A DNA stretch of 64,000 bases from Candidatus Bandiella woodruffii (GTDB lineage Bacteria; Pseudomonadota; Alphaproteobacteria; Rickettsiales; Midichloriaceae): assembly GCF_034359465.1 (NCBI RefSeq), contig NZ_CP110820.1:372001-436000 (forward strand). The letters run 5' to 3'. The notes below the pieces were generated by a model that saw only the letters and a list, made by a program, of their open reading frames with translations, did no database searches and was not told where the DNA came from. Shown in pieces: positions 1 through 64,000 of the stretch. Position 1 is the stretch's first letter; every line of letters starts with the position of its first letter. The translations under genes were made by a program, and so were the position numbers.

Positions 1-306
1 AAGGAGATTTACTTGAACATTGTTGGTGGTCTTAAAGTAAATGAAACTGCTGCAGATTTGGCTGTTGTTGCATCATTGATTTCTGCGAACAAGAATATAT
101 CGATCCCAAGGGATATGATATTTTTTGGAGAAGTTGGTTTGTCAGGCGAGGTAAGGCAGGTTAATAATACAGAAAACAGACTTATAGAAGCTAGTAAATT
201 AGGATTTAAAAAAGCCATTATCCCATCTCAAAGAAAAAAGTTTTCTTGCAATATGGAAATAATTGAGTTAAAGCACATAAATGAACTCAAGAAAGTTTTG
301 ATCTAA
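1..306 (+). CDS. radA: RadA DNA repair protein, C-terminal part (5' end outside window)
   Basis: The frame is open from base 1 to the stop at 304-306, giving the last ~101 residues. They match the Lon-protease-like C-terminal domain of RadA: NIVGG near the start, NETAADLAV, then FFGEVGLSGEVRQV. RadA is a RecA-like ATPase that helps branch migration during recombinational repair. The Walker motifs and zinc finger lie upstream of the window. cvpA follows after 17 bases, suggesting co-transcription. Confidence 0.9.
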   Translation, partial: KEIYLNIVGGLKVNETAADLAVVASLISANKNISIPRDMIFFGEVGLSGEVRQVNNTENRLIEASKLGFKKAIIPSQRKKFSCNMEIIELKHINELKKVLI

Positions 307-323
307 AATTAGAAGCCAGAAAT

Positions 324-1154
324 ATGGATTTTAGTGCAATGAATTATGTTGACTATACGGTAGTTGTGGTCATTGCTATATCTGGGGTTTTTGGGTTATA
401 TCGTGGGTTTATCACTTCTGCTGTTAGTCTATTGGGGTGGGTATTGGCCATTGTTCTAACTTACCAACTTTACCCCCAGGCTGAAGTTTATTTGTCCGAA
501 CACATAAAGTCCAAAGCATTAGTCGTAATAGTTGCCTCTGGTGGGCTGCTGATTGCTTTGCTTATAATTTTTGGAATAATCAACTCCGTGCTTTACAAAT
601 TGATTGGTGATTTAAAGAAAAGTCTTATTGACAGAGCAGTTGGTCTGTTGTTTGGCTTGGCCAGGGGTTTTTTCATATTATCATTTTTATTCTTATGTTT
701 TTCCATTAGTTTAAAATTACTTATTGGCAAAAAAGAAGAATTGGTTGAACAGGATTATCCTAAAGCGATTATTGGTGCAACTAGTTTTAAGTTGATGGAA
801 AATGGGGCTTTAGCTCTAAAAACATTTTTGCCAGAATCCATAAATGAGAGATTTGCAAAATTGTATGATGGTGCCGACAAAAAAGAGGTAGATAAGAGGT
901 TTATTGATAACGCGATAGATAAACTAACCGAGTTTACATCTGATGAAGAGATAAAAAACATCAACATCATGCGCCAAGATTTATCCTCAACTGAATCTGA
1001 AGAAATGATAGATATTAAAACACTCAGATATTTATTTGACAACTATAAGAAAAAGTTAAAAGACGGAAGTGTAAAGAGTGAGGTGTTCACTCCTAAGGAG
1101 ATGCAGAAAATTGAATCAATTGTGAACGGCGTTTCAACTGGCTCATTAAAGTGA
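324..1154 (+). CDS. cvpA: CvpA family inner-membrane protein
   Basis: The 276-residue product has an N-terminal membrane domain with hydrophobic segments near residues 10-40, 64-92 and 100-132, the usual CvpA/colicin V production arrangement. GLYRGF and GLARGFF are typical arginine-containing turns of the family. The C-terminal ~140 residues are charged and soluble, making it longer than the ~160-residue E. coli protein. Its molecular role is poorly defined (envelope homeostasis has been reported for the family). It lies 17 bases after radA, and its 3' side runs into the IS cluster at 1188. Confidence 0.8.
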   Translation: MDFSAMNYVDYTVVVVIAISGVFGLYRGFITSAVSLLGWVLAIVLTYQLYPQAEVYLSEHIKSKALVVIVASGGLLIALLIIFGIINSVLYKLIGDLKKSLIDRAVGLLFGLARGFFILSFLFLCFSISLKLLIGKKEELVEQDYPKAIIGATSFKLMENGALALKTFLPESINERFAKLYDGADKKEVDKRFIDNAIDKLTEFTSDEEIKNINIMRQDLSSTESEEMIDIKTLRYLFDNYKKKLKDGSVKSEVFTPKEMQKIESIVNGVSTGSLK

Positions 1155-1588
1155 GGCTTAACAAAGTTTTTATTTTAACTTGTATTAGATAGTGTCGTCA
1201 TGAGATTTGTGGTATAATATGAAAGAAAAGATAAATCAGGAGTAAAAATGGATTTAGGGCTACATAGGCATGATATAACAGATAATATGTGGGATTTGAT
1301 AAAGGATCATTTGCCAGGAAGGGAGGGTACGTGGGGAGGTTTGGCACATAATAACAGAAGATTCATTAACGCAGTATTTTGGATATTAAGAACAGGTTCT
1401 CCCTGGAGAGATTTGCCTTCAGAATATGGAGGATGGAAAAATACACATAAAAGATTTTGCAGATGGAGAGACAAAAGGATATGGGAGGCTTTATTGGAGA
1501 TATTTGTGAAAGAACCTGATATGGAATGGTTAATGATAGACGCAAGTCATAGTAAAGTGCATCCACATGCTTCAGGTGCAAAAGGCGG

Positions 1589-2420
1589 GGCTCTGTCGCA
1601 TCTGTAATATGATGCAAAAACTTTCAAATTATTTGTATATTTTTCCATTAAGCAGTTAGTGAAAGAAATTTATCAAAGTCAGAATTATAATTGTCATTGT
1701 CAGCAAGTTGTCCTTTTTTAATCATGTGCAAGAGCTCTATTCCTGCAATAGTCCTGGCGGCACTTCTAAAGGATTTGAAACCAAGCATCGGTCTAGTTCG
1801 TTTCTTTACAAATCTGTGATCGCCTTCTATCCTATTGTTTAGATATTTGTTATGCCTAATTTCTATTTGGTCTTCTTTAGATAATGGCTTATTGATCGAA
1901 TTCAAAGCAGAAGTATTAGAGCCACTTTTATCTATATTAACCTTTATAGGCTGGCCACTAGATTTAATTGCTTTCCTGAAAAACGCTTTAGCTGCCCTTT
2001 TATCTCTTTTTGCTCTTAGCATAAAATCTATGGTATCCCCGTATTTATCAACTGCTCTATACAAATAGACCCATTTACCTTTAACCTTGATATATGTCTC
2101 GTCCATTCTCCAGCTGCCGTTGACTGGCTTTTTTCTTTTTCTGAATCTTCCTTCAAGTATTGGCATAAACTTTACTACCCATCTTTGTAGAGTGGCGTGA
2201 TCTATGTTGAGTCCTCTCAACCCGCCTATCTCTTCTATCTCTCTGTAACTTAAAGAATATCTTCCTTTCATATACAGCGATACCATAATGATTTCTGCGC
2301 CATATTCATGGTTCTTAAAATACTTCATTAATTTTGGGTCTACTTTAAACATTATTACCAGCAACTATTTCTTTCAGAATATCAAAAATTCTTATGTGTT
2401 TCAACAGATGCGACAGAACC
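1589..2420 (-). mobile_element. IS6-type insertion sequence, copy 1 (intact, 832 bp)
   Basis: The ends are GGTTCTGTCGCATCTGT (left, at 2420) and GGCTCTGTCGCATCTGT (right, at 1589), 17-bp inverted repeats with one mismatch. One transposase gene fills the element. The two flanks differ: AAAGGCGG before the right end, AGAGATGA after the left end, so no direct duplication remains here. The AAAGGCGG partner lies at the left end of copy 4 (19623), which points to recombination between the two copies. Confidence 0.9.
1648..2352 (-). CDS. IS6-family DDE transposase (copy 1)
   Basis: The 234-residue transposase (counted from ATG MFKVDP; an in-frame TTG lies four codons upstream) has the IS6/IS26/IS240 layout. 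There is an N-terminal helix-turn-helix region (LSYREIEEI, HATLQRWV), then catalytic D84 (WRMDETYIKV), D141 (NIDKSG) and E176 (RIEGDHR), with the family signature GFKSFRSAARTI after it. IS6 transposases work by replicative, cointegrate-forming transposition, which favours deletions and inversions next to the element. The sequence is the same as in copies 4 and 5 and differs by one residue from copy 3. Confidence 0.92.
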   Translation of the reverse strand: MFKVDPKLMKYFKNHEYGAEIIMVSLYMKGRYSLSYREIEEIGGLRGLNIDHATLQRWVVKFMPILEGRFRKRKKPVNGSWRMDETYIKVKGKWVYLYRAVDKYGDTIDFMLRAKRDKRAAKAFFRKAIKSSGQPIKVNIDKSGSNTSALNSINKPLSKEDQIEIRHNKYLNNRIEGDHRFVKKRTRPMLGFKSFRSAARTIAGIELLHMIKKGQLADNDNYNSDFDKFLSLTA

Positions 2421-2718
2421 AGAGATGAAAGCTGAGTACTTACTAGCCGACAGAGGGTACGATGTTAATTACATAATTGACCATGCCCAAGAATTGGGCA
2501 TGAGAGTTGTTATTCCTCCTAAAAAGAACAGAATCACCCAGAGAAAATACAATAAAGATTTATATAAAATAAGGCATATTGTAGAAAACACCTTTCTTCA
2601 TCTTAAAAGATGGAGGGGAATTGCAACCAGATATGCTAAAAATTCAGCTTCTTTCCTTGCCGCAATTCAGATTAGATGTTTATCTCTTTGGCTTAAAATC
2701 TCATGACGACATTATCTA

Positions 2719-2847
2719 GTAGAATAACGTTAAGCCAAACAAATGACCAAGGTTGGTTTAAGAAGTTTTTATGCTGGTGCTGCGCTTCGGATAATGAAGC
2801 TAATGAGGATAATCTTAAAGGTGTTTTATCAAGTGAGAAAAAATATT
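2719..2847 (+). pseudogene. Fragment of an unknown gene (middle part), severed by IS copies
   Basis: The open frame contains NDQGWFKKF, a cysteine-rich LCWCCAS and KGVLSSEKKY. It is cut on the left by IS5 and on the right by IS6 copy 2. It continues exactly, in frame, in the minus-strand piece at 4102-4351 once the IS6 copy and one 8-bp AAAATATT duplication are removed: the join reads SSEKKY then LKQELRLF. The product is not recognised. The start of the gene is missing from the window. Confidence 0.7.
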
Positions 2848-3678
2848 GGTTCTGTCGCATCTGTTGAAACACATAAGAATTTTTGATATTCTGAAAGAAA
2901 TAGTTGCTGGTAATAATGTTTAAAGTAGACCCAAAATTAATGAAGTATTTTAAGAACCATGAATATGGCGCAGAAATCATTATGGTATCGCTGTATATGA
3001 AAGGAAGATATTCTTTAAGTTACAGAGAGAGAGAAGAGATAGGCGGGGTTGAGAGGACTCAACATAGATCACGCCACTCTACAAAGATGGGTAGTAAAGT
3101 TTATGCCAATACTTGAAGGAAGATTCAGAAAAAGAAAAAAGCCAGTCAACGGCAGCTGGAGAATGGACGAGACATATATCAAGGTTAAAGGTAAATGGGT
3201 CTATTTGTATAGAGCAGTTGATAAATACGGGGATACCATAGATTTTATGCTAAGAGCAAAAAGAGATAAAAGGGCAGCTAAAGCGTTTTTCAGGAAAGCA
3301 ATTAAATCTAGTGGCCAGCCTATAAAGGTTAATATAGATAAAAGTGGCTCTAATACTTCTGCTTTGAATTCGATCAATAAGCCATTATCTAAAGAAGACC
3401 AAATAGAAATTAGGCATAACAAATATCTAAACAATAGGATAGAAGGCGATCACAGATTTGTAAAGAAACGAACTAGACCGATGCTTGGTTTCAAATCCTT
3501 TAGAAGTGCCGCCAGGACTATTGCAGGAATAGAGCTCTTGCACATGATTAAAAAAGGACAATGCTGACAATGACAATTATAATTCTGACTTTGATAAATT
3601 TCTTTCACTAACTGCTTAATGGAAAAATATACAAATAATTTGAAAGTTTTTGCATCATATTACAGATGCGACAGAGCC
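2848..3678 (+). mobile_element. IS6-type insertion sequence, copy 2 (decayed)
   Basis: Both 17-bp inverted ends are present. The transposase is broken: an extra G near 3043 (GGCGGGG) shifts the frame after about 48 residues, and a small deletion near 3562 (GGACAATGCTGAC) removes the native C-terminus. The left flank is AAAATATT and the right flank is ATATAATT; AAAATATT reappears at the right end of copy 3 (4344-4351 as its reverse complement). Copies 2 and 3 have therefore exchanged flanks. Confidence 0.9.
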
Positions 3679-4101
3679 ATATAATTAGGCTCAATTAGTT
3701 TATAGCAATCATCTTGTTTCTAAGTCCAATATGTTATGAACCTATACAAGGGGGGGTGGATTCCTAAATAAATATAGATGAAAGTATAGTTCTGCCTAAA
3801 TTATTAAAAAGTAGTATAATCGATGCTTTAATCATATCTATGACCTTGGAATATCGCCTAGTTCTGCGATTGAATCTTGCAAGATAATGTCGCAATAAAA
3901 GACCACTGCGTAATATAAAATCGAAAAATTAGAGAGGAGAAAATGAAAAAAGTGGCCTGGATGAGTTTGCACAATAAAGTGGAAAATTTATAAGATGCAA
4001 AAAAGACGTGAAGACCAGCACCATTTTGACATGATAATCTATCTTATGGAAAATATGTTTCGTCACGCATTTGTACGTTCTTCATGCTCATCGAAAATTT
4101 A
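3679..4101. other. Intergenic remnant between IS6 copy 2 and the gene fragment at 4102
   Basis: There is no long open frame. A 16-codon frame (start 3942, MKKVAWMSL) follows a fair ribosome-binding site GAGAGGAG, but nothing supports its being a gene. A degenerate piece of the 162-bp repeat family lies at about 4058-4093. A run of seven G occurs near 3751. The rest looks like degraded sequence. Confidence 0.4.
4058..4093 (-). repeat. Fragment of the 162-bp dispersed repeat (copy E)
   Basis: The stretch with CGTCACGCATTTGTACG followed by TTCATGCTCATCG aligns with the middle of repeat copy B (37639-37800). It begins about eight bases after the stop codon of the fragment at 4102, in the same sense as that gene. 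This matches the placement of copies A and C just after stop codons. Confidence 0.55.
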
Positions 4102-4351
4102 TTAGAAGTCGTCATATTTATTGTGGCTATTATTATCATTCATACCATTTTCTTGATTTAAACAATATTCACCTGAGTATTTATCACCCGAATTATTGGC
4201 GGTGGATGTGTCATCATAAAAGTCTGATTTATCTGATAACTCATCTATCTCCTTTCCTATATTCAAAATCTTTTCTTCTATCAATTTAATTTCCCTTTGT
4301 TTCTCATCTACTATTTTTTGGAACAATCGCAACTCCTGTTTTAAATATTTT
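4102..4351 (-). pseudogene. C-terminal half of the gene split by IS6 (coiled-coil protein)
   Basis: It encodes LKQELRLFQKIVDEKQREI and further charged heptads up to about SDKSDFYDD, then an Asn/Asp/Ser-rich tail ending NKYDDF and stop. The first ~45 residues look like a coiled coil. It joins in frame to the plus-strand piece at 2719-2847 after removal of IS6 and one copy of AAAATATT, so both are one gene separated by an inversion. The function is unknown. Confidence 0.7.
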
Positions 4352-5183
4352 GGCTCTGTCGCATCTGTAATATGATGCAAAAACTTTCAAATTATTTGTA
4401 TATTTTTCCATTAAGCAGTTAGTGAAAGAAATTTATCAAAGTCAGAATTATAATTGTCATTGTCAGCAAGTTGTCCTTTTTTAATCATGTGCAAGAGCTC
4501 TATTCCTGCAATAGTCCTGGCGGCACTTCTAAAGGATTTGAAACCAAGCATCGGTCTAGTTCGTTTCTTTACAAATCTGTGATCGCCTTCTATCCTATTG
4601 TTTAGATATTTGTTATGCCTAATTTCTATTTGGTCTTCTTTAGATAATGGCTTATTGATCGAATTCAAAGCAGAAGTATTAGAGCCACTTTTATCTATAT
4701 TAACCTTTATAGGCTGGCCACTAGATTTAATTGCTTTCCTGAAAAACGCTTTAGCTGCCCTTTTATCTCTTTTTGCTCTTAGCATAAAATCTATGGTATC
4801 CCCGTATTTATCAACTGCTCTATACAAATAGACCCATTTACCTTTAACCTTGATATATGTCTCGTCCATTCTCCAGCTGCCGTTGACTGGCTTTTTTTTT
4901 TTTCTGAATCTTCCTTCAAGTATTGGCATAAACTTTACTACCCATCTTTGTAGAGTGGCGTGATCTATGTTGAGTCCTCTCAACCCGCCTATCTCTTCTA
5001 TCTCTCTGTAACTTAAAGAATATCTTCCTTTCATATACAGCGATACCATAATGATTTCTGCGCCATATTCATGGTTCTTAAAATACTTCATTAATTTTGG
5101 GTCTACTTTAAACATTATTACCAGCAACTATTTCTTTCAGAATATCAAAAATTCTTATGTGTTTCAACAGATGCGACAGAACC
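4352..5183 (-). mobile_element. IS6-type insertion sequence, copy 3 (intact)
   Basis: This is an 832-bp copy with both 17-bp ends. The flank at the right end (4344-4351) is the complement of AAAATATT, the duplication partner of copy 2. The flank at the left end is ATCTAGAG and has no partner in the window. ffh starts 90 bases beyond. Confidence 0.9.
4411..5115 (-). CDS. IS6-family DDE transposase (copy 3)
   Basis: This is a full-length 234-residue transposase with the D84, D141, E176 triad. It differs from the other intact copies by R72 changed to K (FRKKKK in place of FRKRKK), caused by a run of nine T on the plus strand near 4892. It is probably active or only recently copied. Confidence 0.9.
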   Translation of the reverse strand: MFKVDPKLMKYFKNHEYGAEIIMVSLYMKGRYSLSYREIEEIGGLRGLNIDHATLQRWVVKFMPILEGRFRKKKKPVNGSWRMDETYIKVKGKWVYLYRAVDKYGDTIDFMLRAKRDKRAAKAFFRKAIKSSGQPIKVNIDKSGSNTSALNSINKPLSKEDQIEIRHNKYLNNRIEGDHRFVKKRTRPMLGFKSFRSAARTIAGIELLHMIKKGQLADNDNYNSDFDKFLSLTA

Positions 5184-5273
5184 ATCTAGAGGCGTACGAA
5201 AACATTTTATTTTCATTTACTTAGTGTCTACATAATATTATGATTGCCTAATTATTATGTAATTTGCAAATCT

Positions 5274-6617
5274 ATGTTTTCTTCACTGGGAGAGAATTTT
5301 ACTAAAGTTTTAGAGAAAATTAAGCGTAAAGGAAGTGTTTCTGAGGCAGACATAACAGAAGCTCTTCGTGAAATTAGAATTGCAATGCTGGAGGCTGATG
5401 TTGCACTTGATGTTACAAGAGAATTCATCAGTCACATCAAACAAAAAGCATTGGGTGAAAAAGTTTTAAAAAGCATCACTCCTGGACAGATGATTGTAAA
5501 AATTGTTCACGACGAGCTGGTGTCAATGCTGAAGGCAGATGACCAAGATATCAACTTAAAAAGTACCCCGCCTGCTGTTATTATGTTAGTTGGCTTGCAG
5601 GGGGTTGGAAAAACCACAACATCTGCAAAACTTGCTGTACATCTTAGAAAAAAGTATAAAAAGAAAGTGTTGTTAGTATCGCTAGATACTCAAAGGCCGG
5701 CTGCACAGGAACAACTTGAGACGTTAGGAAAACAAGTTTCTATTGATACCTTACCTATTGTAAAGGGAGAAAGCCCTTTGGATATAGCCAAAAGAGCAAT
5801 GGGTGAAGCTAAAACCAAATATTTCGACGTGGTTATTTTGGATACCGCTGGAAGGCTGCATACGGATCAAGAATTATTGGATGAAATCATCGCTATAAAA
5901 GCCTTTGCCAACCCAATTGAGACACTATTAACTGCAGATTCTATGGCAGGGCAAGATGCGGTTAACAGCGCAAAACAATTTAACAACGCGGTAAAATTAT
6001 CCGGAATAATATTAACAAGAATAGATGCAGATGCAAGAGGTGGTGCTGCACTTAGCATAAAACATATCACCGGATGTCCAATTAAGTTTATTGGACACGG
6101 AGAGAAAATCTCAGATTTTGAGCAATTTCACCCAGAAAGAATTGCCTCAAGGATATTAGATATGGGTGATGTAGTAAGCCTGGTTGAAAGAGCTGCTGAA
6201 GTGGTGAACCAAGAAGACGCACAAGCACTTGCAAAAAAAATGTCAAAAGGGGATTTTGATATGGAAGATTTGCGCACTCAACTAAAAAATCTGAAGAAAA
6301 TGGGAGGTATTGCTTCTGTGGTTGCAATGATGCCAGGTTTAAGGGGCATAAAAGACAAAATGGACATGGATAAGCTTGATTCTGCTATATTAGCGAAACA
6401 AGAGGCGATCATTAACTCCATGACTAAAAAAGAAAAAAGATTTCCTAAAATACTAGATGCATCAAGAAAAAATAGGATTGCAAAAGGCTCTGGCACCTCT
6501 GTACAAGACATAAATAAGCTCTGTAAACAATTCTTTGAAATGCAAACCATGATGAAAAGGATTGGTAAAATGGATGGAAAAAGTTTGAAAAAATTTGGTA
6601 ATATGTTAAACAATTAA
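5274..6617 (+). CDS. ffh: Signal recognition particle protein Ffh (SRP54)
   Basis: The SRP GTPase delivers ribosome-nascent chain complexes to FtsY at the inner membrane. The 447-residue product begins MFSSLGENF; an in-frame TTG 30 bases upstream is less likely. It has the N domain (1-85), the G1 P-loop GLQGVGKTTT (~107), LDTQRPAA, LDTAGRLH, LTRIDADARGGAALS, and a methionine-rich M domain after ~300 with GSGTSVQDIN and MMKRIG motifs. The usual DGD of the G4-adjacent motif reads DAD. A BamE-like gene follows after 18 bases. The 5' region is only 90 bases from IS6 copy 3, so the promoter may have been altered. Confidence 0.96.
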   Translation: MFSSLGENFTKVLEKIKRKGSVSEADITEALREIRIAMLEADVALDVTREFISHIKQKALGEKVLKSITPGQMIVKIVHDELVSMLKADDQDINLKSTPPAVIMLVGLQGVGKTTTSAKLAVHLRKKYKKKVLLVSLDTQRPAAQEQLETLGKQVSIDTLPIVKGESPLDIAKRAMGEAKTKYFDVVILDTAGRLHTDQELLDEIIAIKAFANPIETLLTADSMAGQDAVNSAKQFNNAVKLSGIILTRIDADARGGAALSIKHITGCPIKFIGHGEKISDFEQFHPERIASRILDMGDVVSLVERAAEVVNQEDAQALAKKMSKGDFDMEDLRTQLKNLKKMGGIASVVAMMPGLRGIKDKMDMDKLDSAILAKQEAIINSMTKKEKRFPKILDASRKNRIAKGSGTSVQDINKLCKQFFEMQTMMKRIGKMDGKSLKKFGNMLNN

Positions 6618-6635
6618 TATTAAATTATTTTAAAA

Positions 6636-7211
6636 GTGGTTATGAATAATACGAGAGACAAAAACAAACTAGAAAAATTATCAGAAGCATTAAAAAATAA
6701 TTTAAAAAGAAGGAAAGTAAATGCCCAAAAAACCAAGGATAACACGGTGAGCAAAAAAGCTACAAGGCAATTGAAGACCGCTCTGTGTTTTTTTATGGTT
6801 TTATTTTTGGTTTCTTGTGTGAAAAAATTGGAGAAAACTGGATATTTACTCCAAAAACACAAATTGGAGTTGGTAAAAATCAACAAAACATCAGAACAAG
6901 AACTTATACATATCCTGGGTGAGCCAACCACAAAGTCCAGTTTTGGTACAAAAACCTATTACTACATGGAGCGTCAGTCTGAACAGATGGCATTTTTTGC
7001 ACCAAAATTAAAGGAGCAACAGGTTGTTGCGATAGAGTTTAATCCAAGAAACATTATTAGCAATATAACCATTTACACCAAGGATGACGCCAAAGTTTTA
7101 AGTTATGACGGAACGAAAGAAAATTTCGAAGGCAATAAAATTGGCGCATTAGAGCAAATGGTTGGCAATTTTGGAAAATTCAATTCACAGGCTCAAAAAG
7201 GTGCTAAATAA
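6636..7211 (+). CDS. bamE: BamE/SmpA-like outer-membrane lipoprotein with N-terminal extension
   Basis: The lipobox LFLVSC lies at about residues 57-62 after a hydrophobic stretch (TALCFFMVLFLV), followed by a domain with TSEQELIHILGEPT and KTYYYMERQ, typical of BamE. BamE belongs to the beta-barrel assembly machinery. The 191-residue frame has an unusual basic start with KLEKLSEALKNNLKRRK. Two readings are possible. The true lipoprotein may start at the internal GTG 6747 (VSKKATRQLK...), preceded by AAGGAT, or the short basic module may be fused to it. The gene lies between ffh and a winged-helix gene, all closely spaced. Confidence 0.7.
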   Translation: MVMNNTRDKNKLEKLSEALKNNLKRRKVNAQKTKDNTVSKKATRQLKTALCFFMVLFLVSCVKKLEKTGYLLQKHKLELVKINKTSEQELIHILGEPTTKSSFGTKTYYYMERQSEQMAFFAPKLKEQQVVAIEFNPRNIISNITIYTKDDAKVLSYDGTKENFEGNKIGALEQMVGNFGKFNSQAQKGAK

Positions 7212-7220
7212 TCATCCATT

Positions 7221-7790
7221 ATGATTACTATATTAAGCGATAGTGATTATATTGAATATGCATTAAAAACAGTTGGTATTTATAAAACGCTTGAGATTTC
7301 AACAATAAACTGTTTGGATAATAGAGGTGATTTAGAGAGTAGTGTTGTTATAGTTGACGATAAACCTATTGATCTAGAAAGCCTGCCGACTTTCATATTA
7401 ATTGCTCATCATAAGAATGCTAATTTGCAAAAACCTTTTCATATCTCAGCTCTTATGCAGATGTTAAATCAAAAGCTGGAATCATTAAGCAATTACATTT
7501 ACCCTGATAACTTTTCGTTCTTTTTTTATAAACGCTTGCTACTCAATAAATATGGACAATCCTCTAACCTAACAGAAAAAGAAGCAAATTTGCTACGCTA
7601 TTTACTAAAAAATAACAACAGCTTGGTAAGTAAAAGTGTTATTCTTCAAGAAATTTGGCAATATAAGTTTAATACAGAAACAACCACACTTCAAACCCAT
7701 CTGTATTCCCTAAAATCAAAATTTAAGGACCTACAAATCTGTGATACGATCGAGATCCAGACGGATAAGGTGAAAATCAAAGCATTTTAA
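7221..7790 (+). CDS. OmpR/PhoB-like winged-helix protein with degenerate receiver
   Basis: This 189-residue protein has a shortened N-terminal half resembling a receiver core (VVIVDDKPIDL near residues 42-52) and a C-terminal winged helix. LTEKEANLLRYLLKN, LVSKSVILQEIW and TTTLQTHLYSLKSK match the trans-activation domain of OmpR/PhoB regulators. The receiver lacks a clear phospho-acceptor context, so it may act without phosphorylation. It is nine bases after bamE, and no histidine kinase is nearby. The DNA target is unknown. Confidence 0.65.
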   Translation: MITILSDSDYIEYALKTVGIYKTLEISTINCLDNRGDLESSVVIVDDKPIDLESLPTFILIAHHKNANLQKPFHISALMQMLNQKLESLSNYIYPDNFSFFFYKRLLLNKYGQSSNLTEKEANLLRYLLKNNNSLVSKSVILQEIWQYKFNTETTTLQTHLYSLKSKFKDLQICDTIEIQTDKVKIKAF

Positions 7791-7832
7791 ACAGTTCGCA
7801 ACGGCCGTGGGTAAAGCCATTATAACTGAATA

Positions 7833-7922
7833 TGGCGGATGGAGTGGGATTCGAACCCACGGTACGCGTTAACGCACGCCGGTTTTCAAGACCGGTACCT
7901 TAAACCGCTCGGTCATCCATCC
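7833..7922 (-). tRNA. trnS(TGA): tRNA-Ser (TGA anticodon)
   Basis: The minus strand folds with acceptor GGATGGA/TCCATCC, a long variable arm (CGTGCGTTAACGCG region), TTCGAATCC in the T loop and anticodon TGA in CTTGAAA. CCA is encoded at 7833-7835. The long variable arm is diagnostic of class II serine tRNA. Confidence 0.95.
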
Positions 7923-8012
7923 ACTTAGACTATTAACAGATTATTTTTATCTTATCAAGCAACTTTCAATAATCTGTCCCATATATTTAAAATATTTTTA
8001 AATGTATGCCTG

Positions 8013-8174
8013 TATACTCCGATAACTTGAAAAATTGGCGTCGTCATACTTCGGACTTCGCATAACGTTTAGGTACATATGTACGCGCCTCATGCTCATC
8101 GCTTGTATTCCTAGCTCTTTTCCAAGTTCTATGTCGTCTATAAATTTGCCAACCCTTGATTTACTAGAGGTATA
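8013..8174 (-). repeat. 162-bp dispersed repeat, copy A (full length)
   Basis: It runs from TATACTCCGATAAC to GAGGTATA and is over 90% identical to copy C (57155-57316). It lies 11 bases after the mutM stop and in the same sense. It contains the palindrome GTACATATGTAC. Read on the minus strand it is open for all 54 codons (KSRVGKFID... to ANFSSYRSI). Its short, imperfect terminal inverted repeat is TATACCTC/TATACTCC. Confidence 0.85.
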
Positions 8175-8185
8175 TAGGTTAAAAA

Positions 8186-9019
8186 CTAAGTATCTGACTG
8201 ACATTTAGAGCAATAAAATGTCGCCCGTTGTTGAAATAACTTGCGCACAATGTGGCCGCCACAAGAAAAACATGGTTTGTTTGCCCTATTATAAACCTGA
8301 AAATTATTTTGAAAGTTGCCAAATATACCATTGGGCGCAACATAATCTCTTAAGCTTGAACCTCCCATTTCTATGGCTTTTTCTAGAACTTTTTGAATAC
8401 TTAATATGATGTTTTTTATCTCTAAATCATCTAAATCCCTAACCTTTTTAAAAGGCGATATTTTTGCTGAATGTAGCGTCTCGTTAGCATAAATATTCCC
8501 AACACCAGTTATAATTTTTGCGTTCATTAAAAAGCTTTTTGCCGCTGTGTTTTTATTCTCAGCTTTTGACTTGAGGTACTTCGGAGTAAACTCTTTGGAG
8601 AATGGATCGACACCTAAATCTTTAAACAGTGGGTGCATATTAATCTTATCTGATTGTATCAATGTGATTAATCCAAACCTACGTGGATCGTTATAGGTTA
8701 AGCTTTTACCGTTGGATAAAATAAAAACAACATGATCATGCTTGTTTTGTTGCATAGTTGGGGAAGAATCTGTCAACAATAATCTGCCAGACATACCCAA
8801 ATGGATTACAATGTTGTTATGCGTATTTGTGGCAAAAACGATATATTTTGATATTCTATTTACCCCTGTTATCTCAACCCCTAACAAACTCTTCACAAAG
8901 TCCGATGGGTAATTTATCCGTAAAGTATAATCGCTTTTGATTATATCTTTGATCTTGCATGGGATAATGGTATTTTTCAATCCTCTGACGATTGTTTCAA
9001 CCTCTGGAAGTTCTGGCAT
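8186..9019 (-). CDS. mutM: Formamidopyrimidine-DNA glycosylase
   Basis: Fpg/MutM excises 8-oxoguanine and other oxidised purines and nicks the abasic site. The 277-residue product begins MPELPEVET, with catalytic Pro2 and Glu3 after Met removal. HLGMSGRL and NPRRFG-like NDPRRFG motifs are present, then the helix-two-turn-helix VGNIYANE. A C-terminal zinc finger follows (CFSCGG ... FYCSKCQ). It is the last gene of the rpmG-lolD-ruvB-ribF-mutM minus-strand series, 44 bases after ribF. Confidence 0.96.
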   Translation of the reverse strand: MPELPEVETIVRGLKNTIIPCKIKDIIKSDYTLRINYPSDFVKSLLGVEITGVNRISKYIVFATNTHNNIVIHLGMSGRLLLTDSSPTMQQNKHDHVVFILSNGKSLTYNDPRRFGLITLIQSDKINMHPLFKDLGVDPFSKEFTPKYLKSKAENKNTAAKSFLMNAKIITGVGNIYANETLHSAKISPFKKVRDLDDLEIKNIILSIQKVLEKAIEMGGSSLRDYVAPNGIFGNFQNNFQVYNRANKPCFSCGGHIVRKLFQQRATFYCSKCQSDT

Positions 9020-9063
9020 AACATATTATGTGTAGAGTAATGATTTTCAATTACAAAGACGCT

Positions 9064-10002
9064 TCACGATACGATATTTCTCAATGCGTACTGAGCCTCC
9101 CTCATGTCATTCTGCACCTGTTTTTGTAAACTTTCAATATTTTTTAGCTTTCTCTCAGGCCTGATAAAATGTAGGAATTCAACTTTTAGAATTTGGCCAT
9201 ATATATCTTTTGCAAAGTTGAATATGTGAACCTCTAATAATATCTTATTTTCGTCACTTACCGTTGGCTTTACACCAATGTTCGCCACACCATAAAAATG
9301 TATTTCATTTATTATAACTCGCACTAAGTACACACCTCTTAATGGGTATGCATAATTCTCTTTAAGTGGGATATTGGCAGTTTTAAAACCCAAAGTTGTT
9401 GCCATTTTTTTTCCACGAATTACTTCTCCGCAAATTGCGTAGTTCTCACCTAACAGTTGATTTGCTGTTTCAACCAAACCCATCGCAAGAAGTTCCCTGA
9501 TTTTGGATGAAGACACTTCAATACCCATATATAAGAATTTCTCTACTATATGATATAAAAACCCGTATTTTTTAGAAGCGTCCATAAGTGTGTTGACATC
9601 GCCTAGCTTTTTATTACCAAAGGAAAAATTATAGCCAGTCACCACGCCTTTTATCTGAAACTTTTCGATAAGGATTTTTTTGATAAATTCATCATGATTC
9701 AACCTCATCAAATCCAGATCAAAATCCAAAATAAAAAGATGTGATAACGGTAACTTTTTCAATAAGTCTATTTTTTGTTGTGCGGGGTATATAGGCTGTT
9801 TAGCATTTTTTGGGTCAATTATATTGCTTGGATGCGGAGAAAATGTCAAAACCGCAGCCAACCAGCCATTACGTTTGGCAATCTCAATGCAGCTATTAAT
9901 TACATCCCGATGACCAATATGTATCCCATCAAAATTACCAATAGCCAAAACCAAATTTTTTGGTATGTCAAAAGATTCTAACTTGCCCTCACAAATAATC
10001 AT
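9064..10002 (-). CDS. ribF: Bifunctional riboflavin kinase / FAD synthetase
   Basis: RibF makes FMN and FAD from riboflavin. In 312 residues, the N-terminal nucleotidyltransferase domain has [10 protein letters not shown] and LTFSPHP. The C-terminal flavokinase domain has [15 protein letters not shown] (the usual GRxLGFPTANI) and [11 protein letters not shown]. Its ATG overlaps the ruvB stop by four bases (ATGA type), implying translational coupling. ribB at 28655 shows that part of the riboflavin route is also encoded. Confidence 0.94.
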
Positions 10003-11027
10003 TCAAGCCCCAGTTCTAACTCTTTATCGGCAATGGATAGCCCCATGTGCTTTAAACATAAATTTGTAAGAATTCTTCCTCTTGGGGTTCTGTTGATAAA
10101 CCCAATTTGCAACAGATATGGTTCAACTGTGTCTTCAATTGTATCTTTCTCCTCAGAAAGTGCAGCAGCCAGTGTGTCTATCCCAACAGGGCCGCCATTG
10201 TAACTGTTGGATATAAAGTTGATATATTTATAGTCCAAAGTGTCCAGTCCGATCGAATCAATGTGTAGATTACGCAATGAAGATTTTACCAGATCTATGT
10301 TAATACAATCTTTATTGGCAAAATTTGCATAATCTCTTATTCTGCGCAGCAATTTTACCGCAATTCTTGGTGTACCTCTCGAGCATTTAGCAATCTCTTT
10401 AGCAGCTTCTTCGGAGATGTTAATGTCAAAAATTTTAGCTGCCCTTTTGATTACATATTCCAGTTCATTTTGACTATAAAAATCAAGTTGGAATGTAATG
10501 CCAAATCTGTCACGAAGAGGGTTTGTGAGAAGACCAAGTCTTGTGGTTGCCCCAATTAGCGTGAATTTCGGAAGGTTAATTTTTACAGTGCGCGCCGCAG
10601 GTCCGTCGCCGATTATCAAATCAATATAAAAGTCTTCCATGGCTGGATATAACACCTCTTCCACTGAGGAAGCCATTCTATGGATTTCGTCAATAAATAA
10701 CACATCATTTTCTTCAAGGTTGGTAAGTACCGCTGCCAACTCTCTCGTCTTGCTCAACATCGGACCAGAGGTGATTTTGATGTTCGCATTCACTTCTTTT
10801 GCAATAATTTGCGCAAGCGTTGTTTTACCAAGTCCTGGCGGCCCATGAAAAAGCACATGATCGAGCGTTTCTTCTCTGTATTTTGCCGCGCCTATAAAAA
10901 CTGTCAGATTTTCAACGATTTTTTTCTGCCCAATAAACTCACCCAATTGGCTTGGGCGGATGTGAGTCTCGTTTCCATCATCTTTGATGAAATTCTTTCT
11001 GATAATATCATTACCGGGGATTTGCAT
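9999..11027 (-). CDS. ruvB: Holliday junction branch-migration helicase RuvB
   Basis: RuvB is the AAA+ motor of the RuvAB complex. The 342-residue product has Walker [10 protein letters not shown], Walker [10 protein letters not shown], sensor [18 protein letters not shown], and the C-terminal winged helix [16 protein letters not shown] with TPRGRILT. ruvA is not adjacent but lies alone at 36980 in this window; in many bacteria ruvA and ruvB form one operon. A LolD-like gene sits four bases upstream. Confidence 0.97.
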
Positions 11028-11031
11028 ATAT

Positions 11032-11709
11032 TTAGCTCTGACGTTCCAACTTACCTTCGTTCAAAACATAAATCTTATCCGCCTTTTTCGCAACATTTAC
11101 ATCGTGTGTGACAGTAATTGTTGTTATGTTATGCTCTTTTGAGATGCTTTCCAATATTTTTGCAACATTAACGGTGTTTTCAGTATCAAGATTACCAGTT
11201 GGTTCGTCGGCTAAAATTAATTTTGGATTATTAATAAGGCTTCTTGCTATCGCAACCCTTTGTTGTTCACCACCAGATAATTGTGATGGATAATTATTAT
11301 ATCTATGGCTTATGTTAAGCTTAGTGAATAAAAGTTGAGCCTTTTCCATCGCCTCTTTCTTTTTTATTCCCAGTATCTCCTGGGCAAACAAAACATTTTC
11401 AAGCGCTGTAAAATCTGGTAACAAATTGTATGACTGAAACACAAAACCTAACAACTCCCTTCTAAGCGCAGTTTGTTTACTCTCGGATATTAAACCACAT
11501 TCGGTACCATCAATAACTATTGACCCACTGCTTGGATTATCAAGCAACCCTATAATCTTTAGTAACGTACTTTTGCCAGAGCCAGAAGGCCCAACAATTG
11601 CAATACCCTCCCCTTTTGCGACTTCCAAATTAATATCACTTAGTATCTGTTGTTTTGTTTTATCAAAACAATAGTGCTTACTTATATTTTTTAAGGATAT
11701 AAAGCTCAC
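11032..11709 (-). CDS. lolD: ABC transporter ATPase, LolD/MacB type
   Basis: The 225-residue ATPase has Walker [10 protein letters not shown], the Q-loop [18 protein letters not shown], signature [15 protein letters not shown] and Walker [13 protein letters not shown]. The QSYNLLP and EPTGNLDT motifs are characteristic of the LolD/MacB/FtsE group. LolD powers release of lipoproteins from the inner membrane to LolA. No LolC/E permease is adjacent, so the exact role is inferred. It lies 17 bases downstream of rpmG. Confidence 0.8.
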
Positions 11710-11726
11710 TACACAACCACTATGAA

Positions 11727-11897
11727 CTAACTGCTCAACTTCTTTTCGTGGAATTCAACGTGTTTACGTACGACTGGATCATACTTCGTAAAAGCCAATT
11801 TTTCCTTTAATTTTTTAGGATTCCTTTTCTTTACAAGAAAATACCCTGTATCTGCGCTACTTACAAGTTTAACTAGAATAGTATTTTTCTTAGCCAT
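11727..11897 (-). CDS. rpmG: 50S ribosomal protein L33
   Basis: This 56-residue gene encodes [19 protein letters not shown] followed by [11 protein letters not shown] and ending [11 protein letters not shown], a clear L33. It has no cysteines and is therefore the zinc-free type. It lies 17 bases before lolD and 51 bases after the potD stop. Confidence 0.93.
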
Positions 11898-11948
11898 TGT
11901 TTTCTTTTTCGTTAATTTGATTTACAAAAGGAGTATAGCTGATATTTT

Positions 11949-12986
11949 TTAATTCTCAACTTTTAACATCTCCCAATATTTATTATATATCGCGATGTTC
12001 TCCTCAAGGTCATCATGAATAATGCTATTCCTTATTGTCTTTTCATTTGGAAACATCACCTCATTGTTTTGAAGCATTGGATTAACCAGTTTTTTTGCCG
12101 CGCTATTAGGCATACTAAGCCCTAAATTTTCTATGATTTCTTTGGCAACATCAGGCCTTTGCACAAAATTAATAAATTTATATGCGTTCTCTTTATTTTT
12201 GGCATTTTTAAGTATAACCATCGTATCCATAGAAAAAATCGCTCCTTCCTTCGGATAAATAAATTGAAGATTATTATCTTCTATTATGGATTGATATGCA
12301 TCGATGTTCCAACTCATACCTATTATCACCTCCTCACTCAGAAAACTTGATTTCATTGAATCAGATAAAAAAAGTTTAACATTTGGAAGCAATGTGCGCA
12401 ATTTCTGGTATGCAGCCTTAATTTCGGTTTCGTTTATAGAATTAACATTGTATCCCAGCAAATTTAATCCTATGTGAAAAACTTCTCTAATATCATCTAT
12501 AAGCAATATCTTACGTTTATATTGTGGCTCAAATAAATTATGCCAACTATCAATCTTTTCCTGAATGTATTTTTTATTATACAAAATCCCCGTCAAAGAC
12601 ATAGAGTAAGGTATGCTAAATTTATTGGCAGGATCAAAACTCAAATTCAAAACATCTTTGTTAATGAATTGAAAATTTGGGATTTTGGATTTGTCCAATT
12701 CCTCAAGCAGTCTGTATTTTGCCATTTTTTGTATAAAATATGAGGACGGAAAAACAATGTCGTAACTTGATTGATTGCCTAATAACTTGATTTTTGCGTA
12801 CATAGTCTCGTTATTTTCATAAAACGACATTAGAACTTTTATACCAGTTTCTTTTGTGAATTTCTGGACTACTTCGTCAGGAATAATATTTGACCAAGTG
12901 TAGATATATAAATGGTTAGAAGATGAAGAATATGCTTTTACAGAAGTAAAGCTCAGTACTATTATCAAAAACAACATCCGTATCAT
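11949..12986 (-). CDS. potD: Spermidine/putrescine-binding periplasmic protein
   Basis: The product is PotD-like, 345 residues from ATG 12986 (MIRMLFLIIVLS). It has a signal peptide ending near VKAYSSS, then LYIYTWSNIIPDEVVQKF and a solute-binding core (MSFYENNETMYAKI, DIVFPSSYFI, SYNVNS). The longer frame from 13055 overlaps potC and is unlikely. The chosen ATG overlaps the potC stop as ATGA. It is the last gene of potA-potB-potC-potD and delivers polyamine to the permease. Confidence 0.9.
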   Translation of the reverse strand: MIRMLFLIIVLSFTSVKAYSSSSNHLYIYTWSNIIPDEVVQKFTKETGIKVLMSFYENNETMYAKIKLLGNQSSYDIVFPSSYFIQKMAKYRLLEELDKSKIPNFQFINKDVLNLSFDPANKFSIPYSMSLTGILYNKKYIQEKIDSWHNLFEPQYKRKILLIDDIREVFHIGLNLLGYNVNSINETEIKAAYQKLRTLLPNVKLFLSDSMKSSFLSEEVIIGMSWNIDAYQSIIEDNNLQFIYPKEGAIFSMDTMVILKNAKNKENAYKFINFVQRPDVAKEIIENLGLSMPNSAAKKLVNPMLQNNEVMFPNEKTIRNSIIHDDLEENIAIYNKYWEMLKVEN

Positions 12987-13750
12987 AGTTTTTTCCTGAT
13001 CAAAGTTTGTGATATTATTATGAAGATCACTGACAATACAAGCATCGATGCACAAACTGCGTTTACTTCTGGCTTTATGCCCAATTTTGCCAATGAATAA
13101 ATGATAAGCGGCAAAATTTCGTAATCTGGAGCGCTTACAAAATAACTAACAACAACATCATCCAAAGATAAAGTAAAGGCAATTAAATATGCAGATACTA
13201 GATTAGGGAATATAATTGGGAGAATAATTTTTGAGAACACTTCGTAATCGCTTGCCCCTAAATCTTTTCCTGCTTCAATTATATTTCTATCAAGCCCTTG
13301 AAAGCCTATGAATATAGTTATGATGGCAAATGGTAAGGCTAAAGATATATGCGCAATTAATAAAGTAACATAACCAAGTTTTATGTGGAAAATAATAAAT
13401 AAAAGTAGCAGGCTAATACCCAAAATGATGTCGGGAAACATCACCATTGTTTGCACAAAAAAATAAACAATCCTCCGCCCTGGATACTGATATCTGTAAA
13501 AACTGAAAGCAGATATCGTAGCAATAACTGTAACACAAAAGGCAGACGAAAATGCCAAAATTAAAGAGTTTTTTAAAGCACTCATCAAGGCAAAATTCTC
13601 TAGTGCCCTTTGATACCACATCAAAGTAAACCCCTCCCACTTAACACTGTAAACAGACAAGTTGAAGGAATTGGCGACAAGCATTGCAATTGGAAAATAC
13701 AAAACCAAAAGAAAAATTGTAATATATGTTAGTTTTAGCGTTCTGTTCAT
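12983..13750 (-). CDS. potC: Spermidine/putrescine ABC permease
   Basis: The 255-residue integral membrane protein has six hydrophobic segments. The EAA loop EAGKDLGASDYEVFSKIILP couples to the ATPase. TLSLDDVVVSYFVS is typical of PotC. Its start overlaps the potB end by four bases and its stop overlaps potD, a fully coupled operon. Confidence 0.92.
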   Translation of the reverse strand: MNRTLKLTYITIFLLVLYFPIAMLVANSFNLSVYSVKWEGFTLMWYQRALENFALMSALKNSLILAFSSAFCVTVIATISAFSFYRYQYPGRRIVYFFVQTMVMFPDIILGISLLLLFIIFHIKLGYVTLLIAHISLALPFAIITIFIGFQGLDRNIIEAGKDLGASDYEVFSKIILPIIFPNLVSAYLIAFTLSLDDVVVSYFVSAPDYEILPLIIYSLAKLGIKPEVNAVCASMLVLSVIFIIISQTLIRKKL

Positions 13751-14604
13751 CGATTCCCAGCGTAAGAACTAAGTTTATAATTTTCTTTTTGTAACATAAT
13801 CCAAAAAATCACAATAAAATAAAGCAGCACACTTATGGCACCGCCCAAATTCCAATTATCAAGTAACAAGAACTGGTTTTTAATTATATTCCCTATAAGC
13901 ACAGTTTTGGAACCACCAAGTAAATCCGATAAATAAAACATTCCTAATGATGACAACAACACCATTGAACATCCGGAAACAACACCTGTATAACTTAATG
14001 GCAAAAGAATTTTTGAAAATATCCTAAGCTTAGAAGCACCCAAGTCTTTCGCAGCTTCAATTAATGCCGGATCAATTTTTCGCAGTGATAGATAAATTGG
14101 GATTATCATAAATGGAATCAATGTATAAACAAAGCCAAATATAACAGCACCCCAATCATATAACATATTTAAAGGCGTATCTATTATACCTATATACAAT
14201 AGGATATTATTCAAAAGCCCATGTAGCTTCAATATAAATATTATGGAATATGTCCTGATTAAGGAACTTGTCCAGAATGGGATTATTATTGCAATCAGTA
14301 GTATTGATTTTATTGCGTTGCTTTTCTCCATGTATATGAAATACGCAAATGGATAACCAAAAAGAAGACAAAAAAGAACTGTAACAACACCTATTGCCAT
14401 GGAATTGATGTATACTCTCAGAAATATTGGAGAAAAAGCCTGAGCGAAATTTGCCAAAGTGAAATTAAAATTAAGTAGGTGCTCTGGGTCTCTTTGTGTA
14501 AAACTTATTAATACTATAAGCAAATTTGGCAGTATAGTTGTGATGCACAGAAAAAAAAGGGTATTAAAAACGATGATTTTTCTGAATATAAAATTACTTT
14601 TCAT
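13747..14604 (-). CDS. potB: Spermidine/putrescine ABC permease
   Basis: The 285-residue inner-membrane permease has six predicted segments. The first is at FNTLFFLCITTILPNLLIVL. The EAA motif EAAKDLGASKLRIFSKILLP and the conserved PFWTSSLIRTYS stretch are present. It is the partner of PotC. It overlaps potA by 11 bases upstream and potC by four bases downstream. Confidence 0.92.
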   Translation of the reverse strand: MKSNFIFRKIIVFNTLFFLCITTILPNLLIVLISFTQRDPEHLLNFNFTLANFAQAFSPIFLRVYINSMAIGVVTVLFCLLFGYPFAYFIYMEKSNAIKSILLIAIIIPFWTSSLIRTYSIIFILKLHGLLNNILLYIGIIDTPLNMLYDWGAVIFGFVYTLIPFMIIPIYLSLRKIDPALIEAAKDLGASKLRIFSKILLPLSYTGVVSGCSMVLLSSLGMFYLSDLLGGSKTVLIGNIIKNQFLLLDNWNLGGAISVLLYFIVIFWIMLQKENYKLSSYAGNR

Positions 14605-15718
14605 CCTTTAAAATCACCTCCCAGCCCTCTATCCAACTTATTGTTACATTTTCACCAATCTTATAGTCAAAATATGCATCATCTTCATCAAAAAATTCAC
14701 TTACTTTTATGACCTTACCATTTTTTAAAATAACTGTGGAGTCAAGTGTTGCGCCCTTATATGTTGTGTCTTCAACTTTGCCGATCAACACGTTATTTAA
14801 GGTTTTTGAATCTTTTATTGTTTCTGTCCTTAAGTCTTCTGGTCTAAACAAAACTTTCAATTTTTCTTTTGCTTTATACCCCTTCTTGTTTTTAATTATA
14901 TAGACAATTTCATCTTCTATTAATAGCTCTGCTTGATCCTTTTTCACAGCGAGCACTTCGGCGTCAAATACATTTATTTCCCCAACAAATTGCGCTACAA
15001 ATAAATTGGTGGGGGATTCATACACATCTCTTGGCGTGCCAATTTGTTCAATCTGACCATCGCCCATTACTATAACTTTATCAGCGACTGAAAGGGCCTC
15101 TTCTTGATCATGCGTTACCAAAATAAAAGTTATACCCAAACTTTTTTGTAGCTGCTTCAATTCTATTTGCATTTTTTGACGAAGCTTTTTATCCAGTGCA
15201 CTAAGTGGTTCATCAAGCAGTAGTATATGAGGTTTTTTGATAACAGCCCTAGCAATCGCAACTCTTTGCTTTTGTCCGCCTGAAAGCTGGTTTGGCATTC
15301 TAAGTAAAAGCTTATCTAAGCCTACCTTTTCAGCTATTTTCTTTACCTCTTTGTCGATGTATGCATCATCTTCACCTTCAACCCGTAGACCAAACGCTAT
15401 ATTTTCATATACGTTCATATGTGGAAACAATGCGTAATTTTGAAACACCGTATTTACTTTCCTGTTAGAAGGCGTAACATCATTTACTCTTGTTTTTTTT
15501 ATATAAATATCCCCCAAATCTGGAGTTTCAAACCCACCGATTAGTCTTAAAAGTGTTGTTTTACCACATCCAGAAGGTCCAAGTATAGATATAAATTCTC
15601 CGTTATTGATAGAGAAAGTTATATCGGATATTATATCCTCTCCTTGGAACTTTTTACATACGTTCTTTAGTTCTAAAATCAGGAAGTTCTTTTTCAATTT
15701 TTTAATATCCTCCAACAA
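14594..15718 (-). CDS. potA: Spermidine/putrescine ABC transporter ATPase
   Basis: The 374-residue ATPase has Walker A GPSGCGKTT, Q-loop VFQNYALFPHM, signature LSGGQKQRVAIARAV, Walker B LLLDEPLSALD and H-loop LVTHDQEEAL. A C-terminal TOBE-like domain (VLFRPEDLR) is typical of PotA and related CUT1-type ATPases. It is the first gene of the pot operon. The 139 bases before lpdA hold its promoter, but no clear -35/-10 pair was visible. Polyamine import suits a host-dependent bacterium. Confidence 0.93.
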   Translation of the reverse strand: MLEDIKKLKKNFLILELKNVCKKFQGEDIISDITFSINNGEFISILGPSGCGKTTLLRLIGGFETPDLGDIYIKKTRVNDVTPSNRKVNTVFQNYALFPHMNVYENIAFGLRVEGEDDAYIDKEVKKIAEKVGLDKLLLRMPNQLSGGQKQRVAIARAVIKKPHILLLDEPLSALDKKLRQKMQIELKQLQKSLGITFILVTHDQEEALSVADKVIVMGDGQIEQIGTPRDVYESPTNLFVAQFVGEINVFDAEVLAVKKDQAELLIEDEIVYIIKNKKGYKAKEKLKVLFRPEDLRTETIKDSKTLNNVLIGKVEDTTYKGATLDSTVILKNGKVIKVSEFFDEDDAYFDYKIGENVTISWIEGWEVILKDEK

Positions 15719-15857
15719 TTAAAATTTTATGCTGTATTACTCTAAAAAAACCGGCTCAATTACCGTAAAATTTTAGTAAAAAAGCATTATAAACGTCTTG
15801 TGTTAATTATCAAAGAAAATATCATCACATCTTAAAATCTACGGAAAACTAAATACT

Positions 15858-17273
15858 CTAAATATGTATACTTTTACCAAAAGCATTTAAAGCAGACTCA
15901 TGTATCCCTTCAGAGATAGTTGGATGTGGGAAGATTGCAGTCATTAGATCCAATTCAGTGCACTCAAGATGTTTTGCAAGCACGAGACCGAATATCATTT
16001 CTGTAACCTCAGGCCCAACCATATGCGCTCCTAACAGTTCTCCTGTTTTTTTATAAAATATTGTTTTTATAAATCCACCACTATCCCCAAGCGCCAACGC
16101 TTTGCCGTTTGCAAACAATGGGAAGTTTCCAACTTTGACCGCATCTTTGCCATATTTAAGCTCAGCTTTTTCTTGTGTCAACCCAACACTTGCAACTTGT
16201 GGATGGCAGTAAGTGCAGCTTGGGATGTTGAGTGGATTGATTGCTTTTGGTTTTTCCCCGACAATCGTTTTAGCACATATAACCCCTTCCATACTTGCCT
16301 TATGAGCAAGCCATGGGGGAGAAGTAACATCTCCTATAGCATATATCCCCTTTTGGTTGGTTTCTAAAAATTCGTTAGTCAGTATGTATTTTTGCTCAGA
16401 AATTTTAACGCCGACATTTTCAAGACCAATATCTTCAATATTGGCGCAAACTCCAACAGCTGAGATAACTGAATCGAACGATTCTTTTATGAGTTTATCT
16501 CCCTTTTTAATCTCAAATTCAATATCATTTTTGCGAATAGAAAACATCTTGATCTCCGAAGATGTCAGAACCTTAATTCCATGTTTCTCAAAAGCTTTTT
16601 GAACAAATTGGGAGACCTCTAAGTCTTCGTGCATCATAATTCTATCAGCAACTTCAAGGATGGTCACATCCGATCCAAGAGCATTGTAAAAGCTTGCAAA
16701 TTCCACGCCTATTGCACCACTACCAATGACCAATAACTTTTTTGGCATTTTTTTAGGTAGCAAGGCCTGCTTATACCCCATTATCATATCACTATCTTCT
16801 GGAGACAGGCCTTTAATAAACTTAGGCCTTGCACCAGTTGCTATAACCACGTTTTTTGCTGTAACATTTAAGGCCTTGCCATCTTGCTGCGTTACTGTTA
16901 AGCAACTTTTATTAAGAAACTTTCCATGGCCATTAATCACCTCTATGTTATGCTTTTTTAATAGGTGGTTGATCCCTGAAGATAATTTGCTTGCTACTTC
17001 TCTTGACCTAGCGATCACTTTCTCAAAATCCACTTTATATTCTTTGCAAACAATGCCAAATTCTGACGCATTTTTGATATACTCAACAATTTCAGCGGTA
17101 CGAAGCAGTGCCTTTGTTGGTATACACCCCCAATTCAGACATATCCCACCTAAATGAGCTTTTTCAACAACAGCCACCTTCAACCCCAGTTGAGAAGCTT
17201 TTATTGCTGAAACATAGCCACCTGGCCCTGAGCCTAGTATCACAACATCGTAATCAAATTTTTGCATAACCAA
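15858..17273 (-). CDS. lpdA: Dihydrolipoamide dehydrogenase (E3)
   Basis: E3 reoxidises dihydrolipoyl groups of 2-oxoacid dehydrogenases using FAD and NAD. The 471-residue product has GSGPGGYVSA, the redox-active CLNWGCIPTK, the NAD site VIGSGAIGVEFASF, and the C-terminal catalytic HPHPTISEGIHE. It lies seven bases after pdhC, so it probably serves the pyruvate dehydrogenase complex. Confidence 0.96.
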   Translation of the reverse strand: MVMQKFDYDVVILGSGPGGYVSAIKASQLGLKVAVVEKAHLGGICLNWGCIPTKALLRTAEIVEYIKNASEFGIVCKEYKVDFEKVIARSREVASKLSSGINHLLKKHNIEVINGHGKFLNKSCLTVTQQDGKALNVTAKNVVIATGARPKFIKGLSPEDSDMIMGYKQALLPKKMPKKLLVIGSGAIGVEFASFYNALGSDVTILEVADRIMMHEDLEVSQFVQKAFEKHGIKVLTSSEIKMFSIRKNDIEFEIKKGDKLIKESFDSVISAVGVCANIEDIGLENVGVKISEQKYILTNEFLETNQKGIYAIGDVTSPPWLAHKASMEGVICAKTIVGEKPKAINPLNIPSCTYCHPQVASVGLTQEKAELKYGKDAVKVGNFPLFANGKALALGDSGGFIKTIFYKKTGELLGAHMVGPEVTEMIFGLVLAKHLECTELDLMTAIFPHPTISEGIHESALNAFGKSIHI

Positions 17274-17280
17274 CCATTCA

Positions 17281-18507
17281 CTAATAACAAATCATTAACG
17301 AAGGAGTTTCTATTAATTCCTTCAGTGTGTTTAAAAACATCGCAGCTGTTGCACCATCCACAACCCTATGATCGCATGATAGAGATATATTCATAACATG
17401 CCTCATCTCCAATTGATCATTTTTATTATACATAGCGACTTTTCTTGTTGCACCTACTGCCATAATGCAAGATTGGGGTGGATTGATGATTGCGTAAAAC
17501 GACTTGATTGAATACATACCAAGATTTGATATGGTGAAACCACCTCCTTGATATTCCTCTGGTTTAAGTCTTTGTGATTTAGCCTTTTTTGCTAGTTCCT
17601 TTACCTCTGCCGATATTTGCAAGATGTTTTTGCGATTGGCATTTTTTACAATTGGGGTCATCAAACCATCATCAATTGCAACCGCAACACAGATATCAAC
17701 GTCATTGTATTGTATAATGACATCCTTCTGCCATGAAGAATTAACTTTTGGGTGTCTAGCAAGTGACAACGCCGCAGCTTTGACCAAAAAATCGTTAATA
17801 GAGATTTTATATTCGGGCTTTGAATCTTCACCTAACTTAGCACCAGCATTAATTTCTGTTCTAAATTCCAAAAGCTTGTCAACAACGCACTCAATCTCCA
17901 GATAAAAATGAGGAACTTGTTGCTTAGACTCAACAAGTCTGTCCGCAATCACTTGCCTGATCCCAGTGATTGGGATTGTTGTTACACCACCATTTTCGTT
18001 GAGCAGTGGTTGCCCTATACAACCTTCAACGTCTGACTTTACAATTCTTCCATTTGGTCCAGAACCGGTTATATTGTGTAAGTTGATATTTTCTTGAGAA
18101 GCAATTCTTCTTGCCAAAGGAGTTGCAAAAATTCTTTCAGCAACACTTTCTTTTTGATCAGGCCCAGAATATTTTTCCGTTTTTATATCCTCAACTACAA
18201 TTTCTTTAACATGACTTTTAACAATTATTTCTTGCCCTTCTTTTATGGCAGTTTCGATGTCCTCACCCTCTTCTGCTAAAATTGCAATCACATCACCCAC
18301 CTTCACATTTTTCGCACCTGCGGTGATCATGATCTTTGCGAGGGTACCCTCGTCCACCGCGTCAACTTCCATGATAGCTTTATCGGTTTCAATTTCGGCA
18401 ATAACCTCCCCTGCCGCCACTTTATCTCCTTCTTTTTTAAGCCACTTTGCCAAATTCCCTTCTTTCATCGTGGGGGACAAAGCAGGCATCAGAATTTTTA
18501 TTGCCAT
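17281..18507 (-). CDS. pdhC: Pyruvate dehydrogenase E2, dihydrolipoamide acetyltransferase
   Basis: The 408-residue protein has one lipoyl domain with lipoyl-lysine in [11 protein letters not shown] (~residue 43). A peripheral-subunit-binding domain ([17 protein letters not shown]...[11 protein letters not shown]) follows at ~130-165, then the catalytic domain ending in [12 protein letters not shown]. It transfers acetyl groups to CoA. The E1 genes are not in the window. It is paired with lpdA. Confidence 0.95.
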
Positions 18508-18619
18508 GTGCTTTTTGTAACGCTTTCTATGTTTTATTTCATAGCTATCATCATATGAATAAATCCCTTAATTACAATATATTTCTAATTTATAGCTTGA
18601 AGCGCATAAATTCTGCATT

Positions 18620-19122
18620 TTATAGTGAAACACCTTGGCGATTGGAGATTGTAACGCTTAATTTTTGGTGCTTTGAATATCTGATATCTGTGTTTAATGT
18701 ACAAGAACGATAATCATTTTGCATGGTTTCTAAATTAAACTCCACACCAAGCTCAATTGCTAACTCCACTACCTCCATTGAATCTATGCAATATTGCAAA
18801 GGGCTTTTTTCAACGTTTTTATATATTGAGTCAATAACGCGGTATCTTTTTTTTCCCAACCAAACATCGTACGTATGGTGTTTTTAAAATTTTCCCAATC
18901 TGTATATTCCTCCATACTTTTTTCTCTTGACACTATCCATGCATCGTTGGATTCTAAGCTTGCTTTAAGCAAATCCGTTCTATCCTTATTCAATGCAAAA
19001 GCAATGGGAGATATATGTACATTATTATGAGTATAGCTTAGTTTAAATCGTTTGAGTTTCTCCCGTCTTTTAGTCTTTTCATATACTTCCCCATTTTCAT
19101 TAGACCTGCATCTATTGAACAT
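18620..19122 (-). pseudogene. Frameshifted hypothetical gene next to IS5
   Basis: Two overlapping frames form one product: MFNRCRSNENGEVYEKTKRR ... TIRTMFGWEKK, then after a shift RYRVIDSIYKNVEKSPLQYC to the end. The shift is at a run of eight A (plus strand T at ~18847-18854). VHISPIAFALNKDRTDLLKA and SMEVVELAIELGVEF resemble degenerate ankyrin-type helices, but this is weak. The 3' half may be intact; slippage at the A run could restore the frame. An IS5 remnant begins 59 bases from its start. Confidence 0.5.
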
Positions 19123-19181
19123 TCCGCCTCTCCATTAGTTTGCATTATTCTAGTTAAAATTGTATAGCTTTGCGTGAACTA

Positions 19182-19622
19182 GATAATGTCGTCATGAGAT
19201 TTTAAGCCAAAGAGATAAGCATCTAATCTGAATTGCGGCAAGGAAAGAAGCTGAATTTTTAGCATATCTGGTTGCAATTCCCCTCCATCTTTTAAGATGA
19301 AGAAAGGTGTTTTCTACAATATGCCTTATTTTGTATAAATCTTTATCGTATTTTCTCTGGGTGATTCTGTTCTTTTTAGGAGGAATAACAACGCTCATGC
19401 CCAATTCTTGGGCATGGTCAATTATGTAATTAGCATCGTACCCTCTGTCGGCTAGTAAGTACTCAGCTTTCATCTCTTCAATAAGATTAACAGCCTGCTT
19501 GCAATCAGCTTCTGAGCCTTTTGTGATAATAACTTTGAGTGGCATACCATGTGAATCCACGGCAAGGTGAATCTTTGTATTGAGCCCCCTTTTGTACGAC
19601 TCATATCTTGATTGCCGCCTTT
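19182..19622 (-). mobile_element. IS5-family element, 3' half, cut by IS6 copy 4
   Basis: It retains the IS5 right end (GATAATGTCGTCATGAG at 19182, flanked by TA) and codes for the last ~140 transposase residues. It breaks exactly at CCGCCTTT (19615-19622), where IS6 copy 4 begins. The missing 5' half, ending in the same 8 bases on the other strand, is at 1188-1588. Confidence 0.88.
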
Positions 19623-20454
19623 GGTTCTGTCGCATCTGTTGAAACACATAAGAATTTTTGATATTCTGAAAGAAATAGTTGCTGGTAATAATGTTTAAAG
19701 TAGACCCAAAATTAATGAAGTATTTTAAGAACCATGAATATGGCGCAGAAATCATTATGGTATCGCTGTATATGAAAGGAAGATATTCTTTAAGTTACAG
19801 AGAGATAGAAGAGATAGGCGGGTTGAGAGGACTCAACATAGATCACGCCACTCTACAAAGATGGGTAGTAAAGTTTATGCCAATACTTGAAGGAAGATTC
19901 AGAAAAAGAAAAAAGCCAGTCAACGGCAGCTGGAGAATGGACGAGACATATATCAAGGTTAAAGGTAAATGGGTCTATTTGTATAGAGCAGTTGATAAAT
20001 ACGGGGATACCATAGATTTTATGCTAAGAGCAAAAAGAGATAAAAGGGCAGCTAAAGCGTTTTTCAGGAAAGCAATTAAATCTAGTGGCCAGCCTATAAA
20101 GGTTAATATAGATAAAAGTGGCTCTAATACTTCTGCTTTGAATTCGATCAATAAGCCATTATCTAAAGAAGACCAAATAGAAATTAGGCATAACAAATAT
20201 CTAAACAATAGGATAGAAGGCGATCACAGATTTGTAAAGAAACGAACTAGACCGATGCTTGGTTTCAAATCCTTTAGAAGTGCCGCCAGGACTATTGCAG
20301 GAATAGAGCTCTTGCACATGATTAAAAAAGGACAACTTGCTGACAATGACAATTATAATTCTGACTTTGATAAATTTCTTTCACTAACTGCTTAATGGAA
20401 AAATATACAAATAATTTGAAAGTTTTTGCATCATATTACAGATGCGACAGAGCC
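19623..20454 (+). mobile_element. IS6-type insertion sequence, copy 4 (intact)
   Basis: This is 832 bp with both 17-bp ends. The left flank CCGCCTTT is part of IS5; the right flank AATTTAAG leads into a tRNA-Arg gene after 16 bases. The flanks do not match each other, but the left one matches the right-end flank of copy 1 on the opposite strand. Confidence 0.9.
19691..20395 (+). CDS. IS6-family DDE transposase (copy 4)
   Basis: This is the full-length 234-residue transposase, identical in sequence to copies 1 and 5, with the D84/D141/E176 triad. Identity among three copies within 60 kb implies recent spread or gene conversion. Confidence 0.92.
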   Translation: MFKVDPKLMKYFKNHEYGAEIIMVSLYMKGRYSLSYREIEEIGGLRGLNIDHATLQRWVVKFMPILEGRFRKRKKPVNGSWRMDETYIKVKGKWVYLYRAVDKYGDTIDFMLRAKRDKRAAKAFFRKAIKSSGQPIKVNIDKSGSNTSALNSINKPLSKEDQIEIRHNKYLNNRIEGDHRFVKKRTRPMLGFKSFRSAARTIAGIELLHMIKKGQLADNDNYNSDFDKFLSLTA

Positions 20455-20470
20455 AATTTAAGTCTTAATT

Positions 20471-20547
20471 TGGTGCATTTGGAGGGATTCGAACCCCCGA
20501 CCTTTACCTTCGGAAGATATTGCTCTATCCAGCTGAGCTACAAATGC
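20471..20547 (-). tRNA. trnR(CCG): tRNA-Arg (CCG anticodon)
   Basis: The minus strand has acceptor GCATTTG/CAAATGC, D arm GCTCAGCTGGATAGAGC, anticodon loop TTCCGAA and T arm GGGGGTTCGAATCCCTC, with CCA encoded. The anticodon stem has one mismatch at its outer pair. It lies 16 bases from IS6 copy 4. Confidence 0.9.
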
Positions 20548-20557
20548 TAATCATTAA

Positions 20558-21034
20558 TTAAACGTAAGATACCGACAATACTTCGTAATATTTAGTCCCT
20601 TTAGGCGTGCGAAACTCTAAAGACTCCCCCATCACTTTGCCTAATAAAGCCTTTGCCAAAGGAGATGATATCGATATAAGCCCAGCAGAAACATCCGCTT
20701 CATATTCACTTACTATGGTGTATTTAACCTCGTCTTCCGTTTCCTCATCAAGTAACTTAACTGTGGCGCCGTATTTTATCTCATTACCCTGAATTTTAGA
20801 CACATCTATAACCTCAGCGCGTCCAATTTTATCCTCAAGCTCTGATATTTTAGCTTCTATGAAACTTTGCTTCTCTCTTGCAGCATGGTACTCTGCGTTT
20901 TCAGATAAGTCTCCATGCGCTCTTGCTTCCGCAATTGCCTTAATAATCTCTATCCTTTCAACATTTCTGAGGTTTTTCAACTCAAGTTCAAGCTTGTCCA
21001 AACCTTGCTGCGATATGGGAAATCTCTTAATCAT
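20558..21034 (-). CDS. greA: Transcription elongation factor GreA
   Basis: GreA stimulates RNA cleavage by backtracked RNA polymerase. The 158-residue protein has the N-terminal coiled coil with DLSENAEYHAAREKQ at the tip (two acidic residues) and the C-terminal FKBP-like domain (ISSPLAKALLGKVMGE). It lies upstream of the tRNA-Arg on the same strand. Confidence 0.96.
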   Translation of the reverse strand: MIKRFPISQQGLDKLELELKNLRNVERIEIIKAIAEARAHGDLSENAEYHAAREKQSFIEAKISELEDKIGRAEVIDVSKIQGNEIKYGATVKLLDEETEDEVKYTIVSEYEADVSAGLISISSPLAKALLGKVMGESLEFRTPKGTKYYEVLSVSYV

Positions 21035-21193
21035 TTTCTTGTCCCTTAGTTTGTTTCAACGTCATTCTATTCTTTATTACTAAATTTTTTTATTTAAAGC
21101 TACACCTTGATACAATTAATTATTTAATGTATAAAATCAATAGAAAGTGTTTTAATTCAATGTTTTTTAATATTGAATTGCATTTTTACGTAC

Positions 21194-21240
21194 TTATGTC
21201 AATTGAGTAGTTGACATAAAAGCGCAGCGCTGTGTATGGG
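21194..21240 (+). promoter_or_regulatory. Candidate promoter with operator-like inverted repeats upstream of the XRE regulator
   Basis: A perfect 9-bp inverted repeat TTATGTCAA-8-TTGACATAA covers 21194-21219. Its right arm contains a consensus -35 TTGACA (21211-21216). A second perfect palindrome, AGCGCAGCGCT, lies at 21221-21231, and a possible -10 TATGGG at 21235-21240 gives an 18-bp spacer. The regulator starts at 21289. The arrangement suggests autoregulation, which is inference. Confidence 0.5.
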
Positions 21241-21288
21241 TTAGGTTTTTATACACAGGAGGTAAAATAATTGGGAGGTTTATAAATA

Positions 21289-21705
21289 ATGAACGATAAT
21301 ACAGCTAATAGTAATAATATACACTATGTAGACATACATGTTGGTAGAAAGCTGAAGGAAAAAAGGTTGGAAAGAGGTATAACCCAAGATGACCTTGCAG
21401 GCTCTGTAAATCTTACTTTTCAGCAAGTCCAAAAATATGAAAAAGGAATTAATAGAATAAGTTCTAGCAAACTCTATGATTTCGCTAAATTCTTGGACAT
21501 AGATGTGTCATATTTTTTTCAAGGCCTTGATGATTATAAAATACATAATCAAGAACAGTTATACGCTTCTGACAAAGTGGCCAATGATTTTGGCGCTACA
21601 GTCAAAAATAGAGAAATAGAGTCGTTGGTCCAAGCTTTTAAATGTGTTTCTAACGCAGAGGTAAGGAAAAACATCATATCTTTAGTGAAAACATTAACAA
21701 CATAA
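21289..21705 (+). CDS. XRE-family transcriptional regulator (alphaproteobacterial type)
   Basis: The 138-residue protein has an N-terminal helix-turn-helix: VDIHVGRKLKEKRLERGITQ, LTFQQVQKYEKGINRIS and VSYFFQGL are hallmarks of a small regulator family conserved across alphaproteobacteria. Rickettsiales members of this group (e.g. EcxR in Ehrlichia) control secretion genes. The target here is unknown. It starts at ATG 21289, preceded by GGGAGG. Its own promoter contains inverted repeats. Confidence 0.85.
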   Translation: MNDNTANSNNIHYVDIHVGRKLKEKRLERGITQDDLAGSVNLTFQQVQKYEKGINRISSSKLYDFAKFLDIDVSYFFQGLDDYKIHNQEQLYASDKVANDFGATVKNREIESLVQAFKCVSNAEVRKNIISLVKTLTT

Positions 21706-22013
21706 AAAGTATACTCCCAATAGGTTAAGCTAATATATGGGAGATAGGCTTGGAAGCATATAAAAGTACATAACGAAATGTAAAATTCGTAATATGACGA
21801 CGCAAATTTTGAGCTAACGGCGGAGTTATTAATTGTTTTTTGTGAAAAAATAGTTATCATCGCATAATGTGCTTCTACCATAATTAACACATGTGGTTGA
21901 AGATAAAATTATGGCATGGAATATCTTCTAACTAGCTTAGTCACTTGCATTCTGTTGTTAAGATGTTTAATTAAATTCCAATAGAGTGTTTTTTGTGGAT
22001 TAGCCTTTTATGC
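21706..22013. other. Intergenic region with hairpin and repeat remnant
   Basis: Five bases after the regulator stop, CTCCCA ... TGGGAG (about 21712-21742) could form a hairpin without a clear T tract. A degenerate repeat copy follows at 21740-21828. The remaining ~185 bases up to tRNA-Arg show no gene. Confidence 0.4.
21740..21828 (+). repeat. Degenerate partial copy of the 162-bp repeat (copy G)
   Basis: AGCATATAAAAGTACATAACG and ATGACGACGCAAATTTTGAG align with the second half of the minus-strand reading of copy A. It lies downstream of and in the same sense as the XRE regulator gene. Confidence 0.5.
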
Positions 22014-22087
22014 GTTCCCGTAGCTCAGCAGGATAGAGCGTTGGATTCCTAATCCAAAGGTCACAGGTTCGAATCCTGTCGGGAACA
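22014..22087 (+). tRNA. trnR(CCT): tRNA-Arg (CCT anticodon)
   Basis: The acceptor is GTTCCCG/CGGGAAC, the D arm GCTCAGCAGGATAGAGC, the anticodon stem-loop TTGGATTCCTAATCCAA and the T arm ACAGGTTCGAATCCTGT. CCA is not encoded (CTC follows the discriminator A), so it must be added after transcription. Confidence 0.95.
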
Positions 22088-22111
22088 CTCTATAAATTTT
22101 AATCTCCTTGA

Positions 22112-22870
22112 CTAAGTAGCTGAATAATCCATTTTAAAGCAACATATGTAATTGACATCCAACTTCTCTGAAATATACCATTCCTTTTGCAATAAGTTAT
22201 AGCTCATTCCAACTATGTCTAGCAGCTCCATCTTGTTATCATCAAGTATCTTCATAATTTGCCCTGGTTTTAAAAATTTATCCCATTGGTGAGTACCAAC
22301 TGGAATCCATCCTAGAATATATTCGGCTGCGATCTTGGCAAAAATCGCGGATTTCAAAGTCTTATTTATAGTAGAAATAATCATTAGCCCACCATGTTTA
22401 ACCAATTTAGAGCTTTCCGTTAAAAATTGTTCAACATCAGCTACGTGCTCCACCACCTCCATATTTAGAACCACATCAAACCACCTTTGATAATTTTTTC
22501 CCATACTTGTTGTGTCTGTGCATTGAAAGTCAATTTCTAAGTTGAGGTCTTCAACATGCTTTTTTGCTATTTTAATGTTTTGTTCTGATGGGTCTATACC
22601 AGTTACAGATGCCCCTAATCTTCTCATTGGCACAGATAATATTCCGCCTCCACACCCTATATCTAATATTTTTAGATTCGTAAAGGGATGTGTGTTATTT
22701 TTTACGCCGAAATGATTTATTATTTTTTCTTTAATATATCCAATCCTTACAGGATTAATGTCATGTAATGGCTTGAATTTACCACTTTCATCCCACCACT
22801 CTTTTGCTAATGCTGAAAATTTTGCAACCTCTTCCTTGTCTATGGTTGTGTTGTTATGAGTTTTACGCAT
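22112..22870 (-). CDS. ubiG: Ubiquinone biosynthesis O-methyltransferase
   Basis: UbiG carries out both O-methylations of ubiquinone synthesis. The 252-residue protein starts at MRKTHNNTTID; the longer frame to 22903 overlaps yqgE. VAKFSALAKEWWDESGKFKP, the SAM-binding LDIGCGGGILS and GTHQWDKFL are typical of UbiG. Its ATG lies within the last codons of yqgE (8-base overlap). Confidence 0.93.
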   Translation of the reverse strand: MRKTHNNTTIDKEEVAKFSALAKEWWDESGKFKPLHDINPVRIGYIKEKIINHFGVKNNTHPFTNLKILDIGCGGGILSVPMRRLGASVTGIDPSEQNIKIAKKHVEDLNLEIDFQCTDTTSMGKNYQRWFDVVLNMEVVEHVADVEQFLTESSKLVKHGGLMIISTINKTLKSAIFAKIAAEYILGWIPVGTHQWDKFLKPGQIMKILDDNKMELLDIVGMSYNLLQKEWYISEKLDVNYICCFKMDYSAT

Positions 22871-23435
22871 GTCCTGTATAAGGGACGATATAAACAGAAT
22901 CATTGACCCCCAATTTTTTTACTATAGGAGACCATTTATCCTTGGTCTTTTGTGAAAAAATCAAGTCTACTTTTGGTTGAATTATAAACCAATTATTCTC
23001 AGCAATTTCTTCCTGCAATTGAGTGGAATCCCACGCACTTATACCCCTTATAAGCAGAAATTTGGATTGACTGTTTTTCAGCACGTGGTCTTTAACAAAA
23101 TTTTGAATATCCGTATGCAGCGTTACAGATTGCATATCAGCAAAATTTTTCTCTTGTTCTTTGTTGATGCTAAGAGCTAGCATCCTTTCTGTATTAACTG
23201 GCCCGCCAAACACTATTGGCAACTTCTTGGTTCTTACCTTGTCCGTATCTTTGTCGAGTAATTTTAGCAATTCATGGTTGGAAACTGAGCCAATTGTGTG
23301 ATTGAGTATCACACCTAAAGCACCGCTTTGATCATGCATGAATATGTATATCAATGATTTTTCAAAAAATCGATCCTCTAATTTAGGAGAGGCAACCAGT
23401 ATTTTTCCTTCTAATGAATTAAATTTATTTTCCAT
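22863..23435 (-). CDS. yqgE: UPF0301 / YqgE (AlgH-like) protein
   Basis: The 190-residue protein has the family motifs GKILVASPKLEDRFFEKSLI, GALGVILNH, FGGPVNTERML and RGISAWDSTQLQEEI. The function is unknown despite wide conservation in proteobacteria. It is translationally overlapped with ubiG and 17 bases after hemF. Confidence 0.9.
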   Translation of the reverse strand: MENKFNSLEGKILVASPKLEDRFFEKSLIYIFMHDQSGALGVILNHTIGSVSNHELLKLLDKDTDKVRTKKLPIVFGGPVNTERMLALSINKEQEKNFADMQSVTLHTDIQNFVKDHVLKNSQSKFLLIRGISAWDSTQLQEEIAENNWFIIQPKVDLIFSQKTKDKWSPIVKKLGVNDSVYIVPYTGHA

Positions 23436-23452
23436 ATCTCTCTATCTATAGG

Positions 23453-24286
23453 TTACCAGGCGGCGTGTGGTGGCATTGACATCAGTATTGCCTCAGTGTT
23501 GCCATTTGTCATCAACCCAAACTTAGTTCCTCTATCGTAAAGCAAGTTGAATTCCACATAACGCCCTCTTTTCTGTAATTGCTTGACTCTTTCTTCCTCG
23601 TTCCATTTTTTCATAACATTTCGCTTAATAATTTCCAAGAAGCCATTCTTAAACTCTACACCAACTTGCATAGTAAATTCAAAATCTTTTTGCCAGTCAT
23701 TTGTATTAAGATAGTCGTAAAAAATTCCTCCCACACCCCTGGGCTCATTTCTATGTGGTAAATAAAAATATTCATCACAATTTTTTTTAAATTTAGGGTA
23801 ATAATCTGGGTCAAACTTGTCACAAGCAGCTTTAAAACGTGAATGAAATATTCTGGTGTCTTCATCATCTGGAAAAACTGGCGTTAAATCTCCACCGCCG
23901 CCAAACCACTGCTTAGTGGTAACAATCATTCTGGTGTTAAAATGTGCGGCCGGAACATGTGGCGACCTCATATGTGCAACCAAAGAAATACCACTTGCCC
24001 AAAATTGTCTATCCCCATTTTCGCATCCTGGAATTTCCTTTGCAAAGTTTTCAGAAAACTCCCCATATACGGTTGAAATATTAACCCCCACTTTCTCGAA
24101 AACCTCTCCATGCATAATAGACATTTCTCCACCGCCGCCGCCATCTTCTTTTTTCCAATCTATTTGTTTAAATTTTGACGATGTGCCATAAAGCTCTTCT
24201 ATTTTTTCAAACTCTTGGCGTATTGAATTTCTTAGGTTTGCAAACCACGCGATTGCGAGTTGCTTTTGGTTTTCTAAGGTTTCCAT
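23453..24286 (-). CDS. hemF: Aerobic coproporphyrinogen III oxidase
   Basis: HemF converts coproporphyrinogen III to protoporphyrinogen IX using oxygen. The 277-residue protein has EDGGGGGEMSIMHG, VHAHMRSPHVPAAHFNTR-like LVAHMRSPHVPAAHFNTR, WFGGGGDLTP and RRGRYVEFNLLYDRGT-like KRGRYVEFNLLYDRGT signatures. It lies four bases after trxB and before yqgE on the minus strand. It implies at least a late heme pathway. Confidence 0.96.
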   Translation of the reverse strand: METLENQKQLAIAWFANLRNSIRQEFEKIEELYGTSSKFKQIDWKKEDGGGGGEMSIMHGEVFEKVGVNISTVYGEFSENFAKEIPGCENGDRQFWASGISLVAHMRSPHVPAAHFNTRMIVTTKQWFGGGGDLTPVFPDDEDTRIFHSRFKAACDKFDPDYYPKFKKNCDEYFYLPHRNEPRGVGGIFYDYLNTNDWQKDFEFTMQVGVEFKNGFLEIIKRNVMKKWNEEERVKQLQKRGRYVEFNLLYDRGTKFGLMTNGNTEAILMSMPPHAAW

Positions 24287-24290
24287 TTTA

Positions 24291-25229
24291 TTAAGATTCT
24301 AAAAATTTTGTGGCCTCAAGAGCTGCCATGCATCCAGTCCCAGCAGCAGTTACTGCCTGTCTGTAAATTTTATCCTGCACATCACCCGCAGCATAGATGC
24401 CCGGAATACTAGTGGCTGTACTATCTGGCGCAGTAATTATATAACCTTCTGCATCCATTTTAATTTTATCACGGAATAAATCGGTATTTGGCGCATGTCC
24501 AATTGCGATAAAAATCCCGTGCACCCTGACCTCACTGATTTTTCCGGTTTGGATATTTTTAATCCTTGCTCCCTCAACAGATAATGGGTTATCCGAACCT
24601 ATAACTTCTTCCAATACGCTATCCCACATTATGCTAATTTTTGGATTTCCAAATAACCTTTCTTGTAGTATTTTTTCTGCCTTCAATTTGTCTCTACGAT
24701 GAATTAAAGTAACTTTTGATGCATGATTGGTAAGATACAAAGCCTCTTCTACAGCTGTGTTACCACCACCTACCACTAGGACTTCTTTGTTTCTATAGAA
24801 AAAGCCATCACATGTTGCACATCCCGAAACACCAAAACCCATAAACTTTTTTTCTGAGTCGATACCAAGCCATTTAGCTTGCGCGCCGGTTGAAATAATT
24901 ATTGTGTTTGCGATATACTTAACTCCATTTTCTCCAGTAGCAACAAATGGCGTTGTAAGATTATTTATATCAACTATCGTATCATTGAAGATTTTAGTGC
25001 CAAAATTTTCAGCCTGTTGCCTCATTTCCTCCATAAGCCATGGCCCCTGAATTGTTTTGGCGAAACCAGGATAATTTTCAACATCTGTGGTGATGGTGAG
25101 CTGCCCGCCCACTTGATATCCTGAAACTAGGACTGGTTCAAGAGAAGCTCTTGCTGCATATATAGCAGCACTATAACCTGCGGGCCCTGACCCCATAATT
25201 AAAACTTTTGTTCTGATTTCTTTTTGCAT
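24291..25229 (-). CDS. trxB: Thioredoxin reductase
   Basis: This 312-residue FAD/NADPH enzyme reduces thioredoxin. It has GSGPAGYSAAIYAARA, the redox pair in GCATCDGFF, the NADPH site VVGGGNTAVEEALYL, and YAAGDVQDKIYRQAVTAAG. It is seven bases after the peroxiredoxin gene, suggesting a shared peroxide-defence transcript. Confidence 0.95.
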   Translation of the reverse strand: MQKEIRTKVLIMGSGPAGYSAAIYAARASLEPVLVSGYQVGGQLTITTDVENYPGFAKTIQGPWLMEEMRQQAENFGTKIFNDTIVDINNLTTPFVATGENGVKYIANTIIISTGAQAKWLGIDSEKKFMGFGVSGCATCDGFFYRNKEVLVVGGGNTAVEEALYLTNHASKVTLIHRRDKLKAEKILQERLFGNPKISIMWDSVLEEVIGSDNPLSVEGARIKNIQTGKISEVRVHGIFIAIGHAPNTDLFRDKIKMDAEGYIITAPDSTATSIPGIYAAGDVQDKIYRQAVTAAGTGCMAALEATKFLES

Positions 25230-25236
25230 CTTTGTT

Positions 25237-25839
25237 TTAAATTTCGCTAGAGCTTTTGCTCAGATATTCTTTGATTCCAGAAGTGCTGGCCTTTATTGCC
25301 GTTTTCCCAGGTTTCCAATTGGCAGGACATACTTCGCCATGCTTTTGATGAAATGCCAAAGCATCAACCATTCGAATTGCTTCTTCAACGTTTCTTCCAA
25401 GTGGCAGATCGTTTACAAGCTGGTGTCTGATTACAAAATTCTCATCAATTAAAAATGTGCCCCTAAGAGCTATAGATTGGTTGATTAAAACATCGTAACT
25501 TCGTGCGATTTCTTTCGTTATATCAGAAACCAATGGGTATTTTATATGGCCAATTCCACCATTTTCCAAACTTGTATTTTTATATGCCAGGTGTGAGAAA
25601 TGTGAGTCCACGCTTATTCCTATTACTTCCGTATTCCTGCTTTTGAATTCATCTATTTTTTTATCAAACGCTATTATCTCCGACGGGCACACAAAGGTGA
25701 AATCTAAAGGATAAAAAAACAAAATACCTTTTTTACCAGCTAAATATTTGCTTAACGTGAAAGTATCGTTTATTGAATTATCGCCCATTACTGTAACTGC
25801 TGTGAAATCTGGAGCTTTTTTGCCAATTAAAAAAGACAT
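25237..25839 (-). CDS. ahpC: 2-Cys peroxiredoxin (AhpC/Tsa family)
   Basis: It reduces peroxides. In 200 residues, the peroxidatic cysteine is in PLDFTFVCPSEI (~residue 51) and the resolving cysteine in GEVCPANW (~170). SVDSHFSHLAY is conserved. It is the typical Prx1/AhpC form, ending with a short tail. It is paired with trxB. Confidence 0.93.
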   Translation of the reverse strand: MSFLIGKKAPDFTAVTVMGDNSINDTFTLSKYLAGKKGILFFYPLDFTFVCPSEIIAFDKKIDEFKSRNTEVIGISVDSHFSHLAYKNTSLENGGIGHIKYPLVSDITKEIARSYDVLINQSIALRGTFLIDENFVIRHQLVNDLPLGRNVEEAIRMVDALAFHQKHGEVCPANWKPGKTAIKASTSGIKEYLSKSSSEI

Positions 25840-26290
25840 AACAATACCTCTAACTAAAAATTATATGTTCAGATTCAATATATTGTAGCCAATATAAAAA
25901 TTCAAGTTAATGATGATAATATTCGTATATTTGATAGGTAAGGACATGGGGGTGAGATGTTTTGCTAACCACACGCAAGTTAGTAAAATTTAATTGATAT
26001 AAGTGGTTAAAGTTTTGAAGGTTCTTTGCTGGCATTTACCATCAAATCCATAAGGTTTTCCACTAAGATTACTATTTTCTTACCGATTTCTTTCTCTTCT
26101 TAATTACCCTATTGCCTGTATTTTACTAATTTTGACGAGAGTACCTTCAAAAGAGTCATAAATATGAGCAATGAGCACACAAGAGTACTCAGAAGTTATG
26201 CAAAATGACTACACTAATTTTTTAACTTAACGGAGCACATGCAGCATACGAAATACTCTTCCCGCTCACTTTTAAAATGTTTCCTTCCTT
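25840..26290. other. Intergenic region between rpsA and peroxiredoxin genes
   Basis: No open frame of significance. It contains a degenerate copy of the 162-bp repeat (26103-26238) lying antisense to both neighbours. The 260 bases nearer the peroxiredoxin gene should hold its promoter, but no confident motif was found. Confidence 0.45.
26103..26238 (+). repeat. Degenerate copy of the 162-bp repeat (copy D)
   Basis: TGAGCAATGAGCACACAAG and ATGACTACACTAATTTTTTA align in order with the minus-strand reading of copy A, and the end CTTAACGGAGCACA matches GTTATCGGAGTATA. Head and tail are both recognisable, so this is an old full-length copy. Confidence 0.5.
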
Positions 26291-27994
26291 CTATTTCCCT
26301 TTATTTTGTTGCTCTAAAGCTGCTCCTAATATATCACCTAGGCTAGCTCCGCTGTCCACAGAACCGTATTCAGCAATAGCTTTTTTCTCTTCATCTATTT
26401 CCAACGCTTTAACTGAAAGATTGAGCATTTTTTTGCTCTTGTCATAAGAAACAACCTTAGCATCAATCCTATCGTCAACTGTAAACCTTTCAGGTTTTTG
26501 TTGATCTTTATGTCTAGAGAGATCAAATCTTTTAACAAAACCCTTAACTCCCTCAGCTTCAACCACCAAACCATCTTTCGTAACTTCAAGCACTTTACAT
26601 GTTATGATTTTCGATTTGACCAATTGGTCAACAACTTTTTGATGATCACCTTCTTGCAACTGCTTTATACTCACAGTAATACGCTCACGCTCCAGGTCAG
26701 AACTGAGAATAACACCCTTGATTGTATCACCAATTTTGTAATCCTTTAACGCATTTCTTGGGTTATCATCAAAGCTTATTTCAACTGCAGGCACAAGAAT
26801 GTCCAGCTCACTTTCCTTATCTCCGTCGATCACATGAACAAATAAGCCAAAATCTGCAATTTTTTTAACCTTAGCCTCTACTACAGTTCCAATTGGATAC
26901 TGAGTGGCAAACTGCTTCCAAGGGTTGTCCGTACATTGTTTTATGCTCAAACTAATCCTGTGTTTTTCTATGTCTATATCCAAAACAACTGTTTCAACTT
27001 CATCATTCACCTGAAGAAGCTTTGTCGGATGCGTATTTTTGGTATTCCAATCTATCTCGTTCAAATAAACCAGCCCTTCCACATCCTTTTGTAATTCGAT
27101 GAACACACCATAGTCCAGAACGCTGGAAACCTTACCTTTGTGTTTTGTTCCAACAGCATATTTTTGCTCCAGACCTTTCCAAGGATTGTCAGATAATTGT
27201 TTTAACCCTAAAGACACTCTTTTTGTCTCTGCATTATATTTTGTAACAATAACTTTGATCTCTTGCCCCAAAGTTATTTTTTCAGAAGGATGTGTAATTT
27301 TGTTCCACGATATATCAGTAATGTGCAACAATCCATCAATATCACCCAAATCAACAAAAGCTCCATAAGCGGTTATATTTTTAACGGTACCATCAAAAAT
27401 CATACCTTCCTTAATCCCTGCTAAAATTTCATCTTTAGCTTCTTTTCTTGACTCCTCTAGGATAGCACGCCTAGACACAACAACATTCCCTTGCTCTCTA
27501 TCTATCTTTAGAACTTTAAAAGGTTGTTCGATGTCTATCAAAACAGAAATGTCTTTGACTGATCTTATATCAAGCTGACTACCTGGTAAAAAAGCCAGTA
27601 TCCCTTCTATTTCCACCGCAAAACCACCTTTACTTACCTTGCCGATGATTTTTCCATTTACATTGTCGCCTTTGGCATAAATCTCTTCTAGCTTATTCCA
27701 AACTCTTTCTCTCTCTACTTTTTCCTTACTAAGTTGTGTACAACCATTTCTGCCTTCTACTCTTTCTATATAAACATCAACCTCATCACCAACCTTCACA
27801 CCCTGACCAGCAAACTCATTAATAGAAATTCTTCCTTCACTTTTTAAGCCAACATCCACAAAAACTACATCTCCTAAGATCATAACAACCTTGCCTCTTA
27901 CAATTGAAGACTCTTTTGGTTGATATTGTAACTTTTCTTCCAACAATTGAGCGAAGCTTTCTTTTGAGAAATTTGTTATACTTTCTATGTTCAT
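26291..27994 (-). CDS. rpsA: 30S ribosomal protein S1
   Basis: The 567-residue protein has six S1 (OB-fold) repeats. The motifs VKNITAYGAFVDLGDIDGLL, VSSVLDYGVFIELQKDVEGL and VKKIADFGLFVHVIDGDKES mark the RNA-binding repeats, and each repeat region ends with an xxxISLSIKQ-type strand. S1 recruits mRNA to the 30S subunit. It is the last gene of the lpxD-to-rpsA run, 19 bases after cmk, the classical cmk-rpsA order. Confidence 0.96.
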   Translation of the reverse strand: MNIESITNFSKESFAQLLEEKLQYQPKESSIVRGKVVMILGDVVFVDVGLKSEGRISINEFAGQGVKVGDEVDVYIERVEGRNGCTQLSKEKVERERVWNKLEEIYAKGDNVNGKIIGKVSKGGFAVEIEGILAFLPGSQLDIRSVKDISVLIDIEQPFKVLKIDREQGNVVVSRRAILEESRKEAKDEILAGIKEGMIFDGTVKNITAYGAFVDLGDIDGLLHITDISWNKITHPSEKITLGQEIKVIVTKYNAETKRVSLGLKQLSDNPWKGLEQKYAVGTKHKGKVSSVLDYGVFIELQKDVEGLVYLNEIDWNTKNTHPTKLLQVNDEVETVVLDIDIEKHRISLSIKQCTDNPWKQFATQYPIGTVVEAKVKKIADFGLFVHVIDGDKESELDILVPAVEISFDDNPRNALKDYKIGDTIKGVILSSDLERERITVSIKQLQEGDHQKVVDQLVKSKIITCKVLEVTKDGLVVEAEGVKGFVKRFDLSRHKDQQKPERFTVDDRIDAKVVSYDKSKKMLNLSVKALEIDEEKKAIAEYGSVDSGASLGDILGAALEQQNKGK

Positions 27995-28013
27995 ATCTGT
28001 TTTATAAGTTCTA

Positions 28014-28658
28014 TTAATTTGTTTGTTTTACTTTTTTGAGCACGATATCAAAAACTTCTTGCACACTTAGGTCTGTGGTATCTATTTCAAAAGAGTCATG
28101 CGCCTTCTTTAAAGGAGCAATACAACGCTCCTTATCTCGTTGATCTCTTGTTTTTAATTGCTCAAGCACTTGGGAGAATATAGCGTCTTTCTCCTTCTTT
28201 TGCAACTGATTATATCTTCTATTCGTTCTTTGTTCAAGTGAAGCGTCGAAAAAAAACTTAAAATCTGCTTTTGGGAACACCACTGTGCCAATGTCGCGCC
28301 CATCAACAACCACCCCTTTTTTGCCATTTGCAAAATTTCTTTGTACCATTAGTAGATGCTCCCTAACCTGTTTTTGTACAGCTATTTTAGAAGCAGCATC
28401 GCTTATTTCATTTGCATACAGTTCTTGTTCTCCAACATTTTTGTTAAAATCAATTGTATCAATTAACATGCATATTTTTTGTTCATCGTCAAAAGAGATG
28501 TTATGTTTTAGGCAATAATATGCCACTTTTCTGAACATTAACCCTGTATCTAAATAATCATACCCCAACTCCTTTGCAATTAACTTTGCAATGGTTCCTT
28601 TCCCTGAAGCAGCTGTACCATCAAACGCAATAATTACAGTCTTAGGAAAATTGTTCAT
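28014..28658 (-). CDS. cmk: Cytidylate kinase
   Basis: Cmk phosphorylates CMP and dCMP. The 214-residue product has the P-loop FDGTAASGKGTIAK, DYLDTGLMFR, DGRDIGTVVFPKADFKFF and RDQRDKER. It overlaps ribB by four bases and precedes rpsA. Confidence 0.95.
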   Translation of the reverse strand: MNNFPKTVIIAFDGTAASGKGTIAKLIAKELGYDYLDTGLMFRKVAYYCLKHNISFDDEQKICMLIDTIDFNKNVGEQELYANEISDAASKIAVQKQVREHLLMVQRNFANGKKGVVVDGRDIGTVVFPKADFKFFFDASLEQRTNRRYNQLQKKEKDAIFSQVLEQLKTRDQRDKERCIAPLKKAHDSFEIDTTDLSVQEVFDIVLKKVKQTN

Positions 28659-29269
28659 TGCGATGGCTGAGCTTTTATGTATTGAACCAGTTTTTCCACA
28701 CTGGAGATTTTTATATTATGGGTCTTGGCAAACTTAAAAAGGTCATCCCTTCTCGCCATTGTTCCATCGTCGTTGATGATTTCACAGATGACCATTACAG
28801 GTTTAAGCTTGGCAAGGTTAGCTATGTCTACAGCAGCTTCAGTGTGCCCTCTCCTTTCCAGAACCCCTTTTGGTTTTGCAACCACAGGATAAACATGTCC
28901 TGGCACTTTAAAGTCATCAACCGTGGAATTTTGTTCAACCAATTTCAAGATTGTATTGACTTTGTCTGCCGCTGACATACCAGTTGACCCACCTTTTTTG
29001 GCGTCAATTGAATAAGTAAATGCGGTTTCAAGTTCATCCACATTTCTTCTTGGATGAAGCTTCAGATCAAACTTATCCGCGGTTTTTTGATCAATCGCAA
29101 CACATATCAAACCCCTGGCAAACATTATCATTAATTTTATTACTTCAACGCTTACGTACTCTGCAGGGATAATTATATCCCCTTCATTTTCTCTATCTTC
29201 ATCATCTATAAGAATAAAAGGCTTGCCTAATTGAGCTTCTTTTATTATTTCCTCTATTGAATTAAACAT
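28655..29269 (-). CDS. ribB: 3,4-dihydroxy-2-butanone 4-phosphate synthase
   Basis: RibB makes the four-carbon precursor of riboflavin from ribulose 5-phosphate. The 204-residue protein has DDEDRENEGDII (metal and substrate binding), ARGLICVA, STGMSAADK and RRGHTEAAVDIA. It has no GTP cyclohydrolase II domain, so it is the stand-alone form. It overlaps cmk by four bases and lies three bases after lpxI. Confidence 0.94.
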   Translation of the reverse strand: MFNSIEEIIKEAQLGKPFILIDDEDRENEGDIIIPAEYVSVEVIKLMIMFARGLICVAIDQKTADKFDLKLHPRRNVDELETAFTYSIDAKKGGSTGMSAADKVNTILKLVEQNSTVDDFKVPGHVYPVVAKPKGVLERRGHTEAAVDIANLAKLKPVMVICEIINDDGTMARRDDLFKFAKTHNIKISSVEKLVQYIKAQPSQ

Positions 29270-29272
29270 AAT

Positions 29273-30088
29273 TCACACTCCATAAATAAAAATTTTATTA
29301 TCATCAGCAAGCTTTATGGTCTTTGCACTTGAGAGCATTATAGACTTTTTAGCTTCGACCACTATACCCTTATAGCCGTATTTTGCAATGTTTTTTATTG
29401 TATCTGGCCCAATACAAGGCAAATCCAACCTTTTATCTTGATGAGGTTTGCATAACTTTATCAAAACCCCACCTTCTTGCTCTTCCCTTAGTTCAGCGCA
29501 CCTTTTTATCAAATTATTAGTACCTTCAGCAGCTTCCACCCCAAGCACCAAACCATTATTGATGATTAGTGCCTGCCCTATATCATGTCCCATTATCCCT
29601 CTTAGAATTTCCCCCCCTTTGTTTATATCCATACTGGCTTGTTCTGTAATTTCAACATTATTGATCAACCCGCTTTTTGATATCAGATTTTGGGCAATTA
29701 TTTCTGGAGAGATCAAATTAAACCCCTCGTTTTCTATTGTTTTGATAATGGTTGAATAAATGCTACTATCATTAAAACCATGGCTTGCTATATGTTTTAA
29801 AATTGCCCTCCCAAATTTATCAAAGACCAATTTTGATAAATGTCTTCTATTTACTTTGCCTGCTATTACTATGTCATAAATACCTTCTTCCTTAAGATAT
29901 TCAAAAATCATGCTAATTGCATAGGGGTGAAACAGATGGCATTTAACATCTGTAAAAATATCTTCATTCACTTCATCTTTCAAACCAATCACACAGCATT
30001 TAATATTTTGTGCAACACACTCATCATAAACTATTCTTGGCAGTATGCCCTGCCCTGCTATTATTGCTATACTATCGATTTTTTTCAT
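29273..30088 (-). CDS. lpxI: UDP-2,3-diacylglucosamine diphosphatase, LpxI type
   Basis: The 271-residue protein belongs to the LpxI (DUF1009) family, which replaces LpxH in many alphaproteobacteria. IAIIAGQGILPRIV at the start, DGDISKALIINNGLVLGVE-like DIGQALIINNGLVLGVEA, and DLPCIGPDTIKN are family motifs. The gene directly follows lpxA, supporting the role in lipid A synthesis. Confidence 0.9.
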   Translation of the reverse strand: MKKIDSIAIIAGQGILPRIVYDECVAQNIKCCVIGLKDEVNEDIFTDVKCHLFHPYAISMIFEYLKEEGIYDIVIAGKVNRRHLSKLVFDKFGRAILKHIASHGFNDSSIYSTIIKTIENEGFNLISPEIIAQNLISKSGLINNVEITEQASMDINKGGEILRGIMGHDIGQALIINNGLVLGVEAAEGTNNLIKRCAELREEQEGGVLIKLCKPHQDKRLDLPCIGPDTIKNIAKYGYKGIVVEAKKSIMLSSAKTIKLADDNKIFIYGV

Positions 30089-30891
30089 TATTCATCAATA
30101 CCATTTTGATGATTCGGCATGCAAACTGATCTCTTTTGGTTGGATTCCAAAAACATTATCACATCTTGTGATTCTTTTTCTTTAAAGCTGTTTTTAGCAA
30201 ACTCTATTCTTTCATTAAAGCTTTTATCTTGATTATAAAAGATTTCCTTAAAGACATCTCTGATTGCAGAAATAGACTCTTTAGAAAAGTTATTCCTCCT
30301 CATCCCCACAACATTAATGCCTATAATCCTAGCTCTATCGCCAGCAACACTTGCAAACGGTGCAACATCATTCACAACTGCACTTACCCCGCCAATTATA
30401 GCAAATTTTCCAATCCTCACATGTTGATGAACCGCAGCAAGACCACCTATAATAACATTATCTCCTAACACAACATGTCCGCCAAGAGTTGCATTATTTG
30501 CCAATATCACGTTATTGCCAACTATACAATCATGCGCAATATGTGACCCTATCATAAACAGACAATTATCACCAACAACAGTCTCCATATTACCCAACAG
30601 CGTTCCAGTATTTATAGTGGTATACTCACGTATCACATTGTTTTTGCCAATAATAACGCGTGATTTCTCACCTTTATACTTCAAATCTTGTGGTGCACTA
30701 CCAATCGATGCAAATGGGAAAATCTCTGTATTTTGTCCTATATGCGTTATACCGTCGATAACAACATGGGGATGCAGCTTTACACCCTCCCCCAGTTTAA
30801 CATTCTTACCAACTATACAGTATGGACCAATCTCAACATTGGCATTGATATCAGCTCCATCTTCTATAATGGCAGTTTTATGTATTGTCAT
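30088..30891 (-). CDS. lpxA: UDP-N-acetylglucosamine acyltransferase
   Basis: LpxA starts lipid A synthesis by 3-O-acylation of UDP-GlcNAc. The 267-residue product has a left-handed beta helix of hexapeptide repeats (IGPYCIVGKNVKLGEGVKLH). The catalytic-His region is SHIAHDCIVGNNVILAN (~residue 120), with a C-terminal helical domain following GMRRNNFSKESI. Its stop shares one base with the lpxI start. Confidence 0.95.
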   Translation of the reverse strand: MTIHKTAIIEDGADINANVEIGPYCIVGKNVKLGEGVKLHPHVVIDGITHIGQNTEIFPFASIGSAPQDLKYKGEKSRVIIGKNNVIREYTTINTGTLLGNMETVVGDNCLFMIGSHIAHDCIVGNNVILANNATLGGHVVLGDNVIIGGLAAVHQHVRIGKFAIIGGVSAVVNDVAPFASVAGDRARIIGINVVGMRRNNFSKESISAIRDVFKEIFYNQDKSFNERIEFAKNSFKEKESQDVIMFLESNQKRSVCMPNHQNGIDE

Positions 30892-30914
30892 AAATAAAAA
30901 TCTCCACTTAAATT

Positions 30915-31352
30915 TTATGCTAGCATTGCAGAAAACAGTGCATCAGCCACTCTTATACCATCTACTTTGGCTTCCCCACTCATTTTCCAGACATTTCTTC
31001 TGGCTTGCACCTGTTCCACATGAAGATACAAACTATCACCAGGTACAACAGGCTTTCTGAAATGCGCGTTTTCAATTGACATAAAGTATATAATTTTATC
31101 ACCAATATCACCATCCACACTTTTAGCAGCAAAAACAGCAGCGGCCTGAGCCATAGCTTCTATAATCAAAACTCCAGGCATCACTGGTTTTTCTGGAAAA
31201 TGACCGTTAAAAAAATTTTCATTAATGGTTACATTTTTTAAGGCAATTATTTTTTTAGCAGGTTCCAATTCCGTTATTTTATCCAACAACAAAAAAGGAT
31301 ACCTGTGTGGGATAATTTTTTTTATATCCAAAATATCTAACACATTCTTCAT
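30915..31352 (-). CDS. fabZ: 3-hydroxyacyl-ACP dehydratase
   Basis: FabZ dehydrates 3-hydroxyacyl-ACP in fatty-acid elongation. The 145-residue hot-dog protein has PHRYPFLLLDKI and the active-site NGHFPEKPVMPGVLIIEAMA with catalytic His and Glu. Placement between lpxD and lpxA is conserved in proteobacteria. It overlaps lpxD by one base. Confidence 0.96.
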   Translation of the reverse strand: MKNVLDILDIKKIIPHRYPFLLLDKITELEPAKKIIALKNVTINENFFNGHFPEKPVMPGVLIIEAMAQAAAVFAAKSVDGDIGDKIIYFMSIENAHFRKPVVPGDSLYLHVEQVQARRNVWKMSGEAKVDGIRVADALFSAMLA

Positions 31353-32377
31353 TAAACCTCCGATTTTTTAATTTGTTTTTTTAAAAATATATTTTGCCTA
31401 TGCCAATCGTTAATCTTAATTGCGGGATATCCTGCAACCACACCACCCGCTTCTATATCATTAATTATCCCAGATTTCCCTGCAGCCATGGCTTTGTCTC
31501 CAACTTTTAAATGTCCTGCAATCCCAGTTTGCCCGCCAAGCATCACATTTTCACCAATTTTTGTACTGCCTGAAATCCCAGTCTGGGCAGCTATAATAGT
31601 GCCCCTGCCTATCTCAACATTATGTCCAATTTGCACCAGGTTGTCTATTTTACAATTATCCTTTATTACTGTATTTTCCAATGTCCCCTTATCTATACAA
31701 GTGTTAGCACCAATTTCTACGTTATTTCCTATTTCAACTATTCCAACATGCCTTATCTTTGGTCCACCTGGAATAAAGCCAAAGCCATCTTGTCCAATCC
31801 TAACACCGCTATATATATGGCATCCAGAGCCTATCATCGCGTATACAACCGTAACATTTGTGTCTATCCTTGTGTTATCACCAATCCTAACACCATCACC
31901 TATAACAGTGTTGCAGCCGATAAAAACACCATCGCCAATAATAGAATTTTTACCAATAATCACCCCTTCTAATATCACGCAATTACTTCCTACTCTTGCA
32001 GATGGCTTAACAACTGCCAATTCAGAAATATAGCTTTCACTTTTTCGTTGTGGATAAAATTTTTCTATCAAAAGCGCATATAAAAGCCGCGGGTTTTGCA
32101 TGACTACTAAAGTAATATTTTTAGGAGCATACTCTTTATGTTCCTCTTTTAGGATACATACTCCGGCTTTTGTGGACCTTAAATCTTCTGTATATTTCAC
32201 ATTATAAAAGAAAGCGACTTCGCTTTTTTTAGCAGCAATAAGAGTTGACACACCACTTACCATTAGGCTGCTATCTCCTAAAATTTCAGCATCTATATTG
32301 ATTTCTTCAATTAATTGCCCAAGTTGAAAAGGGCCTGACTTCTCATAAAAAAAGTCCTTTTGCATCGTTTGAATCAC
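31352..32377 (-). CDS. lpxD: UDP-3-O-acylglucosamine N-acyltransferase
   Basis: LpxD carries out the N-acylation step of lipid A synthesis. The 341-residue protein has an N-terminal uridine-binding domain (VSTLIAAKKSEVAFFYN) and many hexapeptide repeats. The catalytic-His region is LVQIGHNVEIGRGTII, and it ends with GYPAIKINDWHRQNIFL. It is first in the seven-gene minus-strand run; its promoter lies in 32378-32456, next to IS1-derived sequence. Confidence 0.95.
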   Translation of the reverse strand: MIQTMQKDFFYEKSGPFQLGQLIEEINIDAEILGDSSLMVSGVSTLIAAKKSEVAFFYNVKYTEDLRSTKAGVCILKEEHKEYAPKNITLVVMQNPRLLYALLIEKFYPQRKSESYISELAVVKPSARVGSNCVILEGVIIGKNSIIGDGVFIGCNTVIGDGVRIGDNTRIDTNVTVVYAMIGSGCHIYSGVRIGQDGFGFIPGGPKIRHVGIVEIGNNVEIGANTCIDKGTLENTVIKDNCKIDNLVQIGHNVEIGRGTIIAAQTGISGSTKIGENVMLGGQTGIAGHLKVGDKAMAAGKSGIINDIEAGGVVAGYPAIKINDWHRQNIFLKKQIKKSEV

Positions 32378-32456
32378 TTAAATTACTGGCATAATATCAT
32401 TTATTATAACGATACTGGCAATTTGTCTATAAAAAAGCTCACCACCTTGTCCGGTA

Positions 32457-32485
32457 GGGAGTGTTGCCATAAGATAGATAAGATG
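32457..32485 (+). mobile_element. 29-bp tip of the IS1-type element
   Basis: The sequence from GGGAGTGTTGCC to AGATAAGATG is identical to the first 29 bases of the complete IS1 copies and then diverges sharply. The ATG at 32483 that opens the following reading frame is part of this tip. It is a deletion remnant or one-ended event. Confidence 0.75.
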
Positions 32486-32959
32486 GTTGATATTATGCAC
32501 ATCAGTGAAAAAGAATGGAATACATTGGCTTGTATCCCAGAAGATGAATTGGATAGAAAGGGGCTTGATATTACAGACACTCCGAGGAAAATCCCAGTCA
32601 ACCATATGGTGGCGCTTAAAGATTGTTTTTTCTTGCGCCCAGCACTTAAGGACAAGGAATATTGCGATCATTGGCATGCTGATGATTGTTTGACTTTGGC
32701 AATACAGGATTATGTTTTAGAGCGCAAGGATATATTTGATAAAATAATCGCAATCTTAGAAAGACCTTGTGAATATATTCCAACCACGGAAAGCTTGGTA
32801 GAAAAAGGGGCAAAAAAATCTGATAATGGTATATGGGATAGAGCCAGGAAAAAGATGCATTGTGAAGACAAGCATAAAAAGCCATATACTATAGCTCTGC
32901 ATGTAATGAATAAACATTGGGAAAGACGTTTCGCCATATTAATAAAAAGAAAGGATTAG
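32483..32959 (+). CDS. Hypothetical protein starting in an IS1 tip
   Basis: The 158-residue frame begins MVDIMHISEKEWNTLAC; the second ATG at 32495 may be the native start. It is hydrophilic, with DHWHADDCLTLAIQDYVLER, a His/Cys-rich patch and a basic C-terminus (KHWERRFAILIKRKD). No family is recognised. It ends in the same frame as the pseudogene that follows, with a TAG between. It could be a real gene, a deleted gene or part of the same decayed locus. Confidence 0.4.
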   Translation: MVDIMHISEKEWNTLACIPEDELDRKGLDITDTPRKIPVNHMVALKDCFFLRPALKDKEYCDHWHADDCLTLAIQDYVLERKDIFDKIIAILERPCEYIPTTESLVEKGAKKSDNGIWDRARKKMHCEDKHKKPYTIALHVMNKHWERRFAILIKRKD

Positions 32960-34146
32960 ATTATTGGGACTTTCAGTATTGGACAATTCAAAGACGTGAA
33001 GCTGACGGTTGGGGAGTTGTTCGTGAAGCACATCTACGACTCAGACAAAGGGTGGACTTTAGGGGCGAGTGTTAACTTCGCAAAAGGGGACAAAGCCGTG
33101 GGGATGAACAAATACAGGGCGGTGTTTGCAGGAAGAAGCGGCGGTGGGTATACATTCAGCACCATCGGTAAAGATGATGTTCATTGTACGGAAGATGGGA
33201 AGGTATGTGAAGTGACGAAGTCTAATCTGGATGCCAGCAAGCCTGGCAGCTTTGACTATGCGTACAACATTAAGGAGATCAGGGCGAAATTCAGCCAGAT
33301 TGATGAGGGGACGAAGCAGAAAGCTGCATAGAACCTAAAGAGTGGGGACTTTATTGGTAATACGGTTGATGGCATGATGGATGCTCTTGGGGATGTGAAG
33401 GACGCGTTCAAATCCATCACCCCAGACTTCCTCTGGCCAAAGGATTCCGTAGTTGTTGAAGAACCACAAGTACCTCAGTCAGAGGAGCAACAGGAGGAAG
33501 AAGAGGAGCCGGAAGAAAAAGCTGCTGCAAAAAAGAAGCAAAGGTCAGCAGGCAAAAAATCTTCACAAAATGATAATGAAAATGATGAAGAGCTTAAGAA
33601 GACGCAAGAGGAGCCCATGCTATACCAAAAAAAGCAGCTGATGAGATAGATGCGCTGAATGACCAAGTAGATAGTAGTAATGACATATCTGGTGCTGAAA
33701 AGAGTGCGTTTAGGCTATATATGGCAGGTATGAAAGCAGATATAGCAGAGATAGTGGATGATGCTGCAGAAGGGGGGATTAGGAATGCTGCAGTGGTATA
33801 TAACAAAGCCAAGGTAGAGTATCTGGCTTTTGCAGCAGAGTATCCAAATTTGACAGAGTATGGAATGTCTGTTTTGATGATTGGTGTAAAAACCATAGCA
33901 ACATTTGGAACCGGGTTGTTGCCCGCAATTGCTACAGAAACAAGTGGGCACTTAAGTGCGGCGGCGATTAATGAATTGTTTGGGTAGGATATCCATAAAG
34001 GATTTGTTGCGGCAAGGCAAAAAAGTGGGGAGAAGCTGAGGGAGAAGTATCCAAACTTGTCTGTTGCCGAGAGCGAGGATTTTGCTGAAATGGGTTTGAT
34101 GTGTGCAGTGCTTGCTGTAGGCGCCAAATCGATGATCAAGGATTAA
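32960..34146 (+). pseudogene. Decayed large surface/exoprotein-like gene (C-terminal part)
   Basis: The frame reads FSIGQFKDVKLTVGEL ... AGRSGGGYTFSTIGKDD ..., stops at TAG 33329, continues in frame as SGDFIGNTVDGMMDALGDV, runs through a Glu/Lys-rich low-complexity linker, shifts frame near 33610, and passes another TAG at 33985 before ending at 34146. The TIGxDDVxC and similar strands loosely resemble the late region of filamentous-haemagglutinin/CdiA-like exoproteins; this is tentative. The GC-richer, different codon use suggests foreign origin. Confidence 0.5.
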
Positions 34147-34155
34147 AGAAAATTT

Positions 34156-35778
34156 GGGAGTGTTGCCATAAGATAGATAAGATGCTAAAATGAATATAGC
34201 GAGCAACAAAGAAAATAGAGATATGAATACAGAGTGTAAAAAATGCAGTAGCAGTAAATACGTTAAGAATGGTAATATTAGGGGTATGCAAAGGTATAAA
34301 TGCAAAGAGTGTGGATGTAATTTTACAAGCACTAAATTAAGAGGCTGTTCGCCAGAGATGAAGGCTCTGGCAGTGTTATTGTACAGCATGGGGAAAAGTA
34401 GCTTTAGATGGCTAGGGAAATTATTTAAAGTAGCTCATACTAGCGTATATAAGTGGATAATACTGTATGCTAAAAAGATACCAAGACCAACAGTGCCGGA
34501 AGAATTGAGAGAAGTTGAAACAGATGAGATGTGGCATTTTGTAGATTCAAAAAAAACAAATTATGGATATGGAAAGCCTATAGTAGGGAGCTCAAGAGAG
34601 TTGTTGCCTGGGTGGTTGGTAAGCGTAACGTTACAACCTTTAGAAAATTGTGGAAAATCATAAGTAGAGATAATTGCACTTATTACACAGACGATTGGTC
34701 TGTTTATTCAGAGGTTATACCTCGCCATCAACATGTTGTTGGCAAACAACATACACTCTCAATTGAGTCCAATAACTCAAACACAAGGCACAGAATTGCA
34801 AGAATGACCAGAAAAACAAAGGTAGTTTCAAAATCTGAAGAAGTTGTCGATCTTACGATTAAGCTCTGGGTACATTTTGAGGATAACAATAATTTCCTAG
34901 ATAGTGTCGTCATGAGATTTGTGGTATAATATGAAAGAAAAGATAAATCAGGAGTAAAAATGGATTTAGGGCTACATAGGCATGATATAACAGATAATAT
35001 GTGGGATTTGATAAAGGATCATTTGCCAGGAAGGGAAGGTACGTGGGGAGGTTTGGCACATAATAACAGAAGATTCATTAACGCAGTATTTTGGATATTA
35101 AGAACAGGTTCTCCCTGGAGAGATTTGCCTTCAGAATATGGAGGATGGAAAAATACACATAAAAGATTTTGCAGATGGAGAGACAAAAGGATATGGGAGG
35201 CTTTATTGGAGATATTTGTGAAAGAACCTGATATGGAATGATTAATGATAGACGCAAGTCATAGTAAAGTGCATCCACATGCTTCAGGTGCAAAAGGCGG
35301 CAATCAAGATATGAGTCGTACAAAAGGGGGCTCAATACAAAGATTCACCTTGCCGTGGATTCACATGGTATGCCACTCAAAGTTATTGTCACAAAAGGCT
35401 CAGAAGCTGATTGCAAGCAGGCTGTTAATCTTATTGAAGAGATGAAAGCTGAGTACTTACTAGCCGACAGAGGGTACGATGCTAATTACATAATTGACCA
35501 TGCCCAAGAATTGGGCATGAGAGTTGTTATTCCTCCTAAAAAGAACAGAATCACCCAGAGAAAATACAATAAAGATTTATATAAAATAAGGCATATTGTA
35601 GAAAACACCTTTCTTCATCTTAAAAGATGGAGGGGAATTGCAACCAGATATGCTAAAAATTCAGCTTCTTTCCTTGCCGCAATTCAGATTAGATGCTTAT
35701 CTCTTTGGCTTAAAATCTCATGACGACATTATCTAAGTGAGCAGGGCAATTTTATATCTATCTTTGGCTAACACTCTG
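34156..35778 (+). mobile_element. IS1-family element, copy a, interrupted by IS5
   Basis: Without IS5 it is 787 bp. The ends share GAGTGTTGCCATAAGATA (right end with two changes near its tip). It is flanked by the direct repeat GAAAATTT (34148-34155 and 35779-35786), an 8-bp duplication. The first frame (34190-34663) starts MNIASNKENRDMNTECKKC with a zinc-ribbon-like C-x2-C pair; the second frame carries KNKLWIWKAYSRELKR ... TDDWSVYSEVIP. An A8C run near 34550 is the expected -1 frameshift site. Confidence 0.88.
34900..35733 (+). mobile_element. IS5-family element, copy 3 (834 bp)
   Basis: Both ends are intact with TA on each side; removal of the element plus one TA restores the IS1 frame (NNNFLSEQ). 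The transposase is broken by a TGG to TGA change (after EPDME, 35239). The second part (35355-35723) is open. The A4G5 run before it puts it in another frame. Confidence 0.9.
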
Positions 35779-35900
35779 GAAAATTTATACAGCTCCCTCA
35801 GAACAAGTGGCAGCCCTAGAATTGCAAGACTTTGCCGAAAAATGGGATAAAAAATATCCTGTTATTTCCGATATTTGGAAAAGAAATTGGTCGGGAATTA

Positions 35901-36734
35901 GATAATGTCGTCATGAGATTTTAAGCCAAAGAGATAAGCATCTAATCTGAATTGCGGCAAGAAAAGAAGCTGAATTTTTAGCATATCTGGTTGCAATTCC
36001 CCTCCATCTTTTAAGATGAAGAAAGGTGTTTTCTACAATATGCCTTATTTTGTATAAATCTTTATTGTATTTTCTCTGGGTGATTCTGTTCTTTTTAGGA
36101 GGAATAACAACTCTCATGCCCAATTCTTGGGCATGGTCAATTATGTAATTAGCATCGTACCCTCTGTCGGCTAGTAAGTACTCAGCTTTCATCTCTTCAA
36201 TAAGATTAACAGCCTGCTTGCAATCAGCTTCTGAGCCTTTTGTGACAATAACTTTGAGTGGCATACCATGTGAATCCACGGCAAGGTGAATCTTTGTATT
36301 GAGCCCCCTTTTGTACGACTCATATCTTGATTGCCGCCTTTTGCACCTGAAGCATGTGGATGCACTTTACTATGACTTGCGTCTATCATTAATCATTCCA
36401 TATCAGGTTCTTTCACAAATATCTCCAATAAAGCCTCCCATATCCTTTTGTCTCTCCATCTGCAAAATCTTTTATGTGTATTTTTCCATCCTCCATATTC
36501 TGAAGGCAAATCTCTCCAGGGAGAACCTGTTCTTAATATCCAAAATACTGCGTTAATGAATCTTCTGTTATTATGTGCCAAACCTCCCCACGTACCTTCC
36601 CTTCCTGGCAAATGATCCTTTATCAAATCCCACATATTATCTGTTATATCATGCCTATGTAGCCCTAAATCCATTTTTACTCCTGATTTGTCTTTTCTTT
36701 CATATTATATCACAAATCTCATGACGACACTATC
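35901..36734 (-). mobile_element. IS5-family element, copy 4 (834 bp)
   Basis: This is a complete copy in inverted orientation to copy 3, with TA on both sides. It carries the same TGA nonsense mutation after EPDME, so the two share a recent parent. Removing it with one TA restores the IS256 reading frame WSGIRKLFAF. Confidence 0.9.
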
Positions 36735-36812
36735 TAGGAAATTATTCGCCTTCCCTGATGAAATTAGAAAAGTGATCTATACGACAAACAATATTAAATC
36801 AGCAAATCGGTA

Positions 36813-36979
36813 AATTAGAAAAACAGATAGAATTTTCAATTGGGTATGACTTTTGGGGTTACTTCACTCTCATTTATTTATAGCCATACATTTCAGCTAT
36901 ATCTTTAATTTATTAGAGGTATATGGGAAGTTTTTGTGCTACAATCAACACATGTTCGGTAAGTATATAGTGGTTTTTT
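36813..36979. other. Intergenic region upstream of ruvA
   Basis: There is no open frame. A 21-base piece (36904-36924, ending TTAGAGGTATAT) matches one terminus of the 162-bp repeat, suggesting an eroded copy. The ruvA promoter must lie here, but no confident boxes were found. Confidence 0.35.
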
Positions 36980-37591
36980 ATGATTGGTAGACTTTCAGGG
37001 AAAGTTAGTGAGCTGGGATCTGATTATGTTGTCGTTGATGTTGGTGGAGTGGGATATATTGTATTTTGTTCCAGTAAGATAATTTGCAAGTATAATGTGA
37101 ATGACGAAATTGAACTAATCACTCAAACAATTGTTAAAGAGAACGATATTAGTATTTTCGGCTTTGCAACCAACATAGATAAAGAATTTTTCAACCATCT
37201 CTTAACCATTCAAGGTGTGGGAGCAAAACTTGCCCAGACTGTGATAGGTGGTCTTACTATTGACGAAATTATAGAAGCAGTTCAAACAGAGGATGACAGT
37301 AAGTTTACTAGAATTAATGGTGTTGGACCTAAGCTTGCAGCAAGGCTTGTTAATGAGTTAAAAAGCAAAAAATTCATAAGCAAACTGCAAATGATCAAAT
37401 CTAAAACTGATATAGAAAAAATAGTTGGAGTTGAGCCTATGCCTAAAATCTTGGACGCTAAATCGGTGCTTGTAAATTTAGGTTACAATAATATTAAGAT
37501 AAACCACGTAATTCACGAGATCATATCAATGCACGGTGATATAGATTTAGAAGAACTAATAAAATTAGGAATTAAAAAACTTTCTGCTTAA
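36980..37591 (+). CDS. ruvA: Holliday junction DNA-binding protein RuvA
   Basis: RuvA tetramers bind the Holliday junction and load RuvB. The 203-residue protein has the OB-fold start MIGRLSGKVSELGSDYVVVD, two helix-hairpin-helix motifs (TIQGVGAKLAQTVIGGL and INGVGPKLAARLVNEL), and the C-terminal RuvB-contacting domain. ruvC and ruvB are not adjacent. Upstream lie ISs and downstream a nested repeat. Confidence 0.95.
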   Translation: MIGRLSGKVSELGSDYVVVDVGGVGYIVFCSSKIICKYNVNDEIELITQTIVKENDISIFGFATNIDKEFFNHLLTIQGVGAKLAQTVIGGLTIDEIIEAVQTEDDSKFTRINGVGPKLAARLVNELKSKKFISKLQMIKSKTDIEKIVGVEPMPKILDAKSVLVNLGYNNIKINHVIHEIISMHGDIDLEELIKLGIKKLSA

Positions 37592-37595
37592 CACA

Positions 37596-37912
37596 CACCT
37601 CAAACAAATTAAGAATTGGAAAATGTATAAGCGACATATATACTCCGATAACTTGAAAAATTGGCGTCAAAATACTTCGGACTTCGCATTTCGTCACGTA
37701 CTTTTATACGCTCCTCATGCTCATCACTCGTATTCCTCGCTTTTTCCCAAGTTCTCTGTCGTCTATAAATTTCATCAACTCTTGATTTACGAGAGGTATA
37801 TCTTGAAAAAAGCTAGGCCATGAGCGATGAGCATCAGGATTGTACAAGAGTACGTGATGAAATGCCTCAGTCCGATATATGACTACGCTAACTTTTTAGG
37901 TTATCAGAGTAG
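37596..37912 (+). repeat. Old repeat copy interrupted by a newer one (host copy B')
   Basis: The plus-sense head (37596-37638, ACCTCAAACAAATTAAG...) and tail (37801-37912, CTTGAAAAAAGCTAGG ... TTATCAGAGTA) make one ~155-base copy of the repeat. A complete minus-sense copy (37639-37800) sits between them at a TA/TATA. The copy begins four bases after the ruvA stop and ends six bases before the NadM-like start. Confidence 0.75.
37639..37800 (-). repeat. 162-bp dispersed repeat, copy B (nested insertion)
   Basis: It is exactly 162 bases from TATACTCCG to GAGGTATA, like copies A and C, but oriented opposite to the host copy that it splits. The first ~50 bases are nearly identical to A; the middle differs (no GTACATATGTAC palindrome). 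Confidence 0.85.
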
Positions 37913-37918
37913 ATATTT

Positions 37919-38473
37919 ATGAAATACGATTATTTAGTTTTTATAGGTAGGTTTCAACCTTTTCATAATGGCCACAAGCATGTCATTAAAGAGGGGCTTA
38001 AAATTGCAAAAAAAATTATAGTGTTTTGTGGGTCTGCCAATCAACCCAAAAGCGCTAAGAATCCTTGGAGTTATAAAGAAAGACGTTATTTTATTTTAAA
38101 AAGCTTTGATGAAACAACATTGAGACGGTTGTGTGTCAAGCCATCAAACGACTATCCAAATGATAAGACATGGGTAGAAGAAGTTGAAAAGAAAGTTGGA
38201 AAAATAGTAAAAAAAGGTACCACGAATGCTAGCATCGCGTTAATTGGATGCGACAAAGATCAAAGTTCGTACTATTTAAAGTTATTTACAAAATGGAAAT
38301 TAATAGAAATCCAACATTTTAAAAAAATCAACGCAACTCATATCAGAGATATATATTGCGCCATAAAAGATAATGAACAAGTAATCAGTGCAATCAAAAA
38401 CTTGGTACCCAAAGAAGTTCTTATGTTTTTAATTAGACCGAAAGTTAGAGACCGGATAAAAATGGTAAGGTAA
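37919..38473 (+). CDS. NadM-like nicotinamide-nucleotide adenylyltransferase
   Basis: The 184-residue nucleotidyltransferase has GRFQPFHNGHKHVI near the N-terminus (HxGH motif) and INATHIRDIY, matching the ISSTxxR loop. WSYKERRYFI and the DKDQSSYYL segment fit the NadM branch, which joins NMN and ATP to NAD. It lacks the Nudix domain of the bifunctional forms. It starts right after the nested repeat, with a poor ribosome-binding site. Confidence 0.75.
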   Translation: MKYDYLVFIGRFQPFHNGHKHVIKEGLKIAKKIIVFCGSANQPKSAKNPWSYKERRYFILKSFDETTLRRLCVKPSNDYPNDKTWVEEVEKKVGKIVKKGTTNASIALIGCDKDQSSYYLKLFTKWKLIEIQHFKKINATHIRDIYCAIKDNEQVISAIKNLVPKEVLMFLIRPKVRDRIKMVR

Positions 38474-38511
38474 ATCTAACTTTTTGGAAGTATCCTTAGC
38501 TAGGTTCAGAG

Positions 38512-39269
38512 TTAGTCCAGTATACTACTATTTAGATTATATCGCATTATGGATGCATGTTTTGTATCAAAATCACGTTCTAAATCATATACATCCCCTG
38601 ATAAATAAGCTGTGCTATATTGTTTGATCATACCCAACTCTTCGTTCGATAACGTAAACCCCTCCAGGGAATGTAATATATTATGATGAAAACCAGCGCT
38701 AATGCCAAGAATCAATGAATCTGCTTCAGTATATCGCAACATATAAAGCGTTATCAGTTCTATCGTGGATAATTGATATTTATCAGCAATCCTAACGATA
38801 ACTGAAAGTAATTGTTGAAATTTTTCCCATCCACCAAATTCATCAATAATTAATTGATATTTAACCAAGGATCTGTTTTCTAAGGTGTTAGGTTGATCTT
38901 TCCCAAGCCATTTTTTAGTCAAAAAACCACCAGCCAGCGTGCCATAACAAAAAACCTTGATTTTATGGGTTTTAGCGTATTTTATCAGACCATTCTCTGG
39001 TCTTTTATCTAAAAGAGAATATTGTACTTGAATTGATTCTATCTCTATGCGGCCTTCTTCCACAATCCTGCTTAAGTGTTGCGTGTTAAAGTTGGTTAAA
39101 CCAATTTTTTGAATCAATCCCTGCTGTTTGAGTGCTTGTAAAATTTTTAGAGCTTCTAAGTAGTCACCAACATTATAGTCCCACCAATGAAACTGGACTA
39201 AATCTAATGAATCCACCTGTAACCGTTCACAAGAACGTTTAATAATATTTATAATTTGTGCTTCATCTA
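38512..39269 (-). pseudogene. Aldo/keto reductase, C-terminal part (split by IS5)
   Basis: It encodes the C-terminal ~250 residues, starting DEAQIINIIKRSCERLQVDS. LDLVQFHWW carries the catalytic His. KIGLTNFNTQHL and VQYSLLDKRPENGL are AKR motifs, and the protein ends NLNSSILD. The N-terminal part is at 40103-40684. Removing IS5 (39270-40102) and one TA restores the frame as SLANLDEAQ. Confidence 0.88.
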
Positions 39270-40102
39270 GATAATGTCGTCATGAGATTTTAAGCCAAAG
39301 AGATAAGCATCTAATCTGAATTGCGGCAAGGAAAGAAGCTGAATTTTTAGCATATCTGGTTGCAATTCCCCTCCATCTTTTAAGATGAAGAAAGGTGTTT
39401 TCTACAATATGCCTTATTTTGTATAAATCTTTATCGTATTTTCTCTGGGTGATTCTGTTCTTTTTAGGAGGAATAACAACTCTCATGCCCAATTCTTGGG
39501 CATGGTCAATTATGTAATTAGCATCGTACCCTCTGTCGGCTAGTAAGTACTCAGCTTTCATCTCTTCAATAAGATTAACAGCCTGCTTGCAATCAGCTTC
39601 TGAGCCTTTTGTGATAATAACTTTGAGTGGCATACCATGTGAATCCACGGCAAGGTGAATCTTTGTATTGAGCCCCCTTTGTACGACTCATATCTTGATT
39701 GCCGCCTTTTGCACCTGAAGCATGTGGATGCACTTTACTATGACTTGCGTCTATCATTAACCATTCCATATCAGGTTCTTTCACAAATATCTCCAATAAA
39801 GCCTCCCATATCCTTTTGTCTCTCCATCTGCAAAATCTTTTATGTGTATTTTTCCATCCTCCATATTCTGAAGGCAAATCTCTCCAGGGAGAACCTGTTC
39901 TTAATATCCAAAATACTGCGTTAATGAATCTTCTGTTATTATGTGCCAAACCTCCCCACGTACCCTCCCTTCCTGGCAAATGATCCTTTATCAAATCCCA
40001 CATATTATCTGTTATATCATGCCTATGTAGCCCTAAATCCATTTTTACTCCTGATTTATCTTTTCTTTCATATTATACCACAAATCTCATGACGACACTA
40101 TC
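39270..40102 (-). mobile_element. IS5-family element, copy 5 (833 bp)
   Basis: Both ends are complete with TA flanks. The EPDMEW tryptophan is intact, but one base is missing in the A/G run before the second frame (A3G5 instead of A4G5), so translation goes off after KGAQYKDSPC. It is inserted in the aldo/keto reductase gene. Confidence 0.9.
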
Positions 40103-40684
40103 TAAGTTTGCCAAGCTATTTAAATCCGGGACAAATTTAGTATGTATACGAATCTCATGTCCATTTTCTTTTGCCAATTTTTTAAAATTTCCCATACGTT
40201 CTTCAACGCCAGTATAAATATCGGCACAATCAAAAGTATTAAGCCCTGCATTTACATACCTTAGCAACAAATTGTCATCATATTTTTTAGGGTTTTTTCC
40301 ATGTTCTAATGATAACTGCCAACATCCATTAATAATCTTAGGCACTTTGTGAACAAGTTCTACTTTTGTGACTTCATGATGCATAAAAGTACGTTTCTTT
40401 GGTAACCTAACTATTTTGAACAACCCTCCACAATGTGGGTCTGGACACGCAACATAATGATCTGTGCTCATCCAATCATATTCCTCTGTTTCACGTTGTT
40501 TAGCTGGTAATATTGGTATCAATGCTGCTAAGCTATATATCGGAAACGTTATTCCCTCTGGAAAAATTATATTCTCTCCAGAAAGAATAAAGTAACTTCC
40601 TTTTGGATGATTGCAAACCATAGGCTTGCCTTTTTGCTGATGTACTTCGATCTTAAGATCATATAATTGAAAAGATTTAACCAT
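40103..40684 (-). pseudogene. TIGR04076-like domain fused to aldo/keto reductase, N-terminal part
   Basis: From ATG 40684, residues ~1-105 resemble the small TIGR04076 domain: CNHPKGSYFILSGENIIFPE, PIYSLAALIPILPAKQRE, and ACPDPHCGGLFKI. An AKR domain follows: VPKIINGCWQLS, FDCADIYTGVEE with catalytic Asp and Tyr, and HTKFVPDLNS with the Lys. IS5 then cuts it. The ATG overlaps the end of the upstream transporter by eight bases, so the two genes formed an operon. Confidence 0.75.
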
Positions 40685-41503
40685 TATCACGTATACCAAT
40701 AGTAGAAACAAACCCTAAAGTTGCAAACACTGCAATTAAACCAGTTGTTCCATATATGCTAAAATTATTATAGAAAAAATCATTGAGTATTGGCATAAAT
40801 GCAGCAGTAATAGATACTCCTATGCCATAGCTAAATGATACATGCGTATTACGTACATTGATTGTAAAAAAACTACATATCATTTTCGGTGTGGGCATAC
40901 AGAATATAATATGAGTTAATGTGACCAGCAGCTGTGCAATCATAAAGATTTTTATATTTTCACTATGATAGCCGAAAATTAGTGCCGGAATACCTATGCA
41001 AATTGTAGCTATGGAGCCAGTACGCATTATTCTAACGATAGGTATAGAATAACGATCACTTATGATACCTACAATAGGTAGGAATATTACCCACACAAGA
41101 TGTAATACTAAATTAATAAAAAATACTGTTTGCATATCAATCGCGAACTTTTGTATTATAATTTTATTACAGTAGATCATAATGGTGAAGAATATAAATA
41201 TCAAACATGAACTCGCAGCTATTACATTTAAATAACTGCATACCGTAGAATTACTACTATTATATTTACTAAAAATCATGTTTTTCGATTCTTTCTGCAC
41301 ATAAGTTTCTGTCAACATTGCGCGTCCCTTAAGTGAAAGCAATCCTATAAGCCCGGCAAGCATAAATATATGTTGAAATTTGTTACTACTTAAATAGGCG
41401 CAAATACAAGCAACTGCTCCTCCAAAATGAGTTGCTGCAATAAGTAATGATCCATAGAATAAGCGTCTGTTTTGACCTACTATTTCAAAAATATAAGTCA
41501 TTG
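40677..41503 (-). pseudogene. MFS transporter, C-terminal ~275 residues (N-terminus lost to IS1)
   Basis: Hydrophobic segments include FYGSLLIAATHFGGAVACI, VIAASSCLIFIFFTIMI, VFFINLVLHLVWVIFLP and IAVFATLGFVSTIG. GIISDRYSIPIVRIMRTGS resembles the MFS loop-8 signature (ProP-like). About 150 N-terminal residues are missing because an IS1 end abuts at 41504. It is coupled to the aldo/keto reductase gene. Confidence 0.7.
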
Positions 41504-41805
41504 CAGAGTGTTAGCCAAAGATAGATATAAAATTGCCCTGCTCACTTAGGAAATTATTGTTATCCTCAAAATGTAGCCAGAGCTTAATCGTAAGATCGAC
41601 AACTTCTTCAGATTTTGAAACTACCTTTGTTTTTCTGGTCATTCTTGCAATTCTGTGCCTTGTGTTTGAGTTATTGGACTCAATTGAGAGTGTATGTTGT
41701 TTGCCAACAACATGTTGATGGCGAGGTATAACCTCTGAATAAACAGACCAATCGTCTGTGTAATAAGTGCAATTATCTCTACTTATGATTTTCCACAATT
41801 TTCTA
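41504..41805 (-). mobile_element. IS1-family element, copy b (3' part only)
   Basis: The right end CAGAGTGTTAGCCAAAG and the last ~95 codons of the transposase are present, then IS5 begins at a TA. The remaining IS1 5' part does not reappear after that IS5, so the locus was later rearranged. Its end is identical to the unusual right end of copy a (35757-35778). Confidence 0.82.
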
Positions 41806-43435
41806 GATAGTGTCGTCATGAGATTTGTGGTATAATATGAAAGAAAAGATAAATCAGGAGTAAAAATGGATTTAGGGCTACATAGGCATGATATAACAGA
41901 TAATATGTGGGATTTGATAAAGGATCATTTGCCAGGAAGGGAAGGTACGTGGGGAGGTTTGGCACATAATAACAGAAGATTCATTAACGCAGTATTTTGG
42001 ATATTAAGAACAGGTTCTCCCTGGAGAGATTTGCCTTCAGAATATGGAGGATGGAAAAATACACATAAAAGATTTTGCAGATGGAGAGACAAAAGGATAT
42101 GGGAGGCTTTATTGGAGATATTTGTGAAAGAACCTGATATGGAATGGTTAATGATAGACGCAAGTCATAGTAAAGTGCATCCACATGCTTCAGGTGCAAA
42201 AGGCGGCAATCAAGATATGAGTCGTACAAAAGGGGGGCTCAATACAAAGATTCACCTTGCCGTGGATTCACATGGTATGCCACTCAAAGTTATTGTCACA
42301 AAAGGCTCAGAAGCTGATTGCAAGCAGGCTGTTAATCTTATTGAAGAGATGAAAGCTGAGTACTTACTAGCCGACAGAGGGTACGATGCTAATTACATAA
42401 TTGACCATGCCCAAGAATTGGGCATGAGCGTTGTTATTCCTCCTAAAAAGAACAGAATCACCCAGAGAAAATACAATAAAGATTTCAGAGTGTTGCCATA
42501 AGATAGATATAAAATTGCCCTGCTCACTTAGGAAATTATTGTTATCCTCAAAATGTACCCAGAGCTTAATCGTAAGATCGACAACTTCTTCAGATTTTGA
42601 AACTACCTTTGTTTTTCTGGTCATTCTTGCAATTCTGTGCCTTGTGTTTGAGTTATTGGACTCAATTGAGAGTGTATGTTGTTTGCCAACAACATGTTGA
42701 TGGCGAGGTATAACCTCTGAATAAACAGACCAATCGTCTGTGTAATAAGTGCAATTATCTCTACTTATGATTTTCCACAATTTTCTAAAGGTTGTAACGT
42801 TACGCTTACCAACCACCCAGGCAACAACTCTCTTGAGCTCCCTACTATAGGCTTTCCATATCCATAATTTGTTTTTTTTGAATCTACAAAATGCCACATC
42901 TCATCTATTTCAACTTCTCTCAATTCTTCCGGCACTGTTGGTCTTGGTATCTTTTTAGCATACAGTATTATCCACTTATATACGCTAGTATGAGCTACTT
43001 TAAATAATTTCCCTAGCCATCTAAAGCTACTTTTTCCCATGCTGTACAATAACACTGCCAGAGCCTTCATCTCTGGCGAACAGCCTCTTAATTTAGTGTT
43101 TGTAAAATTACATCCACACTCTTTGCATTTATACCTTTGCATACCCCTAATATTACCATTCTTAACGTATTTACTGCTACTGCATTTTTTACACTCTGTA
43201 TTCATATCTCTATTTTCTTTGTTGCTCGCTATATTCATTTTAGCATCTTATCTATCTTATGGCAACACTCCCAAAGATTTATATAAAATAAGGCATATTG
43301 TAGAAAACACCTTTCTTCATCTTAAAAGATGGAGGGGAATTGCAACCAGATATGCTAAAAATTCAGCTTCTTTCCTTGCCGCAATTCAGATTAGATGTTT
43401 ATCTCTTTGGCTTAAAATCTCATGACGACATTATC
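41806..43435 (+). mobile_element. IS5-family element, copy 6, with fused reading frame, interrupted by IS1
   Basis: IS5 parts are 41806-42485 and 43273-43435, separated by a full IS1. The transposase frame runs through without a shift (A4G6 at ~42225) for 205 residues up to the IS1. It includes MIDASHSKVHPHASGAKGG, DMSRTKGGLNTKIHLAVDSH and YLLADRGYDANYIIDH. The left flank is IS1 interior and the right flank is unrelated sequence, so the flanks have been exchanged. Confidence 0.88.
42486..43272 (-). mobile_element. IS1-family element, copy c (787 bp, complete)
   Basis: It is inserted in IS5 copy 6 with an 8-bp direct repeat AAAGATTT (42478-42485 and 43273-43280). Frame one (43238-42765) and frame two overlap; the A8C run (plus-strand T8 at 42872-42879) allows a -1 shift giving FVDSKKNKLWIWKAYSRE. 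Frame two holds TDDWSVYSEVIP, IESNNSNTRHRIARMTRKTK and VVSKSEEVVDL. No stop lies inside the element in frame two; translation ends in the target. Confidence 0.9.
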
Positions 43436-43639
43436 TAGTATATATTTACAAAGTCCTGTGAAGAATAATGTGTGAGCTCTTTAAGTCGATAAAAAGCAAA
43501 TCTTAGGAAGTAGAGTATGGGAGCGTTGAAAGATAAAATAAGGATAAATGTGATGGTTTGATTTAAGGAAGTTTGGACCATGGTCTAAAAAAATTAACAA
43601 AAAACTGGTTTCCCCAAGAATTCAAAAGATTTCTTTGAG
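43436..43639. other. Orphan sequence between IS5 copy 6 and IS1 copy d
   Basis: Two hundred bases without a convincing frame. It does not match other parts of the window and is probably a fragment of a lost gene trapped between insertion sequences. Confidence 0.4.
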
Positions 43640-44426
43640 GGGAGTGTTGCCATAAGATAGATAAGATGCTAAAATGAATATAGCGAGCAACAAAGAAAAT
43701 AGAAATATGAATACAGAGTGTAAAAAATGCAGTAGCAGTAAATACGTTAAGAATGGTAACATTAGGGGTATGCAAAGGTATAAATGCAAAGAGTGTGGAT
43801 GTAATTTTACAAGCACTAAATTAAGAGGCTGTTCGCCAGAGATGAAGGCTCTGGCAGTGTTATTGTACAGCATGGGAAAAAAGTAGCTTTAGATGGCTAG
43901 GGAAATTATTTAAAGTAGCTCATACTAGCGTATATAAGTGGATAATACTGTATGCTAAAAAGATACCAAGACCAACAGTGCCGGAAGAATTGAGAGAAGT
44001 TGAAATAGATGAGATGTGGCATTTTGTAGATTCAAAAAAACAAATTATGGATATGGAAAGCCTATAGTAGGGAGCTCAAGAGAGTTGTTGCCTGGGTGGT
44101 TGGTAAGCGTAACGTTACAACCTTTAGAAAATTGTGGAAAATCATAAGTAGAGATAATTGCACTTATTACACAGACGATTGGTCTGTTTATTCAGAGGTT
44201 ATACCTCGCCATCAACATGTTGTTGGCAAACAACATACACTCTCAATTGAGTCCAATAACTCAAACACAAGGCACAGAATTGCAAGAATGACCAGAAAAA
44301 CAAAGGTAGTTTCAAAATCTGAAGAAGTTGTCGATCTTACGATTAAGCTCTGGGTACATTTTGAGGATAACAATAATTTCCTAAGTGAGCAGGGCAATTT
44401 TATATCTATCTTATGGCAACACTCTG
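43640..44426 (+). mobile_element. IS1-family element, copy d (decayed)
   Basis: It is complete in length, but an extra A near 43876 (GGGAAAAAAG) stops the first frame after ~70 residues, and the slip run is A7C instead of A8C. It is followed directly by an inverted IS1 piece. The copy is inactive. Confidence 0.88.
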
Positions 44427-44603
44427 GTGTTTGTAAAATTACATCCACACTCTTTGCATTTATACCTTTGCATACCCCTAATATTACCATTCTTAACGTA
44501 TTTACTGCTACTGCATTTTTTACACTCTGTATTCATATTTCTATTTTCTTTGTTGCTCGCTATATTCATTTTAGCATCTTATCTATCTTATGGCAACACT
44601 CCC
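44427..44603 (-). mobile_element. IS1-family left-end fragment, inverted
   Basis: This 177-base piece covers the IS1 left end and first ~50 codons in minus orientation. It carries the GTGTTTG variant found in copy c rather than the GTGCTTG of copies a and d. It abuts copy d tail to head and interrupts the RDD gene on its right side. Confidence 0.85.
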
Positions 44604-45016
44604 TTAAGAAAATGTCCAAGCATTCTTTTTACCGCTTGTTTCGTGGTGATGGCTTGGTATGTATCAGCATCAACTATCTTGCAACGCATTATCAATTTTC
44701 CAACTGATGCCCCCATCTTAACCCAAAAGGACATGAAATATGTTAGCACACAAACAAGTAGTATAAATTGAATGATCAAATTTTTTGTACTACCAGCCAC
44801 TTTAAACATAGTGCTGATAAACATCCAAAAGTCTATGTTTTTAGCTTGGCTAAGGCTTTGTGTTGCCTCAACCACGGGGGTATTTTCAGGTCCAAAAAAA
44901 AGAATAGTCAGCAGATTTGATATTGGGAAAAGTATAATTGTGATGAGTATCACATCAATACCAAATGCAATGATTTTTCTCTCAAAAGTAGCATATATAT
45001 AGTTAATTTTGGTCAT
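44604..45016 (-). pseudogene. RDD-family membrane protein, truncated by IS1
   Basis: The start MTKINYIYATFERKIIAFGI with FGIDVILITIILFPI is RDD-like. SFWVKMGASVGKLIMRCKI is the family G-x-x-G-K-x-x-x motif. The frame is cut after KRMLGHFLK at the IS1 end; the last membrane segment is missing. Its start overlaps the serS stop by four bases, so it was co-transcribed with serS. Confidence 0.75.
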
Positions 45017-46290
45017 TTATAATTACATATAGTTGTTTGGTTTTGCATATATGGTTGTAGCTTGGTTGGGATGTTGACGCTGCCGTCCTCGTTCTGATAG
45101 TTTTCTAAGATAGCAACGATTGTTCTGCCCACAGCAAGCCCTGATCCATTTAATGTGTGAATAAAATGATTTTTCCCATCCATAACAGACTTGTAACGCG
45201 CCTTCATTCTTCTTGCCTGAAATTCTCCGCAATTAGAGCAACTTGAGATTTCTCTATATCTCTTTTCATACGGCAACCAAACTTCAATATCGTAGGTTTT
45301 TTGAGCACAAAACCCAATATCTTGCGAACATAGTAACATCGTTTTATATGGAAGCTCTAGCCTTTGCAATACTGTTTCAGCAGCATTCGTCATCCTGTCC
45401 AACTCATCTTTAGAGTTTTGAGGTAACACTAGGCTTACTAATTCCACTTTAGAAAACTGGTGTTGCCTGATCATCCCCCTCGTATCCCTCCCAGCGCTAC
45501 CTGCCTCTGAACGGAAACATTGTGTATATCCAACATACCTAAGCGGCAATTCGTGTTCTGCCAATATCTCGTTGGAGACCATGCATACCAATGGCACTTC
45601 AGAAGTTGGAATCAACCTATATCCATTCGTTGTTTTAAAGGAATCTTCTTCGAATTTTGGCAATTGTCCGGCTTTGAGCATTGTTTCCTCAAGGACTAAT
45701 GCTGGTGGAGCAATCTCATCGTAGTCAAATTCTTTTGTATGAATATCAATCATAAAATTGGCAAGCGCTCTTTCCAGTCTGACTAAATCTTTCTTCAATA
45801 TAACAAACCTAGAGCCAGAAATTTTGGCTGCTGTTTGAAAATCCATAAGTTTCAGCCCCTCACCAATCTCATAATGTGAGCGTACATCAAATGTAAATTG
45901 CTTTGGTTGTCCGACAGAGCGTACCATTTTATTATCACTTTCACCCTCTCCATAATGCACATCTTCTTCCAAAACATTAGGAAGTGTTAACAAAAAATGT
46001 TCCAGTTTAGCTATTGCCTCATGTTTTTGTTGTTCAAGCACATGAATTTTGTGTTTTATTTCATATCCCTGCTCTTTCAGACTTGCATATTCCAAATCTG
46101 TTTGAGTTAAGCTAGACATTGTCTTAGCAATTTCATTTCTTTTATGTTGTAAATCTTGAAGTTTTTTGGTACTTTCCCTCGCTATTTCATCGATGAATAG
46201 AATCTCATCAGCGCATGGATGAATACCTCTATCTTTCATGCTTTTATCAAACACTTTCTTATTCTCTCGGATAAACTTTATGTCGTGCAT
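45013..46290 (-). CDS. serS: Seryl-tRNA synthetase
   Basis: The class II synthetase has 425 residues: an N-terminal coiled-coil tRNA-binding arm (residues ~30-105) and class II motif 2 FRSEAGSAGRDTRGMIRQHQ. QKTYDIEVWLP, SSCSNCGEFQARRMKARY and motif 3 NGSGLAVGRTIVAILENYQ are present. tatC lies seven bases upstream. Confidence 0.97.
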   Translation of the reverse strand: MHDIKFIRENKKVFDKSMKDRGIHPCADEILFIDEIARESTKKLQDLQHKRNEIAKTMSSLTQTDLEYASLKEQGYEIKHKIHVLEQQKHEAIAKLEHFLLTLPNVLEEDVHYGEGESDNKMVRSVGQPKQFTFDVRSHYEIGEGLKLMDFQTAAKISGSRFVILKKDLVRLERALANFMIDIHTKEFDYDEIAPPALVLEETMLKAGQLPKFEEDSFKTTNGYRLIPTSEVPLVCMVSNEILAEHELPLRYVGYTQCFRSEAGSAGRDTRGMIRQHQFSKVELVSLVLPQNSKDELDRMTNAAETVLQRLELPYKTMLLCSQDIGFCAQKTYDIEVWLPYEKRYREISSCSNCGEFQARRMKARYKSVMDGKNHFIHTLNGSGLAVGRTIVAILENYQNEDGSVNIPTKLQPYMQNQTTICNYK

Positions 46291-46297
46291 ATCTTAC

Positions 46298-47062
46298 TTA
46301 CTTTGGATTTACTTTTTTACAGCATAATATAGAAATTTCGTACAGCAACATCAAAGGAAGCGCAAGTATTATTTGGCTCAACACATCCGGTGGAGTTAAT
46401 ATTGCAGCTAATATAAAGATTAACACAATGGAATATCTTCTAAATTTTACCAACTGAGAAATAGTGATTATTTTCAGTTTTGTAAGCATTACCAACACAA
46501 TTGGCAGCTGAAAAGCAATACCAAAACTTATGAATAACTCTATTACCAAATCCAAGTACTCGCTTATTTTTGCTTCCAACTTAATTGGGGTGCCGCTTAA
46601 ATAATTTAAATTTTGAAAACTGGCAAAAAATCTCCAGGTAATTGGCATAACAACAAAATATACAAGAAACGCACCCATCATAAACAAAATTGGCGAAAAA
46701 ATTAAATATGGGGCAACAATCACTTTCTCTTGTTTATATAACCCTGGGGCAACAAATTTGTAAAACTGAAAGAAAAAGAATGGTAACGTGAGAAAGATTG
46801 CAAAAATAAAAGAGATTTTTAATTCGGTAATAAAACCTTCTGTCAATTTTGTATATATAAAATGGAATTCTCCAGTTCCAATAAGGATAACCAAAGGCTT
46901 CGATAAAACAGCAAAAATATCCCAGGCAAATTGAAAGGTGACCACGGTGCTAACCATAAAGAAAATCACTATCTTTATAACTCGAGATTTTAGCTCCCAA
47001 AGATGCTCTTCAATGCTAAATTTCTTGAGGCTATGACTTTTTTCTTCTTTTTTTCTTTGCAT
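46298..47062 (-). CDS. tatC: Sec-independent protein translocase TatC
   Basis: TatC is the twin-arginine signal receptor. Counting from MQRKKEEKSHS (the longer start at 47095 overlaps tatB even more), it has ~254 residues with six membrane segments. HLWELKSRVIKIVIFFMVS is the N-terminal Glu-containing motif. FYKFVAPGLYKQEKVIVAPY and ELFISFGIAFQLPIVLVML are conserved. It overlaps the TatA/B gene. Confidence 0.93.
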   Translation of the reverse strand: MQRKKEEKSHSLKKFSIEEHLWELKSRVIKIVIFFMVSTVVTFQFAWDIFAVLSKPLVILIGTGEFHFIYTKLTEGFITELKISFIFAIFLTLPFFFFQFYKFVAPGLYKQEKVIVAPYLIFSPILFMMGAFLVYFVVMPITWRFFASFQNLNYLSGTPIKLEAKISEYLDLVIELFISFGIAFQLPIVLVMLTKLKIITISQLVKFRRYSIVLIFILAAILTPPDVLSQIILALPLMLLYEISILCCKKVNPK

Positions 47063-47258
47063 TTTTTTGAAGAGAATTGTGTTTTTGTTCCCCAATTTCT
47101 TCTAAATCTAGGAGATTTTCCTGTAAAAGCTTTTGTGGATTTACACGATTGTTAAGGTTTTTTAGTTTAGCAAGAAGATTCAACATGTCCTTTGGCTTTA
47201 ATACCAACATGGCAACAAGGAAAACAACAAGCAGTTCCATCAAAGATATGTCAAACAT
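47031..47258 (-). CDS. tatB: TatA/TatB-type translocase subunit
   Basis: The 75-residue protein begins MFDISLMELLVVFLVAMLVL, a single N-terminal membrane segment, followed by KPKDMLNLLAKLKNLNN as the amphipathic helix and a basic tail. The MFDIS start favours TatB. The usual G before PK is a Lys. It overlaps tatC, giving a coupled tatB-tatC pair. A second TatA is not in the window. Confidence 0.8.
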   Translation of the reverse strand: MFDISLMELLVVFLVAMLVLKPKDMLNLLAKLKNLNNRVNPQKLLQENLLDLEEIGEQKHNSLQKNAKKKRRKKS

Positions 47259-47346
47259 TTTGGATAAAATCTCTTGATAAGTTTGCTTAGGTATCGTATT
47301 TTAAGGAAAAACGTACCAACCAGAGATTACTACATAGTAACGCTTT

Positions 47347-47694
47347 ATGCAAGAGAGTAAATCCATAGATACAAAACTATCCTTAGCGATACAAGAACTG
47401 CAGGAAGCTGCATCAAAAAAAATTGAGAATGCCAAGTATTTACAGAAACAAGTTACCGCACTAAGCATAGAAAACATCAAACTCAAGGATACCATCGCGA
47501 TTTTAATGCAAAAACTTGAGGCTAGTTCCACCTCATTACCTTCTTCTCTTAAAGAAAGTAAAAAACTTGAAGTTTCTGGTGAATTACCGTTTCAGAATGT
47601 TGAGGAAGATCAACTATTAAGCAAAGGTAGCAGTGAGCATATTGATATATCTATAAGCCAGCTAAAAAAGTTAATAGGCAAAAATCCAAAATAA
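47347..47694 (+). CDS. Small coiled-coil protein preceding zapA (DUF4164-like)
   Basis: This 115-residue protein has a central coiled coil (AIQELQEAASKKIENAKYLQ ... ENIKLKDTIAILMQKLE) and a hydrophilic tail. A coiled-coil gene of this size directly before zapA is common in alphaproteobacteria. The function is unknown, possibly linked to division. It is seven bases upstream of zapA. Confidence 0.6.
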   Translation: MQESKSIDTKLSLAIQELQEAASKKIENAKYLQKQVTALSIENIKLKDTIAILMQKLEASSTSLPSSLKESKKLEVSGELPFQNVEEDQLLSKGSSEHIDISISQLKKLIGKNPK

Positions 47695-47701
47695 ATTAAT
47701 C

Positions 47702-48019
47702 ATGCAAGAAGTTGAACTGAAAATAGGTAATATAGCTCTTAGGCTCTCTTATGAAGATCCAAAGAAATTGCTGGATTTAACAAACCAACTAAATAAAAGG
47801 GTTGAAACCCTAAAGCAAAACAATAATCTTTCTGATGCCAAAGCTATTTTTATTACAGCAATTTATCTTTTAGATGAAATTGAATCAATTAATAAGGAAT
47901 TGCAAAAGTTAAAGGTAAATTTCTACGATAAATTTGAAAGTGAAAAGGAAAAGCTGGTTAAAAACTATGAGGCGATTATAGGGAAGATACAAGACGTTAC
48001 AAGCCAATTAGAAAAGTAA
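47702..48019 (+). CDS. zapA: Cell division protein ZapA
   Basis: ZapA cross-links FtsZ filaments. The 105-residue protein begins MQEVELKIGNIALRLSYEDP, with an N-terminal beta-rich head. A helical dimerisation region (AKAIFITAIYLLDEIESINK) and a coiled-coil tail follow. It lies seven bases after the coiled-coil gene. No 6S RNA could be recognised in the short gap before birA. Confidence 0.85.
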   Translation: MQEVELKIGNIALRLSYEDPKKLLDLTNQLNKRVETLKQNNNLSDAKAIFITAIYLLDEIESINKELQKLKVNFYDKFESEKEKLVKNYEAIIGKIQDVTSQLEK

Positions 48020-48060
48020 TTCTTGTTGCGTCTGGTTATATTGGTTTATGTTTTAATTCA

Positions 48061-49002
48061 CTAGAGGGATATATCCCCGGAAGATATTGCAACTAGGCCA
48101 TTACGATCTGTTTGCAGCAATAATTGCCCTATTGTATTTACCCCCTGATAAAGACCAGATATTGTGTTACCAGAATTTTCTATAGAAACCACTTTAGCAG
48201 TTAGATAGTCCAACTTATTCCATTCCTCAATAAAATGGCCAAAACCATACATCTCAAATTGCTTAATATATTTTATTAAATTGTCGATCAACAAGCTGCA
48301 AACCTTATTTCTATCAAAATGTTTTGAGGTTATTTTTTTCAGCGATGTCCAATTATTACTAATCACAGACTCCACCATGTTAACATTTATGCCAATACCT
48401 ATTATAACTCTATACCCACCTACACTATTACCTATGGTCTCTATTATAACTCCTGAAATTTTATCATCTTTGAAGTAAACATCGTTTGGCCATTTGATCT
48501 TAAAATTTTGAGCTAAGCTTAGATCTTGCAATATTGCCAATATGCTAAGGCTTACCACCATGCTAAGGCCACTTAATCTTGATATATCTCCATTCATACA
48601 ATATGCAATGGAAAGGTAAACATTTTGCGCAAAAGGTGAATACCAACTTCTTTTTAGCCTTCCTCTCCCATGAGATTGATGCTCTGCGATACAAACATAA
48701 TATTCATAGCCATGCGTTGGGTCAACGGTTTTTAGATAATCATTCGTTGAACCGATTGACTCAAAAACCTCAACTTTTATCCCCGTTTTTTCAATTTTGC
48801 CCTTGTTTATAAGAATGATATCTTGATTAACTTGATAACCACGTTTTTTATTTGAGGTTATATCAACCCCATAATTGCGTAGTTTTTTGATGATTTTCAA
48901 AACAACACTTCTTGACACGCCAAGCTTTGCTGCTAATTCCATACCCGTCTTTCTCCCTTCAGACTGAAGCAAATGTAATAATTTATAAAGCAAATCGTTC
49001 AT
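48061..49002 (-). CDS. birA: Biotin-protein ligase BirA (with N-terminal HTH)
   Basis: It attaches biotin to carrier proteins. In 313 residues, a winged helix ([20 protein letters not shown]) is followed by the ligase core: [42 protein letters not shown] and IGIGINVNM. The HTH suggests repression as well as ligation. It overlaps ispG by four bases. Confidence 0.92.
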
Positions 49003-50228
49003 TCTAAGTCCAGATTCCTGCTGACATATTGATTTATGATGTCGATAAATTCACCTGTAATATTTTCCCCCCTCAATGTATGGGTTTTTTTAGCATCTGT
49101 GTATACAACAGCAACAGGGTTTTCGCCATCACCTGGTAAACTTATGCCAATATTGGCATGTTTACTTTCACCTGGTCCATTAACGATGCATCCCATCACA
49201 GCAATTTTTATGCCCCCTATTTTACTACACCTCCTTTTCCATATAGGCATGTTTTTATCAATATGACTTTGAATATCCTCAGCTAACTGCTGGAAATAAT
49301 GGCTTGATGTTCTACCACATCCAGGACATGCAGAAATTTGTGGCGCAAAATCTCGCATTCCAAGTGACTGCAATACTTCTTGACATAATTTTACCTCTGT
49401 CACCCTTGATTCACCAACTTTTGGCGTAAGTGATGCTCTTATGGTATCGCCTATTCCTTCTTGTAATAATATGGAAAGTGCAGCTGTGGTTGCAGCAATA
49501 CCCTTTATTCCAATCCCAGCCTCAGTTAGCCCCAGATGCAACGGATGCGTTGTTCTCTCGGATAGCTTTCTGTATACCGCTATCAAATCCTGAACTTTAC
49601 TAAGTTTTGCAGACAAAATGAGTTTATCAGACGCAAGACCGATCTTTTTTGCTTTTTTTGCACTATCTATAGCTGAAAAGATCACGGCTTCTCTCATTAT
49701 AAAATCTGCGGATTTTGGTTCTGGTTGTTTTGCGTTTTCATCCATCAAAAAGGCAACTAATTCCTGATCTAAACTTCCCCAGTTAACCCCTATCCTCACG
49801 GGCTTATCATATTTGATTGCCAATTCTATTATTTGCTCAAAATTTTTGTCTCGCTTGGCTTTAAAGCCAACATTCCCTGGGTTAATTCGATACTTATCTA
49901 AAGCTCTAGCGCATTCTGGCACCTCAAGCAATAATGTATGGCCATTGTAATGAAAACAACCAACTAACGGCACATTAACCCCATTATTCTTTAAATTTTC
50001 AACAATTTTAGGTACAGCTTTAGCTGCATCTGCGTCATTCACTGTGATCCTAACAATCTCCGAACCAGCATTATACAACTCAGTTATTTGATTGACAGTT
50101 GCACTTATATCTTTTGTTGGCGTATTAGTCATGGATTGTATAATAATTGGATTGTTACCGCCTATCATAACATCGCCAACTTTCACTATTTGTGTGTTTT
50201 TCCTAGCCACTCTTTGCAGCTCAACCAT
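48999..50228 (-). CDS. ispG: 4-hydroxy-3-methylbut-2-enyl diphosphate synthase
   Basis: IspG is a [4Fe-4S] enzyme of the MEP isoprenoid route. The 409-residue product has a TIM barrel with [22 protein letters not shown] and GLTEAGIG. The Fe-S cysteines are in ACPGCGRTS and [17 protein letters not shown]. Its presence separates this organism from Rickettsiaceae, which lack the MEP pathway. Confidence 0.96.
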
Positions 50229-50330
50229 GATGCGCTTAAATAGATGCTTCTTTATATAGCGCCGATTGTAACAGATAAAGAAACGATGTCAAAACCATCT
50301 TTCACAGAAAAAACGTTAGGCAAATTAAAA

Positions 50331-50666
50331 TTATATAACTCTACCAACTTTGGAAACATCCCTTTTGTCGTTACGCCATTTACAACAGTTGGCAAGAGCT
50401 TTTTTTACCTTCGACAGGACTTCTTTGTATTCTAAATCTGCTAAACAGCAAACCCTTTTAAAATCTTCATTACTTTTTTCATCTAACAACCACTTTAGCG
50501 CATCTATTTTCTGTTTTTTTGAATTGCTGGACGCATCCATCAAAGCTTGCGTTATAACCGCCCCCCATAAACTTCTAAACGCTGTCGTCTCCTTTTTACA
50601 TAAATTATACGATGGGACATTAAATTCTACACTATGTTTTGCTCTTGTGTTATGGAAAATTTTCAT
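50331..50666 (-). CDS. Conserved hypothetical protein
   Basis: The 111-residue protein has TAFRSLWGAVITQALMDASS, DALKWLLDEKSNEDFKRVCC and LADLEYKEVLSKVKKAL, a pattern seen in small Rickettsiales and other alphaproteobacterial hypothetical proteins (W...VI.QAL.D). It is probably helical and cytoplasmic. The function is unknown. It is divergent from recA. Confidence 0.6.
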   Translation of the reverse strand: MKIFHNTRAKHSVEFNVPSYNLCKKETTAFRSLWGAVITQALMDASSNSKKQKIDALKWLLDEKSNEDFKRVCCLADLEYKEVLSKVKKALANCCKWRNDKRDVSKVGRVI

Positions 50667-50998
50667 ATTTATATTCCTTATATAGGTTATTTGCAGGCTA
50701 TAAAAGCAATGCTAATAAAAAATATACTACACGCTTTGAATTGCGCAAGTACAAAATAATAAAATATTTTCCAATATCAACCTGGGATTATAATTCCATC
50801 TAAGATGCTTTTATCCACATCTTATAGGCGAAAATTTTTGCGCAATAAATACTCCTTTTATACTTGTCGCTAATGCTCCTAGCTCTCTTTGCAATACCTA
50901 TCGCCTATAAATTAATCGTTGGGATAAAAGTAGTTGCAACTATTTATACTTTCTCTATAATCTTCCGAATTGGGTAACAACACAAAAATTTCATATTC
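50667..50998. other. Intergenic region upstream of recA
   Basis: This holds the divergent promoters of recA and the hypothetical gene, and an eroded repeat (copy F, 50851-50930). No SOS box (CTG-N10-CAG) or GTTC-type alphaproteobacterial LexA site was found on inspection. An A-rich stretch at 50745-50775 is unremarkable. Confidence 0.4.
50851..50930 (-). repeat. Eroded copy of the 162-bp repeat (copy F)
   Basis: TCGCTAATGCTCCTAGCTC and TATCGCCTATAAATTAATCG align in order with TCGCTTGTATTCCTAGCTC and TGTCGTCTATAAATTTGCC of copy A. Only about half of the element is recognisable. Confidence 0.45.
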
Positions 50999-52027
50999 AT
51001 GGATAAGGAAAAAGCGTTAACAGCTGCGTTAAGCCAAATTGAAAAAGCATACGGCAAAGGTGCGGTAATGAAACTGGGAGAGACCGATGTTCAAGACATA
51101 GAGGTGATACCATCGGGTTCTTTAGGACTTGACATAGCTCTTGGAGTAGGTGGATACCCCAAAGGCAGAGTGATTGAAATATTCGGCCCTGAAAGCTCTG
51201 GAAAAACAACGCTCACACTGCACGCCATAGCAGAATGCCAAAAAAATGGGGGTACCTGTGCTTTTATAGACGTGGAACATGCTTTTGATAGAGGATATGC
51301 GAAAAAACTGGGAGTTCAAGTTGACAAACTAATATTGTCACAACCAGATTTCGGTGAACAAGCGCTTGAAATAGCCGATACTTTAATTCGTTCTGGAGCA
51401 GTGGATTTGATAATAGTGGACAGTGTTGCAGCATTGGTCCCTAAGGCAGAGATAGAAGGGGAGATGGGCGACAGTCACATGGGCCTTCAAGCAAGGTTGA
51501 TGAGCCAGGCTCTACGTAAATTGACTGCGAATGTTTCCAAGACCAATACTGTACTGATTTTTATTAACCAGATACGCATGAAGATTGGAGTTATGTTTGG
51601 TAATCCTGAGACAACAACCGGTGGAAATGCCTTAAAATTTTATGCATCAGTCAGGCTTGAGATAAGAAGGATTGGCTCCATAAAAGATAAAGAAGAAGTA
51701 ACTGGTAACCATACTAGGATTAAAATAGTTAAAAACAAAGTATCCCCTCCTTTCAAAGTGATTGACGTTGACATCATGTATGGTGAGGGAGTTTCCAAAG
51801 AAGGTGAGTTGGTCGATTTAGGATCAGCTTTGGATGTGATTAATAAGTCCGGAGCTTGGTATTCTTATAATGACAAGAAAATTGGACAAGGCAAGGAAAA
51901 TGTAAAAACCTTCTTAAGAGAAAATCCTGAAATTTCTGAAGAAATAAAAACGAAAATACTACAAATGAAGGATATAAATCCGAAAAAACTAGATGAGATT
52001 TCTATAGAAGTAGCAGACAATGAATAA
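50999..52027 (+). CDS. recA: Recombinase RecA
   Basis: The 342-residue protein has Walker [30 protein letters not shown], Walker [16 protein letters not shown], the L1 loop [20 protein letters not shown], and L2 with [20 protein letters not shown]. It catalyses strand exchange. The ppdK ATG overlaps its last codons by eight bases, so both are likely on one transcript. Confidence 0.98.
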
Positions 52028-54713
52028 ACAAAATTTCGCCAAAAAGTATGTGTATAATTTTGGCGCAGTAACAGAAGGTGACGACAGTGTAAGGCATGTA
52101 TTAGGCAATAAAGGGGCGGGGCTTGCCCAAATGTGCAAAATCCAAATTCCGGTCCCGCCTGGTTTTACAATATCCACAGAGGCTTGTAATGAATATGCCC
52201 AAAACTCAAATAGCCTACCAAATCATGTAAAATCCCAGGTCAAATCCGCTCTTGAGTTATTAGAAACTGAAACACGTCTTAAGCTAGGCGATGCTAACAC
52301 TCCGCTACTCGTTTCGGTTAGATCAGGAGCACAAATATCAATGCCAGGAATGATGGAAACAATCCTTAATCTTGGACTTAATGACATAACAGTAGAAGGG
52401 CTAGCTAGGAGCACCAACAACCCAAAATTTGCATATGACTGCTACAGAAGATACATAGAGATGTACAGCCATGTGGTGTTAAAAATAGACAAAATAAAAT
52501 TTGAAAACACCTTCCACAACAGAAAAAACTTGCTTGACATCAAAGAAGACTGTGATTTATCCGTTGATGATATCAAAATGGTTATCTCCGAATATAAAGA
52601 CATAGTAAAAGTTGCTTCAGGAAAAAGCTTCCCGCAGGACATAGAAGAGCAGCTATGGATGGCAATCGCGGCTGTGTTTCAATCCTGGAACACTCCACGT
52701 GCCGTTAAGTACAGAGAAATATACGGCATCACTGATAATTTGGGTACGGCGGTTAATGTCCAGACTATGGTCTTTGGCAATAAAGGCAACAACAGCGCCA
52801 CAGGTGTAACATTCACCAGAAATCCATCAACCGGAGAAAAGGAAATATTTGGGGAATTTCTTATAAATGCACAAGGTGAAGACATAGTGTCTGGCGTAAA
52901 AACACCAAACCCAATAAATATAAGTTCAAAAGAACCAGACCTAAACAACGTTCCTTCCATGGAAGAATTGATGCCTCAAGCTTATGGGGAACTAAAAAAT
53001 ATATTGCAAAAACTGGAACGTCATTACAATGATATGCAGGACGTAGAATTCACCGTGGAAGAAGGTAAATGTTGGATTTTGCAAACAAGATCAGGGAAAC
53101 GTACGGCAACTGCAGCTATTAGGATTGCAATAGACATGCTAAATGAGGGAATCTTGAATAAAAACCAGGTTCTAAATTCTATAGAACCAAATCTCGTTGA
53201 AAAGATATTACATCCTAATTTAGATCCAAAAGCGTTAAAAACTTTACTAACCAAAGGTTTACCAGCTTCGCCAGGAGCTGCCTCTGGTAAAATAGCTTTG
53301 TCATCCGAACGTGCAGAGACCATGGCACGCAACGACAATGTAATTTTGGTGAGAAACGAGACCAGCCCCGAAGATATAGGTGGTATAGACGCATCTTCTG
53401 GTGTTTTGACCGGAAGAGGAGGTATGACTTCTCACGCCGCAGTTGTTGCAAGGGGCATGGGGAAACCATGCATCACAGGAGCATCTGAGATTTTGGTCAA
53501 CACTAAAACTAACACTTTGAAAATCAATGATGCAGTCCTATCAGAAGGTGACTACATAACAATCAATGGAGCAACTGGCGAAGTGTTTTTAGGTTCGGTC
53601 GCAACAATTCAACCAAAATTGGATGGATATTTTAAAGACTTGGTTACAATTGCAGAATCGGTCGCCCTCCTTAAGGTGATGGCTAATGCAGAAACCATAA
53701 AAGATGCACAAACTGCAAAATCATTCGGTGCTGAAGGAATAGGGCTTTGCAGAACAGAACATATGTTTTTCCAGACTGATAGGATCAACATTTTTAGAAA
53801 GATGATCTTATCCAACAATAAAAGCAGTCGTATCAGCATATTAAATGAGCTTCTTCCATTTCAACAGGACGATTTCTATCAACTGTTTAAAATAATGGAT
53901 GGGTTGCCAGTCACTATCAGACTTTTAGACCCACCGTTGCACGAATTTTTACCAGATGGAGAACAGGAGCTGTTGCATATCAGCAAATCAATGTCCATAA
54001 GTTTGCAAAATGTACAGGACAGTGCAAATATGCTGAAAGAGGTTAATCCAATGTTGGGGCATAGAGGCTGCAGACTTGCAATTACCTACCCCGAGATATA
54101 TCAAATGCAGGTTAAAGCCATTTTAAAAGCAGCATACGATGTTAAACATGAGGGAATCAATGTGATACCAGAAATTATGGTACCACTTGTTATGAATGGT
54201 ATTGAGTTTTTAAAAATGAAAAAGCTTATCATTGATACAGCGGAAGAGCTTGAAAAAGAGTTAGGTGTAAAAATAGACTATAAAATTGGCAGTATGATAG
54301 AGCTTCCCGCTGCAGCAATAAATGCTGGAGAAATAGCAAAAGAAGCAGACTTTATCAGTTTTGGCACAAACGATTTGACCCAAACTGTTTTGGGAATATC
54401 CAGAGATGACGCTGGTAAATTCCTTCGAGAATATATGGATAAAGATATTTTCAAAAAAGATCCATTTTCATCGATTGATCAAAAAACTGTGGGAAAACTT
54501 CTAACTATGGCTGTTTTGGAAAGCAGAAAGTCTAATCCTAAAATAAAAATAGGGATTTGCGGTGAACACGCAGGAGACCCAAATTCAATAGAGTTTTTCG
54601 ACAGCATAAAAGTGGATTATGTTTCGTGTTCCCCTTTCAGAATTCCCGTTGCAAAAGTTGCTGTTGGAAAATACGGTTCTGTCGCATCTGTGAAAATTCA
54701 GTGCAAAAAGTGA
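52020..54713 (+). CDS. ppdK: Pyruvate, phosphate dikinase (C-terminus replaced by a MITE)
   Basis: PPDK interconverts pyruvate, ATP and Pi with PEP, AMP and PPi. The 897-residue product has an N-terminal ATP-grasp domain ([20 protein letters not shown]) and a phospho-histidine domain with catalytic His in [18 protein letters not shown]. The C-terminal PEP/pyruvate barrel has GTNDLTQ and [10 protein letters not shown]. The final ~12 residues ([12 protein letters not shown]) are encoded by an IS6-related 129-bp insertion. Without it the protein would end GKYCLKNNT, with the stop at 54830-54832, four bases before lepB. Confidence 0.95.
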
Positions 54714-54803
54714 AAAGTGAAAATTTCAAAGTGCGGAAAATCGGGAGTTAAAAATTCTTAATTTTTACTTTTTATTTCAAAAATTAACAGATGCGACAGA
54801 ACC
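54675..54803. mobile_element. 129-bp MITE with IS6-type ends inside ppdK
   Basis: The ends GGTTCTGTCGCATCTGT are perfect inverted repeats and identical to the IS6-type left end. The 8-bp flank GAAAATAC is repeated exactly at 54667-54674 and 54804-54811. The interior shows no similarity to the transposase and contains AT-rich self-complementary sequence (AAAAATTCTTAATTTTT). It was mobilised presumably by the IS6-type transposase. Confidence 0.9.
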
Positions 54804-54836
54804 GAAAATACTGCCTCAAGAACAACACATAAGCAT

Positions 54837-55571
54837 ATGAAAACTTTTTTTACATACAAAAAATTAAAGGAGTTGTTTAATTCCCTTATTTTCGCATTTG
54901 TATTTGCATTTTTATTCCAGACCTTCCTATACCAGCCATTTAAGATTCCCTCTCGTTCTATGGAGCCAAATTTAATGATTGGAGATTACTTATTTGTTGA
55001 AAAATTTGCATATGGTTATAGCAACAGCTCTCTTTCTTTCTGGTTGAACCGTTTTGATATTTTTCCTCAAACTTTTTTTTATAACAAGCCTAAAAGAGGT
55101 GATGTGATTGTCTTTTTATTACCAAGGGATCACTCACTCCATTATATAAAAAGGTTGATTGGTTTGCCCGGAGATGAAATTCAGGTGAAGAAGGGACAGC
55201 TATATATAAATGGTGTTCCCACAGCAATAGAACGCATAGACACACAAAAAACTGCAGATACTGATGGCAGAGATATATTTCAAGAAACTTTACCAAACAA
55301 CATAAGTTATAAGGTATATATTGCACGAAATAGTGATAAGTCAACAATGCCCAATGATACACCTATTTACAAAGTACCTCAGGACCATTATTTCTTTATG
55401 GGAGACAACAGGGATAACTCAATTGATAGCAGATATCTAAACGACGTTGGATTTGTCCCCGTTGGTAATGTCCTCGGGAAGGCTAAATTTGTATATTGGT
55501 CTTCTGATTTTTCAATTTGGGATATGGTTACAAAGTTTAAAACAGACAGAGCTTTTAAACTGATTAATTAG
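54837..55571 (+). CDS. lepB: Signal peptidase I
   Basis: LepB cleaves signal peptides of exported proteins. The 244-residue protein has an N-terminal anchor (SLIFAFVFAFLFQTFLYQPF), catalytic Ser in IPSRSMEPNLMIGDYLFVEK, catalytic Lys in HYIKRLIGLPGDEI, and box E GDNRDNSIDSR. It originally started four bases after the ppdK stop; the MITE now separates them. rnc follows after seven bases, the usual lepB-rnc-era order. Confidence 0.95.
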   Translation: MKTFFTYKKLKELFNSLIFAFVFAFLFQTFLYQPFKIPSRSMEPNLMIGDYLFVEKFAYGYSNSSLSFWLNRFDIFPQTFFYNKPKRGDVIVFLLPRDHSLHYIKRLIGLPGDEIQVKKGQLYINGVPTAIERIDTQKTADTDGRDIFQETLPNNISYKVYIARNSDKSTMPNDTPIYKVPQDHYFFMGDNRDNSIDSRYLNDVGFVPVGNVLGKAKFVYWSSDFSIWDMVTKFKTDRAFKLIN

Positions 55572-55578
55572 TTTTTGC

Positions 55579-56250
55579 ATGAAATTGGAGGATTATAAAT
55601 TTAAGGACCAAACGCTGTTAAACTTAGCTTTAACTCATTCCAGTGCAGCAAATAAGCAAAAAGAAAATGGTGCAAGTAATGAAAGGCTTGAGTTCTTAGG
55701 AGATAGTATTTTAAATGCTATACTTGCGGAAACTGTATATAATAAATTCAAAGATTATTCAGAAGGCGAGCTTTCTATTATTCTTGCAAATTTAGTCAAT
55801 GCGAAAACTTTGACTAAAATTGCAATAGAACTTGATCTTGCACAGCAAATTGTTTTGGATAATGGTGAAGAAAGGTGTGGAGGTAGAGCAAACCCTAAAA
55901 CTCTTGAAAATGTATTAGAAGCAGTAATTGCTGCAATATATCTGGACAGCAACTTTGACACCGTGAAAGACGTAGTGAACCAGTGGTGGTCTAAATTTTT
56001 CTTAGAGCCAAAAAAGCTTTTTCAGAAAGACTATAAAACAAAATTGCAGGAATATGTGCAAAAAAAATATAAAGTTTTGCCATCTTATAAAACCAATTCT
56101 GTGTCCGGCGCTGCTCACAACCCTACTTTTACAGTATGTGTAGCCCTAAAGGGTTATCCCAGAATAACAGCCCAAGGAAGAACAAAAAAAGAAGCAGAAC
56201 AAGAAGCTGCTTATAAAATGCTAGAATATATAAAGTTACAATATGAATAA
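55579..56250 (+). CDS. rnc: Ribonuclease III
   Basis: RNase III cleaves double-stranded RNA in rRNA and mRNA processing. The 223-residue protein has the nuclease signature NERLEFLGDSILNAILAE, the second metal-site region ENVLEAVIAAIYLDS, and a C-terminal dsRNA-binding domain with AQGRTKKEAEQEAAYKML. It overlaps era by eight bases. Confidence 0.96.
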   Translation: MKLEDYKFKDQTLLNLALTHSSAANKQKENGASNERLEFLGDSILNAILAETVYNKFKDYSEGELSIILANLVNAKTLTKIAIELDLAQQIVLDNGEERCGGRANPKTLENVLEAVIAAIYLDSNFDTVKDVVNQWWSKFFLEPKKLFQKDYKTKLQEYVQKKYKVLPSYKTNSVSGAAHNPTFTVCVALKGYPRITAQGRTKKEAEQEAAYKMLEYIKLQYE

Positions 56251-57103
56251 AAAAACTGGATACGTATGTTTTTTAGGGGCTCCTAACTCAGGTAAGTCAA
56301 CTTTATTTAATGCTCTTTTGAATCAAAAAATATCAATAGTAACCCATAAAGTACATACTACAAGGGATAACATCCAAGGCATCATCACGGAAGACAATAC
56401 ACAGCTAATCGTTATAGACACTCCAGGATTTTTAAAATCGCCAAAATTCAAGTTGGAAAAAGCCATTGCAAAAAAAGCTTTGCAAGAAGTTAATAACGTG
56501 GATTTTATTTGCATTTTAATAGACGCAGCAAAAAAGAACTGCCTTGAAAATCCGCTCCTTGATCGCAGTTATTTCCAACCAAAACAAGACCCTATACTCA
56601 TCCTAAACAAAATAGACTTAATTAGGGAAAAGGAGAAACTATTATTGCTTGCAGAAGAGGCAAAAAACAAAGGTTTTAATCATATATTCATGATTTCTGC
56701 TTTAAACAACAAAGGGGTAAAAGCACTAAAGAGTTACTTAATTGACAATTGCCCTGTTGGGGAATGGCATTACGATGAGGACGCAATTACCAATAGAAAC
56801 ATGGAGCAGTTGGCAGAAGACATAACGATGGAACAGTTATACAAACTCTTAAACGAGGAAATCCCTTATTCTCTTAAAGTTGAAACAGAATCCTGGGAAG
56901 AAAAGGAAAATGAAATTACAATACACCAAGTAATCACCGTCCTAAAAGATAATCAGAAAAAAATCATTTTGGGCAGTAAAGGGGAGCAAATCAAAAAAAT
57001 TGGAATTTTAGCAAAAGCTTCTATATACAGATTAACAAACAAAGCAGTCAGTTTATATTTGTTTGTAAAAGTGCGTGAAAACTGGATGGACCACATAAAT
57101 TAA
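56243..57103 (+). CDS. era: GTPase Era
   Basis: Era is needed for 16S rRNA maturation. The 286-residue protein has G1 GAPNSGKSTLFNALL, G2 TTRDN, G3 DTPGF and G4 LNKIDL. The KH domain has ILGSKGEQIKKIGILA. It is last in the recA-ppdK-lepB-rnc-era plus-strand run and convergent with folC. Confidence 0.96.
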   Translation: MNKKTGYVCFLGAPNSGKSTLFNALLNQKISIVTHKVHTTRDNIQGIITEDNTQLIVIDTPGFLKSPKFKLEKAIAKKALQEVNNVDFICILIDAAKKNCLENPLLDRSYFQPKQDPILILNKIDLIREKEKLLLLAEEAKNKGFNHIFMISALNNKGVKALKSYLIDNCPVGEWHYDEDAITNRNMEQLAEDITMEQLYKLLNEEIPYSLKVETESWEEKENEITIHQVITVLKDNQKKIILGSKGEQIKKIGILAKASIYRLTNKAVSLYLFVKVRENWMDHIN

Positions 57104-57154
57104 ACGTTAATAAAATTTAATGCTATCCAACTGTATATTTTTAATTTAGCGGAG

Positions 57155-57316
57155 TATACTCCGATAACTTGAAAAATTGGCCTCAAAATACTTCGGATTT
57201 CGCATAACGTTTAGGTACATATGTACGCGCCTCATGCTCATCGCTTGTATTCCTAGCTCTTTTCCAAGTTCTCTTTCGTCTATAAATTTGCCAACCCTTG
57301 ATTTACTAGAGGTATA
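57155..57316 (-). repeat. 162-bp dispersed repeat, copy C (full length)
   Basis: It has the same length and ends as copies A and B and differs from A at only about seven positions, some of them clustered. It ends six bases from the folC stop, in the same sense as folC. Its 54-codon frame is open (ending NPKYFEANFSSYRSI), with amino acid changes such as DDIE to DERE relative to A. Confidence 0.85.
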
Positions 57317-57322
57317 TATTAG

Positions 57323-58612
57323 TTAGTTGCGCATTAGGTTCAATACGTCACCCATCAAGTATAAAGAGCCGCATATCAAAATTCTAACCGCCCTGCCCTT
57401 TGATAATTCACCACACTTTTGCATTGCCTCAGTTAATGAATCGCATTCTGTTGCTTTGATACCTAATTTTTTAGCTGCCATTTCGATTTTTTTGGGACTT
57501 TCGGAATAAGGTTCCCATTCTATAGGTACTGCAAATACATGCTCAACTTTATCTTCAAAGCACATTAAAAAACCAATTATATCCCGATCTTTGCTCCTGC
57601 CATTGATTAAAAAAGTTGGCATTGGTGGTAGAGTGCTCAAAGTAGCAGCAATCATCTGAGCACCTGCAACATTATGAGCTCCATCAAGCCATATTTCAGA
57701 GTTCTTAGGTAATAATGAAATAAAAGCCCCGCTTTTGATCTCCTGCATTCTTGCAGGCCAATATGCCTTTAATAAACCTGTTTTTATATCATCATTGCTG
57801 ATAGCAAACTGACCGCTGATACTTTTTACTGCAGCAATTGCAGTGGAAGCATTAACTATCTGGTGTATTCCTTTAAGACTTGGCATCGGAAAATTAAACT
57901 CTTCCCCTTTTAATAACTCTAAAAATAAAAATCCATCGTTTATTTTTGCAAAATTCCAATCTCTTTGCCAAGCATAGCTTATAGTTTTTTTCTTCTCACA
58001 TTTTTGAATAAGAAAATCTAATACCTCGCTTTCCTGCCAACTGATAACACACGTTGAGTTATTTTTTATTATGCCTGCTTTTTCATTGGCTATCTCTAAT
58101 AATGATTCACCAAGAAATTCCATGTGGTCATAAGATATTGGAGTTATTATACTTAATAATACATTTTCCATAACATTGGTTGCATCAAGTCTCCCGCCAA
58201 GACCTGTCTCAACCAACATAACATCTGCTTTGATTCTTGAAAAAGCCAAAAATGCCGCAGCAGTTGTGGCCTCAAAAAAAGTGAGATTCAGATCATCTCC
58301 AACCACCCTGCATTCTTCCATAATTCCAAATAACTGCCCATCAGATATTTTCTCATTTGCAAGGATTATCCTCTCGTTAAACCTTATAAGATGTGGGGAC
58401 GTGTATTGATGCACTTTATATCCTGCTGCAGTAAATATCGCCTTTAAAAATGCGATTGTAGAACCTTTGCCATTTGTGCCCGCCACATGGATTATGGGTG
58501 GTAATTTTTTGTGGGGATTTTCAAGCCTTCTAAGTATTTCATACATTCTATCTAATTTCAAATCGACCAAAATTTTGCCAAAAGGTTTTGGCCAGTGCGG
58601 CATATATACCAT
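57323..58612 (-). CDS. folC: Folylpolyglutamate synthase / dihydrofolate synthase
   Basis: FolC glutamylates folates. Counting from MVYMPHWPKPF it has 429 residues; the longer frame adds a hydrophobic stretch without support. HVAGTNGKGSTIAFLK is the P-loop, GLGGRLDATN the Mur-ligase motif, LDGAHNVAGAQM the C-terminal domain. It is transcribed towards era. Confidence 0.93.
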   Translation of the reverse strand: MVYMPHWPKPFGKILVDLKLDRMYEILRRLENPHKKLPPIIHVAGTNGKGSTIAFLKAIFTAAGYKVHQYTSPHLIRFNERIILANEKISDGQLFGIMEECRVVGDDLNLTFFEATTAAAFLAFSRIKADVMLVETGLGGRLDATNVMENVLLSIITPISYDHMEFLGESLLEIANEKAGIIKNNSTCVISWQESEVLDFLIQKCEKKKTISYAWQRDWNFAKINDGFLFLELLKGEEFNFPMPSLKGIHQIVNASTAIAAVKSISGQFAISNDDIKTGLLKAYWPARMQEIKSGAFISLLPKNSEIWLDGAHNVAGAQMIAATLSTLPPMPTFLINGRSKDRDIIGFLMCFEDKVEHVFAVPIEWEPYSESPKKIEMAAKKLGIKATECDSLTEAMQKCGELSKGRAVRILICGSLYLMGDVLNLMRN

Positions 58613-58695
58613 ATATAGATAGTCAAAATAGATTGAGATAATAATCAATTTAGCATACAATCTGCTCTATATAAATTTCTTAATAAAAAAGTTTT

Positions 58696-59532
58696 GTGAA
58701 AAAATTCAAACATATCACAGTTGGGGATATTAAAATTTCCAATGATCTGCCAGTTGTACTCATTGCAGGCCCATGCCAGATAGAGTCTCGAGAACATACA
58801 CTGCATATGGCAGCAACTATCAAAGAAATAGCACAAAAACACAATATGAAGTTTGTTTTCAAGAGCTCATTTGATAAAGCAAATAGAACGTCAATCAATG
58901 GCAAAAGAGGAGTTGGGCTAGAGGCATCCATCCCAATATTTCAAGAAGTGAAAGAAAAAATAAAGTGCCCAATACTAACAGATGTTCACTCACAAGAACA
59001 ATGCGCAAAAATCGCAGAAGTGGCAGACATATTACAGATCCCCGCATTTTTGTGTAGGCAAACAGATTTGTTGTCTGCTGCAGCAAAAACTGGCAAGGTC
59101 GTGAATGTTAAGAAGGGACAGTTTTTGGCCCCCTGGGATGTGAAGAATATCGTAAAAAAGCTAGAGTCTACTGCGAATGAACAAATTATGTTGACAGAGC
59201 GTGGAGTATCATTCGGATATAACACATTGGTTAACGATATGCGTGGCTTGGAAATAATGAAGGAAACAGGTTATCCCGTTGTGTTTGATGCAACCCATTC
59301 GGTCCAACAACCAGGCGGGCAAGGATTGCAAAGCGGTGGGCAAAGAGAGTTCATCAAACCACTTGCAAGAGCGGCAACAGCAATTGGGATCGCCGCTTTG
59401 TTCATAGAAACTCATCAAGACCCAAATAACGCACCAAGTGATGGACCTTGCATGCTCCCGCTTAGCGAATTAAACCAATTACTTAAAGAGGTGCGTGAAT
59501 TTGATCTGATAGCCAAAAAATTTATTAGCTAA
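58696..59532 (+). CDS. kdsA: 3-deoxy-8-phosphooctulonate synthase
   Basis: KdsA condenses PEP with arabinose 5-phosphate to give KDO 8-phosphate for LPS. The 278-residue product starts at GTG (VKKFKHITVG). It has AGPCQIESREHTL, FKSSFDKANRTS, TDVHSQEQ and ATHSVQQPGGQ. smpB starts five bases later. With lpxA, lpxD and lpxI it supports a real lipopolysaccharide. Confidence 0.95.
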   Translation: MKKFKHITVGDIKISNDLPVVLIAGPCQIESREHTLHMAATIKEIAQKHNMKFVFKSSFDKANRTSINGKRGVGLEASIPIFQEVKEKIKCPILTDVHSQEQCAKIAEVADILQIPAFLCRQTDLLSAAAKTGKVVNVKKGQFLAPWDVKNIVKKLESTANEQIMLTERGVSFGYNTLVNDMRGLEIMKETGYPVVFDATHSVQQPGGQGLQSGGQREFIKPLARAATAIGIAALFIETHQDPNNAPSDGPCMLPLSELNQLLKEVREFDLIAKKFIS

Positions 59533-59537
59533 CTAAA

Positions 59538-60008
59538 ATGCGAAATGTTGATAAGGAAATTAGAATGATTGCCCAAAACAAACGTGCGTATCACGACTAT
59601 TTTATAGAAGAAGAGATAGAGGCAGGCATTGTTTTAAAAGGTACTGAAGTAAAGTCATTAAGATGCTCTAAAGCCAGCATAGCTGAATCCTATGCAGATA
59701 ATATAGGAGAGGAGATATTTTTGTTAGGTGCGACAATTCAGGAATATAGCAAGGCAAGGATTTTCAATCACTATCCAAAAAGGCAACGCAAGCTGTTATT
59801 GCATAAAAGAGAACTAAAAAGATTGATCGGATTAATAAAACGCAGGGGCTATACATTAATTCCATTGACTTTATATTTTAATAAGAGAAACATAGCAAAG
59901 GTATCACTAGGACTTGCAAAGGGAAAGAAAAACTACGATAAACGAGAAGCGATCAAGCAAAAAGATTGGGATAGAACAAAATCAAGGATGATGAAAACCT
60001 ATCAATAA
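59538..60008 (+). CDS. smpB: SsrA-binding protein SmpB
   Basis: SmpB delivers tmRNA to stalled ribosomes. The 156-residue protein has AYHDYFIEEEIEAGIVLKGT, EVKSLR, the NHYPKRQRKLLLHK and YTLIPLTLYFN motifs, and a basic C-terminal tail GKKNYDKREAIKQKDW. tmRNA itself was not found in the window. Confidence 0.96.
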   Translation: MRNVDKEIRMIAQNKRAYHDYFIEEEIEAGIVLKGTEVKSLRCSKASIAESYADNIGEEIFLLGATIQEYSKARIFNHYPKRQRKLLLHKRELKRLIGLIKRRGYTLIPLTLYFNKRNIAKVSLGLAKGKKNYDKREAIKQKDWDRTKSRMMKTYQ

Positions 60009-60052
60009 TTTTTGATATAAAAAACAAGAATAGCGCCCCCTTTATCACGACG

Positions 60053-60190
60053 AATACCTCAAGTCAAATCAAGAATTGAAAAATGTATAGACGGCAGATA
60101 ACTTCAAAAGAGGATGTTATAAGGAGTGTGTAAGAATAATCAACAAAATGCTTATCCAAAATATTTTGAGACCAATTTTGAAGTTAGCGA
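60053..60190 (+). repeat. Old full-length copy of the 162-bp repeat (copy H)
   Basis: The head AATACCTCAAGTCAAATCAAG and the tail CCAAAATATTTTGAGACCAA both align with the element (TATACCTCTAGTAAATCAAG; CCGAAGTATTTTGACGCCAA). It lies downstream of and in the same sense as smpB. Divergence is high. Confidence 0.6.
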
Positions 60191-60222
60191 ATTATATGCC
60201 ATTGAATTATGCGAAAAAATTG

Positions 60223-61054
60223 GGTTCTGTCGCATCTGTTGAAACACATAAGAATTTTTGATATTCTGAAAGAAATAGTTGCTGGTAATAATGTTTAAAG
60301 TAGACCCAAAATTAATGAAGTATTTTAAGAACCATGAATATGGCGCAGAAATCATTATGGTATCGCTGTATATGAAAGGAAGATATTCTTTAAGTTACAG
60401 AGAGATAGAAGAGATAGGCGGGTTGAGAGGACTCAACATAGATCACGCCACTCTACAAAGATGGGTAGTAAAGTTTATGCCAATACTTGAAGGAAGATTC
60501 AGAAAAAGAAAAAAGCCAGTCAACGGCAGCTGGAGAATGGACGAGACATATATCAAGGTTAAAGGTAAATGGGTCTATTTGTATAGAGCAGTTGATAAAT
60601 ACGGGGATACCATAGATTTTATGCTAAGAGCAAAAAGAGATAAAAGGGCAGCTAAAGCGTTTTTCAGGAAAGCAATTAAATCTAGTGGCCAGCCTATAAA
60701 GGTTAATATAGATAAAAGTGGCTCTAATACTTCTGCTTTGAATTCGATCAATAAGCCATTATCTAAAGAAGACCAAATAGAAATTAGGCATAACAAATAT
60801 CTAAACAATAGGATAGAAGGCGATCACAGATTTGTAAAGAAACGAACTAGACCGATGCTTGGTTTCAAATCCTTTAGAAGTGCCGCCAGGACTATTGCAG
60901 GAATAGAGCTCTTGCACATGATTAAAAAAGGACAACTTGCTGACAATGACAATTATAATTCTGACTTTGATAAATTTCTTTCACTAACTGCTTAATGGAA
61001 AAATATACAAATAATTTGAAAGTTTTTGCATCATATTACAGATGCGACAGAGCC
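60223..61054 (+). mobile_element. IS6-type insertion sequence, copy 5 (intact)
   Basis: This is 832 bp with both ends. The left flank is AAAAATTG and the right flank TTCATCTA; they do not match, so this copy has also taken part in a rearrangement or deletion. The right flank lies in the start of an hpf gene. Confidence 0.9.
60291..60995 (+). CDS. IS6-family DDE transposase (copy 5)
   Basis: This is the full-length transposase, identical to copies 1 and 4 over its 234 residues, with D84, D141 and E176. It abuts the hpf stub beyond its right end and is transcribed towards it. Confidence 0.92.
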   Translation: MFKVDPKLMKYFKNHEYGAEIIMVSLYMKGRYSLSYREIEEIGGLRGLNIDHATLQRWVVKFMPILEGRFRKRKKPVNGSWRMDETYIKVKGKWVYLYRAVDKYGDTIDFMLRAKRDKRAAKAFFRKAIKSSGQPIKVNIDKSGSNTSALNSINKPLSKEDQIEIRHNKYLNNRIEGDHRFVKKRTRPMLGFKSFRSAARTIAGIELLHMIKKGQLADNDNYNSDFDKFLSLTA

Positions 61055-61108
61055 TTCATCTAAGCTTGTCCCTATTTGCAAATGTTTGCCGTAAATTACT
61101 ATTTCCAT
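61055..61108 (-). pseudogene. hpf: 5' stub of a ribosome hibernation factor (HPF/RaiA-like) gene
   Basis: The minus-strand ATG at 61108 opens exactly 18 codons, MEIVIYGKHLQIGTSLDE, before the IS6 right end. The pattern V.G.H..IG.SL.E is the start of HPF/RaiA proteins, which dimerise or silence ribosomes in slow growth. The remaining ~80 or more residues are not on the other side of the IS, so they were deleted or moved. Confidence 0.6.
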
Positions 61109-61253
61109 ACACACCACCATTGATTTTATTATTTCGGATACCCATACGTCAATGCTAGCTAATTAAAATTATGATATCAATGTTTTTATTTTATTTGGGT
61201 AATTTTTTATGGTATCTTGATCAACGTTTATGTGATTAAAGTTTATGAATTAA

Positions 61254-62831
61254 ATGCAGGACCAGTTGTTTGGAGATAGTGGAGAAAAAAAATTAGAGTA
61301 TAGGGTATTAGCAAGAAAATATAGACCCAGAGTCTTTAAAGACCTAATTGCACAAGAACATGTTGTGCGGATAATAGAAAATTCCATTAAAAACAATAAA
61401 ATTCACCATGCTTACGTACTTACTGGCATCAGGGGGGTTGGCAAAACAACATTTGCAAGGATTTTAGCCAAGGCATTGAACTGCGCTGGTCAAGGTGATG
61501 TGAATCCTGTGATTGAGCCTTGCTTACAATGCTCTAATTGTATGGCTATTGAAGAAAGTAGACACCAAGACGTCATAGAAATAGATGCGGCCAGTAATAC
61601 TGGTGTTGGTGATATACGAGAGATTATAGAAAATGCAAAATACAGACCAATTATAGCAAGATATAAGGTATATATAATCGATGAGGTTCACATGCTTTCA
61701 AATAGCGCGTTCAATGCATTATTGAAGACATTGGAAGAGCCTCCAGAACACGTTAAGTTTGTTTTGGCTACCACTGAAATAAAAAAGATACCACTCACTG
61801 TTATATCCAGGTGTCAGAGATTGGATTTGTACAGGTTCACGCTCACCTATTTGGCAGAACATCTAGTTAAGACGGCAAAAAAAGAAGGGTATACTTTGGC
61901 GGATGGTGCTGCCAAATTATTGGCAAAAGCAGCACAAGGTTCTGCAAGAGACGGTTTGTCTTTATTGGATCAAGCAATGCTTGTTTCTGAAGGGGTAAAC
62001 ATAGAGCTAAGTTCAGTAACTAATATGTTGGGGATGGTTAGCCTTGAGTATATTTATGACATTTTTAATGCAATCATCGATGGAGATGTGAAAAAACCCC
62101 TGGGAATTGTAAAAAACTTATATGAAAAAGGTGCTGAGCCAAGCATGATACTGCAGGAGCTTATTGAGATTACACATAAGGCATCTTTATGCAAAATAGG
62201 TGATATGAAAGAGTTGATATTATCTGACTATGAGCTTGCTAACTGTAAAAATTTATCTGAGAGGCTATCCGTAGTTACGTTATCAAGGCTGTGGCAGATG
62301 TTTAATAAGTCCCTGGTTGAGATGAAATCAAGTCATAATGAGTTTTACACCCTTGAGATGACCATTATTAGAATTGTTTATGCCAACCTCTTAATCTCGC
62401 CTGAAGATATTTTAAAAGACCTTGGAAAAAACAGCGATTATCAACCACAAGAAGAAGTAAAAAAAAAACGTGATTTTCAAACAATAGATGATTTGTTCGC
62501 CATACTTGAGGAGAAAATGGAAATGATGTTGTGCCACACAATAAAACACGATCTTTTTATCGTGGAATTTAAAATGGGGTATATGAAGATTGATGCAAGT
62601 AATAGCTTACAATATAATAAACAAGAGCTGTTAAAGAAATTAAAGGCTGCAACTGGAATTGACTGGGTTATAGAAAGTAATAATCTTGAACCTGGTATAA
62701 ATTATGGGCAAGAGGAAGATAAGAGAATTAAAGCAAAAAAAGACCATATAAAAAACAATTCATTGGTGAAAGAAATACTTAAAAGCTTTCCAGAAACTGA
62801 AATTAGTGATATTAGACTAACAAACGAATAG
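61254..62831 (+). CDS. dnaX: DNA polymerase III subunits tau/gamma
   Basis: DnaX is the clamp-loader motor. The 525-residue product has RKYRPRVFKDLIAQEHV, Walker A GIRGVGKTTFARIL, a zinc site with Cys in CLQCSNC, Walker B YIIDEVHMLS, and sensor ATTEIKKIPLTVISRCQRL. The C-terminal ~120 residues form a shorter tau-specific tail than in E. coli (643 total). A run of ten A at 62459-62468 could produce a gamma-like form. ybaB follows after 20 bases, a conserved pair. Confidence 0.95.
   Translation: MQDQLFGDSGEKKLEYRVLARKYRPRVFKDLIAQEHVVRIIENSIKNNKIHHAYVLTGIRGVGKTTFARILAKALNCAGQGDVNPVIEPCLQCSNCMAIEESRHQDVIEIDAASNTGVGDIREIIENAKYRPIIARYKVYIIDEVHMLSNSAFNALLKTLEEPPEHVKFVLATTEIKKIPLTVISRCQRLDLYRFTLTYLAEHLVKTAKKEGYTLADGAAKLLAKAAQGSARDGLSLLDQAMLVSEGVNIELSSVTNMLGMVSLEYIYDIFNAIIDGDVKKPLGIVKNLYEKGAEPSMILQELIEITHKASLCKIGDMKELILSDYELANCKNLSERLSVVTLSRLWQMFNKSLVEMKSSHNEFYTLEMTIIRIVYANLLISPEDILKDLGKNSDYQPQEEVKKKRDFQTIDDLFAILEEKMEMMLCHTIKHDLFIVEFKMGYMKIDASNSLQYNKQELLKKLKAATGIDWVIESNNLEPGINYGQEEDKRIKAKKDHIKNNSLVKEILKSFPETEISDIRLTNE
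62459..62468 (+). other. A10 slippage site in dnaX
   Basis: The codons are GTA AAA AAA AAA CGT. One extra A in the message, or a -1 ribosomal shift, gives ACG TGA: a stop two codons after the run. One fewer A gives AAC GTG ATT TTC AAA CAA TAG. Either yields ~405-411 residues, close to the gamma form of other bacteria. Confidence 0.6.
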
Positions 62832-62851
62832 CAACAAATACCTGGTATTTT

Positions 62852-63163
62852 ATGAATATACAGCAAATGATGAAACAAGCCCAATCAATGCAAAAAAAGA
62901 TGCAGGAACTGCAAAAAACTATGGAAGAAACAAATTTTACTGGAACTTCCGGTGGTGGAATGGTAACAATTACAGCCACCGGCAAAGGCGAAATTAAGAA
63001 AGTGCAAATTGATAAAAGTCTACTTGTTCCAGACGAGGTGGAAGTGCTTGAGGATTTGATTGTCGCAGCTTTTAATAACGCAAAACACAATTCTGATCAA
63101 TATAGTAATGACGCCATCAACAAACTTGGTATCTCACCAAATTTACTAAAGGGGATGATTTAG
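62852..63163 (+). CDS. ybaB: YbaB/EbfC nucleoid-associated protein
   Basis: The 103-residue protein begins MNIQQMMKQAQSMQKKMQEL. It has the family core GTSGGGMVTITATGKGEIKK and LEDLIVAAFNNAK. YbaB binds DNA as a dimer. The dnaX-ybaB pair is conserved; recR, which often follows, is absent. Confidence 0.93.
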   Translation: MNIQQMMKQAQSMQKKMQELQKTMEETNFTGTSGGGMVTITATGKGEIKKVQIDKSLLVPDEVEVLEDLIVAAFNNAKHNSDQYSNDAINKLGISPNLLKGMI

Positions 63164-63414
63164 TTGGGGAGATAACTTACAAAATAGCAACCTCACCACT
63201 CAAGGTTAAAGGAATGTTGAGTAAACTATGTCAAAGAATAAAATTTATATGGTCATAAAGATAAGATCACAGAAAAGTCAAAATTAATTTGCAAATTCAG
63301 GCAAACTAAATTGACGCTCCGCCTATCTAAAAGAACCTTTGACATAAAACACTATTAATAATATAAGCTTAATGGTTCTGTGGTACCATCAGTAATGAAT
63401 TAAAATAAATTGGT

Positions 63415-64000
63415 ATGATTGTAGTATTATTTCAAAATAAATTTAAAGAGAATGAAAAGAGGGAGATAAGGTTAAATGATCCTTTACCCGAGAATACTAT
63501 ATGGATTGACCTCATAGAACATCAGCCTGAAGAAGAAAAGTACATTGAAAGAATATTAAATATTGAAGCACCTACTGAAGAAGAAATGGGTAAATTTGAG
63601 GTCATCAGCCCGTTTTATATGGAAAACGGAGTGCATTATATGACCGTGACAGTTTTGGATAAGGCAAGTGAAGATTATCCAGATAGTATCGCTGTAACTT
63701 TTATTTTGACGGACAAGCATTTGATCACTGCCAGGTATGACAAACCAAAATCATTCGATTATTTAAACTCCTGGATTTTAAGGAATAAGACGAAGTCATT
63801 TCAGCCAGAGTATGTGTTGACCACCACAGTCGACTTTATGGTCAGTTGCTGTGCTGATATTTTGGAAGAAGTTGGGAACGAGACTGACGCTTTGTTAAAA
63901 GTTGTGTTTGAAAAGCCTATCGATAGAAAGAAAAACTCGTCTGAATTTTACAACGACATAATCAGAAGAATCGGTTATGCTGGTAACATCATATCCAAAA
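63415..64000 (+). CDS. corA: CorA-family magnesium transporter, N-terminal part (continues beyond window)
   Basis: From ATG 63415 the frame is open to the window end (195 codons). NTIWIDLIEHQPEEEKYIER, INIEAPTEEEMGKFEVISP-like ILNIEAPTEEEMGKFE, and ITARYDKPKSFDYL match the cytoplasmic domain of CorA. The membrane segments and GMN motif would lie beyond 64000. Confidence 0.8.
   Translation, partial: MIVVLFQNKFKENEKREIRLNDPLPENTIWIDLIEHQPEEEKYIERILNIEAPTEEEMGKFEVISPFYMENGVHYMTVTVLDKASEDYPDSIAVTFILTDKHLITARYDKPKSFDYLNSWILRNKTKSFQPEYVLTTTVDFMVSCCADILEEVGNETDALLKVVFEKPIDRKKNSSEFYNDIIRRIGYAGNIISK

Follow-up and report, generated by a model that had tools for sequence, protein, structure and literature searches.

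The Rickettsia palindromic elements (RPEs) are the textbook example of mobile elements whose insertion leaves the invaded protein genes unbroken. No enzyme that moves RPEs was found named in the open-licence literature that we searched, and in a 2007 review their target duplication was entered as '?' (PMC2229807). Nor did we find a report of RPE-like elements in Midichloriaceae in the open-licence PMC literature, absence from which is no proof. Here we analyse a repeat family that is best explained, with a probability that we put at roughly 0.85, as a non-autonomous mobile palindromic element related divergently to RPE-5 and residing in a Midichloriaceae genome. While the RPE kind is already known, a member outside Rickettsia, in Midichloriaceae, is new.

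The window, by which we mean the whole analysed stretch of 64,000 nucleotides, contains a nested pair of copies of the repeat, with the following features.

36980..37591, plus strand: RuvA gene, intact, directly upstream of the nested pair (RuvA_N, HHH_5, RuvA_C)
37595..37913, plus strand: older, diverged, interrupted copy, with left piece 37595-37638 and right piece 37801-37913 (profile match of the joined host; covariance-model match 409764-409913, plus strand)
37639..37800, minus strand: inserted intact RPE-5-like copy, with ends TATACTCC...GAGGTATA in plus-strand reading (sequence; BLAST, profile and covariance-model matches)
37641-37798: element proper, TACTCC...GAGGTA, with the TA duplication on either side (by the TA rule from the empty sites described below)
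37919..38473, plus strand: cytidylyltransferase-like gene, probably a nucleotidyltransferase, intact, the downstream neighbour (CTP_transf_like)

The nearest named relatives of the host's RuvA are Aquarickettsia and Midichloriaceae records. A profile that was built from 32 copies of the window's own genome, with no sequence from the genome family f11 (see below), recovers the minus-strand inner copy, 37639-37800, at E 1e-52 and the outer copy in two plus-strand pieces, 37596-37660 (E 0.02) and 37789-37911 (E 3e-18). When 160 bp net are taken out and the outer pieces joined, one full-length member of the family is obtained (HMM 3-159, 82.8 bits, E 1e-26), while the alternative excisions of 158 bp and 162 bp score lower, at 78.4 and 78.2 bits, respectively. 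The net 160 bp is equal to the 158-bp element TACTCC...GAGGTA plus one TA, and the joined host site GCGACATATATCTTG is equal in length to the uninterrupted GCGACATAGAACTTG. The sequence and the own-genome profile are thus in agreement with the earlier note, made from the letters of the window, that a complete minus-sense copy of 162 bp splits an older plus-sense copy; its placing of the insertion at a TA is likewise borne out by the best join and by the empty sites in relatives. The extent of 162 bp given there is right for the copy, but the element proper is 158 bp, the larger figure counting a TA on each side. The ends were also described there as short inverted repeats, which holds over about 6 bp, but the match is imperfect (TACCTC against TACTCC) and there is none beyond TACYYC.

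Five more copies are present in the window.

8013..8174, minus strand: complete copy of the GGC/CTAAACG-variant subfamily, carrying GACGACATAGAACTTG (profile E 9e-54; BLAST)
21716..21828, plus strand: degraded copy (profile E 2e-7)
26113..26239, plus strand: degraded copy (profile E 2e-7)
57155..57316, minus strand: complete copy between convergent genes (profile E 4e-53; BLAST)
60053..60196, plus strand: diverged copy of the same superfamily (profile E 2e-11; covariance model C1:432053-432196)

Against the whole genome, BLAST with the inner copy gave 50 matches, 42 of them of at least half length and many 95-100% identical, and the covariance model gave 95 matches at E<=1e-3. In total, the genome has about 95 copies, some 40 of them close ones, and the family is far beyond chance. 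As is expected of an RPE, the element is short, multicopy and dispersed in this genome. Its copies stand with sharp ends at unrelated sites, and the ends of the family are fixed, TACYYC...GRRGTA. Subfamilies in the genome differ blockwise, and a shorter relative of about 126 bp (family B, TATACTCAAAG...GGAGAGTATA) has the core in common and a different left arm. Several young copies adjoin or overlap older ones, mostly with one TATA in common. Among 30 copies, the flanking genes are convergent in 16, co-directional in 11 and divergent in three, with the convergent share to be compared with 22% of sampled intergenic regions (p ~2e-4, on rough ORF-based gene calls). Note also that both subfamilies of the 162-bp copy are open over 54 codons; coding selection on the element is not claimed, because most copies in the relative G004 carry stops despite these open frames. 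On the nested palindrome, an Rfam search gave miRNA models and nothing else, all of them well short of the gathering thresholds, which we take as chance, and no match of the repeat was found among named plasmids.

Two further observations were made in this genome. At G000:C1:482231-483409 (L004/L015; G000 is the window's genome), tandem copies have common TATA junctions, and one of them is interrupted at a CTAG inside TATACCTCTAGTAAATC by an IS5-group element, for which the repeat has served as target. In the window, 34150-36750 and 41500-44600 form a dense mosaic of IS5-group (DUF4096) and IS1-like elements, including a near-perfect inverted repeat of 849 bp whose arms enclose 161 bp.

The check that the earlier note had asked for, empty sites in relatives, was carried out in G004 and G014, congeneric relatives that carry the family in many and in few copies, respectively, and such sites were found between the two, at loci other than the nested one of the window. 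Six insertion sites are empty in the other genome of the pair, and two of them can be read to the base, both with a TA duplication around the TACYYC...GRRGTA ends and a net difference of the element plus TA. At one of the two, the element lies in frame within the ribose-phosphate pyrophosphokinase (PRPP-synthetase-like) gene of G004, with the junctions GATTA/TATACCTC...GGAGTATA/CAAAG, while the G014 ortholog is empty; in the DNA, GATTATACAAAAG in G014 stands against GATTATATACCTC...GGAGTATACAAAGG in G004, and in the protein FGDYTKDAVFV stands against FTDY, 53 codons and then TKDAVFV. At the other, G014 has GGTA/TATACTCC...GAGGTATA/AAATG and G004 the empty GGTATAAAATG. Flanks were also joined from another eight sites (six G004 insertions and two G014 insertions) and used as queries, and for five of them the other genome has a match that runs through the junction. 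One of the five, the G014 insertion just given, is base-exact; at L133, L178, L078 and L094 the alignment of the empty site likewise spans the junction, with diverged bases there, L094 being also gapped. L182, with a match of only 69%, was left out of the six-site count, both genomes carry the insertion at L085, and the joined flanks of L092 found nothing in the other genome that spans the junction. Thus, the sites of the family are polymorphic between the two congeneric genomes, and the element targets TA and duplicates it, as read at the two sites in the relatives and at the nested site of the window. A duplication of the 4-bp TATA, an idea suggested by the tandem copies with one TATA, was rejected, since TA agrees both with the two base-readable sites and with the best join of the nested pair. 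In-frame insertions in protein genes were seen in the relatives only, in PRPP synthetase (G004) and in a FliK-like gene (G014), and no convincing case was seen in the window's genome.

Some loci of the relatives deserve mention in their own right. G020, of another genus, has a single copy (L076, G020:C66:2996-3156) that is 86% identical to the window's, its congeners G009 and G017 being without any; the copy looks like a recent horizontal arrival, and its flanks are rearranged in G017, which gives no clean empty site. At positions 702-1213 of L180 (G014:C156:3000-4800), the element (ACGGACAAAAAATTTATAGACGACAGG...) is repeated head to tail in four units, each about 132 bp long and open in frame across a 187-aa ORF, so that one may ask whether the element has here given rise to a tandem-repeat protein. 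At about 1329-1468 of L090 (G004:C51), the apical loop of one copy holds an insert of another kind, with palindromic ends (GACCTCTCCGGAAACTC...GAGTTTCCGAAGAGGTC). L088 and L095 of G014 have short right-end modules, TATAGCGACAACG(T/C)CAATTTTTCAAGTTAACGGAGT(A/G)TA, which have TATA at their borders and look as though the interior had been excised between TATA sites.

As to kinship, a covariance-model search of 105 genomes of the order gave matches in 13, belonging to f1 (Midichloriaceae, the family of the host), to f11 and, in one case, to f7. The RPE1 domain is present in 7/7 f11 genomes tested and in 0/14 controls, from which we infer that the f11 genomes are Rickettsia and kin. The covariance model had taken in one f11 sequence (L082), but the own-genome profile also matches f11 copies, at E 1.3e-16 and weaker, and this objection is thereby removed. 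The translation of the f11 element L142 matches RPE5 (TIGR03776) over its whole length (E 1.2e-21), and RPE5 domain matches coincide with covariance-model matches in several genomes. It is through these elements carrying the RPE5 domain that sequence homology to a named RPE class is found. The RPE5 protein model itself has 0 matches in the window's genome and in seven other f1 genomes tested; hence the kinship is one of DNA, of structure and of a moderately similar peptide. The host belongs to f1 and not to Rickettsia, where an RPE is expected, or to Wolbachia, where a WPE is. Judged from these sequence comparisons, the family appears to be a divergent RPE-5-type element outside Rickettsiaceae rather than a private MITE, and the picture of a MITE in the earlier note was incomplete in that it missed both the homology to RPE-5 and a covarying stem-loop.

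For the stem-loop, 65 distinct aligned elements from the own, sister and f11 genomes were used. Stem pairing is kept in 93.6% of 1272 cells, changes on both sides of the stem number 178 versus 58 in shuffles, and the covariation score is 0.36 versus 0.17, with 0/500 shuffles reaching the observed values. The alignment was fitted to the model and so favours it, but the contrast with controls in which the partner was slid along is large, the paired cells there falling to 25-47%. Across two bacterial families, compensatory changes have preserved the complementarity of the arms, in a long palindromic stem-loop such as characterises the RPEs. The hairpin is imperfect and more stable on one strand. 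With two fixed G-U pairs set aside, the G-U and A-C cells (36 vs 31) have no strand bias, so that neither strandedness of the structure nor selection at the RNA level is shown.

Which machinery has moved the element can now be considered. The earlier note proposed a TA-targeting MITE of IS630/mariner type, and the empty sites support mobility, the TA target and the MITE size, while the IS630/mariner likeness is unproven. As in a MITE, target duplication is found at precise ends, and a TA duplication is common to the element and IS630-derived elements. It could be supposed that the repeat is a classical MITE, derived by internal deletion from an IS630-family element of the lineage itself that furnished the transposase and was later lost. 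Such an origin would account for the TA duplication at the empty sites and would fit the presence of an IS630 remnant in the genome (its only DDE_3 match, truncated and without readable ends) and of full IS630 elements in several relatives, whose ends likewise start with TA-TA. Those ends, readable at 5/7 loci, begin with TATAGC, TATAGT or TATAAG and have no more than TATA in common with the element, being unlike TACCTC/TACTCC. Moreover, the terminal inverted repeat is very short and imperfect, and the covarying hairpin middle is shared with RPE-5 of Rickettsia-type genomes, for which recent derivation from a local IS would not account; we therefore regard this origin as possible but rather unlikely. 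In line with the earlier note, which saw no matching transposase, no transposase or autonomous element with TACTCC/TACCTC ends was found in the genome or in the relatives' loci examined, including the IS630 loci read. Unpaired ends in G004 and G014 were looked at as traces of a long autonomous element and rejected, the neighbouring ORFs showing no transposase.

The strong, conserved hairpin, with its greater stability on one strand, and the preference for convergent gene ends might instead point to movement as single-stranded DNA or RNA, by a Y1/RAYT-type transposase or by reverse transcription of a structured RNA. REP elements, which are connected with a Y1/RAYT-type transposase, have the same preference for convergent gene ends. 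IS200/IS605-type transposition makes no target duplication, so that a base-exact TA duplication with fixed ends is unexpected from it, as it is from target-primed reverse transcription; together with the missing strand bias, this makes such movement improbable. The same excess of copies between convergent genes and the conserved stem-loop would also suit an intergenic repeat with a function, e.g. as a bidirectional terminator or RNA-processing site, that is not mobile and has been spread by gene conversion or rearrangement. This is evidently contradicted by the empty sites, with precise insertions into one coding gene and beside another, and it is also at odds with an intact copy inside another and with sharp-ended copies at unrelated sites, so that we consider it very improbable, although copies may possibly have gained a function after insertion.

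For the mobile RPE-5 relative that we prefer, the TA duplication and the fixed ends suggest a DDE transposase of the IS630/Tc1-mariner type. It would have acted in trans on the short ends, as the element has no transposase coding capacity and no matching full element was found; we give this enzyme an about even chance. In the window, a young copy would have landed on a TATA within the older copy, just downstream of ruvA. Copies would survive mainly where harm is small, above all between convergent genes, and would occasionally enter an open reading frame in phase. More tentatively still, RPE-type elements could be one ancient Rickettsiales superfamily, still moving by TA-duplicating transposition with a trans-acting enzyme and very short ends, the conserved hairpin being itself part of the recognition.

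The main value of these results is a base-level target site for the RPE group, whose target duplication was left open in the 2007 review; for this branch, the relatives' TA sites offer an answer. The lineage supplies what had been lacking, namely sites that are polymorphic between congeneric genomes and whose empty counterparts can be read, a homologous family outside Rickettsia, and new in-frame gene insertions, and this makes the mechanism of the RPEs testable.

Finally, we compare the element with known systems. With RPE-5 (TIGR03776) it has in common homologous DNA over most of the element, the apical GCGTAY..RTACGT(GA) hairpin, the GCCAATTTTT right arm and a same-frame peptide with about 40% identity to that of one Rickettsia-type copy. 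It differs in its Midichloriaceae host, where the RPE5 protein model is silent; its length is 158 bp, compared with about 150 bp in f11, and Rpe-5 of R. conorii is listed at 115 bp (PMC2267715). RPE-1 (TIGR01045) is similar in its in-frame insertions and in a hairpin that is likewise long and imperfect, with GCGTAY...GTACGTGAGGA at the apex as here, but it has a long terminal inverted repeat, TAGACATCTT...AAGATGTCTA, and its domain was not found in the window's genome. Correia/NEMIS, RUP and ERIC, bacterial MITEs flanked by TA, resemble the element in general features, namely about 100-160 bp, TA ends, target duplication, a stem-loop and no internal transposase, with no sequence relation seen, while their terminal inverted repeats are longer, at 7-24 bp (table in PMC2229807). 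The IS630/Tc1-mariner elements of the same order share the TA target duplication, but their readable ends are TATAG.. or TATAAG.., and the repeat is without a transposase gene. Unlike in a classical MITE, the inverted repetition between the two ends of the element stops after TACYYC.
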